Below, piece after piece: positions 1 to 37,655 of a stretch of DNA of 37,655 nucleotides. The stretch comes from an uncultured Desulfobacterium sp. (lineage in GTDB: Bacteria; Desulfobacterota; DSM-4660; Desulfatiglandales; Desulfatiglandaceae): contig LT984854.1 in assembly GCA_900258555.1 (NCBI GenBank), forward strand, positions 2,562,083 through 2,599,737. The letters are read 5' to 3'. How positions within the stretch are numbered: the stretch's first letter is position 1; every line of letters starts with the position of its first letter. The notes beneath the pieces were generated by a model, which was given only the letters and a program-made list of their open reading frames with translations, was not told the DNA's origin and did no database searches. The translations under genes and the position numbers were made by a program.

Positions 1-143
1 TTCTCCTTTTTTTAATTGGTTTGTCGTAAAACCCTTATAAAGGAAAAGCGCCTTTTTTTCGACAAGTTATAATTTTACACAAAAGATTTTACACTACCGC
101 TTCTGAGGATGATATTGATAAATTAACGACATATGCAGTCATT

Positions 144-365
144 TTGGGGCGAGCGATCGCATGTGGTGTTGATACTGATGATGCTATGCGCCGGGTTGGG
201 GCTTGGATGGATAGGAAGTTCCCACCAGGATCATCAGATCAGAAAATCTACTTGCCGATTTTTATGAATGGCGTAAAGTATCATGCGGAACAACAAGCAA
301 ACGGCAAAAGTCCTGATACATGCTCACAAGTTAAAAGCACTTTCAATAAGATGCAATGGCCTTAG
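144..365 (+). CDS. Hypothetical protein, 5' end uncertain
   Basis: I do not recognise this protein. The listed start is a TTG with no clear ribosome binding site, giving 73 residues. The same frame is open upstream to position 30, just after a TAA at 27-29, and that upstream stretch reads like protein (it includes TTASEDDIDKLTTYAVI), so the real product may begin earlier or be a 5'-truncated copy. No ATG or GTG lies in the upstream extension, which passes through a T-rich run at 53-59 where a frameshift could hide. The product is basic and soluble with no signal peptide or membrane segment. It stands alone; the next confident gene is hipA on the other strand. Confidence 0.4.
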   Translation: MGRAIACGVDTDDAMRRVGAWMDRKFPPGSSDQKIYLPIFMNGVKYHAEQQANGKSPDTCSQVKSTFNKMQWP

Positions 366-880
366 AACTCCTAACCCGGCAGTCGAGCGGACGCGGGAAA
401 CGCTATGGTTTTAATCGGGCAGCGTAACGCGCGCCGCTCACTTCACCGTTATACCTGGAAAAATTCGCCACTATCTTTTCCAGGTACAAAAGAAGATCAA
501 AGGCAGCCTTGTAGATCGGCAGGTGTTCGTATTGGGCCAAAATGCGTCTCCAAAAAAAATCCGCGACCATGCCTCCGCCCTGGACCCGATTAAATACACT
601 TCTTCCGTCATTCCGGGCTTGACCCGGAATCCAGAATAATTACAGGCTGGTACAGAACTGGATGCCGGATCGGGGTCCGGCATGACGGCATTTTCCTATT
701 TACTTGCCGGGTTAATAAAATTTACGTAGAGGACAAACACCCGGATTATTGACTTTACCGGCCTACACTCCGAAATGGTCTTGACTTTTTCGGAATACCG
801 ATCGGGATGGTCGTCATGCAGTAACTTCTCAGAAAGCCTTTGCAAGTTCCTTGGCTTTCCATTTGCTGTAGTGATCATTC
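366..880. other. Intergenic region with one palindromic repeat
   Basis: No gene is supported here. Short open frames on both strands lack ribosome binding sites and protein-like composition. The one structured feature is the imperfect palindrome at 606-687. The right end abuts the 3' end of hipA. Confidence 0.6.
606..687. repeat. Palindromic intergenic repeat, two-hairpin type
   Basis: The left arm at 606-634 (begins CGTCATTCCGGG, ends GGAATCCAG) pairs with the right arm at 658-687 (begins CTGGATGCCGGA, ends CCGGCATGACG). Each arm also folds on itself: TTCCGGG with CCCGGAA on the left, TGCCGGA with TCCGGCA on the right. Several differences between the arms are compensatory, which suggests selection on the folded form or copying of a whole unit. 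Elements with a CGTCATTCCGG...CCGGAATGACG outline are common dispersed repeats in many proteobacterial genomes; copy number here cannot be seen. Confidence 0.7.
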
Positions 881-2110
881 TTAGATGGAATCCATACAAC
901 GAGCAAACGACGGATCCAACGCCCGTATTTCGGAATCAGAACAACCGACTGATGCGAAGTGGTCGCGCCAACCACCCACTTTCTCAACCAACTTTTCCAC
1001 AACCACCCTTGACTCTTCCCCGGATAATCCAAATCGGATCGCATGGCTCAGAGCGTTTTCCAGGGATGCCTCCCTGCCTCTTTTTCCAACCGACATGGCA
1101 AGGAAAAACTCTGTTGCCACTCCGGGCTGACTCAGAGATGGGACTATGTCATAGGCCGGGGACAATTTCAGTCCGGAATCATCGAAAAGAAACCCGTAAT
1201 TCCTGGGGTGGTCGTCCGTGTTGCGCACAAGAATATTGAACACCATACGCCGGAACAACTCTTTTATATCATTGACGGAAGTATGGCGGCGCATGGTGTC
1301 TGCGATAGCCCCATAATTCCAACTCAGACGGTCGGCCTCATCCCATTGCATGATGGAAAGGGCACTCAAAAAACCTTTCCGGACCCAGCCGTCTTTGTGT
1401 CTCACTCGGTCAAAACGCCGGACCAAAAGGACATCCTTGCCCCCTATGGATTGCAGATACATGGTCGGTACATTTATCCCGCATTTCCCTGCCAGTGTCA
1501 TGGCGGCGTATTCTATGCGGGGAATGTTCACGGAGTCGTTCCTGGCAGGAAACTTGGCGATCCATAATGCGTCCCGCCATTGGACAGTACATTTGGGCCG
1601 AGCCCCGCCCACACTGGTCCCCTGCCGCAAAAGGCGCATCAGATGATGAGCGACTTGTTCGCCCGTCTCGATTTTAAAGGCGGCATCCATAACCTCTTCC
1701 AGTCGGTTAAAATGGGGTGGTTCCAGGGCCGGTTCAGGATCATCAATGGTTGCCCGGAAATCAAGGTTCCCCACCCGGGTGGCATTACCATCCAAAAGGA
1801 AGTCCATCTCTGAAAGGACCTCAGGGGGGACTCTTCGTTCCGCTGCAATAACCAGGCGTCCCCAATAGTCCGGGGCCGCATCACGGAATGCACCATACAA
1901 TCCCTTGTTGGTCGCTACTTCGCGGGGCATGGCGCCAAGAGGCAGGGCCGCCGGATCCACCGGCAGGGCGTTCTTTCTCTCCAAATACCTCCGGCCGTAA
2001 GCGAATGACCCAATCCCCGCATCGCTTTCATGGGTGAAAATTCCCGCTGGGACCGCCAGTGTTTCTCCGGGCAAATAAATGAAAACCACGACCTTCTTTT
2101 GCGTCATCAT
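881..2110 (-). CDS. hipA: HipA-family serine/threonine kinase toxin
   Basis: This 409-residue HipA-like protein kinase would be the toxin of a HipBA module. HipA of E. coli phosphorylates glutamyl-tRNA synthetase and triggers growth arrest; the target here is unknown. Visible family features are the glycine-rich loop GTSVGGARPK (164-173), a likely ATP-anchoring lysine in WIAKFP (K186), the catalytic loop NTDDHPRN (297-304) and the metal-binding AYD (319-321). The length is close to E. coli HipA (440). The ATG at 2110 shares one base with the TGA of the upstream hipB (TGATG), so translation is probably coupled and the antitoxin is made first. All key kinase residues are present, so the gene looks functional. 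Confidence 0.92.
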   Translation of the reverse strand: MMTQKKVVVFIYLPGETLAVPAGIFTHESDAGIGSFAYGRRYLERKNALPVDPAALPLGAMPREVATNKGLYGAFRDAAPDYWGRLVIAAERRVPPEVLSEMDFLLDGNATRVGNLDFRATIDDPEPALEPPHFNRLEEVMDAAFKIETGEQVAHHLMRLLRQGTSVGGARPKCTVQWRDALWIAKFPARNDSVNIPRIEYAAMTLAGKCGINVPTMYLQSIGGKDVLLVRRFDRVRHKDGWVRKGFLSALSIMQWDEADRLSWNYGAIADTMRRHTSVNDIKELFRRMVFNILVRNTDDHPRNYGFLFDDSGLKLSPAYDIVPSLSQPGVATEFFLAMSVGKRGREASLENALSHAIRFGLSGEESRVVVEKLVEKVGGWRDHFASVGCSDSEIRALDPSFARCMDSI

Positions 2111-2454
2111 CAGAAGTCCAAATCATCACCGGTCTTAGAACGTCTCACCCGTTTTGGAAGCCTTCGTTGTTCCAGGTACATACCCAGATTGTCCTTTTCC
2201 GGATGGACAATTTCCAGAAGGTCCTTTTCAAACCCCAAGGCCCACAAGGCGGATGCCAGGACCGCAAGAGAAACACCCGGATCGCCGTTTTCCAGCCGAG
2301 ACAGGGTCTTTCGGGTCACAAACATTCTGGAAGCCAAATCATCAAGGGTCATCTCACGCCGTTTTCTGGCCACTCGGATGTGGTTCCCCAACTTTGAAAC
2401 AGTATCAACCAGTTCTGGAGGAAGACCAAACTGAGAAGGCGTTCTTTTGGTCAT
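2110..2454 (-). CDS. hipB: HipB-like XRE-family antitoxin and repressor
   Basis: This 114-residue DNA-binding protein would repress its own operon and neutralise HipA. A Cro/cI helix-turn-helix covers about residues 25-80, with the recognition part near FVTRKTLSRLENG. The basic tail KRVRRSKTGDDLDF resembles the flexible antitoxin tails that proteases recognise. I chose the ATG at 2454 because AAAGGGG lies just upstream; the frame extends to 2511, but that extension covers the promoter. It is first in the operon, and its stop overlaps the hipA start. A consensus promoter lies directly upstream, flanked by two copies of a TAAGG(G)TAATT motif that may be operators. Confidence 0.88.
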   Translation of the reverse strand: MTKRTPSQFGLPPELVDTVSKLGNHIRVARKRREMTLDDLASRMFVTRKTLSRLENGDPGVSLAVLASALWALGFEKDLLEIVHPEKDNLGMYLEQRRLPKRVRRSKTGDDLDF

Positions 2455-2475
2455 ATAAAACCCCTTTAAACTTAT

Positions 2476-2527
2476 TAAGGGTAATTTATGACTCAATAAA
2501 CAATCTGTCAAGTCTTATAAGGTAATT
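2476..2527. promoter_or_regulatory. Candidate HipB operators: direct repeat around the promoter
   Basis: TAAGGGTAATT (2476-2486) and TAAGGTAATT (2518-2527) are near-identical copies 42 bases apart, about four helical turns. One overlaps the -10 box and the other lies just beyond the -35 box. Paired operators in phase on one helix face suit a dimeric XRE repressor that bridges or bends DNA, as E. coli HipB does. The assignment is inferred from position and repetition only. Confidence 0.4.
2483..2511 (-). promoter_or_regulatory. Sigma-70 promoter of hipBA
   Basis: On the minus strand TTGACA (2511-2506) is followed by 17 bases and TAAATT (2488-2483). The -10 box lies about 30 bases ahead of the hipB ATG, a fitting position. 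The -35 box is perfect and the spacing optimal. Confidence 0.7.
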
Positions 2528-2760
2528 CGCGGGACAGGCAGAGAGAATGCAGGTACAAGCGGGCTGACGTACTATGGGGTTATTCGGGAAAAATTTCGTG
2601 CTCATTCTGCCGTTCAATGGAATGACATCTGCGATGTCCTGATCCAGTGGAAAGCGAGGGCCCCTAGGCTTAACTCAATAAGTCCGGTCAGCCGGGCAGT
2701 GGGCTCTTTCATGCTTGAATATCTGAGACTTATTCACTCATCTTAAGAACGCACGACCAC

Positions 2761-3681
2761 TCACCCGATCTTATCCATAAAATGTTTAATTTCCGTGGCC
2801 TTTTTAAGCCCCTCAACCCATCGCACAGGGAGTTGTTCCCTGCCCAAATGAGCGCCGAGGACTGTGGCCACCATCATGCCGCGTGCGGCATTATCTCCGC
2901 CGGCCATGACTGCCTGGACCAGGGCCTCTGCGAGCTCATACTCGTACTTCGCGATAAGGTGGACGACCCCGGGAAACGCTTCCGGTGTGTGACAGGATTG
3001 CCCGAAACGAACAATAGCAGAAACACTTTTCTCTGACTTGGACGCCAGTCCCCTTTCAGTCCACTCTGCGATCGGGGAATCTGAAAATCTTTCCTCAACC
3101 ACTTCCACGGCCGCAACCGAAGGAGCAATTCCCCTGAGCGTCTTCCAGGCGACCCGGGCAAAAAATTCCGCGCTGTCCACCGTGAGAGGATCACTATGGG
3201 TCATTGCGGTCTGAGATCGCGCGGCAGTAATCAGTTGATCCAGGTTGTCACGACAGCATAGAAACAAGGGAGAAATCCGGGCTGCACCAGCCAGATCATT
3301 AGAAGGGGAGCCGGAATGTTCAGGCCCCCTACCCTTTGCAAAGTTTCCTATAGTCCCCTTGGTGGCCTCGTCCATGTATCCGTTATAATCCTTGAAAAGC
3401 TCCTGCCAACGGCGTGAAAAATCCAACAGATCAAATCCGTTGCAGGCGGAAACAGACTCCAGGAGGACCAATGTCTGATCACCGTAATGGGTAAAACCAC
3501 CCTTTTCCCTGTTGGCATGATAAGGGCTTTTTTTGGGACTAAGCAGATCCTCTATTCGTCCATACTCGGCGGCCAGTCTGGTAGTGTCATAAATCCAGTG
3601 CACCCCCAGGGCCAGAGAGTCTGCAACAAATGAACACAGTACCATATCTTCTGATTTATCCCGCATAATCGAGGCACGCAT
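2761..3681 (-). CDS. ADP-ribosylglycohydrolase family protein
   Basis: This 306-residue protein belongs by sequence to the ADP-ribosylglycohydrolase (DraG-like, COG1397) fold, all-helical hydrolases that remove ADP-ribose from proteins or small molecules using two magnesium ions. Family landmarks are the N-terminal GVHWIYD (26-32), FTHYGDQTLVLLES in the place of the usual TDDT segment, and a late AGGDNAARG in the place of GGDTDT. The second aspartate pair is therefore altered, as in a divergent subfamily, and substrate cannot be guessed. The start is uncertain: ATGs at 3681 and 3666 both lack a good ribosome binding site. It sits alone, between hipBA and a MNT/HEPN pair, so a role in reversing a toxin-type modification is possible but unproven. 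Confidence 0.82.
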   Translation of the reverse strand: MRASIMRDKSEDMVLCSFVADSLALGVHWIYDTTRLAAEYGRIEDLLSPKKSPYHANREKGGFTHYGDQTLVLLESVSACNGFDLLDFSRRWQELFKDYNGYMDEATKGTIGNFAKGRGPEHSGSPSNDLAGAARISPLFLCCRDNLDQLITAARSQTAMTHSDPLTVDSAEFFARVAWKTLRGIAPSVAAVEVVEERFSDSPIAEWTERGLASKSEKSVSAIVRFGQSCHTPEAFPGVVHLIAKYEYELAEALVQAVMAGGDNAARGMMVATVLGAHLGREQLPVRWVEGLKKATEIKHFMDKIG

Positions 3682-3985
3682 TGTAGATTTTTGTTTTCAT
3701 ATTTTCATGCAAGTTAGCCATTCCCTGACACACACTCGGCATAAGCCGCGCCGCCAATAACCCTGCTGCCTCAGCGCCTCCGGGCTTTTCGGCATCGGTT
3801 TAATGGGGGTTAGCCATTATTTTTTAATGATTCTCCTAAATTGAAAAACAACCTTGTTCTATGACATATAAATTTGATTATTTACGGTCCCCCATTACGC
3901 ACATGCTCCTATACAGTAAAATTGGCGTTAAAAGATGCAATCCCTTCCCGATTCGTTCACTGTAGCTCAATGCCATAGACTTGCC
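3682..3985. other. Intergenic region with a spaced 10-bp direct repeat
   Basis: No gene is seen. GTTAGCCATT occurs at 3713-3722 and again at 3809-3818, bracketing GC-richer DNA than its AT-rich flanks. This could be an old insertion with target duplication, or two copies of a dispersed motif: the same decamer occurs inverted at 6400-6409. Confidence 0.5.
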
Positions 3986-4396
3986 TCACCGAGACAATAG
4001 AGTTTCCATCAGTGCGATGAAACCAGTACCTTGGTCAAGGAATACCTCGACCTCTTCTGCATCGAAGGTGCGGAGAGGCTGGTAATCGCCTTCATGACGA
4101 CTGTCAAAAATCTTGTTATAGAATTTACCCCAGCCTGGCTCCACGATGCCTGCCCTTATGAGGTTTTTATGGAGAGCTGCCTTCACCGCTGTATGCTTTT
4201 TAAATGAGTGTCCTTCTTTCAGCAATACCGCTGTCAAGGCATAAAAGCAGCCATAGTAAAGATTTCGCACTGCCGGTGTATATCTTCCTGAATTGTATTC
4301 GCTCCGAGCGGTTTCCATGGATTCACGGGCCTTCTCCATCCAGTAACTTATCAATGTTGCTTTATGGCCTTTATCAATAGGGCTTTTTTCTGTCAT
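3986..4396 (-). CDS. HEPN-domain protein (UPF0332 type), partner of a MNT nucleotidyltransferase
   Basis: This 136-residue helical protein matches the HEPN/UPF0332 pattern: an N-terminal helix with YWMEKARESMETA, a helix containing NLYYGCFYALTAVLL, and the signature DSRHEGDY (98-105). HEPN proteins are often RNases or toxins. In HEPN-MNT modules the HEPN toxin is silenced by AMP transfer from the MNT partner. It is translated from an ATG that overlaps the TGA of the MNT gene (ATGA), so the two are co-translated. The module is complete and both key motifs are intact. A toxin role is known for the family, not shown here. Confidence 0.85.
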   Translation of the reverse strand: MTEKSPIDKGHKATLISYWMEKARESMETARSEYNSGRYTPAVRNLYYGCFYALTAVLLKEGHSFKKHTAVKAALHKNLIRAGIVEPGWGKFYNKIFDSRHEGDYQPLRTFDAEEVEVFLDQGTGFIALMETLLSR

Positions 4397-4740
4397 TGGA
4401 TTGGGACTCCCTCCCTTTTGATTTCCTCATGGATCGGGAGAACCGTGCATATCCCCTCCTGCCAATCGTAAACCGTGTTGACCACAATACTGATCACGAC
4501 ATCATGCTTCATCTCTACGTCAAAAAGTGCTTCAATGATTGCGTGTCGCTCCTTCCAGTGAAGAGGTTTACCCGTCAACAGAAGTAGATCAATGTCTGAT
4601 TCCTTGTCGCTATCCCCACGCGCCTTCGAGCCGAAGAGTATGACATCCCTAACAGGAAACCTTGTTTTGAGAATTTTTGTGGCCGCCCTTATGGCGTCTT
4701 TCTCGTTTTTTCTGAGGGTCAGATCGTCAAGAATTCTCAC
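4393..4740 (-). CDS. MNT-family minimal nucleotidyltransferase (antitoxin)
   Basis: This 115-residue protein is a minimal nucleotidyltransferase of the DNA polymerase beta superfamily. The active-site signature is clear: GSKARG (37-42) followed by SDID (48-51), with aspartates D49 and D51 as metal ligands and E63/D67-type acidic residues further on. In HEPN-MNT pairs this enzyme AMPylates the HEPN toxin and acts as antitoxin. I chose the GTG at 4740 because AGGAGG lies eight bases upstream; the GTG at 4749 would sit inside that ribosome binding site. The antitoxin is first and the toxin second, with a four-base overlap, the usual order. Confidence 0.87.
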   Translation of the reverse strand: MRILDDLTLRKNEKDAIRAATKILKTRFPVRDVILFGSKARGDSDKESDIDLLLLTGKPLHWKERHAIIEALFDVEMKHDVVISIVVNTVYDWQEGICTVLPIHEEIKREGVPIQ

Positions 4741-5215
4741 CGAGATCACCTCCTATGTTTCACTTCTGAACAAGCTATTGTGTGCGGGCGCTTCGCCTCT
4801 TTGTCGCCCCGCAAGCCTGGCCACCTCGGGCCAACTCACCACTTCTCTTGAAAAAACGCCTGCCGCGCAGAAGCCAGGAGAGCGAGGTAGTCCTTTGTCC
4901 AGATCAATCGTTCCTTTTGACGGTCATGGCGGTCGGCCCTTCACTGGGTTTTTCCAGTCATTATACGTCTGCTGTGATAATCGTCAAGCAGAAGGGGGCT
5001 ATTGTGTGGTTGCCGATGGGAAAAAGCGTTCCGACATCGCTTGCGGCGTACCTTCGATGCATAGATCCTCCTCTCGCTGAAGCTTGAAGAGAGAAGTTGG
5101 AAGTCAATGTCATTAACTTAACGATTAATAAAGCCTTACAATCCGGGTTTATCACCGTGAAGAAATTATTTTGAACCGCAGAATATTGAATAAAGCATGT
5201 CGAATTCAGAGTAAA
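4741..5215. other. Intergenic region, nothing assigned
   Basis: About 470 bases separate the MNT gene from the PIN gene. Open frames run across the middle on the plus strand (4592-5080 and 4782-5087), but they begin inside or antisense to the MNT gene and are not protein-like. Apart from the MNT ribosome binding site at the left edge I see no promoter, repeat or RNA here. Confidence 0.5.
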
Positions 5216-5623
5216 TCATTCCTGGAGGAGATCAATAAATTTTTTCGGTGTGACGATCTTGATGCCCATATAGTCTTCCACAGAAAGGAGCACCTTGTCT
5301 CCCGAAATGATGTAATCGGCCTTCAGCGCAACTGCACATTCTATGAATTTGTCGTCATCCGGGTCTTTTTCAATTAGATGCAGCTTCGGCGTCCTGGTTG
5401 TGAAAACAATATGAAACCCGGACGCAAAAATCCTCAGGATTTCCTCAAGCGCAGGTTCGTTTTCCAAGCCAAGACGGTGAAGTACCTTGACGTACTCATC
5501 TACAATATCTCTTGAGAGACAAATGAAAATTTGGCCTGTCTTCCACAGATCAATGATCTTCCTCGGGTTGCCGCCAAAAAATGAGGAGATAAAGACATTG
5601 GTATCAACGACCGCTTTGATCAC
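5216..5623 (-). CDS. PIN-domain toxin of a type II toxin-antitoxin pair
   Basis: This 135-residue protein is a PIN-fold nuclease of the COG1569 putative-toxin group. The acidic metal-binding residues are in place: D7 in VVDTNVF, E43 in DIVDEY, the cluster DPDDDKF (D88-D91) and D109 in IISGDKV. Such toxins usually cut tRNA, rRNA or mRNA; the target is unknown. Translation starts at a GTG (5623) that overlaps the TGA of the ribbon-helix-helix antitoxin by four bases (GTGA), showing tight coupling with the antitoxin made first. All active-site positions are conserved, so it should be active. Confidence 0.88.
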   Translation of the reverse strand: MIKAVVDTNVFISSFFGGNPRKIIDLWKTGQIFICLSRDIVDEYVKVLHRLGLENEPALEEILRIFASGFHIVFTTRTPKLHLIEKDPDDDKFIECAVALKADYIISGDKVLLSVEDYMGIKIVTPKKFIDLLQE

Positions 5624-5865
5624 TTTCGTCCCCTTACATCTTTAATCGCCTGCTCAATGTCAAGGGGGCCAATATTGCGGGAAGCTAATTTTTTGCCGAC
5701 TCGTCCCCATAGATCATTAATATATACTCCTATGTCGCGGTTGCGGACATAATCCTCCAGTAACTCACGGACTATCTCGCTTGTGGTCTTGCCCTCGGCC
5801 TTTGCGAGGGTATTGACCTTCTTTTTTAACTCAGGTTCTATGCGGACGATCATTTGTGTGGACAT
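5620..5865 (-). CDS. Ribbon-helix-helix antitoxin
   Basis: This 81-residue protein begins with a typical ribbon-helix-helix domain: the strand TQMIVRIEPEL followed by two helices ending around RELLEDYVRNRD. Its C-terminal half would wrap the PIN toxin. I chose the ATG at 5865 because GGGGG precedes it; the frame extends to 5940, but that extension covers the promoter and reads as a chance hydrophobic stretch. It is first in the operon and should repress it. A perfect 15-base palindrome 27-42 bases upstream of the start is the natural operator candidate. Confidence 0.87.
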   Translation of the reverse strand: MSTQMIVRIEPELKKKVNTLAKAEGKTTSEIVRELLEDYVRNRDIGVYINDLWGRVGKKLASRNIGPLDIEQAIKDVRGRK

Positions 5866-5892
5866 GCTAACCCCCGAATAAAAGATAAATCG

Positions 5893-5907
5893 TATATACA
5901 GTATATA
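5893..5907. promoter_or_regulatory. Palindromic operator candidate for the RHH/PIN operon
   Basis: TATATAC-A-GTATATA is a perfect palindrome around one central base, just upstream of the antitoxin start. Ribbon-helix-helix repressors bind short palindromes of this kind at their own promoters. The AT-rich context could also hold the -10 box, so binding would block RNA polymerase. This is inferred from symmetry and position. Confidence 0.55.
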
Positions 5908-6842
5908 TAGCAAGACTAATCCTGTCAATATACTATTCACGATAACCCCTGTGATCTATGTGACTCCCTGCCCAGATCTGGTTCCGCAGTATTGGGTAGC
6001 ACTCAGCGGAGTGGCGCCAGGCCGGGCTGTGTGAGACATGTTTTTTGTTATCTCTCACCCACTTTGCTGGAGAGGCACAGGGGGCGCAGACAGACAGGCC
6101 CACAGTACCTGAGAGTCTGTCGAACAAAGCTCCTTCAACCTTAGCAATAAGGCCACGGGGCGGCGGAGATGCTGGAGGAAAGGGGCCTGAACAGGGGGGA
6201 ACCTGTTACAAATGAAAGGCTGTCAAGTTTTCGATCCTATTTGGCAAAGCGCCCCATAATTCATCCTGGGAAGAGCAGGTTGCGATTGGCGTTTAGCTGT
6301 CAGTTAAAAAATTTCAACATTACGACAACTTCAATAATTGCACCCGGTGGGTGAAGATGTAAATTGGTACAACATCTTTAATTTTTTAAGCTAACGGCTA
6401 ATGGCTAACAGCTAAAAGCCTTTTTTAGGATTATAAATGCCTTTTCCGCCGAATATTAGAAAATGGAAGCGTTAACTTTTTGATATTCAATATTATTTAT
6501 GGTATTAACAACTAACATTTGGTATCGGTGGCAAACGATAGTGCCAAGCAAGAACTCGTTTAAGGGAGTGCGGATCTGTTTAGTTTATTAATAGTAAAAG
6601 TCCGGCGAATCTAATTGAACCACCTTAAGGAATTTAAAATAATAGTCCCCCTTATATAATTTATACAATTGATTCTTCACACTTTGGTTTGTTTTAAAAA
6701 TGGGGTGGAAGACCTTTTTTACACGGTCCGGCATCTCGGATTCCCTGGGATATTCTACCAGACCAGGTTGGAACGACACCATCTAAAATCTTGGATACAA
6801 GTCTTTCACAACAGTTTTGGACATCAGTGAAGGAAGGCTATT
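5908..6842. other. Long intergenic region, mostly unassigned
   Basis: More than 900 bases hold no gene I can support. The left part (about 5940-6260) is GC-richer and could be a remnant of older coding or mobile DNA, but I recognise no family in any frame. The right part is AT-rich. It includes a tandem heptamer array (6390-6417) and a 64-codon minus-strand frame (6588-6782) that lacks a ribosome binding site. The glgP ribosome binding site (AGGAAGG) lies at the right edge. Confidence 0.5.
6390..6417. repeat. Tandem heptamer repeat, four copies of GCTAAYR-like unit
   Basis: The units are GCTAACG, GCTAATG, GCTAACA and GCTAAAA, followed by GCC. The reverse complement contains GTTAGCCATT, the decamer that occurs twice near 3713 and 3809, so the array and those copies probably belong to one dispersed repeat family of this genome. 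Confidence 0.6.
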
Positions 6843-9365
6843 ATGATCTTTTCTCGCTATTATCTCATTCCTCCTTTGCCGCAAGGGCTGGAAGGGCTGG
6901 CCGAGCTGGGACTGGACCTGCGATGGTCATGGAGTCATGCGACCGATGCCCTCTGGCAGCGCATCGATCCTGAACTATGGGAACTGACCCGCAATCCATG
7001 GCTGATTTTGCAATCTGTTTCCTCTGCCCGCCTTGAAACGCTGGCCCGGGATTCAGCCTTCACAGACCAGGTGCAAAAGCACCTCGCAGAGCACCGCGCG
7101 GCCCTTGATGAGCCCTCATGGTATTCTGAAAATCATTCCGCAACCCCTCTGACATCAGCATATTTCAGTATGGAATTCGGGCTGAGCGAGGCCCTCCCCA
7201 TTTACTCCGGCGGGCTTGGCATACTGGCTGGAGATTACCTGAAAACAGCAAGCGATCTCGGGGTGCCGTTGGTGGGTATAGGTCTACTCTATCAGCAGGG
7301 CTATTTTCGCCAGGTAATTGATGCAGGCGGCGCTCAAACCGAGTTTTACCCTTACAACGATCCGAGCCAGTTGCCGATCTTACCGGTGCGGGATTCGGAG
7401 GGAGAATGGCTTAAGGTGAAGGTGGACCTTCCAGGCCGCAAGGTGCATATCCGGGTTTGGGAAGCCAAGGTGGGTCGGGTGAAATTGTATCTCCTTGACA
7501 GCAATGATCCTGCAAACAGCCCTGCTGACCAGTGCATTACGGCAGAGCTATACGGAGGAGGGCCTGAGCTGCGGCTGCAGCAAGAGATGGTGCTGGGAAT
7601 AGGCGGCTGGCATTTGCTCAGACTCCTGGGAATCAATATTGATGTTTGCCACCTAAACGAGGGCCATGCAGCTCTGGCGGTCCTTGAAAGGGTGCGATCA
7701 TGCATGGAAGACACAGGTCAGCCCTTTGAAGTTGCACTGACCGCCACGAGGGCAGGAAACCTCTTTACCACACATACCCCGGTGGAGGCAGGTTTTGATC
7801 GTTTCCCGCAGTCCATGGCCAGGCAATACCTGGGGGCCTACGCAGATCAATTGGGCATAGGTCTTGAAGGACTCCTGGCCCTTGGGCGAATGGACCCGAA
7901 AAATGAACAAGAACCCTTCAACATGGCCTATTTGGCCATCCGTGGTTCGGGCAGGGTCAATGCTGTGAGCAGACTCCACGGAAGGGTCAGCCGTCGCATT
8001 TTTCAGCCCCTGTTTCCCCGTTGGCCGGAGCCTGAAGTCCCTATTACCCATGTTACCAATGGTGTGCATGTTCCTTCGTGGGACTCGGCCGCTGCTGATG
8101 CCCTATGGCATGAAACCTGCGGAAAAAGGCGTTGGATGGGCAGCATTGACACCATTGAAGATTTGCTCAAAGACATCTCCGACCAAACACTCTGGGCATT
8201 TCGCAACGAAGGATGCGGTCAGCTCGTGCATTATGCGCGAGAGCGACTCATTCGGCAGATCGAGGCCCGGGGCGGCGCCGAAAGTGATTTGCTTGCAGCC
8301 GAAAAATATCTTGATCCCAACGCCCTTACTATGGGCTTTGCGCGCAGGTTCGCCGCTTACAAACGGCCCAACCTGCTGTTACACTACCCGGACCGCTTGG
8401 CCAGTCTGCTCTTAAGTTCCGAACGTCCTGTCCAACTGATCATAGCAGGTAAGGCCCATCCCCAGGATGCCACCGGCAAGGCCCTTGTCCGGGCCTGGAC
8501 TGACTTCATTCGTCGGCCGGAAATTCGATCTCATGTGGTCTTTCTTGCGGACTACGACATGGTCCTTGCCGAACGTCTGGTGCAGGGAGTGGATCTGTGG
8601 ATCAACACCCCCCGCAGGCCGTGGGAGGCAAGCGGCACCAGTGGGATGAAGGTCTTGGTCAACGGAGGGCTCAATCTCTCGGAACTGGACGGGTGGTGGG
8701 CAGAGGCCTATCGGCCGGAAGTGGGCTGGGCGATTGGAGACGGCAGTGAACACGGGGATGATCCTGCCTGGGATGCCCGGGAGGCGGAGCAACTCTACTG
8801 GTTGTTGGAACAGGAGGTGCTCCCGGCCTTTTACGATCGAGGCCCAGACGGCATACCAGGTGCCTGGGTTCAGCGCATGCGGTTCAGCATGGCCGAGCTT
8901 ACACCTCGCTTCAGCGCCAATCGCATGGTCCGTGAATACCTGGAAAGCCTTTACCTGCCTGCCGCCCAAACATACCGCGACCGTACGGCAGACGGCGCAA
9001 AAAAGGCGCAACTTATTTACCAGAAGGTTAAAGAGCTAAAAGCAGGCTGGCCTAAATTGGATTTCGGGGAACTGGAAATTGTTAAGGATAGGGAGGACTT
9101 AATATTCAAGGTCCCTGTTTTTCTTAAGGGCCTGAATCACGAGGATATCCTGGTTCAGCTTTATGCAGAGCCCAAGGAGGGAGAAGCCCCGGATATTTAT
9201 CCTATGATTCGTGAGAGGGGGGAGACGGATTCCTCGGCACGTATATTTTACAGTGCCCGAATCCCTGCAAAAAGACCTGCTGTTGAGTATACCCCGCGCA
9301 TCATACCGGCACTTGACGGTGCCCTTGTCCCTATTGAGGCTGACCTCATCTTCTGGTATCGATAA
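6843..9365 (+). CDS. glgP: Alpha-glucan (glycogen/maltodextrin) phosphorylase
   Basis: This 840-residue cytoplasmic enzyme releases glucose-1-phosphate from alpha-1,4-glucans using inorganic phosphate and pyridoxal phosphate. It belongs to the shorter, bacterial/archaeal branch of GT35 that begins with a DUF3417-type domain (about residues 8-60, with LGLDLRWSWSHATDALW). The catalytic core runs from AYFSMEFGLSEALPIYSGGLG near residue 104 to the PLP-binding segment EASGTSGMK, where K603 is the Schiff-base lysine. FARRFAAYKRP and NEGHAA are further family hallmarks. The C-terminal 100 residues form the usual beta-rich end. The start has AGGAAGG at a good distance. Cardiolipin synthase follows after 18 bases, so the two are probably co-transcribed although unrelated in function. 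Confidence 0.95.
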   Translation: MIFSRYYLIPPLPQGLEGLAELGLDLRWSWSHATDALWQRIDPELWELTRNPWLILQSVSSARLETLARDSAFTDQVQKHLAEHRAALDEPSWYSENHSATPLTSAYFSMEFGLSEALPIYSGGLGILAGDYLKTASDLGVPLVGIGLLYQQGYFRQVIDAGGAQTEFYPYNDPSQLPILPVRDSEGEWLKVKVDLPGRKVHIRVWEAKVGRVKLYLLDSNDPANSPADQCITAELYGGGPELRLQQEMVLGIGGWHLLRLLGINIDVCHLNEGHAALAVLERVRSCMEDTGQPFEVALTATRAGNLFTTHTPVEAGFDRFPQSMARQYLGAYADQLGIGLEGLLALGRMDPKNEQEPFNMAYLAIRGSGRVNAVSRLHGRVSRRIFQPLFPRWPEPEVPITHVTNGVHVPSWDSAAADALWHETCGKRRWMGSIDTIEDLLKDISDQTLWAFRNEGCGQLVHYARERLIRQIEARGGAESDLLAAEKYLDPNALTMGFARRFAAYKRPNLLLHYPDRLASLLLSSERPVQLIIAGKAHPQDATGKALVRAWTDFIRRPEIRSHVVFLADYDMVLAERLVQGVDLWINTPRRPWEASGTSGMKVLVNGGLNLSELDGWWAEAYRPEVGWAIGDGSEHGDDPAWDAREAEQLYWLLEQEVLPAFYDRGPDGIPGAWVQRMRFSMAELTPRFSANRMVREYLESLYLPAAQTYRDRTADGAKKAQLIYQKVKELKAGWPKLDFGELEIVKDREDLIFKVPVFLKGLNHEDILVQLYAEPKEGEAPDIYPMIRERGETDSSARIFYSARIPAKRPAVEYTPRIIPALDGALVPIEADLIFWYR

Positions 9366-9383
9366 TAGGAAAAGGGGGCGCAT

Positions 9384-10778
9384 ATGATAAAGATACATGG
9401 TATTATCCTACACTTTCTGCCATCATTGGGCTTTATACTCGCCGTGATCCTATTGGCCCATATACTTCGGCAGCGTAGATCCCCCACAAGCACCTTGGCA
9501 TGGCTTCTGACCATAATCTTTATTCCGTATATCGGGGTTCCATTTTATCTGATGTTCGGGGGCAGGAAAATGAAGCGAAAGGTTGCTGAAAAAATACTTG
9601 TTAAAGACCCTTCAATAGGCAGGGCATTCCAGGCGGAACAGATAAATCCTCTGGCCGCACCATCAGCCCTGAAAGGACCCCCTCAAGCCGTAGATATGAA
9701 TCGAGTATCAGTCTTTTCGGATGGTGAGAAGGCATATTGGGCTACACTTGATTTGATTAGAAGTGCGAGACAGTCTGTTTGTGTTGCCACTTTCATATTG
9801 GGTCAGGATGACACGGGTAAGGCGATTGTGGCTGCCCTGACGGAAAAGGCAAAAGAAGGTATAAGTGTCTTTTTGCTCCTGGACGCCCTTGGCTCAGTAA
9901 GTGTCAGAAAGAGGTTTCTTGCACCCCTCATAAAGGCTGGGGGACGAACGGCCTTCTTCATGCCTATGCTGCATCTTCCTTTTCGAGGCCGTGCTAATTT
10001 AAGAAATCACCGCAAGATGGTTATTGCAGACGGTAAATCCGCCATCGTGGGAGGGATGAACCTTGCGGACGAATATATGGGCCTAGGAACTACTCCAAAA
10101 CGTTGGCAGGACCTTTCCATGCTAATCAACGGCCCGGTTTGCACACAAATATATGGCATCTTCCTGTCCGACTGGCTATTTGCCTCGGGCAAAGATTCGG
10201 AAAGGCCTGTAGCATTGGGACTTCGGACAGAGGATCGGCCAGACGTCCTTTTCCAGGTCATGGCCAGCGGTCCGGATGTCAAAGAAGATGCACTGCGTGA
10301 CATGATCGTTACCGCCCTCTTTCATGCTGAATCACGGATCTGGATTGTAACACCCTATTTTGTACCCGATGAATTATTGCTTGACGCACTTTGTCTGGCA
10401 GCAAAGAGGGGCATTGATCTTCGTGTGGTAATTCCGAAAAAGTCAAACCATGTTCTGGCGGATCTTGCTCGGGAGGGGTACTTATCCCAACTCCAGGAAT
10501 GTGGTGCATCGGTCTTTCTTTACCTTCCCGGCATGCTGCACGCCAAGGCGATCATAATGGATGACAGGGTTGCAATCACAGGCTCGGCCAACATGGATAT
10601 GCGCAGTCTCCTGCTTAATTATGAACTTGCCTTGTTTATCTACCACCGGGAGGTAATCATACAGTTGAAAGACTGGATGCAGCAACTGATGGATAATTGC
10701 ATTGAACGTTCGCAGCACAAAAATCAGACTATTTCCTTGATCGAGGGAGTCGGGCGACTTTTCGCTCCCTTGCTTTAA
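9384..10778 (+). CDS. cls: Cardiolipin synthase, phospholipase D type
   Basis: This 464-residue membrane enzyme makes cardiolipin from two phosphatidylglycerols (or a related phospholipid pair). Two N-terminal membrane segments (about 8-28 and 38-58, the second preceding the typical LMFGGRKM) are followed by two phospholipase D domains. Both catalytic HxKxxxxD motifs are intact: NHRKMVIADG at H209/K211 and LHAKAIIMDD at H386/K388, each followed by the GGxN or GSAN segment. Length fits ClsA-type enzymes. GGGGG precedes the ATG. It lies 18 bases after glgP and 25 bases before a membrane protein gene, forming a probable three-gene unit. Confidence 0.95.
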   Translation: MIKIHGIILHFLPSLGFILAVILLAHILRQRRSPTSTLAWLLTIIFIPYIGVPFYLMFGGRKMKRKVAEKILVKDPSIGRAFQAEQINPLAAPSALKGPPQAVDMNRVSVFSDGEKAYWATLDLIRSARQSVCVATFILGQDDTGKAIVAALTEKAKEGISVFLLLDALGSVSVRKRFLAPLIKAGGRTAFFMPMLHLPFRGRANLRNHRKMVIADGKSAIVGGMNLADEYMGLGTTPKRWQDLSMLINGPVCTQIYGIFLSDWLFASGKDSERPVALGLRTEDRPDVLFQVMASGPDVKEDALRDMIVTALFHAESRIWIVTPYFVPDELLLDALCLAAKRGIDLRVVIPKKSNHVLADLAREGYLSQLQECGASVFLYLPGMLHAKAIIMDDRVAITGSANMDMRSLLLNYELALFIYHREVIIQLKDWMQQLMDNCIERSQHKNQTISLIEGVGRLFAPLL

Positions 10779-10803
10779 CTTTAATGTATTGGAGTCATAA
10801 TAG

Positions 10804-11316
10804 ATGAATATAATTCATTTCATACTGGGCATATTGATTCTTTTTTTCGGCAGAAGGCTGTTTTGGCTGTTTGTAGGCATCGCGGGCTTCCTTGCGGGTG
10901 TCCAATTCGGAGAATTGGCTTTTGCCGGGCATCCTCAGTGGATGATCCTGTTCTTTGCCATTTTTTTAGGGTTTTTGGGCATCCTTGCTGCCCTTTTTCT
11001 TGAGCGTGTTGCTTTCGGAATCAGCGGATTTTTTGCAGGCGCCTATGGGACACTGACAGTGTTCATGGGCCTTGGGGCGAGTATAGAACCCTTAGCTCTT
11101 ATTTTTGTAGGTGGTATTGTCGGGGCTATTTCGGCAATGCTGCTTATGGATTGGGCACTTATCTTCCTTTCAGGTCTTGCCGGCGCCAGTGCCATTGTCT
11201 CCAATATCCCTGCGAACCAACCGACACTTACCATTGTGTTTACTGCGCTTGCCGCCACTGGAATCGGCTTCCAATCCATTCAGTTCCTGAGGCTTCGCAA
11301 ACAGGCCCCAAAATGA
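10804..11316 (+). CDS. Multi-pass membrane protein, TMEM198/DUF4203-like
   Basis: This 170-residue protein is almost entirely membrane-embedded, with about six to seven glycine-rich hydrophobic segments, a dibasic RR after the first, and a short basic tail RLRKQAPK. The spacing of small residues (FVGIAGFLAGVQFGELAF, GFFAGAYGTLTVFMGLG) resembles the TMEM198/DUF4203 group, whose biochemical role in bacteria is unclear. A GGAG lies ten bases before the ATG. It ends the glgP-cls unit, and the minus-strand dedA gene converges on it with a 50-base gap. Function is not assigned. Confidence 0.75.
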   Translation: MNIIHFILGILILFFGRRLFWLFVGIAGFLAGVQFGELAFAGHPQWMILFFAIFLGFLGILAALFLERVAFGISGFFAGAYGTLTVFMGLGASIEPLALIFVGGIVGAISAMLLMDWALIFLSGLAGASAIVSNIPANQPTLTIVFTALAATGIGFQSIQFLRLRKQAPK

Positions 11317-11366
11317 ACATCGAAAACCTGTTGCCGAAACCAGAAAAGGACAATATACGGAATTTG

Positions 11367-11954
11367 TTATGAGAGAGGTATTTTTCCATACTTTTTTTCC
11401 CGCCGCTTTTTGGAAAAAAAATACAAGATCCAGACAATTAACCCTATAATTGCGATCCCCAAAAACACATGGGTCTCATATTCCTTGATATCTCCTATGA
11501 TGGTCTCCAGGACATTTCCCAGAAAATACCCGCCTGCTCCCACTGCACATGCCCAACCTATGGCTCCGATTGCATTGAGAAGGATAAATTTGGATATTGG
11601 AACAGAGCTCATGCCGATTGCAAAGGGGGCAATGGTGCGCAGACCGTAAAGGAACCGGAATACAAGGATAAAAGGGCTCCGGAATCTTTCCATCATGGCC
11701 TGGATCCGATCCACCTGCACATGCCACGAGGGGTGTTTTTTCATGAGTTTCTGGGAATGCCATCGACCCAAGAAAAAAAACAATTGATCACCACAGAGAC
11801 TGCCAAAGAAGGCTGAAATGATTACCCCGTCCAGGTGAAGATACCCCCTGTGGGCTGCAAAGCCTGCAAATACCAGAACTGTTTCTCCCTCAAGAAAGGT
11901 GCCGATTAAAACGGCCAGATATCCGTATGTGTCGATCAACTGCTCAATAGACAT
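11367..11954 (-). CDS. DedA-family (VTT-domain) membrane protein
   Basis: This 195-residue inner-membrane protein belongs to the DedA/VTT superfamily, whose members act in lipid scrambling, including undecaprenyl-phosphate or phosphatidylethanolamine turnover, and in maintaining the proton gradient. Visible hallmarks are the acidic re-entrant segment GTFLEGETVLVFAGF (18-32), the GSLCGDQLFFFLGRW segment, and the basic RFLYGLRTIAPFAIGMS segment that carries the conserved arginines and proline. The C-terminal membrane segment ends in a strongly basic tail (KKRREKK). GGGAGG lies upstream of the ATG. Which DedA paralogue it is cannot be said from sequence alone. Confidence 0.9.
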   Translation of the reverse strand: MSIEQLIDTYGYLAVLIGTFLEGETVLVFAGFAAHRGYLHLDGVIISAFFGSLCGDQLFFFLGRWHSQKLMKKHPSWHVQVDRIQAMMERFRSPFILVFRFLYGLRTIAPFAIGMSSVPISKFILLNAIGAIGWACAVGAGGYFLGNVLETIIGDIKEYETHVFLGIAIIGLIVWILYFFSKKRREKKYGKIPLS

Positions 11955-12230
11955 ATCAAAATGGATGCCTCCCTGTGAACGGTCATAAGTTATCTTAGAA
12001 TTCCCGAATCGCCCTGTAAAAGCTTTTCAAAGAGTGCTGCATAACCTAACAGACTTTGCGATCCACTGCCGATTGCTATATAAGAGAGTTACCATATAAG
12101 GAATGTACCTTCGTATTGATATCTGATCAACCGGCAACTTGCCTTTTCCTAACAGTACGGGGGTTGCTGTTGTCATCATAGGACACTGTTCCGTTATCCA
12201 AAGGAGACAAACACCGGGGAGGAGCAGTAG

Positions 12231-12701
12231 CTATTTATGATATTTCTCGTTGTTTATTATGGTAAACGCCCGGTAGAGTTGCTCAAGGAGCAATGGGCTG
12301 CTCTTTTCATGAGCAAAGGTAAGTTTCGAGAGCCTGAGCGACTCATGCGCATTTTCCAAAACCTTTTCTGACAATCCTAAAGGCCAGCCGATAACGAAGG
12401 CAAGCTGGCTGTGTTGCGCTGATAAATGCTTTATCCTTGCTGCAAGGCCCTCTGAATAATACTATCTGCCTTATAGGTCCAGGACAATAACATAGTCCCT
12501 GGCAAGTAACCTCTTAGCTATAGCGTCTCCTTCTTCTGCTAGTATGGTATGAATGGGCTTTCCTCTTTTGATGCTGGCTGGTTTTATTTCTATCCATTCT
12601 GTATTTACGTATCTCTTGAGGCGTTCCAGATAGAAAGACTCCCCTTGGGCAAGGAAGGGGGATCTTATGCAGTCAACAACAATGAATCTGATGTTTAGCA
12701 C
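12231..12701 (-). pseudogene. rlmH: Pseudogene of rlmH, 23S rRNA pseudouridine-1915 N3-methyltransferase
   Basis: The first 76 codons (GTG start at 12701) give an RlmH N-terminal half, including ERLKRYVNTEWIEIKPA and YVIVLDL. A TAA follows at 12471-12473 and a TAG at 12462-12464. The same frame then continues with YYSEGLAARIKHLSAQ, LAFVIGWPLGLS, SLRLSKLTFAHE and LLEQLYRAFTIINNEKYHK to a final TAG at 12231. The total of 156 codons is exactly RlmH length, so no shift has occurred, only two nonsense changes six bases apart. The SAM-binding IGG(A/P)xG is changed to IGWPLG and the conserved HQ(L/I)xR stretch to HEKSSP, consistent with loss of selection. A functional copy probably exists elsewhere. 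Confidence 0.85.
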
Positions 12702-12715
12702 TGTCTATTTCTTTT

Positions 12716-12961
12716 TCAGATCCAGTATGCCTGCGCTATCTCTGCTGCCATTTCTAGGACAAATAGATCCATGTCATCTCCAACAAGGGGCTTTCCCTGC
12801 TCAGAATATTTTGAAAGCCTGTCGGACCTGACCTGGATGGGGGCGTTTTCCAGCTCTGGTTTTGGCCTTACGTTAAACTCAGGTAAAAAGGTGTTATTGA
12901 AATACATCTCCTGAAATACTGCAAAGTTAAGGCGGTGCGCTGTCGAATTCAGAACGCCCAC
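12716..12961 (-). CDS. Unidentified ORF, possible gene remnant
   Basis: This 81-codon frame reads like protein (NFAVFQEMYFNNTFLPEFNVRP in part, acidic C-terminal DDMDLFVLEMAAEIAQAYW) but matches no family I recognise. It begins at a GTG without a clear ribosome binding site. The frame stays open upstream, while a different frame holds a 34-codon hydrophobic ORF (12949-13053, starting MRPMVTTLLMITILL and ending at a TGA that overlaps this start). The two may be halves of one frameshifted gene. It lies 14 bases upstream of the rlmH pseudogene, so this is probably part of the same decaying locus. Confidence 0.3.
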   Translation of the reverse strand: MGVLNSTAHRLNFAVFQEMYFNNTFLPEFNVRPKPELENAPIQVRSDRLSKYSEQGKPLVGDDMDLFVLEMAAEIAQAYWI

Positions 12962-13191
12962 CTCCCGGTCTTGACAAGTCCTCTCTCCACTGCTTTTTGA
13001 AGGCCTGTCAGCAGGATAGTGATCATCAAGAGTGTTGTCACCATGGGCCGCATGACGAAAATATATAAAATATTTATGCTCACTGCCTGTGCAAGGTTCT
13101 TTCAGCTGTTATGAAAGGCAGGTGACGACCCTTCCAACAGGATCAAATCCTACAAAGAAATTCTATTCCCCTTTTGTTGACCCTGTCCACA

Positions 13192-13488
13192 TCATTTTGA
13201 ATGGCCATATTCGCCAAACTGAATACGTTCAACCTTGTCTTCTATGAATCTAATATAATAAATGAATCTTGTGGGTCCAAAATCGTACACCCAAACAGTT
13301 CCACGGTCTTCTCGAGTTGTTGGTTCGCCGCATTTTTTAATGACATCATACTTCAAATCCCCGATGTTGATGGTTCCGTTGGCGCACTCACATTCATCGG
13401 AATCATCCAGTTCAACAGCATATCCAAGGCTCACCATGGAAACAAATAGAAATGCCGAAACCATACCTGACAAAAAGGTTTTTTTCAT
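13192..13488 (-). CDS. Exported DUF2845-type small protein
   Basis: This 98-residue protein has a clear signal peptide (MKKTFLSGMVSAFLFVSMVSLGYA, cleavage after about residue 24) and a short beta-rich mature domain with the pattern INIGDLKYDVIKKCGEPTTRE, then an aromatic strand WVYDFGPTRFIYYIRF. That G.....V...CG.P arrangement is characteristic of DUF2845 and related periplasmic small domains of unknown function. Two further cysteines (CEC) lie just after the signal peptide. GGAGAGG precedes the ATG. It stands alone on the minus strand, downstream of the lipoprotein gene. Confidence 0.75.
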   Translation of the reverse strand: MKKTFLSGMVSAFLFVSMVSLGYAVELDDSDECECANGTINIGDLKYDVIKKCGEPTTREDRGTVWVYDFGPTRFIYYIRFIEDKVERIQFGEYGHSK

Positions 13489-13522
13489 TATGACCTCTCC
13501 ATACCGAATATATTAGGGGATA

Positions 13523-13554
13523 AACCCAACCCCTCTTGGGCAGGAGTTTGGGTT
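13523..13554 (-). terminator. Weak hairpin between the lipoprotein and DUF2845 genes
   Basis: AACCCAA (13523-13529) and TTGGGTT (13548-13554) can pair. On the minus strand the stem is followed by TTTATCC, a short T stretch. It could end the lipoprotein transcript, but the stem is only seven base pairs and the loop long. Confidence 0.3.
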
Positions 13555-13570
13555 GTTTGTTGCTGAATAG

Positions 13571-13715
13571 TTACTTACTTACAGGCTCTTCTGAATCCTT
13601 TATGCCGGTCTTTTTCATGACCTCATGATGCTCCGATTCGGCCTTCTTTATGTTTTCGTGGACTCCTGCGGCATGCTTCTTAATGACTTCTGGTTGGGGT
13701 TTTTCTTTTTCAACT
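13571..13715 (-). other. Charged reading frame trailing the lipoprotein gene, likely its frameshifted C-terminus
   Basis: Beyond the lipoprotein stop, the +1 frame continues for about 48 codons as a strongly charged, helical sequence (VEKEKPQPEVIKKHAAGVHE, then IKKAESEHHEVMKKTG, ending EEPVSK). Composition is protein-like, and the frame has no start of its own outside the lipoprotein coding sequence. The simplest reading is that a one-base shift near YYYPRI separated a longer lipoprotein into two frames. Confidence 0.4.
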
Positions 13716-14117
13716 TCATCTAAAGTGATGCTGTCTGTAGATACGAGGATAATAGTAATCATCCCAGTCAGGCCACCAGTAATAGTGCCCGCCATAAAAC
13801 CACCATCTGTTCCAGTCCTCCATTTCCTGCTTCCGGCGTAGCTGTTCTACATAGGTATTCATCATAAAATCCACAACCTTTGGGTCCACTCCCTGCCTTC
13901 GGAGCTCTGTCACCTCTTCAGAGTTCAGGCGGAAAACAGTATGGGATTCCCGGATTTTTTTAATAATTGTATCAGGTGGGACCTTGTCCTGCGTCAGTCG
14001 GATAACCTCTTCGAAAGTAACTGGCGGTAGGGGATGAAACCCGTGCTTAAACGTTCCACAGCCTTGAAAAATAATTAAGGATAATGCACAAACCAAAATA
14101 TTAGATGACTTTTTCAT
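13716..14117 (-). CDS. Lipoprotein of unknown function, possibly frameshifted at the C-terminus
   Basis: This 133-residue protein starts with a lipoprotein signal, MKKSSNILVCALSLIIFQGC, with C20 as the lipidation site. The mature part holds a repeated-helix motif found in many bacterial lipoproteins: VTFEEVIRLTQDKVPPDTII, then VFRLNSEEVTELRRQGVD and VVDFMMNTYV. The end is very rich in aromatic residues (WWFYGGHYYWWPDWDDYYYP), as in envelope proteins with a YXXP-rich tail. It stops at 13716, but a plausible charged continuation lies in the neighbouring frame to 13571. The ribosome binding site is good (AAGGAGGAGG). Two very small ORFs lie just upstream on the same strand. Confidence 0.7.
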   Translation of the reverse strand: MKKSSNILVCALSLIIFQGCGTFKHGFHPLPPVTFEEVIRLTQDKVPPDTIIKKIRESHTVFRLNSEEVTELRRQGVDPKVVDFMMNTYVEQLRRKQEMEDWNRWWFYGGHYYWWPDWDDYYYPRIYRQHHFR

Positions 14118-14320
14118 TGTCCTCCTCCTTAATAGGCGGCGTTAGGGTAAATATTGATGTTCAAGCGGACGAAAAAACCACCCTTTACTTATAACTCCTT
14201 AATGTTCACATTTAGATTCGATATCTTGGAAAAATATTCTATAGGCAGAAAAATAATTTGTTATAAAAAGTCTTTCCATTTATAGCTCTTATTATAATGT
14301 TCCATCTAAAATATGTCAAA

Positions 14321-14452
14321 CTAAAACAGTGCCAATGAAATTATTAACGTAATTGGAAAAATCAAGACGAGTAGACATACGCCAACGGCTAGCGCACCAG
14401 GAATTATCAAAAATAATAGCACCAGAGTTAGCCTGGCAATGTGAGGGCTCAC
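14321..14452 (-). CDS. Putative 43-aa hydrophobic membrane microprotein
   Basis: A GTG at 14452 has GGAGG seven bases upstream and opens a 43-codon frame starting MSPHIARLTLVLLFLIIPGA and ending LIISLALF. After the first seven residues it is almost wholly hydrophobic, with two segments (about 8-23 and 24-42) joined by GALAVG, so it could be one long or two short membrane helices. In the overlapping frame a longer 81-codon ORF exists (14316-14561), but it lacks a good ribosome binding site and is compositionally random. The strong Shine-Dalgarno sequence and biased hydrophobicity support this small frame. It resembles type I toxins or small membrane stress proteins in form only. Confidence 0.45.
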   Translation of the reverse strand: MSPHIARLTLVLLFLIIPGALAVGVCLLVLIFPITLIISLALF

Positions 14453-14487
14453 CCTTTTTCCTCCGAGGGGTTATTCTCCCTATTAAC

Positions 14488-14661
14488 TCACTTTGAGAAG
14501 TAGGACTTATTTTGAGATCCCCCACCGCCATTTGGATTACTGATAGGCTCTGATGGGGCATCCATCATTCTTCCCCTGGCCGTAGAGCTATCGGCCCAGA
14601 CCTTTTTCCCCGGATTTCCTTTTTGGCTCCACCCGTGATCGATAGTGAGAGGACCGGTCAT
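14488..14661 (-). CDS. Putative 57-aa hydrophilic protein upstream of the microprotein
   Basis: An ATG at 14661 preceded by GAGG (seven-base spacing) opens a 57-codon frame that starts MTGPLTIDHGWSQKGNPGKK and ends with the glycine- and serine-rich SNPNGGGGSQNKSYFSK. No domain is recognised and the product would be largely unstructured. It ends 35 bases before the GTG of the hydrophobic microprotein, so the two could be a bicistronic unit. Low complexity at the end and the absence of any recognisable homology keep confidence low. Confidence 0.35.
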   Translation of the reverse strand: MTGPLTIDHGWSQKGNPGKKVWADSSTARGRMMDAPSEPISNPNGGGGSQNKSYFSK

Positions 14662-14743
14662 TGCGTTTTCCTCGTTGTACAGTTGAAAGAGGGCCAGGAG
14701 TCAATCTCCGAGCCCTCTTGGACGAAATGGGCAAATTGATCGT

Positions 14744-15421
14744 TTATTTCTTTTCAGCTTTGGCGGGTGGCTCAGGCTGAGATAGAAGAACCGTATCAAC
14801 AATCAAACCGTCCTCCACTCCCTTGAGGGCGAGGTTTGCCTCGTAGTATTTCTCTTCCTTTAACAACGAAATCGCCTTGTCCACGGAGTTGACGGTGGAC
14901 TTCAAGGGCATCAGCACGCGGGAGACTGATACAGCGATGTCCGTCTCGCGGAGGGACTCCACCGCCTTGGTCTTATCGCCCTTTTTCAAGTGCTTGTTGG
15001 CTTCTTGTATTTTCGCGGTCTTCTCGGGGGTTGCCACGAAATCTTCGGAGAGGACCAGCCCGGCATCGATTGGAATCAGCTCGGTGGTCTCGGAGGTGGT
15101 TTTCGTATCGATTGTCTTGCCCCCTACTTTCTCCACCGCCTTTACAGTGACTGTAATCGCTGGCGCATTCTTCTCAACGGCGGAAAGGTTCTTTTTGGCC
15201 TGCCCAAGGAGGTCTTCGGCCTCTTGCGGCTGACCGTCAAAGATCGCCACCCGCGCATGGCGTACTTCCTGTATGGCAGCGAATCCTTCCTTTGATACTT
15301 TATCCAGAATCTTCTCCTCCTTGCTTCCCTCGGTCGAGGTGGCGGCTGCTGCCGCTGACACAACGCCGAGCGCGGCAACCAGAAACATAATAAAAACCCT
15401 GCTTACATGCATAGTTCTCAT
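14744..15421 (-). CDS. YfdX-family periplasmic protein
   Basis: This 225-residue exported protein matches the YfdX family, acid- and stress-linked periplasmic proteins with chaperone-like behaviour in enterobacteria. A signal peptide (starting MRTMHVSRVFIMFLVAALG, cut after the alanine run AAAAA) is followed by a helical mature part containing the typical EVRHARVAIFDGQPQEAEDL segment and a KHLKKGDKTKAVESL helix later. I chose the ATG at 15421 because AAGGAGG lies eight bases upstream; the frame extends to 15475 without such support. It is single-gene on the minus strand. The exact ligand of this family is not known. Confidence 0.85.
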   Translation of the reverse strand: MRTMHVSRVFIMFLVAALGVVSAAAAATSTEGSKEEKILDKVSKEGFAAIQEVRHARVAIFDGQPQEAEDLLGQAKKNLSAVEKNAPAITVTVKAVEKVGGKTIDTKTTSETTELIPIDAGLVLSEDFVATPEKTAKIQEANKHLKKGDKTKAVESLRETDIAVSVSRVLMPLKSTVNSVDKAISLLKEEKYYEANLALKGVEDGLIVDTVLLSQPEPPAKAEKK

Positions 15422-16045
15422 TCTGATACCTCCTTCAATCCTATTCATGTGGGTGTTTGGCGCAACGATTGTCATTCAATATCACAGGACGGTTTATTTG
15501 CTACCGGAGGTCCCCGGATACACAGTTCCTCTGCCAACACCTTAAATCGATGAAACTGACGGCCCACGGATTTATGCTCCGGTTGCATAAGCGTGTTGTT
15601 TCGCATCTCACATGCCCATCCGTTTCAGGTAAGCCTAGTCCATGCGAGAGCCCGGCAGTGCGTCTGCACAGGGTCAATTGCCCCTTCTCTCCATTACCAC
15701 CTTTACCTATCCTGAATTATGCCTTTCACCGTTTTTATATAGTCAAACCGTAACATCCGGGCAGTTCGGGAATCGAGTTTTGAAAATTATTCACCAAGAG
15801 ACTTCGCGAGCGGCATTTTGTGAGAGAAATGCACGATATTGCCCTTTCCGACTTTCAGAAAATGGTTTTAATGGGGTAAAAGCGCTGTAATGATGGATTG
15901 ATATTGATCAGGAGCAAAATATAACAGTATGCAAAAATTTTTACCCTTTTGCGGTTGCATGTCAACAAAAAACAAGGAGCGCGGCTAGGGGACATATATG
16001 AAAGTATGCATTAACATTGCAATTGCCCATTGGAAGGTTATCCTA
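15422..16045. other. Intergenic region before the Y1 transposase relic
   Basis: Around 620 bases hold only the YfdX ribosome binding site at the left edge. Plus-strand frames at 15457-15753 and 15642-15890 are not protein-like. I see no promoter, RNA or repeat that I can support. Confidence 0.5.
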
Positions 16046-16407
16046 ATGCCAAGGAAAACAAATAGATGCCTCAGGCGCCATCCATCACGTAATCGGGCGT
16101 GGTATTAACCGGCAGGAAATCTTTTCCGATAGAAAGGACTATAATAATTTCTTGGAGCGTCTTGGCCACTTATTGACCTAGAGCAAGTCATCCTGCTATG
16201 CGCGGGCATTAATATCGAATCATTTTTAACTCTTATCAAGGACAGGAATGACTCGATTTCAAATATTATGAAAAGATTATTTACCGGATATGCCGTCAGT
16301 TACAGTCGGCGCTATGGACGATCTGGGCACCTTTTTCAAAATCGCTATAAATCCATTCTTTGTCATGGGAATAGTTTGGTAATAAAGAAAATATTTCAAT
16401 TAATGTG
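16046..16407 (+). pseudogene. Decayed REP-associated Y1 (TnpA_REP/RAYT) transposase
   Basis: The frames together trace a REP-type tyrosine transposase: MPRKTNR, then after a frameshift DASGAIHHVIGRGINRQEIF, DYNNFLERLGHLL, a stop, CYARALISNHF (the HUH-motif region, where the usual NHFH is broken by a TAA), another stop, and in a further frame ISNIMKRLFTGYAVSYSRRY and SGHLFQNRYKSILC. At least two nonsense codons and two frameshifts are visible, and the C-terminal third (the usual YIHLNPLRA region) is missing. Its ancestor would have mobilised REP palindromes; it cannot be active. Confidence 0.8.
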
Positions 16408-16492
16408 AAATGGTACGACTGTAAATTATCAAAAAGCTGTGAGTTATAAGATAGTTATTTTCTAATTTAAATGATGTCCCATTCACGCACAC

Positions 16493-16521
16493 AAGCCCTG
16501 CTTTTCAAGTGGGGCTTTTCA
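16493..16521 (+). terminator. Possible intrinsic terminator
   Basis: AAGCCC (16493-16498) pairs with GGGCTT (16512-16517), followed by TTC and ATTTC. The stem is short and the T tract broken. It could serve plus-strand transcripts from the transposase relic. Confidence 0.3.
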
Positions 16522-16563
16522 TTTCTATTTTCTTTCAGTGCATTATCCGTCTTGATTGTACGC

Positions 16564-17385
16564 TTATTTTCGGTAACCCCCCATTGGTAGATGGCAAAAG
16601 GGTGCATTCAGGGCATCCGGTAAGTCTCCTGGTCTAAAAGTCTCATCTGGAATGTTAGCACCGTAACAAACATCACTCACCTCGTACTCCGTGCTTGTTT
16701 CTGCTTGTACGTCTATCATTCGAACCCTAATAGGGGTCAGTGTATTGTTTATGACTACCGCGTTCTCAAAAAACATAGTTTTCCAAAGAATACCTACAAC
16801 ATCATAATAGTCACGTTCCAAAGGGAGAAAACTCTCGGTCGAGACCCAGGTGATGATTCGGGAATAGTACCCTTTATTTTCCGGTATCGTTTCAACTTTA
16901 TATGTCTTATTCCCTGAATGTTCTTCTTCGCCAAGAAGCTTGTGGGTCCCTCGAATATTGATAAACCCAATGTCGGAGCAAGTGAAATCTGTGCCCTGAA
17001 ATGAGTCATAAGCCATTACGGGGGCCATTTTCACAACTCTCTTCATGGCGGGGAAGTACATCCACTCGATGCTTGTGCGATTTTCTCGCTCGCAAACTAG
17101 CCTTGCAACTCCTTTCGCTTCGTCTGGTTCTAATATGACGAACAACATCATCTTTCCATCTGCAAGCTTTTTGCGGGCTTCACGGGCAATCCAGGTGTTT
17201 GTTATTTTATCATGGTTTTTCAATGTAAAAACCATCTTCCTTGTGCAGGAAATCCCCGGCTCCAATGCTTCCTTCATCTCGTGCATTATGGTGTCTGCAC
17301 CCATATCAGTTGCCCGTATAGGAGAGTTGAGCAGCAACAATATAACTGTGATAAAAATAAAGTACAGAATTCTTCTTTCCACCAC
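16564..17385 (-). CDS. LolA-like outer-membrane lipoprotein-sorting protein
   Basis: This 273-residue exported protein has a signal peptide (about residues 1-25, ending SPIRA) and the beta-rich fold of LolA/LolB-like 'outer membrane lipoprotein-sorting protein' families. Family marks are the segment MAYDSFQGTDFTCSDIGF and IEWMYFPAMKRVVKM before it; in the family these line a hydrophobic cup. Such proteins often work beside RND-type exporters, but none is seen here. The start is a GTG (17385) or the adjacent GTG, with AAAGGGG upstream. Partners and cargo are unknown. It lies alone between the Y1 relic and an IS5-family fragment. Confidence 0.8.
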   Translation of the reverse strand: MVERRILYFIFITVILLLLNSPIRATDMGADTIMHEMKEALEPGISCTRKMVFTLKNHDKITNTWIAREARKKLADGKMMLFVILEPDEAKGVARLVCERENRTSIEWMYFPAMKRVVKMAPVMAYDSFQGTDFTCSDIGFINIRGTHKLLGEEEHSGNKTYKVETIPENKGYYSRIITWVSTESFLPLERDYYDVVGILWKTMFFENAVVINNTLTPIRVRMIDVQAETSTEYEVSDVCYGANIPDETFRPGDLPDALNAPFCHLPMGGYRK

Positions 17386-17443
17386 TTTACCCCTTTTAGG
17401 GTTGCTTTGAGTGCTAGAGATACTACCTTGATATACATTTTTA

Positions 17444-17683
17444 TTAGTAGCGTGTGAGAAAGTAAATGGGGTATTCTATGTATTTTTGTCTTTCCGCGGG
17501 TGTATTTTCAGTTCGCAGTACATACATAATAGCTTCAAAAATCCTGCGAGGTGGCATTGGCTTTTTGCCACCTCCAGCTTTGCGTTTATACGTTTTATTT
17601 GGCTCTCGCTGAACTGGTGGTATCAACGGCTCAACTTTTTTCCAAAAGACATCGGAGACCTCCCATGATTGAATCTTCGCCAT
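17444..17683 (-). pseudogene. Truncated IS5-family transposase (N-terminal fragment)
   Basis: The first 57 or so residues match the N-terminus of IS5-family transposases: MAKIQSWEVSDVFWKKVEPL, a KTYKRKAGGGKKPMPPR stretch and IFEAIMYVLRT. In intact copies the sequence goes on with GCQWKALP and the DDE domain. Here it switches after YVLRT (near 17516) to unrelated ENTPAERQ and soon ends, so the whole catalytic domain is gone. The ribosome binding site (GGAGG) and start are intact, so a short peptide could still be made. I did not find convincing terminal inverted repeats. Confidence 0.82.
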
Positions 17684-18046
17684 ATTTCCTCCGCGTTATA
17701 TGTTGCGGAAAATTGAGGCCAAAGTCGGGATAAAGTCAACGTTTATTTACGGATAAGTTCTAAGTCTGGTCTGACAACTTAGGCCAAAGGGATATTGTTC
17801 GGGACATTTACCCTAATAAATATAACCACCTGTTACACTCTTAACCAATGCTTGTAAATAGGCATGAAGTCTCTTTTTCCATGGGCCAATGTCCTAGGTC
17901 CCCCGGCATATTTTCCCGGACCAGGGGAGAAATCTGCGTTGGAGGGACAGAGACTTGACTTGCAGAGTTATTTATTTAAACTTTAAGACTACCTAATGGG
18001 ATCCAGTGTAGGTTGCAATCAATCAGACACGCTGCGGTGACCCTCC
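17684..18046. other. Intergenic region: IS remnant edge and permease promoter
   Basis: The left part is probably the outer end of the IS5-family element. The right part carries a possible promoter (17955-17982) for the downstream transporter. No gene is seen. Confidence 0.45.
17955..17982 (+). promoter_or_regulatory. Possible sigma-70 promoter of the APC transporter
   Basis: TTGACT (17955-17960), a 16-base spacer and TAAACT (17977-17982) lie about 65 bases before the transporter start. Both boxes differ from consensus. Confidence 0.35.
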
Positions 18047-20029
18047 ATGGAAAACAACGGTTCCGAAAATGAGTCGCACTTATTAGAAAGGGTATGGCGA
18101 AGGCTTATCGGCACCCCCAGAAGCATAGAGGAGCCATCTCTATTTCAAAAGATTTCGCTTATCCCGGTTCTTGCATGGATCGGTCTTGGTGCAGACGGCC
18201 TTTCCTCCTCTTCATATGGTCCGGAGGAGGCCTTCAAGACCTTGGGGGCACACACTTATTTGGCGGTCCTTTTGGCCTTGGCGACCGCCTTGACTGTTTT
18301 TGTCATTTCTTATGCCTACAGCCGAATCATTGAGCATTTTCCCCACGGCGGCGGCGGATACATCGTGGCCAGCCACACCATTGGAAGCCATGCAGGGGTT
18401 GTTTCCGGTTGCGCACTCCTTGTAGATTATATGTTGACCATCACCGTATCCCTTGCATCCTGCGGGGACGCCGTCTTCAGCTTTTTTCCTGTTTCCTTTC
18501 ATCACTTAAAGCCTGTTTTTGTAATCTTTTTGATTCTTGTTCTTATCATACTGAATCTTAGAGGAGTAAAGGAGTCGGTGACGGTTCTTGCGCCCATATT
18601 TTTCATATTCTTGGTGACCCACGCGCTGTTGATCGGAAACGGGCTGTTCACTCATGTCGGCAGACTGGGACCGGTGGTGGCTACTTTTCAGGCAGACCTT
18701 ATGCAGGACCTTTCGACTATCGGCCTTATCGGGGTGTCTGCTGTTTTTCTTAGGGCCTTTTCAATCGGTGGGGGCACCTATACTGGCATTGAAGCAGTTT
18801 CCAATGGGATACAGATCATGCGGGATCCCAAGGTACAGACAGGCAAGAGGACAATGGCCTACATGGCGGTATCCCTTGCGCTTACTGCCGGAGGGCTTCT
18901 GGTGTGCTATTGCCTTTTTGATATAAAACCGGTCCAGGGCCGAACCATGAACGCAGTGCTGTCGGATGCAGTTTTCTCGGATTGGCCTGTCGGAAACGCT
19001 CTGGAATTGGTGACAATCCTTTCAGAAGGAATGCTGCTTTTCGTGGCCGCCCAGGCGGGATTTGTGGACGGGCCGCGGGTTATGGCCAACATGGCCATTG
19101 ACGGCTGGCTGCCGCGGCGTTTTGCGGCACTCTCCGAGCGCCTTACCATGCAAAACGGGGTGTTTCTTATGGGAGGAGCCGCTAGCGCCCTGCTGGTTTA
19201 CACCGGAGGATCTATTTCTCACCTGGTGGTCATGTATGCTATTAATGTCTTTATAACCTTCTCACTTTCTCAGTTGGGCATGACCCGTTTCTTCCTCCAA
19301 AACCGGGACAGGGATAAAAAGTGGAAAAGGCACATAGTGGTCCATATCCTCGGGCTTTTCCTCTGCCTGACCATCCTTTTAATTACCGTGTTTGAAAAGT
19401 TTACAGAGGGCGGCTGGGTTACGCTTCTGATCACCTCTGCGTTCCTCGCATTGTGCTATGCCATCCGGCGTCACTACAAGAAGGTGCGAGAGGATATCAA
19501 AAGACTTGAGACAGACATGGTTGTAGTCCCCAAGCCCTTGAAAGCCCCTGCAATACCGATAGATCCCACGCAAATGACCGCCATCATCCTTGTAAGCGGA
19601 TACAATGGCTTCGGCCTTCATCTCTGGCTTTCGATCATGCGGCACTTCCCCGGTATATACGTAAACTGCATCTTCGTTTCCGTAGCAGAGATAGACTCCG
19701 GCGTATTCAAGGGAATTGCGGAGGTAGAGCGTTTGAAGAGTTCGGTTCAAAGTGGGCTCGAAAAGTACGTAACCCTCACCAGATCCGAGGGACTCTGTTC
19801 CGAATATCGAATGGGCGTAGGCACCGATGTGGTGGACACCGCAACCCAGATATGTGAAGGGCTTGCGCACGAGTTTCCTATGGCCACTGTTTTTGCCGGA
19901 AAGGTGATTTTTCGCCATGAAAACCTGCTCCAAAAAGTGCTGCATAATGAAACAGCCCTTGCGATTCAGCGCCGACTTCTATGGAAGGGTGTTACCATGG
20001 TGGTGTTGCCCATGCGTATCCATATCTGA
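18047..20029 (+). CDS. APC-superfamily permease, KimA-like, with cytoplasmic C-terminal domain
   Basis: This 660-residue transporter has about 12 membrane segments (residues 35-470) and a soluble C-terminal domain (about 490-660). The first membrane region holds IGLGADGLSSSSYGPEEAF (45-63), the signature that sets KimA/YdaO-type potassium-proton symporters apart from ordinary amino-acid permeases; HFPHGGGGYIVAS and IGGGTYTGIEAVSNG are further APC landmarks. The C-terminal domain resembles the universal-stress-like regulatory domain seen on KimA. Potassium import is the best guess, but an amino acid or other cation cannot be excluded. No strong ribosome binding site precedes the ATG. It is transcribed alone. 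Confidence 0.82.
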   Translation: MENNGSENESHLLERVWRRLIGTPRSIEEPSLFQKISLIPVLAWIGLGADGLSSSSYGPEEAFKTLGAHTYLAVLLALATALTVFVISYAYSRIIEHFPHGGGGYIVASHTIGSHAGVVSGCALLVDYMLTITVSLASCGDAVFSFFPVSFHHLKPVFVIFLILVLIILNLRGVKESVTVLAPIFFIFLVTHALLIGNGLFTHVGRLGPVVATFQADLMQDLSTIGLIGVSAVFLRAFSIGGGTYTGIEAVSNGIQIMRDPKVQTGKRTMAYMAVSLALTAGGLLVCYCLFDIKPVQGRTMNAVLSDAVFSDWPVGNALELVTILSEGMLLFVAAQAGFVDGPRVMANMAIDGWLPRRFAALSERLTMQNGVFLMGGAASALLVYTGGSISHLVVMYAINVFITFSLSQLGMTRFFLQNRDRDKKWKRHIVVHILGLFLCLTILLITVFEKFTEGGWVTLLITSAFLALCYAIRRHYKKVREDIKRLETDMVVVPKPLKAPAIPIDPTQMTAIILVSGYNGFGLHLWLSIMRHFPGIYVNCIFVSVAEIDSGVFKGIAEVERLKSSVQSGLEKYVTLTRSEGLCSEYRMGVGTDVVDTATQICEGLAHEFPMATVFAGKVIFRHENLLQKVLHNETALAIQRRLLWKGVTMVVLPMRIHI

Positions 20030-20067
20030 TAATATCAACAGTGTCTCTATCTTCGAGATGGCTTACC

Positions 20068-20096
20068 TTGACACACATGATAGGCTTACCTAATAT
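20068..20096 (+). promoter_or_regulatory. Sigma-70 promoter of the truncated sensor gene
   Basis: TTGACA (20068-20073), 17 bases and TAATAT (20091-20096) form a near-consensus promoter 38 bases ahead of the ATG at 20135. It still stands although the gene behind it is cut short. Confidence 0.65.
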
Positions 20097-20134
20097 CCTG
20101 ATTAAGCCGTAAAACCTTCTTGCGGGGGTATGTG

Positions 20135-20380
20135 ATGAACAAGGGCACTTTTGAAGATTTGGCGCATAGACTCTTTCTGAGATTTCCCAGAAACAATTTC
20201 TCCGTTGCCTCTATCTGCGTAGTTCTTACCCTATTGGTCGGCCTTCTTGATTACGCAACGGGCAATCAGCTTAATTTTTTCCTTTTTTATTTCGTACCGA
20301 TCGCAACTTCAGCGTGGTTTGCAAATTGGCAGACAACAGGCCTTATTGTACTATTGTCTGTATATCAATGTGTGACATAG
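20135..20380 (+). pseudogene. Truncated membrane-sensor gene, N-terminal part only
   Basis: The 81 residues match the start of bacterial signalling proteins (diguanylate cyclases or histidine kinases) that begin with a short membrane sensor: a first segment VASICVVLTLLVGLLDYATG, then NFFLFYFVPIATSAWFANW and a third hydrophobic stretch. In complete proteins a PAS, GGDEF or kinase domain follows, but here the frame stops at 20378-20380. A MITE-like element begins 30 bases later. The ATG at 20135 has GGGGG upstream and a good promoter. The output domain is not found downstream, so the locus was deleted or displaced. Confidence 0.65.
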
Positions 20381-20401
20381 TAGTACGATAGGGGACGTAG
20401 C

Positions 20402-20547
20402 TCAAAATATGATTCCTGAGAAGTAACTCTGTTTTTTGAAATAATGACGGTTCGCATTATCATATTCTGTAATATTTACCGGATATTGGAAATAGCATAT
20501 CGTGACGATCCACTTCAAAGTGAGTTGCTTCTCAGGAATCAAAATAT
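20402..20547. mobile_element. MITE-like element with 19-bp inverted ends and flanking direct repeat
   Basis: The left end GATTCCTGAGAAGTAACTC (20411-20429) and the right end GAGTTGCTTCTCAGGAATC (20522-20540) are inverted copies with one mismatch. TCAAAATAT stands directly outside the left end (20402-20410) and overlaps the right edge (20539-20547), so a target duplication of 7 to 9 bases is likely. The 92 internal bases are AT-rich and hold no gene, so the element would need a transposase in trans. The parent family is not recognised. Confidence 0.75.
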
Positions 20548-20572
20548 CAATTGTCATAGGAGATAAAGATTA

Positions 20573-20785
20573 ATGGATAGATACGAAATTATTATTTACT
20601 GGAGCAATGAGGATCAAGCATTTATTGCAGAAGTTCCAGAGCTACCAGGTTGCATAGCGCATGGTGCCGCCCAAGAGGATGCTTTATCCAATATCAAAAC
20701 GGCCATGGAACTATGGATTAATACAGCAAAAGAATTCAATGATCCCATTCCTTCTCCAAAAGGGCGGCGCCTTACCTTTGCTTAA
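20573..20785 (+). CDS. hicB: HicB-family antitoxin, orphan
   Basis: This 70-residue protein is a short HicB-type domain: YEIIIYWSNEDQAFIAEVPE, then LPGCIAHGAAQEDALSNIKT and an acidic end. HicB binds and blocks the HicA mRNA interferase. No HicA-like ORF precedes it (the MITE ends 26 bases upstream of the ribosome binding region) or follows it (the IS200/IS605 relic begins about 60 bases downstream), so the pair is broken or the protein acts on a distant toxin. It lacks the C-terminal DNA-binding domain of longer HicB proteins. AGGAG precedes the ATG. Confidence 0.82.
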   Translation: MDRYEIIIYWSNEDQAFIAEVPELPGCIAHGAAQEDALSNIKTAMELWINTAKEFNDPIPSPKGRRLTFA

Positions 20786-20845
20786 TTCTTAAAGTGTGTG
20801 AAAGTGGGGACTTCTATGAAAATGGGAGCCAAATTAACTAAACCA

Positions 20846-21118
20846 CCCTCGACTATAAGTCGAGGGGTTTTATGAGGGGTCGATTTCAAATCGACTATCA
20901 TCAGGAATCGGCTCCCCTTCTTGCTTTTGAAAATATTGCTGGATCATTTCGTCCGTGCAAAACATCACGAGTCCGTATCGCCACCGCACCAGCCATTCCG
21001 CGCTTCAGATATTTGTGAAGCCAGATTTGGTGGACTTTGAGGTCTGTTTTGGTATGGGCACCCAGTTGATAACGTCGCATAGCGACATGTATTAACTTTT
21101 CTTCGCCTAAAGGCGAGG
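20846..21118 (-). mobile_element. IS200/IS605-family relic with both end hairpins
   Basis: A tnpA remnant lies between two hairpins typical of this single-strand transposon family. CCCTCGACT (20846-20854) pairs with AGTCGAGGG (20858-20866) across a three-base loop just beyond the tnpA stop. CTTCGCCT (21101-21108) pairs with AGGCGAGG (21111-21118) upstream of the tnpA start. No tnpB is present. The exact ends and flanking tetranucleotide cannot be fixed without a reference copy. Confidence 0.7.
20870..21080 (-). pseudogene. tnpA: IS200/IS605 tnpA with internal deletion
   Basis: The N-terminal part reads MRRYQLGAHTKTDLKVHQIW, then LHKYLKRGMAGAVAIRTRDV, as in Y1 transposases of the IS200/IS605 group. 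After this it jumps, with a frame change, to the C-terminal sequence CTDEMIQQYFQKQEGEPIPD, DSRFEIDPS and a TAA. The middle, including the HUH metal site and the catalytic tyrosine, is deleted. The original start and stop are both kept, so the deletion was internal and the element keeps its ends. Confidence 0.8.
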
Positions 21119-21161
21119 GATTTCAACCATCCCTGAAAGGGACATTAAATCAAATCCTTCA

Positions 21162-21365
21162 GTGATGATGGGCAAACCGCTTATAACCGGAACACGCGTA
21201 ACAGTCGAATTAATTGTTGAGAAACTTGCAGAGGGAGAGCCCATTGAGCAAATTATAGAAGCCCACCCTAGACTGACTAAAGAAGCGGTAAGAGCTGCGC
21301 TAGCATTCGCTGCAGAAGCTTTGCGGGCCGATTTCGTTTATCCTATCAGCGAGAAGAGAACATGA
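21162..21365 (+). CDS. DUF433-family antitoxin-like protein, N-terminus altered
   Basis: This 67-residue protein is a DUF433 domain (GKPLITGTRVTVELIVEKLA, GEPIEQIIEAHPRLTKEAV), a small helix-turn-helix protein that usually pairs with a PIN-like DUF5615 toxin. The frame is open to a TAA at 21108 and upstream codons read IKSNPSV, which fits the normal DUF433 N-terminus, yet no ATG, GTG or TTG lies there. The only start is the GTG at 21162, without a near ribosome binding site. The lost start region lies right at the IS200/IS605 relic. The stop overlaps an ATG (ATGA) that opens only ten codons, a probable remnant of the toxin gene. Confidence 0.65.
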   Translation: MMMGKPLITGTRVTVELIVEKLAEGEPIEQIIEAHPRLTKEAVRAALAFAAEALRADFVYPISEKRT

Positions 21366-21460
21366 ATTTTTTTGCAATTGAAGTGATCCGTTAAAAGGCA
21401 TATTTACATTTTCCGCATCCCTTATTGCTGGGAAAAGGATTGACATGATATTTGACGATT

Positions 21461-22629
21461 ATGGCGACAACAAACAAAATACCTAATGAATCTATATACA
21501 TCCAGAGGATTATGGATCTCCCCACTCTTCTTCAGAAGAAATCCCATTTCCTTTTAGGACCACGGCAGACGGGAAAAACCTCTCTCATTCGTCGCTCCTT
21601 GAAAGGAGTAAAAACCTATGATCTCCTCGACACCTCCATTTTTTTGGCATTGAGCCAGAATCCAGGTCGCATTTTTCAGGAAATTGATCCTACTGATGAA
21701 ATCGTTGTTGTGGATGAAATCCAGCGTTTACCTGTTCTCCTTAACGAAATCCACCGGATAATAGAAGAGCGCGGCATTCGTTTTCTCCTTACCGGATCCA
21801 GCGCAAGGAAACTGAGACGAGGAGGGGTAAACCTCTTAGGCGGACGGGCGCGAACTAAGTACATGCACCCCCTCACCTTTCTGGAGCTTGGAAACCAATT
21901 TGATCTTTACAAGGCCACCGAACGAGGACTTCTTCCTTCTATCTATCTATCGGATGATCCCCTCGCTGACCTTGAAGCCTATACAGGCTCTTATCTGCAG
22001 CAGGAGATCGTTGCCGAAGGGAGCACCCGTAATATATACCTGCTTTCAGCCGTTTTCTGAAAGCGGCGGCTCTCTGTAACGGCACGATAGTGAATTTTAC
22101 AAACGTCTCTAACGACGCCCGGGTACCGCGCACGACTGTTTATGAATATTTTGAAATCCTTAAGGATACTCTGCTCCTTTACGAACTTCCTTCGTGGAGA
22201 AAATCAAAGCAGAGAAAGCCGTTGGCCTCTTCAAAATACTATTTTTTTGATGTGGGTGTTATGGCCACGCTCCAAGGCCGCAAATTTAGGGCGGGCACCC
22301 CGGAATTCGGTGAGGCCTTTGAGACATACCTCATGCATGAATTAAGGAGCTATTGTGATTACATTTCCGGGGAACCGCTGAACTACTGGCGGTCAACTTC
22401 AGGATTTGAGGTTGATTTTATTCTGGGTGATCACACTGCGATAGAAGCTAAGGCAAAAGAGAATCTTTCAACGCAAGATCTAAAATCCCTCCGTGCTCTT
22501 GCTGAAGAAAATCTTTTGAAGCGTTATCTCTGTGTCAGTCTCGAACCACGGAGGCGAATTTTGAATAATCTTACCATACTGCCCCTCAGAGAATTCTTAG
22601 AGGCCCTTTGGAACCGTGAATATTTTTAG
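21461..22629 (+). pseudogene. AAA/DUF4143 ATPase with a frameshift
   Basis: Two frames together give a full AAA_14/DUF4143 protein of about 390 residues. The first (21461-22060) carries Walker A GPRQTGKTSL, Walker B EIVVVDEIQRL and the sensor LLTGSSARKL. It runs out of frame at STRNIYLLSAVF. The second frame resumes with PAFSRFLKAAALCNG, VPRTTVYEYFEILKDTLLL and the nuclease-like end FEVDFILGDHTAIEAKA, up to 22629. Normal family members read TRNIPAFSRFL at the join, so two extra bases in the ATATATA run (about 22033-22039) explain the shift. The ATG at 21461 is preferred over an upstream TTG. The family's role is unclear; some members sit near toxin or defence genes. Confidence 0.85.
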
Positions 22630-22685
22630 TCACCTTCCCGGGGTTCGGCCAAGAGTGATCTAATAGAGCATCATAATCAAATCTT

Positions 22686-23042
22686 TCATGCCCCTATTAA
22701 CCTGCCCCGAAAGAGGAAAAATACAGCACCCAGCAGACAAAGCCCAGCCCACAGGTAATCCATTGAGAGCTTTTCTTTCATGTAAAGGATTGAAAAGGGC
22801 ACAAATACTGAAAGGGTTATTACCTCCTGCAGAAGTTTGAGCTCTCCAATGGACATAACCTCATGCCCTACCCTGTTGGCCGGCACCTGCAGGAGATACT
22901 CAAACAGTGCAATTCCCCAGCTTATAAGGGCTGCAACAATAAAAGGTTTGTGGGAAAGATTTCTAAGATGCCCGTACCATGCAAAGGTCATGAATACATT
23001 GCTGCAACATAGTAATAATGTGGTTATGATGAACCTGTTCAT
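22686..23042 (-). CDS. DUF486 / DMT-family small membrane protein
   Basis: This 118-residue protein has four membrane helices and matches the DUF486 (COG3169) group of the drug/metabolite-transporter superfamily: TFAWYGHL near the start, SWGIALFEYLLQVPANRVGH in the middle and the end LLGAVFFLFRGRL. With only four helices it should act as a dimer. The substrate is unknown. It begins nine bases after the PilZ gene and is the third gene of a DUF362-PilZ-DUF486 minus-strand unit. The AAA/DUF4143 pseudogene converges from the other side. Confidence 0.85.
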   Translation of the reverse strand: MNRFIITTLLLCCSNVFMTFAWYGHLRNLSHKPFIVAALISWGIALFEYLLQVPANRVGHEVMSIGELKLLQEVITLSVFVPFSILYMKEKLSMDYLWAGLCLLGAVFFLFRGRLIGA

Positions 23043-23051
23043 ATTTGACTC

Positions 23052-23405
23052 TCACTCTATTGCACTCTTCGCCGCGTGATCGGCCAGTATCTTAATAGTA
23101 TCGGCAGAGGTATCTACAAACTCCAATCCCGCCTCAAAGGACTCATCTCCGTATAGAGCTCTCACCCATTTAACCTTGCCCAGGGCGCTGACCATCCTGG
23201 GCGGCTGACTTAGGGTCAGTTGTATCTTGAGCATGGTGTTAAGCGGCAAAAAGGTGTTTGTTTGTATCCTTGCGCCTGCATATGAGATATCTTTACTGAT
23301 GTTGTATACCACCTTTTTTTTGAGAGGCTCTGTTACATTTGAGACAATTTCAACTGTTATCTCATTTTCTTCCATCAGTCGCCTTGTGCGTCTTTTTTCA
23401 TGCAT
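23052..23405 (-). CDS. PilZ-domain protein
   Basis: This 117-residue protein is a single PilZ domain. The cyclic-di-GMP-binding marks are present: KRRTRR near the N-terminus (the RxxxR loop) and DISYAGARI (the D/NxSxxG strand). The rest is the six-strand barrel. It would sense cyclic-di-GMP and pass the signal to an unknown partner by contact. I chose the ATG at 23405 because AGGGAG lies ten bases upstream; a TTG at 23414 is too close to that site. It is only 14 bases beyond the DUF362 gene, so the two are co-transcribed. Confidence 0.87.
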   Translation of the reverse strand: MHEKRRTRRLMEENEITVEIVSNVTEPLKKKVVYNISKDISYAGARIQTNTFLPLNTMLKIQLTLSQPPRMVSALGKVKWVRALYGDESFEAGLEFVDTSADTIKILADHAAKSAIE

Positions 23406-23419
23406 CTGTGACAAACTCC

Positions 23420-24625
23420 CTAGCCTGTGTCATCAGAAGGATTTCCTGAGATGGTCTGCATGATTTCGCTTCCCACCGGCGGGCAGCCCTTTACGAATAT
23501 TCCCCGGTCGCGGTGCTGAGCCGTACAATTTCCTATGCAAAGCGTGCCAATGGGTAGATTCTTGTGGCCCTTACCTATGGCAATGTTTAACTTGACGTCT
23601 TTCGGGAAGTAATCAAAGAGCTTGTCTCCGTGTCGCTTGAGAAAGAGAAGCACCGTGGACTGGCATGCGCTGCATGAGCTTTCGTCAAATATAGTTACAT
23701 TGGGAAAACTGATTGAGAGATTCTCTGGAGGTTTATCAAATACCTTGGCCCAGTCCTGCCAATTTGTCGGGCTAACCGTGATCCGGTCAAGATCAATGAC
23801 GCCATAACCCCGTTCAGCGCTTATGGCCAGATGAGGAATCATCTTTGGGTCAGTACCCATCAGCCGGCATGCGACTGCATCGGCTGCGAATGGATCAGCC
23901 CCTGCAACAACCACACCCAGCTCTTTGACCTCCCCGGCGCTGGGGCCAAGCCCCTGCATCCCCACTGTGCCGTCTATGATGGAAAGGTCAGGACGCAATA
24001 CACCTGCCATATCCGAGATTGCGATGTTTATGGATTTTTCATCATAGCCTATAACCGGCGGGAGCATGTGGAGTTTTACCTTGCTTCGCTTCCACAGACA
24101 GCCCTTCATGTTTTTTACCGCCAGGGTTACGCCTGTGTGCATATGCATCTTCATCACCGGTATGGATATAATAAGATCATGTTCCAGCACGTCGGAACAT
24201 ATCTTTAGGCAGTTAACCGCCAGTCCGTTCGGGACCTCGATGTCAACCCCGGGCCGTGCATCCATATCAATCAGGGGGCAATTTCGGTGTCGGGCTATCT
24301 CAGCAATACCACAGGATTCAAAGGCCTCAAGGACATTAACGCCCGCAATCGGGCTTTCGCCGATAGAAACATGGGCGCCTGCATCGCGAAAGGCATCTAC
24401 TGCCGCCGCCACAACCTGCGCCTCGGTTGTGATGGCGTCTCCAGGGAGGGCAACACGGCCTGCATTGGGTTTTAAGAGCACGCGTTTTCCCCTGGAAGGG
24501 GAAAGATCAATATTGCTCAAGACATGGAGGGTGTTTTCATAAGGGCCTCGGCCTGCACTTACAAATACGCAGGTTCCAGTAGATTCGGTGGAAAAAGGGC
24601 TTTTCCGTGGCGAGAGTTTTTGCAT
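23420..24625 (-). CDS. DUF362-family protein
   Basis: This 401-residue protein belongs to DUF362 (COG2006), proteins common in anaerobes and often annotated as iron-sulfur related. The conserved core includes VLLKPNAGR, AVDAFRDAGAHVSIGESP, IISIPVMKMHMHTGVTLAVK and the ADPFAADAVACRLMG segment. The C-terminal part has five cysteines in the groups SSCSACQ, CIGNC and KGCPP, possible metal ligands, but no classical 2x4Fe-4S ferredoxin domain. There is no signal peptide. Its reaction is unknown. It leads the operon with a PilZ protein and a DUF486 protein. The ATG at 24625 has no strong ribosome binding site. Confidence 0.85.
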   Translation of the reverse strand: MQKLSPRKSPFSTESTGTCVFVSAGRGPYENTLHVLSNIDLSPSRGKRVLLKPNAGRVALPGDAITTEAQVVAAAVDAFRDAGAHVSIGESPIAGVNVLEAFESCGIAEIARHRNCPLIDMDARPGVDIEVPNGLAVNCLKICSDVLEHDLIISIPVMKMHMHTGVTLAVKNMKGCLWKRSKVKLHMLPPVIGYDEKSINIAISDMAGVLRPDLSIIDGTVGMQGLGPSAGEVKELGVVVAGADPFAADAVACRLMGTDPKMIPHLAISAERGYGVIDLDRITVSPTNWQDWAKVFDKPPENLSISFPNVTIFDESSCSACQSTVLLFLKRHGDKLFDYFPKDVKLNIAIGKGHKNLPIGTLCIGNCTAQHRDRGIFVKGCPPVGSEIMQTISGNPSDDTG

Positions 24626-25029
24626 CTATCTTACAGTACAGCCCACGCATGAATGAGCACTGAAAAGTTACCGATAATAAACTAACTCTTTGATAAAATT
24701 AATATATTGTGAATGGAGTATAGGGATATTGCATTACGCTGTCAAGCGCAAATCTTAAATGAAACCGCTACCCGGTGTGCTGTATTATTACTGTATTATT
24801 ATTGACCCAGCCGTCAACCGCTGAGGGTTTCCTCCGCAGAATACCTCTCAAAGATATTCTTGCATCTTATTCGGAAGCCAGTGCAATATTCATGTAACAA
24901 CCGAAGTTAATTGACAAATAGTTCTTTTAGGTTTAGATGTTTTTAAATTGGGAATAACTTGATCTCAGGTGTCTTTCTCTCACGACACAAAATCATTAAT
25001 CCTCAAAAGGGCTGTTTAGCATTCGCTTT
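24626..25029. other. Divergent intergenic region between DUF362 and the sensor kinase
   Basis: About 400 AT-rich bases hold the promoters of both flanking genes. The plus-strand one is the candidate at 24910-24938. No gene or repeat is seen. Confidence 0.5.
24910..24938 (+). promoter_or_regulatory. Possible promoter of the sensor kinase gene
   Basis: TTGACA (24910-24915) and TAGATG (24933-24938) are 17 bases apart, about 90 bases before the ATG. The -35 is perfect and the -10 weak. Confidence 0.35.
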
Positions 25030-27243
25030 ATGATTTCTGAGTACCTGTGGAAAATCAAAGGCATCAGTCTGCTCTTTAAGCTGCTCATCCCTCTTCTGTT
25101 TTTGACCTTTGTTTTGAGTGCGACCATGGCCTATATCGGGCTTACCTCGCAGCAGAACATGATCAAGAATGAGGAAAGGAAAGAGATCCGCAACTTTTAT
25201 TACCTCTTTGTGGAAAAGATGGAATATACAAAGAGAAGGGCACTGTCTCTTGCATCTGTTATAGCTGAAAACCCCAAGGCACAGGCTCTCCTGGCAAACC
25301 GAGACAGAGAGGAGCTGAAAAAACAGATGCTCCCCCTCTTTGAAAAATTGAAAAAAGACTCTGAGATCTCGCAGTTTCATTTTCATACCCCGGATATCAG
25401 ATCCTTTTTGCGTCTTCATCTGCCGGAAGAATATGGCGAATCCCTTGCTTACAGAAAGACCATTGTTGATGCAGTTAACCAACGGCATGGGGTCGCCGGG
25501 CTGGAGCGCGGCATTGCGGGACTGGGCATTCGGGGGGTTTCCCCGGTATTTTACAAAGGCCTGCTGATCGGAACCATTGAGATAGGATATCCCTTCGGTC
25601 AGGAATTTTTACAGGATCTCAAGGTAAAATGGGGGCCTGATTTTACCGTATACGAGAAAAACGGAGACAACACCTACCACTGCCTTGCAACAACCCTGAA
25701 TTTTTGTGATGAATTGAGGCTGATTCATTACCTGAAAGATTCAGGCGCCGATGAACCGACAGTGATAATCGCACCTGATAATTATCCACAAAAATCCTTC
25801 ACGCTTGGTCCGATTAGGGATTACAACGGAAATGTAGTCGCTCTGGTAAAGATTGAGAAAAACCGTTCGGCAATAATGGACCGCCTCAATCATACCAGAA
25901 ACCTTATGGTACTGGATGGACTTTCAGGTATTGTGGTTTCATTTATCGTGATATGGACGGTATCTTCACAAGTTACCCGACCTATAAGGCAGATAGTCAA
26001 ATTCGCTCAGGAGATAGCCGAGGACAAGAGGGAAATCCATCTGGACCCGCGACCCGAGGATGAGATAGGCGTTCTTACAAGGTCACTTAATTCCATGCTT
26101 GAATCTCTGACGCAAAGACGCCGCCAGATAGAGGACTATGCAAAGACACTGGAGAAAAAGGTTGCAGAAAGGACATATGATCTGGTTATATCAGAAGAGA
26201 AATACCGCACCCTTATTGAGCACCTTCCGCTTATTGTCTACAGACTCCTGGAGGATGGATCTGTTGAGTTTATCAATCCATATTTTGCAAAAAAGCTTGG
26301 CTACACTGTGGAAGAGGCCGTCAGCGACAGGACCTTCTGGTGGAAGATGATATACGGTAAAGATCATGGTGATCGCGATAGTTTTTTGTCTACCTTTGCT
26401 GAAGACGGCAAAGAATATCGCGCTGAGAGGGTAGTTAAAGACAAGAGCGGAAATATACTGACATTCATTGACCGAATGATACCAATGAGAGACGAGGCAG
26501 GGAATATCAAGTGGATTGACGGAATAATGGTGGATATAACGGAATTAAAAAGGTTGCAGGAACGGGCTATGCAAACCGAGGAAATAAAGCTGCTGGGAGA
26601 AATATCCGCGAGGTTCGCGCATGAAATCCGAAACCCACTGGTCACCGTCGGCGGATTCGCCAGAAGACTTCAGGATTCCCTGCCTAAAGACGATAAAAAG
26701 CATGATATTGCAGGCATCATTGTAGCTGAGGTGGCGAGGTTGGAGCAGATCCTGCGCATCATGCTTTCTTCTATCAGGCCTTTTACACTTTATATGTCTG
26801 CCTTTGATTGTAACAATATATTGCGATCGTTGATAAGTGAATACAGTTCCATTATCAGCCAAAGACAGATTGATCTTGAACAATCCTTATCGCCTGATCT
26901 GCCAAAGATCGCATGTGACGAGAATATGCTACATCGGGCATTTAAAAGCCTTATAGTCCATGCAATTCTTTCAATGCCGGAAAAGGGGCGATTCCTGCTG
27001 TCCACATCCTCGGAAAATGATCATGTTGTCGTGATTATGAAATACAGAGAGCATGGCCTTTCAGATGAAGACCTGGAACAATTTTTCTTCCCCAGGTTTA
27101 CCAATAAAGTCGATAAGGCGGGTGAGGACATGCCCCTTTCCAAGGTGATAATTCACAGGCATGGGGGTAAGATAGATATATCAGCAGAAGAAGAGGATAT
27201 TGTCGTCATAAGGGTGGAGTTGCCGATCAAACAGAGTGATTGA
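25030..27243 (+). CDS. Membrane sensor histidine kinase (Cache-HAMP-PAS) with degenerate ATPase domain
   Basis: This 737-residue protein has one N-terminal membrane helix (about 15-36), a periplasmic Cache-type sensor (about 37-290, with GIAGLGIRGVSPVFYKG and the GTIEIGYPFG strand), a second helix (291-311), HAMP (312-365), a coiled coil, PAS (about 388-505) and HisKA with the phospho-acceptor H531 in FAHEIRNPL. The ATP-binding domain is odd: the N box has SLIVHAILSM with H644 where asparagine is expected, the G1 box DxGxG is replaced by MKYREHG (670-676), and the G2 box GxGLGL is replaced by GEDMPLSK. Only the end HRHGGKI is normal. It may be a phosphatase or partner rather than an active kinase. 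No response regulator is adjacent. Confidence 0.88.
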   Translation: MISEYLWKIKGISLLFKLLIPLLFLTFVLSATMAYIGLTSQQNMIKNEERKEIRNFYYLFVEKMEYTKRRALSLASVIAENPKAQALLANRDREELKKQMLPLFEKLKKDSEISQFHFHTPDIRSFLRLHLPEEYGESLAYRKTIVDAVNQRHGVAGLERGIAGLGIRGVSPVFYKGLLIGTIEIGYPFGQEFLQDLKVKWGPDFTVYEKNGDNTYHCLATTLNFCDELRLIHYLKDSGADEPTVIIAPDNYPQKSFTLGPIRDYNGNVVALVKIEKNRSAIMDRLNHTRNLMVLDGLSGIVVSFIVIWTVSSQVTRPIRQIVKFAQEIAEDKREIHLDPRPEDEIGVLTRSLNSMLESLTQRRRQIEDYAKTLEKKVAERTYDLVISEEKYRTLIEHLPLIVYRLLEDGSVEFINPYFAKKLGYTVEEAVSDRTFWWKMIYGKDHGDRDSFLSTFAEDGKEYRAERVVKDKSGNILTFIDRMIPMRDEAGNIKWIDGIMVDITELKRLQERAMQTEEIKLLGEISARFAHEIRNPLVTVGGFARRLQDSLPKDDKKHDIAGIIVAEVARLEQILRIMLSSIRPFTLYMSAFDCNNILRSLISEYSSIISQRQIDLEQSLSPDLPKIACDENMLHRAFKSLIVHAILSMPEKGRFLLSTSSENDHVVVIMKYREHGLSDEDLEQFFFPRFTNKVDKAGEDMPLSKVIIHRHGGKIDISAEEEDIVVIRVELPIKQSD

Positions 27244-27292
27244 ACCTCTGTGGCCGGGCCAGAGGCAGCCCGGCCGGCAAAAATAAAAATCA

Positions 27293-27751
27293 TCACAGCT
27301 TCAGCTCCAGTTTTATCGCCTTTGATGGGACAAATCCTGATCTTTCAAAGAATTTAAGCATATCCCAGTCGTTCCAATTGACCAGGGCATAGATATCCTC
27401 TATATGAGCCTTTTTTGCATTGGCAATAAACTGTTTCATTAGTGCGAGTGCTACACCCTGCTTTTGGTATTCGGGATCAACACCGATGGTATCCAGGGAG
27501 GCGGTTGGCTCCGGGATGCCGAACTCGCCCAGATAAGTATTAGACATTATGAATCCAATTATCTTTCCTTTATATTCCGCCACCAAAGAGGTAACCATCT
27601 GGTTGGATTGGTCCAGAGCCAATGCACACTTTCGTTCATAATAATCCGTGCGCTTTTCCCCAAAGACACTGGCGTCTATATTTACAATGGCGTCTATATC
27701 CCCCTTTTTCATAATTCGAATCTGCAATTCTTGAGGATCAATCTTGGGCAT
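27293..27751 (-). CDS. GNAT-family N-acetyltransferase
   Basis: This 152-residue protein has the GNAT fold: LQIRIMKKGDIDAIVNID at the start, the strand SLVAEYKGKIIGFIMSN, the acetyl-CoA loop DPEYQKQGVALALMKQF (Q/RxxGxA motif) and the end KFFERSGFVPSKAIKLELKL. It is of the RimI-like kind, but the substrate cannot be told. I chose the ATG at 27751 because AAAGGAGG lies about seven bases upstream; the frame's earlier start at 27769 would overlap that site. It is monocistronic. A weak promoter (TTAAAC, 16 bases, TATAAC) is possible upstream. Confidence 0.88.
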   Translation of the reverse strand: MPKIDPQELQIRIMKKGDIDAIVNIDASVFGEKRTDYYERKCALALDQSNQMVTSLVAEYKGKIIGFIMSNTYLGEFGIPEPTASLDTIGVDPEYQKQGVALALMKQFIANAKKAHIEDIYALVNWNDWDMLKFFERSGFVPSKAIKLELKL

Positions 27752-28019
27752 ATTACTTCCTCCTTTCATTAGTTATATAAGTTAACAATCTTTGTTTAAG
27801 ACTTATTTATGTAGAAGATTCAGCATAAAATATGCCATAACAGACCAACGTGTTTAATGCTATGATATTTATAGTAATTCCATGTCACACCTGCTCCTGC
27901 TGACCTTAAACCTTATCAATAATCTTGAAGATTTTCTAACCGTCTTTCGCAGTTTTTCAACTCTATAAAATAACTAGTTAAATTTGTTTGGAATTGGTCG
28001 GACAGACCCTATTCTTAAC

Positions 28020-28048
28020 TTGACACTTCATACCAACTCGCCTATAGA
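28020..28048 (+). promoter_or_regulatory. Sigma-70 promoter of mlaEFDC
   Basis: TTGACA (28020-28025), 17 bases and TATAGA (28043-28048) form a near-consensus promoter. It lies 47 bases ahead of the ATG chosen for mlaE and inside the longer open frame, which argues that the longer start (TTG at 27984) is not used. Confidence 0.7.
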
Positions 28049-28094
28049 AGGTCTGGATAAAAACATCTTCCTGAAATCCATAGCGTTGATATCC

Positions 28095-28877
28095 ATGAGA
28101 AACGTCATTAGAAAACTTGGGGAAGCCACATTAAAAGCGGTTCATAAACTGGGTCATATGGGTGTTTTTATGTGCAAAGGTGTATTTTGCGCCCTTACAC
28201 CGCCCTTAAAATTCGCCCTTTTAATAAAGCAGATACAGTTTATCGGTTTTCAATCCATCCTGGTCATATTCCTCACAGGTGCATTTACCGGGATGGTCCT
28301 GGGATACCAGGGATACACCACCCTGAGCAGATTCGGATCTGATGCCTTTCTGGGACCGATGGTTGCCCTTTCTCTTATTAAAGAAATGGGCCCGGTGATC
28401 TCCGCCTTAATGGTCACAGGCAGGGCCGGATCATCTATCACCGCCCAGATCGGGATTATGAGGATAAGCGAGCAAATTGACGCCCTTCGTCTTATGGGCC
28501 TTGAGCCTTACCGATACCTCATTGTCCCCAATATCTGGGCGAGCATAATCTGCCTTCCCCTATTGACCGCCATATTTGACGTCGTCGGCATATTCGGAGG
28601 ATACCTTGTAGGGGTAAAACTCTTAGGCATGGTGCCTGGTACCTACTTCGGAGAGATGTTTGATTATGTAGACATGAAAGACATTTCGGAGGGGTTGTGG
28701 AAGTCGCTCAATTTCGGCCTGATCATCAGTTGGGTGTGCTGTTTTAAGGGCTATTACACCGGAATCTACACCGGCTTCGGCGCAGAGGGTGTTAGCAAGG
28801 CGACGACCGAGGCGGTAGTTCTATCCTCCGTGCTGATACTGGTATGGGATTATTTCCTGACATCTACAATGTTTTAA
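28095..28877 (+). CDS. mlaE: MlaE-type ABC permease for phospholipid transport
   Basis: This 260-residue inner-membrane permease of the Mla lipid-transport system matches the E. coli MlaE length. Family marks are FQSILVIFLTGAFTGMVLGYQ, the segment GPVISALMVTGRAGSSITAQ, IGIMRISEQIDALRLMGLEP and the C-terminal VVLSSVLILVWDYFLTS. I chose the ATG at 28095 over a TTG at 27984: it gives the family length and leaves the promoter outside the gene. It is first of a four-gene unit in the order E-F-D-C. The permease, with MlaF ATPase and MlaD hexamer, carries phospholipids between the membranes. Confidence 0.92.
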   Translation: MRNVIRKLGEATLKAVHKLGHMGVFMCKGVFCALTPPLKFALLIKQIQFIGFQSILVIFLTGAFTGMVLGYQGYTTLSRFGSDAFLGPMVALSLIKEMGPVISALMVTGRAGSSITAQIGIMRISEQIDALRLMGLEPYRYLIVPNIWASIICLPLLTAIFDVVGIFGGYLVGVKLLGMVPGTYFGEMFDYVDMKDISEGLWKSLNFGLIISWVCCFKGYYTGIYTGFGAEGVSKATTEAVVLSSVLILVWDYFLTSTMF

Positions 28878-28884
28878 GAGAAAT

Positions 28885-29625
28885 ATGATCCGCGTCCAAG
28901 AAATCTACAAGTCATTCGGTAAGGCCCAGGTGCTCAAGGGGGTGTCATTCGAAGTCCCGCAGGGCGACATCCTTGCGCTGATCGGCAGGAGCGGGTACGG
29001 CAAGAGTGTTATCCTGAAGCATGTGGCGGGATTGCTTAAACCTGATAAGGGACATGTCTTCATCAACGGCAGTGATCTGTGTAATCTCAGGGGGAGAAAC
29101 CTGCTTAAATTAATAGAGAGGTTTGGGTTTCTCTTTCAAAACGGTGCACTTTTTGACTCCATGACCATCTTTGACAATGTCGCATTTCCATTGAGAGAGA
29201 AGACGAGGATGACCGAAAGGCAGATCCGTGAAAGGGTGTTGACTGAACTGGAACAGGTCGGGCTGATCGGCTCCGAGGGGAAATTCCCGTCTCAGATTAG
29301 CGGTGGAATGATCAAGAGGGCCTCTCTTGCCCGTGCTCTAATAGAAGAGCCCGATATTATGCTCTTTGATGAGCCCACCACCGGACTTGATCCCATCACC
29401 GGTAAGTCAATATTGGCGCTTATAGATTCGTGCCATAGGCGTATAGGGTTTACAGGGATCATCGTTACCCATGAGATACCAAGGGTATTTTCCGTTGTTG
29501 ATCAGGTGGCCCTTTTGCATGAGGGGGTCGTATTGTTTCATGGCTCTCCTTCAGAGATCATGACTTCCGATGACCCCATTATCCGTCCTTTTGTACAAGC
29601 GGCCACAGATGGGGCTGTTAAATAA
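28885..29625 (+). CDS. mlaF: MlaF-type ABC ATPase
   Basis: This 246-residue ATPase powers the Mla transporter. Walker A is GRSGYGKS (34-41), the signature is ISGGMIKR (instead of LSGGQ-type, as usual for MlaF), and Walker B with the following residues is IMLFDEPTTGLDP. The LFQNGALFDSMTIFDNVAFP segment is typical of MlaF. Seven bases separate it from mlaE, so translation is nearly coupled. The D-loop and the H-loop (VTHE) are intact. No MlaB-like STAS gene follows, unlike the E. coli operon. Confidence 0.94.
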   Translation: MIRVQEIYKSFGKAQVLKGVSFEVPQGDILALIGRSGYGKSVILKHVAGLLKPDKGHVFINGSDLCNLRGRNLLKLIERFGFLFQNGALFDSMTIFDNVAFPLREKTRMTERQIRERVLTELEQVGLIGSEGKFPSQISGGMIKRASLARALIEEPDIMLFDEPTTGLDPITGKSILALIDSCHRRIGFTGIIVTHEIPRVFSVVDQVALLHEGVVLFHGSPSEIMTSDDPIIRPFVQAATDGAVK

Positions 29626-29666
29626 TCTATGGCACAGGAGCAATATAGGTTAAGGGAGTAAAAGAG

Positions 29667-30107
29667 ATGAAAAGGTTTGATATAGAGCTTGCAGTAGGGG
29701 TATTTATTATTGCAGGGATCATTTGTCTGGGGTATCTTTCAATAAAGCTGGGCAGGATGGAGGTGTTGGGAGAAAAGGGTTATGATATCATAGCCATATT
29801 CACCAACAGCGGGGGACTCAAGACTGGATCATCCGTTAAGATTGCGGGCGTTGACGTGGGAAAGGTAAAAGATGTCGCACTTGATGAATACCAGGCCCGG
29901 ATTATCATGAATCTGCCCGATAACGTGAAGATCCAGGAGGATGCTATTGCCTCAATAAAGACCAAGGGTCTGATCGGGGAAAAGTATATCGAGATTACCC
30001 CCGGAGGATCCGACACCCTGATCAAAGCAGGGGAACGGATTAGGGAAACACAGCCTGCGATAGATCTTGAACAGCTTATATCAAATTTCATTTTCGGAAA
30101 AATCTAA
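29667..30107 (+). CDS. mlaD: MlaD-type MCE-domain protein
   Basis: This 146-residue protein has one N-terminal membrane helix (about residues 8-27) and one MCE domain (about 38-115), with GGLKTGSSVKIAGVDVGKV and the SIKTKGLIGEKYIEITPGG strand. It should form the periplasmic hexameric ring on the MlaEF transporter. It is shorter than E. coli MlaD (183) because it lacks the long C-terminal helix. The ribosome binding site (AAGGGAG) is good. It lies 41 bases after mlaF. Confidence 0.93.
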   Translation: MKRFDIELAVGVFIIAGIICLGYLSIKLGRMEVLGEKGYDIIAIFTNSGGLKTGSSVKIAGVDVGKVKDVALDEYQARIIMNLPDNVKIQEDAIASIKTKGLIGEKYIEITPGGSDTLIKAGERIRETQPAIDLEQLISNFIFGKI

Positions 30108-30130
30108 GGTTATTTAAAGGGAGGTCTAAC

Positions 30131-30766
30131 ATGCTTAAAAAAATATTTTGTCTGGTTTTTTATTCACTTGTTCTTTGTCTGTATGCAGCAATATCCGCCC
30201 AGGCAGCCGCCCCGACCGATAAGATCAAAGACACCACAGACAAGATCCTGGCGATAGTCTCGGACCCTGCCCTGAAGGCACCTGAAAAGGCTGAACAGAG
30301 AAGGGCAAAGATTCGGGCAGTCCTTGACGAAAGGTTTGATTGGGAAGAAATGGCCCGTCGTTCCCTGGGGCCGCACTGGGCCAAAAGGACTCCGGATGAA
30401 ATCAAAGAGTTTGTAGGACTCTATAAAAAACTGCTTGAGAGAACCTATCTGGACAAAGTGGAATCCTATTCCGGTGAAAAAGTCATCTATCTGGGGGACG
30501 TAATTGACAACGGCTATGGCACTGTCAAGGTGAAGATCATCACCACCAAAGACCAGGAGATTCAGGTGGAATATCGCTTGAGGAACAAAAGTGAAGATTG
30601 GTTTGTCTACGATATCTTTATCGAAGGCGTAAGCCTGGTCAACAATTATCGGGCCCAGTTCAACAGCATCCTTACCAAGTCTTCCTATCAGCAACTGGTT
30701 CAGAGGCTGACAGAAAAGGTGACCCAGGATTATAAAAAAGAGCACAGAGAGGATCAGGAGAAATGA
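30131..30766 (+). CDS. mlaC: MlaC-type periplasmic phospholipid-binding protein
   Basis: This 211-residue exported protein carries phospholipids across the periplasm. It has a signal peptide (starting MLKKIFCLVFYSLVLCLYAA, cut after AQA) and the MlaC/Ttg2D fold: RRAKIRAVLDERFDWEEMAR, then SLGPHWAKRTPDEIKEF and the YRLRNKSEDWFVYDIFIEGV segment near the lipid pocket. The position as last gene behind mlaD is usual. AAAGGGAGG precedes the ATG. A 17-bp perfect hairpin lies 160 bases downstream and may end the operon. No mlaA gene is seen in this window. Confidence 0.93.
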   Translation: MLKKIFCLVFYSLVLCLYAAISAQAAAPTDKIKDTTDKILAIVSDPALKAPEKAEQRRAKIRAVLDERFDWEEMARRSLGPHWAKRTPDEIKEFVGLYKKLLERTYLDKVESYSGEKVIYLGDVIDNGYGTVKVKIITTKDQEIQVEYRLRNKSEDWFVYDIFIEGVSLVNNYRAQFNSILTKSSYQQLVQRLTEKVTQDYKKEHREDQEK

Positions 30767-30927
30767 TCAATACCCCCTTTCTATAATCCCGCCATAACAC
30801 AAATAGAGGTCGGCCTCATCAACATTTCCTCTTTACCGTGAACACGGTATCCGGAAACGCAGACAAAGGGATAATTTTCTTATCCTGTGCCGGATGTCAC
30901 TCTGATTCATATAGATTCATATAACTG

Positions 30928-30966
30928 TTAGAAAAACTTCTAAGACGGGCTTAGAAGTTTTTCTAA
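30928..30966. terminator. Perfect 17-bp hairpin after mlaC
   Basis: TTAGAAAAACTTCTAAG (30928-30944) and its exact reverse complement (30950-30966) are separated by ACGGG. The stem is AT-rich and contains T-rich 3' sequence (GTTTTTCTAA), so it could end the mla transcript. There is no further T tract, so termination efficiency is uncertain. The symmetry allows it to act in both directions, but no minus-strand gene needs it. Confidence 0.55.
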
Positions 30967-31050
30967 AACCCACATGACTTTGAAAAGGCCTGCTTTGGGC
31001 CTGCAATCTAAGGCTCTGAAATACTGAATCTATTTACACATATTCGACTG

Positions 31051-31066
31051 TGGCACAAATGATGCT
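31051..31066 (+). promoter_or_regulatory. Sigma-54 (RpoN) -24/-12 promoter of the usp-tauE cluster
   Basis: TGGCAC (31051-31056), five bases and ATGCT (31062-31066) match the sigma-54 pattern TGGCAC-N5-TTGCA with the invariant GG and GC ten bases apart. The predicted start of RNA is about 60 bases before the usp gene. Sigma-54 promoters need an activator ATPase. No activator gene or obvious enhancer site is seen nearby. Confidence 0.55.
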
Positions 31067-31138
31067 TTATGAGCTTGAAAAGCCGGCATCACGGCATGAA
31101 TACTTTATTAAAGTAAAAATAAATCATGGGAGGTGCTT

Positions 31139-31552
31139 ATGAAGATATTGGTTGCAATGGATGATTCCGACTTTGCAAGACACGCTCTCGACGAGGCGAT
31201 CAAATTAGCAAAGCATGAATCTTCAGAGCTCGTTATCATGACTGTCATACCCCATATGGGCGTCATAGATGAACTCCCGGCAGGTTTTGTTGAAAAGCTG
31301 AAAAAGGCCGGGAAAAAGATACTTACACAGGCCTCAAAAACGGCGGAGGAGCACGGCATAAAGACCACAGAGATTCTGGAAGAAGGATTGGCCCCTGCGG
31401 ATAATATCATCACCTGCGCAGAAGAATATAAGGTCAAGCTTATAGTAATGGGTCATAAGGGCATGAATGCCAAGATGGAAAGGTTCTTCCTCGGCAGTGT
31501 CGCATTCAGGGTGATCTCTCACGCACCCTGCTCGGTTATGATAGTCAAATGA
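31139..31552 (+). CDS. UspA-family universal stress protein
   Basis: This 137-residue cytoplasmic protein is a single Usp domain. MKILVAMDDSDFARHALDEA begins the fold, and the ATP-binding pattern G-2x-G-9x-G(S/T) is present in MGHKGMNAKMERFFLGSVA, so it is probably the nucleotide-binding type. The start is the ATG at 31139, with GGGAGG just upstream; a GTG at 31133 lies inside that site. It is first in a same-strand row with a 99-aa membrane protein, a TauE/SafE permease and a DUF4881 lipoprotein, behind a sigma-54-type promoter. Confidence 0.92.
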   Translation: MKILVAMDDSDFARHALDEAIKLAKHESSELVIMTVIPHMGVIDELPAGFVEKLKKAGKKILTQASKTAEEHGIKTTEILEEGLAPADNIITCAEEYKVKLIVMGHKGMNAKMERFFLGSVAFRVISHAPCSVMIVK

Positions 31553-31637
31553 ATAGCGCGCTAAAATGAAGGATGAGATTATTAATGTATAAACGTCCCA
31601 AGACATCTTTTAAACGTAGCTAACATGAGGAGAGATT

Positions 31638-31937
31638 ATGTTGATTAACAAGCTGAAATTGTTATGCGGATTGATCGGAATGATTGCCGCCCTGTGGCCG
31701 GGATTCCTCCTGGCCGCAGGGGAAAAGGCTGCGGCTATCGTAATTGTTGCGGACACCCGAGGGCTCACAGGGCTGATGAAGTGGTGGGGGAGTCTTTACA
31801 ATGAAAGCCATGCCTGGTTTTCAGCGCTCACAGTGGTGTTGATACCCATAATCGGAGTTTTGTTTGGCGTAGTGGCTGATTTAATAATGTCCCACATGGG
31901 TATTGATCTCAAATCACGAGAACTGGCTGAGCATTAA
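31638..31937 (+). CDS. 99-aa membrane protein next to TauE
   Basis: This 99-residue protein has an N-terminal hydrophobic segment (about 8-27, possibly a signal anchor), a short middle part VADTRGLTGLMKWWGSLYNE and a second helix ALTVVLIPIIGVLFGVVADL ending in GIDLKSRELAEH. From memory it resembles short membrane proteins encoded beside TauE permeases in sulfate reducers; I cannot verify this here. The DTRxLTG...WxxLYN and GIDLKSRxxxEH motifs look conserved rather than random. It lies 49 bases before tauE, with a GAGGAGAG ribosome binding site. It may be an accessory subunit of the permease. Confidence 0.75.
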   Translation: MLINKLKLLCGLIGMIAALWPGFLLAAGEKAAAIVIVADTRGLTGLMKWWGSLYNESHAWFSALTVVLIPIIGVLFGVVADLIMSHMGIDLKSRELAEH

Positions 31938-31986
31938 TTCGAACTCAACAGGGACAGACCTGTTACAGCGCACAAGGAGGTAATTT

Positions 31987-33039
31987 ATGGATTGGTTGTA
32001 TGTACATATGCCGATCGCAGGGGTGGATATTTTCTGGCCCGGATTAATTATCCTGGGGATCGGCGTCGGAATTATAGGCGGGTTTTTTGGAATGGGCGGT
32101 GCGTGGATGGTCACACCCGGGTTGAATATCCTGGGCTTTCCCATGGCCTTTGCCATTGGAACGGATATTGCCCATATGGCGGGCAAATCCCTCATTGCAA
32201 CCATGCGACACGGAAAATTCGGTAATGTAGATTACAGGCTCGGTCTGATAATGCTGATCGGAACGGTGGTAGGCTTTGAGGTGGGAGCTCAGATGGTGAT
32301 GTGGCTTGAACGCCTGGGCAATGTTGATCTGGTCGTACGTTATCTGTATCTCATTCTCTTGGCGGCCATTGCCCTTTTGGTGTTTACGGATGTCGCCAAA
32401 AAGAGACGAAAAGAGCAGGAAGCGAAAAAGGCAGGTGTAGAGGATGACAAGCTAGCCACCGGAATTGAATGGCACAAGACTTTGCACAAGATCAAGATCC
32501 CCCCGATGATCAATTTCAAGGAGGCAGGGATTTACTGTTCTGCATGGTTGCCGATTTTTATAAGCTTCCTTACCGGATGGCTGGCAGGAATCTTAGGAAT
32601 CGGAGGCGGCCTTATCCGGATGCCCGCCCTGATATATCTGGTCGGCTGCCCGACCCACGTGGCAGTTGGTACAGACCTGTTTGAGGTAATGATCTCGGGT
32701 CTTTATGGCGCTGCTACCTACACATTTAAAGGACGCACCGAACTGGTCGCGGCCATCATCATGTTGGTAGGCGCCTCTATCGGGGCTCAGGTAGGAACAG
32801 TCGCAACCAAATACATAAAGGGATACGGCATTCGTATAGCATTCGGCTGCGCAGTCATCGGATGCGCCTTGTCAATAATCCTGAAACTGCTTGCCAAGGG
32901 CATGCCGAAATACCAGGCGATTTTTGATAACACCTCTACCGCACTTATCCTTGGACTTGTAAGTGCGATGTCCTTATACATCTTTTTCCAGATGATCAAA
33001 GGCGCAAAGAAAGAAATCGCCGACAGAAAGGCGAAATAG
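31987..33039 (+). CDS. TauE/SafE-family (sulfite/sulfoacetate exporter) permease
   Basis: This 350-residue inner-membrane permease has about eight to nine helices in two repeats. Each repeat has the TauE signature: GIIGGFFGMGGAWMVTPGLN in the first and LAGILGIGGGLIRMPALIYL in the second. A charged cytoplasmic loop (KKRRKEQEAKKAGVEDDK) joins them. Family members export sulfite, sulfoacetate or other organosulfonates, or take up related anions. In a putative sulfate reducer, sulfite handling is the natural guess. AAGGAGG lies upstream of the ATG. The flanking small membrane protein and lipoprotein suggest a multi-part system. Confidence 0.9.
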   Translation: MDWLYVHMPIAGVDIFWPGLIILGIGVGIIGGFFGMGGAWMVTPGLNILGFPMAFAIGTDIAHMAGKSLIATMRHGKFGNVDYRLGLIMLIGTVVGFEVGAQMVMWLERLGNVDLVVRYLYLILLAAIALLVFTDVAKKRRKEQEAKKAGVEDDKLATGIEWHKTLHKIKIPPMINFKEAGIYCSAWLPIFISFLTGWLAGILGIGGGLIRMPALIYLVGCPTHVAVGTDLFEVMISGLYGAATYTFKGRTELVAAIIMLVGASIGAQVGTVATKYIKGYGIRIAFGCAVIGCALSIILKLLAKGMPKYQAIFDNTSTALILGLVSAMSLYIFFQMIKGAKKEIADRKAK

Positions 33040-33069
33040 GCTCATTTACATATTCAGGAGGGGTGACCT

Positions 33070-33672
33070 ATGCTCAAAAAATATTCAATTTTAATCAGCC
33101 TCATGTTTGTCTTTATCCTCATAGGATGTGGAGACTACGGCAATGTAGACCAGGGAAGGGTAATCGCCTATGACAAGGCCAACAAAACAATGACCATAAT
33201 TCTGGACAAGAGTTTAGATCGCAAGAAGCCGGATTACAGCCTCTTGCCCGCGGTGGAATATAAGCTGCCGGATGATCCGAATGAGATGGGACCTGAACCA
33301 AAACCAGGGAGGCTTATGAAGCTTGACCTGGATAAGAAAGAACTCTTGGTCTACAACGCGGAACAGAAAGACCTTATGACCATAGCTTTTACACTAGTGG
33401 AACAGAAAAATGTTCCTGCAAGCGATCCTTTGGTTTTTGACAAGTCTGCGAATAAGCCCAAGTCATTTCCCATTATTGATAACCAGAAAAAGACAATAAC
33501 TACATATCTTGGCAAGCTCAAGACCCTTGTGACATTCACTGTCCCGGAACAATACGCGGCCATGCCTTCAGATACATGGACATTTGGGGATGAGGTAAGG
33601 ATATACTACAAAGAGCAAGGAAAATCCCTCAGGCTGATGAACGTCAGCCAGACGGACATCTTTAAAAAGTAA
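33070..33672 (+). CDS. DUF4881 lipoprotein
   Basis: This 200-residue protein begins with a lipoprotein signal: MLKKYSILISLMFVFILIGC, with C20 as the lipid anchor. The mature part is beta-rich: DQGRVIAYDKANKTMTIILD, a repeat-like GRLMKLDLDKKELLVYN, and the end WTFGDEVRIYYKEQGKSLR. It matches DUF4881, a group I associate with sulfate-reducing bacteria. Its task is unknown; binding the TauE substrate or a metal in the periplasm is possible. AGGAGG precedes the ATG and it lies 30 bases after tauE. Confidence 0.8.
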   Translation: MLKKYSILISLMFVFILIGCGDYGNVDQGRVIAYDKANKTMTIILDKSLDRKKPDYSLLPAVEYKLPDDPNEMGPEPKPGRLMKLDLDKKELLVYNAEQKDLMTIAFTLVEQKNVPASDPLVFDKSANKPKSFPIIDNQKKTITTYLGKLKTLVTFTVPEQYAAMPSDTWTFGDEVRIYYKEQGKSLRLMNVSQTDIFKK

Positions 33673-33711
33673 CATATTTTTTTAATGCTGCACCGGTAGG
33701 GTCCACCTAGA

Positions 33712-33747
33712 CCCCCGTCATGGGGGGCGATTCGCGGATCGCCCCCC
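33712..33747 (+). promoter_or_regulatory. Competing hairpins after the DUF4881 gene
   Basis: The G tract at 33722-33727 can pair with CCCCC upstream (33712-33716) or, as part of a 10-bp stem GGGGGGCGAT (33722-33731), with ATCGCCCCCC downstream (33738-33747). The strong downstream stem is followed by A's, not T's, so it is not a classical plus-strand terminator. The mutually exclusive pairing could regulate expression of the 68-aa gene 34 bases further on, or simply protect the upstream mRNA end. Confidence 0.4.
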
Positions 33748-33781
33748 AAAAAACTATAAATCAGGAAATGGGGTGTATATT

Positions 33782-33988
33782 ATGAGCTGGAATCAAAAAT
33801 TGGTCGTGATTATTACGGATATCCTGCTGATTTTGGAACTATGCATAAGTATGTATCTGGCAAGCAGGACCACCCCTGAACTTTTGACTCCGGTATTTAT
33901 GAAGAGCTTCTTTCTGATGTGCATTCCCACCCTGGTGATTGCCTGGGTGAGTGTAAGACGACTGCGCAGGCAAAATGAAACGATCTGA
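33782..33988 (+). CDS. 68-aa membrane protein at the end of the usp-tauE cluster
   Basis: This 68-residue protein starts MSWNQKLVVIITDILLILEL and has two membrane helices (about 7-28 and 42-58) and a basic, arginine-rich end (RRLRRQNETI). I do not recognise the family. I chose the ATG at 33782 because GGGG lies about eight bases upstream; an in-frame GTG at 33773 is less likely. It follows the DUF4881 gene by 109 bases that contain the competing hairpins, and is the last plus-strand gene before a minus-strand block. Confidence 0.6.
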   Translation: MSWNQKLVVIITDILLILELCISMYLASRTTPELLTPVFMKSFFLMCIPTLVIAWVSVRRLRRQNETI

Positions 33989-34032
33989 TCTTTTTGACAG
34001 CATTCGGATTTTGATCTTTTGGTTGTGCAAGA

Positions 34033-34635
34033 TCAGTTCGGGGTATGTATTCCATTTTTCTTCTGTTCAAGTAAATGCACCCTTTTTAGACCTACCAAAA
34101 TGCCAACAGCTACCCAAAAATATATTGTCGAGCAAAAGGACTGAAGACCACCGTTATGATATTGAGGAATTATGTAATCTCCTAATATTCCGGCCGCAAG
34201 ACGAGAAATTAAAATTGCGGATAGGGCAGAAGCGATAATATTAATTCTAAAATCCTTTTTATCTGTCAGGAAGTATTTGATCAGCTTGAAAAGTTCAATT
34301 ATGAACCATAAGAAAGCTGCGACACCTATGATTCCCGTCTCGACGAGCAATTGAACATATTGACCATGTGGGCTTGTCATCACACCTTTTTGCTGATCGC
34401 CATTGTTCCTTTTTGAGGCTACATAAAGCGAGTAATCATAATAATTGTAAGGGCCAACGCCAAATATCGGTTGTTCAAGAAATATTGCGAAACTGTGCTG
34501 CCAGATAGCGACCCTTGCCCCATTGCTCGCTCCTAAGCTGCCTTCCTGTTTCTCCTGCTTCACATAAAAATTAAATATACTAAGTGTAACTGCAAAAATC
34601 ACAGCGGTTATAGCCATAATGGCAATAATGCTCAC
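34033..34635 (-). CDS. O-antigen ligase-like membrane protein, probably N-terminally truncated
   Basis: This 200-residue product covers only the C-terminal half of an O-antigen ligase/polymerase (WaaL/Wzy-like) protein. It has one membrane helix at the start, then the large periplasmic loop with ARVAIWQHSFAIFLEQPIFG and the catalytic-type stretch SPHGQYVQLLVETGIIG, then two or three helices. Family members normally have 400 or more residues and ten or more helices. The frame stays open upstream for about 30 codons in protein-like sequence overlapping the lptC-like gene. The GTG at 34635 overlaps the upstream stop (GTGA). It is either a fused deletion product or an unusual short ligase. Confidence 0.7.
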   Translation of the reverse strand: MSIIAIMAITAVIFAVTLSIFNFYVKQEKQEGSLGASNGARVAIWQHSFAIFLEQPIFGVGPYNYYDYSLYVASKRNNGDQQKGVMTSPHGQYVQLLVETGIIGVAAFLWFIIELFKLIKYFLTDKKDFRINIIASALSAILISRLAAGILGDYIIPQYHNGGLQSFCSTIYFWVAVGILVGLKRVHLLEQKKNGIHTPN

Positions 34636-35399
34636 TTTTGATTTATAATAAAATTTTTTCTTTCCATGGGTTTCAAGAAAACGTCGGTGATCAGGTTTTT
34701 CCCATCTGTTTGTTCTTGAGGCGTTTTGAGTTCAAAATGTCTATCTGCTTTTATTACGCCCTCTTCAGGCGAGAAGCTGAGTTGATCAGTGATTAGAATC
34801 CTCGAACCCGATATTACCTTGACATGTCCTCTAAAAATAATGTCCTTATATACCTGACGGATGGATGCAGAGTCCGCGGATATCCGGGTCACAACAGATT
34901 TTTTATCATGAAGCATAACAGAGACCGGTTCCATCTCAATGTAAAGGAGTTTTTTAACGGGAAATGAAGACAATACATCTTTTGAAATCACATTCTTAAA
35001 TGTCGGATTTTCCCAAGGTATATTGACATCCGACCCATCGGATCTTGGCGCAGCCGGTTTTCCTCTCCCAAAGATGTGGACAGAGGCGTTTTCAAGTCTG
35101 ACCTCATTGAGCATACCGAAGCTGAATAGATAAAGCTTTTTTTTCGCGATACAAAACCGATCAGCCTCAATTGAAATGACCTTGGCCTCCCCATCCATAG
35201 CATCGAAACGAAAACCGCGAATATCATGCTCAGGCTTTGGGAAGTGATAATGGGAGGCACCTCGATTTTTATTTTTTGAATTCGATAGTCGACCAAAATA
35301 ATAAAAACAGATCAGGACGGCAAGACCCGCCAGAATAAGCGACACCATAATTGTTCTCATCATAATAGAACGCTTATTTTTGTAAAGGGATTCTTCCAT
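34632..35399 (-). CDS. LptC-like membrane-anchored periplasmic protein
   Basis: This 255-residue protein has a single N-terminal membrane helix (about 13-36) and a periplasmic beta-rich domain like LptC: GFRFDAMDGEAKVISIEADR, a K-rich KKKLYLF strand, then VRLENASVHIFG, ISADSASIRQVYKDIIFRGH and ILITDQLSFSPEEG. LptC links the inner-membrane LPS exporter LptBFG to the LptA bridge. The length is larger than E. coli LptC (191) and no other lpt gene is near, so it may instead serve another polysaccharide. The ATG at 35399 has no strong ribosome binding site. The stop overlaps the ligase-like start. Confidence 0.72.
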   Translation of the reverse strand: MEESLYKNKRSIMMRTIMVSLILAGLAVLICFYYFGRLSNSKNKNRGASHYHFPKPEHDIRGFRFDAMDGEAKVISIEADRFCIAKKKLYLFSFGMLNEVRLENASVHIFGRGKPAAPRSDGSDVNIPWENPTFKNVISKDVLSSFPVKKLLYIEMEPVSVMLHDKKSVVTRISADSASIRQVYKDIIFRGHVKVISGSRILITDQLSFSPEEGVIKADRHFELKTPQEQTDGKNLITDVFLKPMERKNFIINQK

Positions 35400-35771
35400 G
35401 AATATCAGTCACTGCCTTTTATTTATGGGTCAAAACCACCGCCATAGGCGGTTTTGGGGTGTGGGGACGGAGGTCCCACTCCTTTGCTGAAACAGTTATA
35501 CTGTTGAGAGACTCTAAGAAAATATTTTCATTTACAAGCCACCTTTTTTAGGAATGGTAATTTACTTGTAGCCACTAAATAATTGGCTTAATGAAATAAA
35601 TCGGCTGACATAAAGGCTTTGAAATGGTATTTGCGTAACTATTATGTATGTGGACGCATCAACAAGCCAAAGCAATCGGAAATTTTTTCTCATTCTAATA
35701 CAAATAGTATTGTGAAATCGTGCATCAGGCTCCATGTAAGGCCCGCAACCCGATTTCAACCTACCTGTCCC
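35400..35771. other. Intergenic region with small hairpins
   Basis: No gene is seen. A small hairpin ACCGCC-ATA-GGCGGT (35438-35452) followed by TTT could be a plus-strand terminator. A second inverted repeat is GTGGGGAC with GTCCCAC near 35461-35479. The rest is AT-rich. Short frames across the right part overlap the 3' end of the choice-of-anchor D gene and are not supported. Confidence 0.45.
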
Positions 35772-37523
35772 TCATTGCGTGATGATGATGTCACCACAAC
35801 CGTAATTCGACCCGAAGAACTGGTTCCCTCCCGTGGCTGGGTAAAAGCCTATGCTTATACTCTTCTCAAAGACGGGACTGACGTTACTGGACACAGTGAA
35901 ACCCACGCAGTATGATCCAATTCCATTATTGATCTCTAGCGGCGGTGTGTCTGCCGAACCTCCATAGGGGGCTGCAACTATCAATGCTGCGTCCCTGGAA
36001 TTTAAGATATAAGTTCCACAAACCTGGAACCTGGCGCCTGCCTCTATTGTATCCGAAGAGCCGGTGACACTGGAAACCATTATGGAGTCCCCTCCTGAAG
36101 AGCAGGAAGAAAAGGAAAAGGGGAGTGCACCAAGATTTTCAATATCGTAAAGATAATCGGTCCGTTTGGGTGCCTGTTTATATGCTTTAATTTCGCCGAC
36201 ATTCCTGGCGTACCACCTGATTCTTGACTTTTTGGGACTATCCAGATCAGGCATTGTGACCTTGATAACTTCGGTGAATGTCCCGTAGGGGACGGTGACA
36301 GGCCGTGAAACCAATTGGTATGTGACATTGCCGAAAGGACCGATGCTGTAATCCCTGCCGAATACGACATTCGTTCTATACATCAGGACGGGTGAGGGAA
36401 AAAACACATCCGTCATCTGCTCCTCATCGTAATAGCCTACAAAATACACCCCATCGTCCTGAAAGCTTAAGTAGTCGAGCTGGTCTGACCAGTTTGAGCT
36501 CCATCCTTTTACAAAGACATCATATCCGTTCTTCGTTGTCGCCTCTTTTACATAAGCGTAGTATTCTTCGTTACCATCTCCACGGGTATTGTAATGCCAG
36601 AAACGACCAACCCCAAGGTTGAGGTACGCCGACCAATCTATTGTCTCCAATACCGATTCACCCACGCCTGAACCTGACAGATCAACCGAAATTTCAGGGG
36701 TATCAGGATCACTGGATGGGACACGCATTGCTGCCGTTGTTGTGCCTGGACAAGAGGGAGCGAAAAGGAGTATAATGGAACATGTGCCTTTGGATTTCAG
36801 AGTCTTTCCGGAACAGCCGTCCTTCTTCAAAATAAAATCCTCATTACCGTCAAGGCTCACTGTCCCCATGGTCAATGATGCAGCCCCCTTGTTCCTGATT
36901 TTGAACTTGCATGATGCCGTCTTTCCCGTAGCTATGGAACCGAAATCCTTTTGTGAAGGCGATATAGTAACCCGATTTTCACCCACACCCGCCAGAGGGA
37001 CCGCCAGATCGGCCGTATCCGCATCGTTAGAGGGGATGTGCATGGTTGCCTCTTTGGTGTCGGGAGAGGAAGGGGCGAAAAGGAGTGTAACGGAGCACGA
37101 GCGTTTGGGCTTAAGGCTCTTTCCCGAACATCCGTCCTTTTTTACGGCAAATTGGCTGCTGTCTGTCCCGTCAATAGTGACATCACCCAAAATAAGCGTC
37201 GTCTTCCCCTGGTTTGAAACCTTGAATTTGCGTGAGACAGTATTATCGGCCGCCATTGTCCCGAAGTCCCCGGATGTCGGTGAAACAACAATATCAGGCC
37301 CGTCGGACTGGCCGTAAGACAGAGACGGATGAAAGACCAAAACAGCCAGTATCACAATAATACACGCGGCCAGGACCGCCCGGTCTGAATAGATGCAACT
37401 TACTTCAGGCGGCTGTCCATTCATCATAAGAGAAGATAAGGCTGTCTGAATCAGCCCTGTTTTTTTCATGCCATAGCTCCTGATATCCATATTATTCGCC
37501 TCAGTTTTTTGTTTTATTCTCAT
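35772..37523 (-). CDS. Secreted choice-of-anchor D (ASH/Hydin-type) domain protein
   Basis: This 583-residue protein has two tandem choice-of-anchor D domains (about 76-180 and 184-287), each with the pattern SPTSGDFG or SPSQKDFG, KKDGCSGK(S/T)LK, a CS(V/I) strand and LLFAPS. Two cysteines in each copy could form a disulfide. The rest (290-583) is beta-rich and aromatic, with no recognised catalytic domain. A hydrophobic segment (about 50-67) ending SLSYG is a likely signal peptide, but it lies 46 residues in, so an internal start such as M33/M34 is possible. AAGGAGAT precedes the ATG at 37523, and GAGG precedes an ATG at 37490. The domains occur in surface or fibre proteins. Confidence 0.82.
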   Translation of the reverse strand: MRIKQKTEANNMDIRSYGMKKTGLIQTALSSLMMNGQPPEVSCIYSDRAVLAACIIVILAVLVFHPSLSYGQSDGPDIVVSPTSGDFGTMAADNTVSRKFKVSNQGKTTLILGDVTIDGTDSSQFAVKKDGCSGKSLKPKRSCSVTLLFAPSSPDTKEATMHIPSNDADTADLAVPLAGVGENRVTISPSQKDFGSIATGKTASCKFKIRNKGAASLTMGTVSLDGNEDFILKKDGCSGKTLKSKGTCSIILLFAPSCPGTTTAAMRVPSSDPDTPEISVDLSGSGVGESVLETIDWSAYLNLGVGRFWHYNTRGDGNEEYYAYVKEATTKNGYDVFVKGWSSNWSDQLDYLSFQDDGVYFVGYYDEEQMTDVFFPSPVLMYRTNVVFGRDYSIGPFGNVTYQLVSRPVTVPYGTFTEVIKVTMPDLDSPKKSRIRWYARNVGEIKAYKQAPKRTDYLYDIENLGALPFSFSSCSSGGDSIMVSSVTGSSDTIEAGARFQVCGTYILNSRDAALIVAAPYGGSADTPPLEINNGIGSYCVGFTVSSNVSPVFEKSISIGFYPATGGNQFFGSNYGCGDIIITQ

Positions 37524-37655
37524 CTTCCGATCTCCTTTCGCTTTTATTAAAAGCCTGAAAAGTCAGTAATTTCCGGTTAGAAAATTGCATAGGGGGGTTT
37601 AGAAAAATATTGAAAAATTAGTGAGTTAGAGCATTTTTTGCTTGACACCCCGATT

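Follow-up and report, generated by a model that had tools for sequence, protein, structure and literature searches.

YfdX systems and tiny hydrophobic proteins

In E. coli, yfdX ranks among the genes most strongly induced at pH 5.8, and YfdX is given as a periplasmic protein (PMC10746267). The tLST islands described in PMC8290217 carry an envelope module that combines YfdX1 and YfdX2 with the membrane protein HdeD. The locus analysed here comes from an uncultured Desulfobacterium sp., within a window (the whole stretch of DNA that was analysed) of 37,655 nucleotides, and contains a yfdX gene followed on the same strand by a 43-codon, all-hydrophobic frame. The membrane protein of the tLST module, HdeD, is far larger than 43 residues. 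In that module (PMC8290217), YfdX stands beside a membrane protein on a transferred stress island, and our locus, with a probable small membrane protein next to YfdX in DNA that looks acquired, is alike in this; it differs in that no second YfdX was found in the genome that carries it (hereafter the source genome). A narrow literature search on YfdX and small proteins gave no description of such a pair. Among small membrane peptides of other systems, the type I toxin TisB is one short hydrophobic helix, and the 43-residue frame shares this feature with such toxins but differs from them in that neither an antisense promoter nor an RNA family was found at the frame.

Precedents for a tiny hydrophobic protein near YfdX exist in two of 68 YfdX loci, namely DUF3096 (PF11295) in locus L089 and DUF5670 (PF18919) in locus L113. 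These proteins lie at L089 4756-4908 and L113 2838-2987, the hosts being Hoeflea alexandrii and an Acidobacteriaceae MAG. The 43-residue frame is like both in being tiny, hydrophobic and part of a YfdX locus, but has no match to PF11295 or PF18919 up to E 1, and when aligned to these proteins it was equalled by a fraction of 0.164 of 2000 shuffles for the L089 protein and by a fraction of 0.57 of 2000 shuffles for DUF5670. Membership of either family was rejected on these grounds, with Pfam matches absent and alignments no better than shuffles. Across the 68 YfdX loci, tblastn combined with a scan for small hydrophobic ORFs gave no counterpart, and none of 3330 small ORFs in these loci (scanned together with other loci) had a GRAVY of at least 1.75. 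The nearest YfdX found in an 84,980-species collection scanned with YfdX is that of Methylobacter sp. KS41 (54% identity), and the ORF list of that locus (L046), read by eye, has no similar small ORF after yfdX.

Organisation of the locus

The locus comprises the following features, given in order of transcription.

14744..15475, minus strand: YfdX family protein, listed length 243 aa (PF10938, E 2e-38)
14687..14719, minus strand: strong hairpin of 9+4 bp between yfdX and the 57-codon frame (from folding energy)
14488..14661, minus strand: 57-aa hydrophilic frame, ATG at 14661, GAGG upstream (no coding signal)
14321..14452, minus strand: 43-aa all-hydrophobic frame, GTG at 14452 (GRAVY outlier, helix model)
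14291..14319, minus strand: sigma-70 consensus TTGACA-17-TATAAT (12/12 match)
13716..14117, minus strand: 133-aa protein, signal judged lipoprotein-like by eye (no family above cut-off)

Minus-strand transcription thus runs through yfdX, the hairpin, the 57-codon frame, a spacer of 35 bases, the 43-codon frame, the sigma-70 consensus and the lipoprotein-like gene. The original prediction described two small ORFs here, and the frames, starts, ribosome-binding sites and 35-base gap were all confirmed. In the 43-codon frame, GGAGG stands 7 bases before the GTG and the TAG stop occupies 14321-14323. The neighbouring YfdX scores 132.1 bits against a PF10938 cut-off of 26.6 and matches PDB 6uxt with E 2.4e-30; its start is likely an internal one that, by eye, lies closer to the signal peptide.

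The hairpin at 14687-14719 has a folding energy of -26.4 kcal/mol (z -3.4; one shuffle in 200 does as well) and a terminator-like stem that carries no U-run; the terminator scan did not list it as a terminator, and read-through is therefore possible. The top-scoring promoter site of the window is the minus-strand sigma-70 consensus at 14291-14319, which begins just after the stop of the 43-codon frame and sits between that frame and the lipoprotein-like gene, separating them. This promoter is expected to drive 13716-14117, from which it is removed by a leader of more than 150 bases. When sites were scored against the sigma-70 consensus, no minus-strand promoter for the 43-codon frame itself stood out above background, nor was an antisense promoter found, the best plus-strand site at 14100-15000 scoring 5.68 against a window median best of 6.07.

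Composition and coding evidence

The 43-codon frame has a GRAVY of 2.27 and ranks first of the 285 window frames of 30-70 aa (runner-up 1.36). In comparisons that are post hoc, the frame having been picked for its hydrophobicity, and that show a large margin, a GRAVY of at least 2.0 was reached by none of 7831 frames of 30-70 aa elsewhere in the source genome (maximum 1.96; 60 stretches of 20 kb, 1.2 Mb, including 82,164 bases of N), by none of 44,046 frames from first-order Markov sequence totalling 4 Mb (maximum 1.76) and by only 7 of 21,869 segments of 42 codons taken from 480 long ORFs. Because the stretch is T-rich and local composition matters, it was also shuffled with its own dinucleotides preserved, which gave a mean GRAVY of 0.93, with 2 of 20,000 shuffles reaching 2.27 and 3573 of the 20,000 remaining open. 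The second codon position is 63% T and 2% A, which marks the signal as frame-specific, and the remaining two frames of the stretch are unlike it (GRAVY 0.65 with stops, and -0.32). The hydrophobic composition of the frame is far beyond chance, in agreement with the earlier claim that a hydrophobic bias over the full length is rarely produced by chance. Its ribosome-binding motif is uncommon as well, GGAGG being present in the Shine-Dalgarno (SD) window of 72 of the 7831 source-genome small frames.

The predicted structure is one helix over residues 3-42 (~40 residues; pLDDT 95.7). The only charged or titratable side chains are H4 and R7 near the N-terminus, plus one cysteine, with no charge afterwards; under the positive-inside rule this would most naturally make the protein a single span with its N-terminus in. 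In size and in having one helix, the frame falls among small single-span membrane proteins (under about 50-70 aa). RNA structure over the frame is no better than chance (z -0.36). A reading as an RNA gene was rejected, Rfam giving no match anywhere in the window. In synonymous codon use the frame ranks in the bottom 0.4% of true-gene segments and the bottom 1.1% of off-frame segments; among its neighbours, measured against gene segments, the lipoprotein-like gene is in the lowest 4.6%, a LolA-like gene in the lowest 4.0% and YfdX at a normal 37.7th percentile. These low codon scores fit foreign or young DNA and provide no argument for a gene. An alternative 81-aa frame at 14316-14561 was rejected, its codon score falling within the bottom 0.5% of gene segments. 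Taken together, the 43-codon frame probably encodes an orphan small single-span membrane protein, its expression being a prediction.

The 57-codon frame gains 2.1 bits of codon log-likelihood over 56 codons and has a synonymous score of -0.1; its synonymous codon use is neutral (at the 62nd percentile among off-frame segments and the 16.5th among gene segments). A GC of 0.57 at the second position, as in this frame, is equalled or exceeded in 1.8% of 284 long ORFs vs 24% of 2624 small ORFs, and GC by codon position is of the spurious-frame type. A four-base SD-like core is found upstream of 696 of the 7831 source-genome small frames, and with 285 frames of 30-70 aa in the window the 57-codon frame is not beyond chance; its single-sequence model reaches a pLDDT of 60, which is weak evidence. 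The frame is most likely a chance frame and not a gene: the coding signal expected of the gene originally proposed is absent from both the codon score and the GC by position, and no relatives were found.

Search for relatives

Neither small peptide has a convincing relative among 148 related genomes (source genome included), and a query joining the two found none in 395 genomes of the phylum (source genome included) or in 42 YfdX-bearing genomes drawn from the 68 YfdX loci. The 43-codon frame is single copy in the source genome and had no relative in 85 genomes of the class, a set overlapping the relatives and phylum sets, or in 151 Methylobacter-family genomes, in a search run without a positive control. 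No match came from tblastn against plasmids and phages, which is a weak search for a hydrophobic peptide with the BLAST low-complexity filter on, and neither frame scored above cut-off in Pfam, NCBIfam, PHROGs or PADLOC. Weak rows for both frames (E 0.0003 to 0.1, 27-52% identity) were attributed to chance, many of them crossing stops or sitting in larger frames; the best of them, from the 57-codon frame (E 2.6e-4, 41% across 44 residues), runs through a stop codon and was likewise taken as chance.

The original prediction had staked both frames on conservation in close relatives, and formally the result goes against it, neither frame being found in the one same-genus genome or in the others searched. 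This missing conservation weighs less because the YfdX and lipoprotein-like genes are also absent there, leaving no orthologous locus. At E <=1e-6, YfdX is present in 6 of 147 other relatives, at 26-29% identity, and is absent from the same-genus genome, and the 133-aa lipoprotein-like protein, which has no family above cut-off, was found in the source genome only among 99 searched. At the DNA level, 13012-16045 had no match in 46 genomes, the rest of the source genome included (at most 6 candidate places scored per genome). The YfdX stretch looks acquired, and lack of conservation therefore cannot separate 'not a gene' from 'new here'.

Interpretation of the small frames

We consider the chances about evenly balanced that the 43-codon frame represents a genuine gene of very small size, which would encode a single-span inner-membrane protein and stand last in the YfdX transcription unit, either transferred horizontally or arisen locally in this lineage. 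The strong hairpin between yfdX and the frame, and the lack of a minus-strand promoter above background for the frame itself, speak against this reading. The protein would be made by read-through past the hairpin downstream of yfdX, and H4 and R7 suggest that the protein would sit with its N-terminus in and its C-terminus buried. Like other one-helix small proteins, it might pack against a larger membrane protein or alter the membrane, with periplasmic YfdX acting as a soluble chaperone alongside. It is from position alone that a role with YfdX is suggested. A more specific proposal is a long shot: the 43-residue protein, newly acquired or locally born, would serve a transferred YfdX chaperone as its partner in the membrane, the two together forming an envelope-stress unit for which no relatives are known. 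Of the interpretation first offered, the part concerning the 43-codon frame stood, on composition, start context and YfdX upstream, and the 57-codon frame and the two-gene unit did not.

The main competing explanation is that neither frame is usefully translated. On this view the 43-codon frame would be what is left of a gene for a larger membrane protein, or else a chance product of T-rich sequence, within acquired and decaying DNA. Non-functional frames are expected in such DNA, and the adjoining decayed rlmH copy and the transposase fragment described below are of this kind; the un-gene-like codons of the 43-codon frame, and the lack of relatives in the searches above, are also consistent with it. 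However, larger membrane proteins gave only generic helix matches (DAD1, E 0.0043; PufX, E 0.064, below cut-off), the surrounding frames, in translations read by eye, hold no membrane-protein continuation, and the GGAGG and GTG are well placed. We regard this explanation as possible but rather unlikely. An improbable alternative keeps both frames as a real two-gene unit, as might be suggested by SD-like sequences on both frames, 35 bases apart on one strand, but the 57-codon frame, with its 2.1-bit codon score, spurious-type GC, pLDDT of 60 (weak evidence) and no relatives found, argues against it. The 43-residue peptide could also resemble type I toxins such as TisB, Ibs and Ldr, as a membrane peptide under the control of an antisense RNA, a role to which its size, its one all-hydrophobic helix and a neighbourhood missing from relatives would be suited, the peptide being both small and hydrophobic. 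Such a toxin is nevertheless very improbable here, given that no antisense promoter was found in scoring against the sigma-70 consensus, that Rfam is empty for the window, that the frame is single copy with a structure z of -0.36, and that PHROGs and PADLOC are also empty.

A predicted protein with no relatives in the searches above, the product of the 43-codon frame is ordinary in kind and leaves the general picture unchanged. Annotation tends to miss small membrane proteins, and in this case a frame of fewer than 50 residues stands out by its hydrophobicity alone from about 7800 other short frames of the source genome. If made, the protein would serve as a test case of an orphan membrane peptide, perhaps of recent origin, next to a stress chaperone.

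Flanking DNA

A decayed second copy of rlmH adjoins the YfdX stretch at 12231-12961 (also given as 12231-12701), in pieces of 76 aa and 47 aa that both match PF02590. The intact copy (156 aa) lies at 916746-917216 of G000:C1 in the source genome and shares 79% DNA identity with the broken one. On the side opposite the rlmH copy, the stretch is flanked by transposase debris. A truncated IS4/5-type transposase fragment occupies 17444-17683 on the minus strand (PF13340, E 4.6e-7, below the Pfam cut-off). The repeat at 16065-16248 is 85% identical to G000:C1 48067-48252 and has in-frame stops; by eye it is a putative decayed transposase. Two further segments of 92-93 bp, at 20836-20927 and 21057-21149, are 100% identical to DNA beside the intact rlmH (L147 1261-1500) and represent a dispersed repeat.

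Follow-up and report, generated by a model that had tools for sequence, protein, structure and literature searches.

Organization of the locus

The DNA analysed here, referred to as the window, is a stretch of 37,655 nucleotides (positions 2562083–2599737 of contig C1) in a 5.4-Mb genome. Its + strand carries five genes separated by gaps of 85, 49, 30, and 109 nt, each preceded by a purine-rich ribosome-binding sequence, so that the arrangement described in the first-pass annotation, usp followed by four more closely spaced genes on the same strand with ribosome binding sites, is confirmed. The first gene, usp (31139–31552), encodes a universal stress protein of 137 residues (PF00582, 97 bits, E 2e-27). 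It is followed by genes for a 99-residue protein of the DVU0150 family (31638–31937; NCBIfam NF040783, 121 bits, equivalog cut-off 70), a 350-residue TSUP (TauE/SafE) transporter (31987–33039; PF01925 over residues 20–296, 149 bits, cut-off 32.6), a 200-residue DUF4881 lipoprotein (33070–33672; PF16222, 219 bits, cut-off 27), and a 68-residue membrane protein with two hydrophobic helices (33782–33988), a member of a conserved family that has no Pfam entry. TauE, DUF4881, and DVU0150 of the operon type are each present in one copy in the window genome.

The 99-residue protein begins with a signal or anchor segment that ends in AxA and has a short loop containing VADTR, one strong transmembrane segment by hydropathy (residues 66–84), and a conserved GIDLKSRELAEH tail; its proposed role as a permease partner is plausible. 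DUF4881 displays the N-terminal signal and lipobox cysteine of a bacterial lipoprotein, with a hydrophobic stretch at residues 2–20 and a Cys20 that is invariant in 30 long-form sequences, and its assignment as a periplasmic part is likewise plausible. The predicted structure of DUF4881 is all-β and confident (pLDDT 89). A Foldseek search with this model gave no match with E ≤ 0.001; a second comparison returned middling matches to OB barrels, including CusF (Z 7.7), ModE/ModG, and RPA. This likeness may reflect a common arrangement, and we assign no function from the fold. A literature search for DUF4881 found no paper naming the family. The predicted structure of TauE (pLDDT 74) has no significant match in the PDB, where BacA ranks with a probability of 0.97 and an E value of 0.12, and a sequence search of solved structures with TauE and DUF4881 gave nothing useful.

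A strong hairpin, GGGGGGCGAT-TCGCGG-ATCGCCCCCC (33721–33749, + strand), lies within the 109-nt gap between the DUF4881 and 68-residue genes. Since no T-run follows, it is not a canonical terminator. An equivalent hairpin occupies the corresponding place in G064, the one other genome of the same genus in the comparison.

Conservation of the gene unit

Of 395 genomes sampled evenly across the phylum, DUF4881 was detected above cut-off in 52 and DVU0150 in 72, and 51 of the 52 DUF4881 genomes also contain DVU0150. The DVU0150, TauE, and DUF4881 genes are consecutive at 99 of 114 distinct loci, a count based on mechanical gene calls in which a few merged frames hide TauE; the related loci include ones from metagenome bins, and the naming of some is doubtful. 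The 68-residue gene follows at 61 of the 114 loci when searched with a profile. In a single-sequence search of 58 sequences, namely the window and 57 related loci, one of which is a second copy of the window's, 33 contain a homologue located just after DUF4881 or close to that place. The usp gene, directly upstream at 43 of the 114 loci, is an optional member of the operon, and the exact five-gene order of the window recurs at 11. A membrane protein of ~265 residues (p267) often comes after the operon.

A second group of operons carries, in the same place, a short form of DUF4881 (~110 residues). Searched against 5,359 reading frames, the long-form profile finds these short forms with E values of 4e-13 to 1.5e-5, each match being the gene in the expected operon position. 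The operon TauE is 61–82% identical to nearly all of its counterparts in comparable operons across the phylum (one outlier, 47%) and shares ~30% identity with the other TauE proteins of its own genome; TauE proteins of the operon type form one clade in the tree. The 99-residue, DUF4881, and 68-residue genes thus do accompany TauE elsewhere. Conserved order and the comparative promoter evidence described below together support the earlier proposal of one sigma-54-regulated unit, and we take the five genes to be one real unit on these comparative grounds.

Promoter and upstream sites

A sigma-54-type (−24/−12) sequence, TGGCACAAATGATGCT (TGGCAC-N5-ATGCT), occupies positions 31051–31066 of the + strand. 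Its GG (31052–31053) and GC (31064–31065) are ten bases apart, the correct spacing, as had been noted previously, and it departs from TGGCACN5TTGCW at one position, with a TGGCAC-like −24 box. The promoter was rightly placed ahead of usp, but the distance of about 60 bases given earlier is slightly short: the ATG at 31139 lies 72 bases past the end of the site. Judged within the window only, the site does not exceed chance, for a motif scan gave two matches with at most one mismatch and 16 with at most two, against 18.6 expected.

Because the window alone could not exclude a chance site, the sequences preceding 117 distinct related operons were scanned with a hand-set score drawn from the published consensus (GG and GC mandatory, maximum 12.5), with first-order Markov copies and the reverse strand as controls. 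Sixty-six of the 117 score at least 9.5, compared with a Markov expectation of 1.0 and a reverse-strand count of 5; at a score of 11 or higher there are 42, where 0.1 would be expected. In G064 a 25-base block, ACTGTGGCACAAATGATGCTTTAT, around the promoter is identical, and its flanks have diverged. A chance site is ruled out by the operon counts and the unchanged block, and the predicted sigma-54 promoter is conserved beyond chance at orthologous places. The window genome encodes sigma-54 (rpoN) and about 48 activator-type AAA+ domain proteins, the last three of the matches listed being weak. The operon would be transcribed from 31051 by sigma-54 RNA polymerase, presumably as a single transcript.

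Two palindromes, TTAGAAAAACTTCTAA and TTAGAAGTTTTTCTAA, lie 23 bp apart at 30928–30966 and end 107 and 84 bp upstream of the −24 box. The motif, TTAGAA-N4-TTCTAA, stands at these same distances in G064, where both arms are unchanged despite a different, divergent upstream gene; the pair occurs once in the window genome. Among upstream regions that contain a sigma-54 site, 15 distinct ones carry TTTACA-N3-TGTAAA (0–1 mismatch) ending 103–108 bp before the −24 box, the placement seen at most loci with this element, and in other loci it is found nearby at 95, 137, and 189 bp; with up to two mismatches it is present in 25 of the 117 upstream regions, against 2.3 expected. The window palindromes occupy the same position as this element of the relatives. 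Their conservation and placement, the geometry expected of enhancer sites, point to a probable activator-binding pair. Termination of the upstream MlaC gene was rejected as the main role of this inverted repeat, since G064 retains both arms even though its upstream gene is transcribed divergently.

No activator gene, including a GAFSEA activator of the DVU0151 type, was found adjoining the window operon; its control must therefore fall to some other one of the many activators that the genome encodes. Most likely a bacterial enhancer-binding protein would bind the predicted palindromes, ~85–125 bp upstream, and its activation by a signal would switch the operon on.

Neighboring signaling genes

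A protein of ~870 residues is a common neighbor of the operon, found nearby at 33 of 57 loci in one set and 49 of 80 in the other. Pfam assigns it PPDK_N and PEP-utilizers domains. A GHMA-like histidine motif occurs in 76 of 78 of these PPDK-like proteins, and response regulators and kinases accompany the gene. In G064 it directly follows the 68-residue gene; the closest homologue in the window genome, 80% identical over 659 residues, lies away from the operon at C4:359959. Thus the partner seems to have moved, or the operon to have moved away from its partner.

Distribution

Within the window's own class, DUF4881 is present in 2 of 85 genomes and DVU0150 in 5 of 85. The TauE tree places the window and G064 together with Desulfocicer, Desulfosudis, and a further Desulfobacteraceae record (SH-aLRT 99). 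Two other members of the window's taxonomic order are nested among the short-DUF4881 operons, and one more occupies a deep branch of its own. Horizontal gain would fit this pattern, and loss may also account for it. Among the 72 DVU0150 genomes, 67 have dsrA, compared with 187 of the 395 overall (Fisher p 2e-19, uncorrected for phylogeny), an association that is confounded by phylogeny. Four of the five DVU0150 genomes lacking dsrA are 62–80% complete; the 100%-complete carrier G370 gave no strong dsrA match. The window genome itself contains dsrA.

Relation to known systems

The unit was thought on first inspection not to have been described, but Table 1 of a 2015 study (PMC4641369) already lists the D. 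vulgaris operon DVU0150–DVU0146 as a sigma-54 target of the activator DVU0151 (GAFSEA motif), with the assignment "transmembrane transport". It is listed there and not analysed as a machine. We compared it through Nitratidesulfovibrio and its relatives. Their loci have an adjoining divergent GAFSEA activator followed by DVU0150–TauE–DUF4881, and are for that reason identified with this system; the TauE of the relatives is 78–79% identical to that of the window. The two systems share the DVU0150 family, which is named after the D. vulgaris gene, a sigma-54 promoter, and a transport assignment, whereas the window operon begins with usp, has no adjoining divergent activator, and carries other palindromes upstream. 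Since the unit and its sigma-54 control had already been predicted in the Desulfovibrionales, the window represents a new member outside that order.

A second comparison is provided by the "nitrate cluster" DVU0251–DVU0245 of D. vulgaris and D. alaskensis, which comprises a TauE-family gene, a response regulator, a histidine kinase, and a PPDK/PEP-utilizer protein (PMC4001038). Insertions in the TauE, regulator, and PPDK genes of such clusters permit growth in 100 mM nitrate, and a leaky thiosulfate transporter was suggested (PMC4001038). The association of a TauE-family gene with PPDK/PEP-utilizer and regulator genes is shared with relatives of the window operon; the cluster belongs, however, to a different TSUP subfamily, with no DVU0150, DUF4881, or 68-residue genes reported. 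The window genome has two clusters of the DVU0251–DVU0245 type of its own. By analogy, the suggestion of thiosulfate, not sulfate, would count against a sulfate reading of the operon.

The TauE protein of Cupriavidus necator exports sulfite in taurine catabolism. Likened by description, it has PF01925 in common with the operon TauE, but the taurine-catabolism genes and partners are absent here. To our knowledge CysZ of C. glutamicum has no DVU0150, DUF4881, or 68-residue partners. CysZ, also likened by description, is a TSUP protein that takes up sulfate and is genomically linked to sulfate activation; sulfate reducers contain many TSUP proteins, most of them with no function assigned (PMC5840216).

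Probable substrate and direction of transport

Several neighbors of related operons bear on the substrate. In one lineage, represented by two rumen assemblies of the same sequence that may be mis-binned, the operon is immediately preceded, on its own strand, by a cysD-type gene and cysNC (GTPase and APS kinase domains), with genes for an ABC protein and two sulfotransferases downstream. A SulP sulfate permease with a STAS domain is downstream in one genome, which belongs to the same taxonomic order as the window's. PHO4/PiT-family carrier genes are found downstream at three loci and the anion porin Porin_O_P at another. Phosphate is the commoner association of both PiT carriers and Porin_O_P; the PHO4/PiT Pfam family also includes CysP.

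Uptake is favored over export by these oxyanion-uptake neighbors, by the dsrA enrichment, and by the strong conservation of TauE. With moderate confidence, the genomic evidence suggests that sulfate or a closely related sulfur oxyanion is taken up. TauE, a TSUP-family secondary transporter, would be the core of the system, with the 99- and 68-residue proteins as its small membrane partners, the DUF4881 lipoprotein outside the inner membrane, and Usp as a cytoplasmic component; sulfate, or thiosulfate or sulfite, would be moved across the inner membrane, probably inward. We consider the chances about even that the operon encodes a multi-part TSUP transporter of this kind, placed under activator control and probably bringing sulfate or a closely related sulfur oxyanion into the cell; co-transcription, complex formation, substrate, and direction are inferences from gene content, conserved order, and conserved regulatory sites.

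It is possible, though we think it rather doubtful, that another anion such as thiosulfate, phosphate or phosphite, or a carboxylate is transported under the control of adjoining two-component and PEP-synthase-like proteins, and that the association with sulfate reducers reflects phylogeny alone. The PiT and Porin_O_P neighbors are consistent with this idea, as are the histidine kinase, response regulator, and PPDK_N/PEP-utilizer genes near many loci and the possible thiosulfate phenotype of the related DVU0251 cluster (PMC4001038); the cysDNC and SulP neighbors and the dsrA association argue against it. The anion export originally proposed for the locus is not supported, the genomic contexts favoring uptake of sulfate or another oxyanion. 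Export of sulfite or sulfonates as relief from toxic intermediates would suit the Pfam name "sulfite exporter TauE/SafE", the production of sulfite by sulfate reducers, and the hint of stress given by usp. It is nevertheless unlikely: the family name rests on few characterized members, the family also includes the sulfate importer CysZ (PMC5840216), and the neighbors are uptake and activation genes (cysDNC, SulP) rather than genes of sulfonate catabolism. A signaling or membrane-stress device, with TauE as a sensor feeding a kinase/PPDK relay rather than a carrier, might explain the dense signaling neighborhood, the GHMA-type motif, and the unusually strong conservation of the operon TauE, but is highly improbable, since signaling genes are absent beside the window operon and vary in place and orientation elsewhere, and we know of no precedent for TSUP sensors.

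Implications for sulfate reducers

Dissimilatory sulfate reduction begins with the uptake of sulfate, and the operon is a compact, highly conserved transporter candidate with its own regulation in sulfate reducers. It supplies named partner families, NF040783 and PF16222, together with the unnamed 68-residue family. The fullest form of the sulfate-uptake reading, which we offer tentatively, is a sigma-54-dependent TSUP system built of a TauE core, DVU0150 and 68-residue membrane subunits, and the DUF4881 lipoprotein, and controlled by an activator and in many species also by a PEP-synthase-like protein. If this is true, the operon would supply many dissimilatory sulfate reducers with a sulfate transporter that has hitherto gone unassigned, and would have been transferred also to other bacteria.

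The gene that ends the operon in relatives is often p267, a family of membrane proteins of about 265 aa that is present at L087 (9258–10061) and in 61 of the 80 named loci. A Pfam search with p267 gave no match, and no member was found beside the operon of the window. At some Desulfovibrionaceae loci (L186, L188, L199, and L215), a subunit of about 630 aa resembling those of NADH:quinone oxidoreductase and Mrp antiporters lies 3′ of the operon; its Pfam check covered L186.

The long form of DUF4881 looks like a small β barrel with an inserted β domain. A previously unrecognised short form of about 110 aa, which lacks the middle part of the long form, occurs at several loci within L096–L130. 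The gap between the DUF4881 and 68-aa genes contains a GGGGCGA...TCGCCCC hairpin (window 33721–33749), retained with changed arms in a same-genus genome (L106 2483), that looks like a palindrome of the dispersed-repeat type rather than a terminator.

Elsewhere in the window genome (G000), two clusters that combine TauE with a response regulator, a PPDK/PEP-utilizer, and a histidine kinase (L139, C1:267000–286000; L140, C1:670000–686000) are similar to the Desulfovibrio “nitrate cluster” DVU0251–DVU0245. At C1:725140–727060, a second match to the sigma-54 DNA-binding domain is divided over two frames and may represent either another rpoN copy that is broken or a pair of gene fragments.

Upstream of the operon, a pair of TTAGAA-N4-TTCTAA palindromes spaced 23 bp (window 30928–30966), which occurs once in the whole of G000 and also at L106 of the same-genus genome G064, occupies the position held in relatives by TTTACA-N3-TGTAAA. 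This difference in motif suggests that the operon has come under the control of a different activator.
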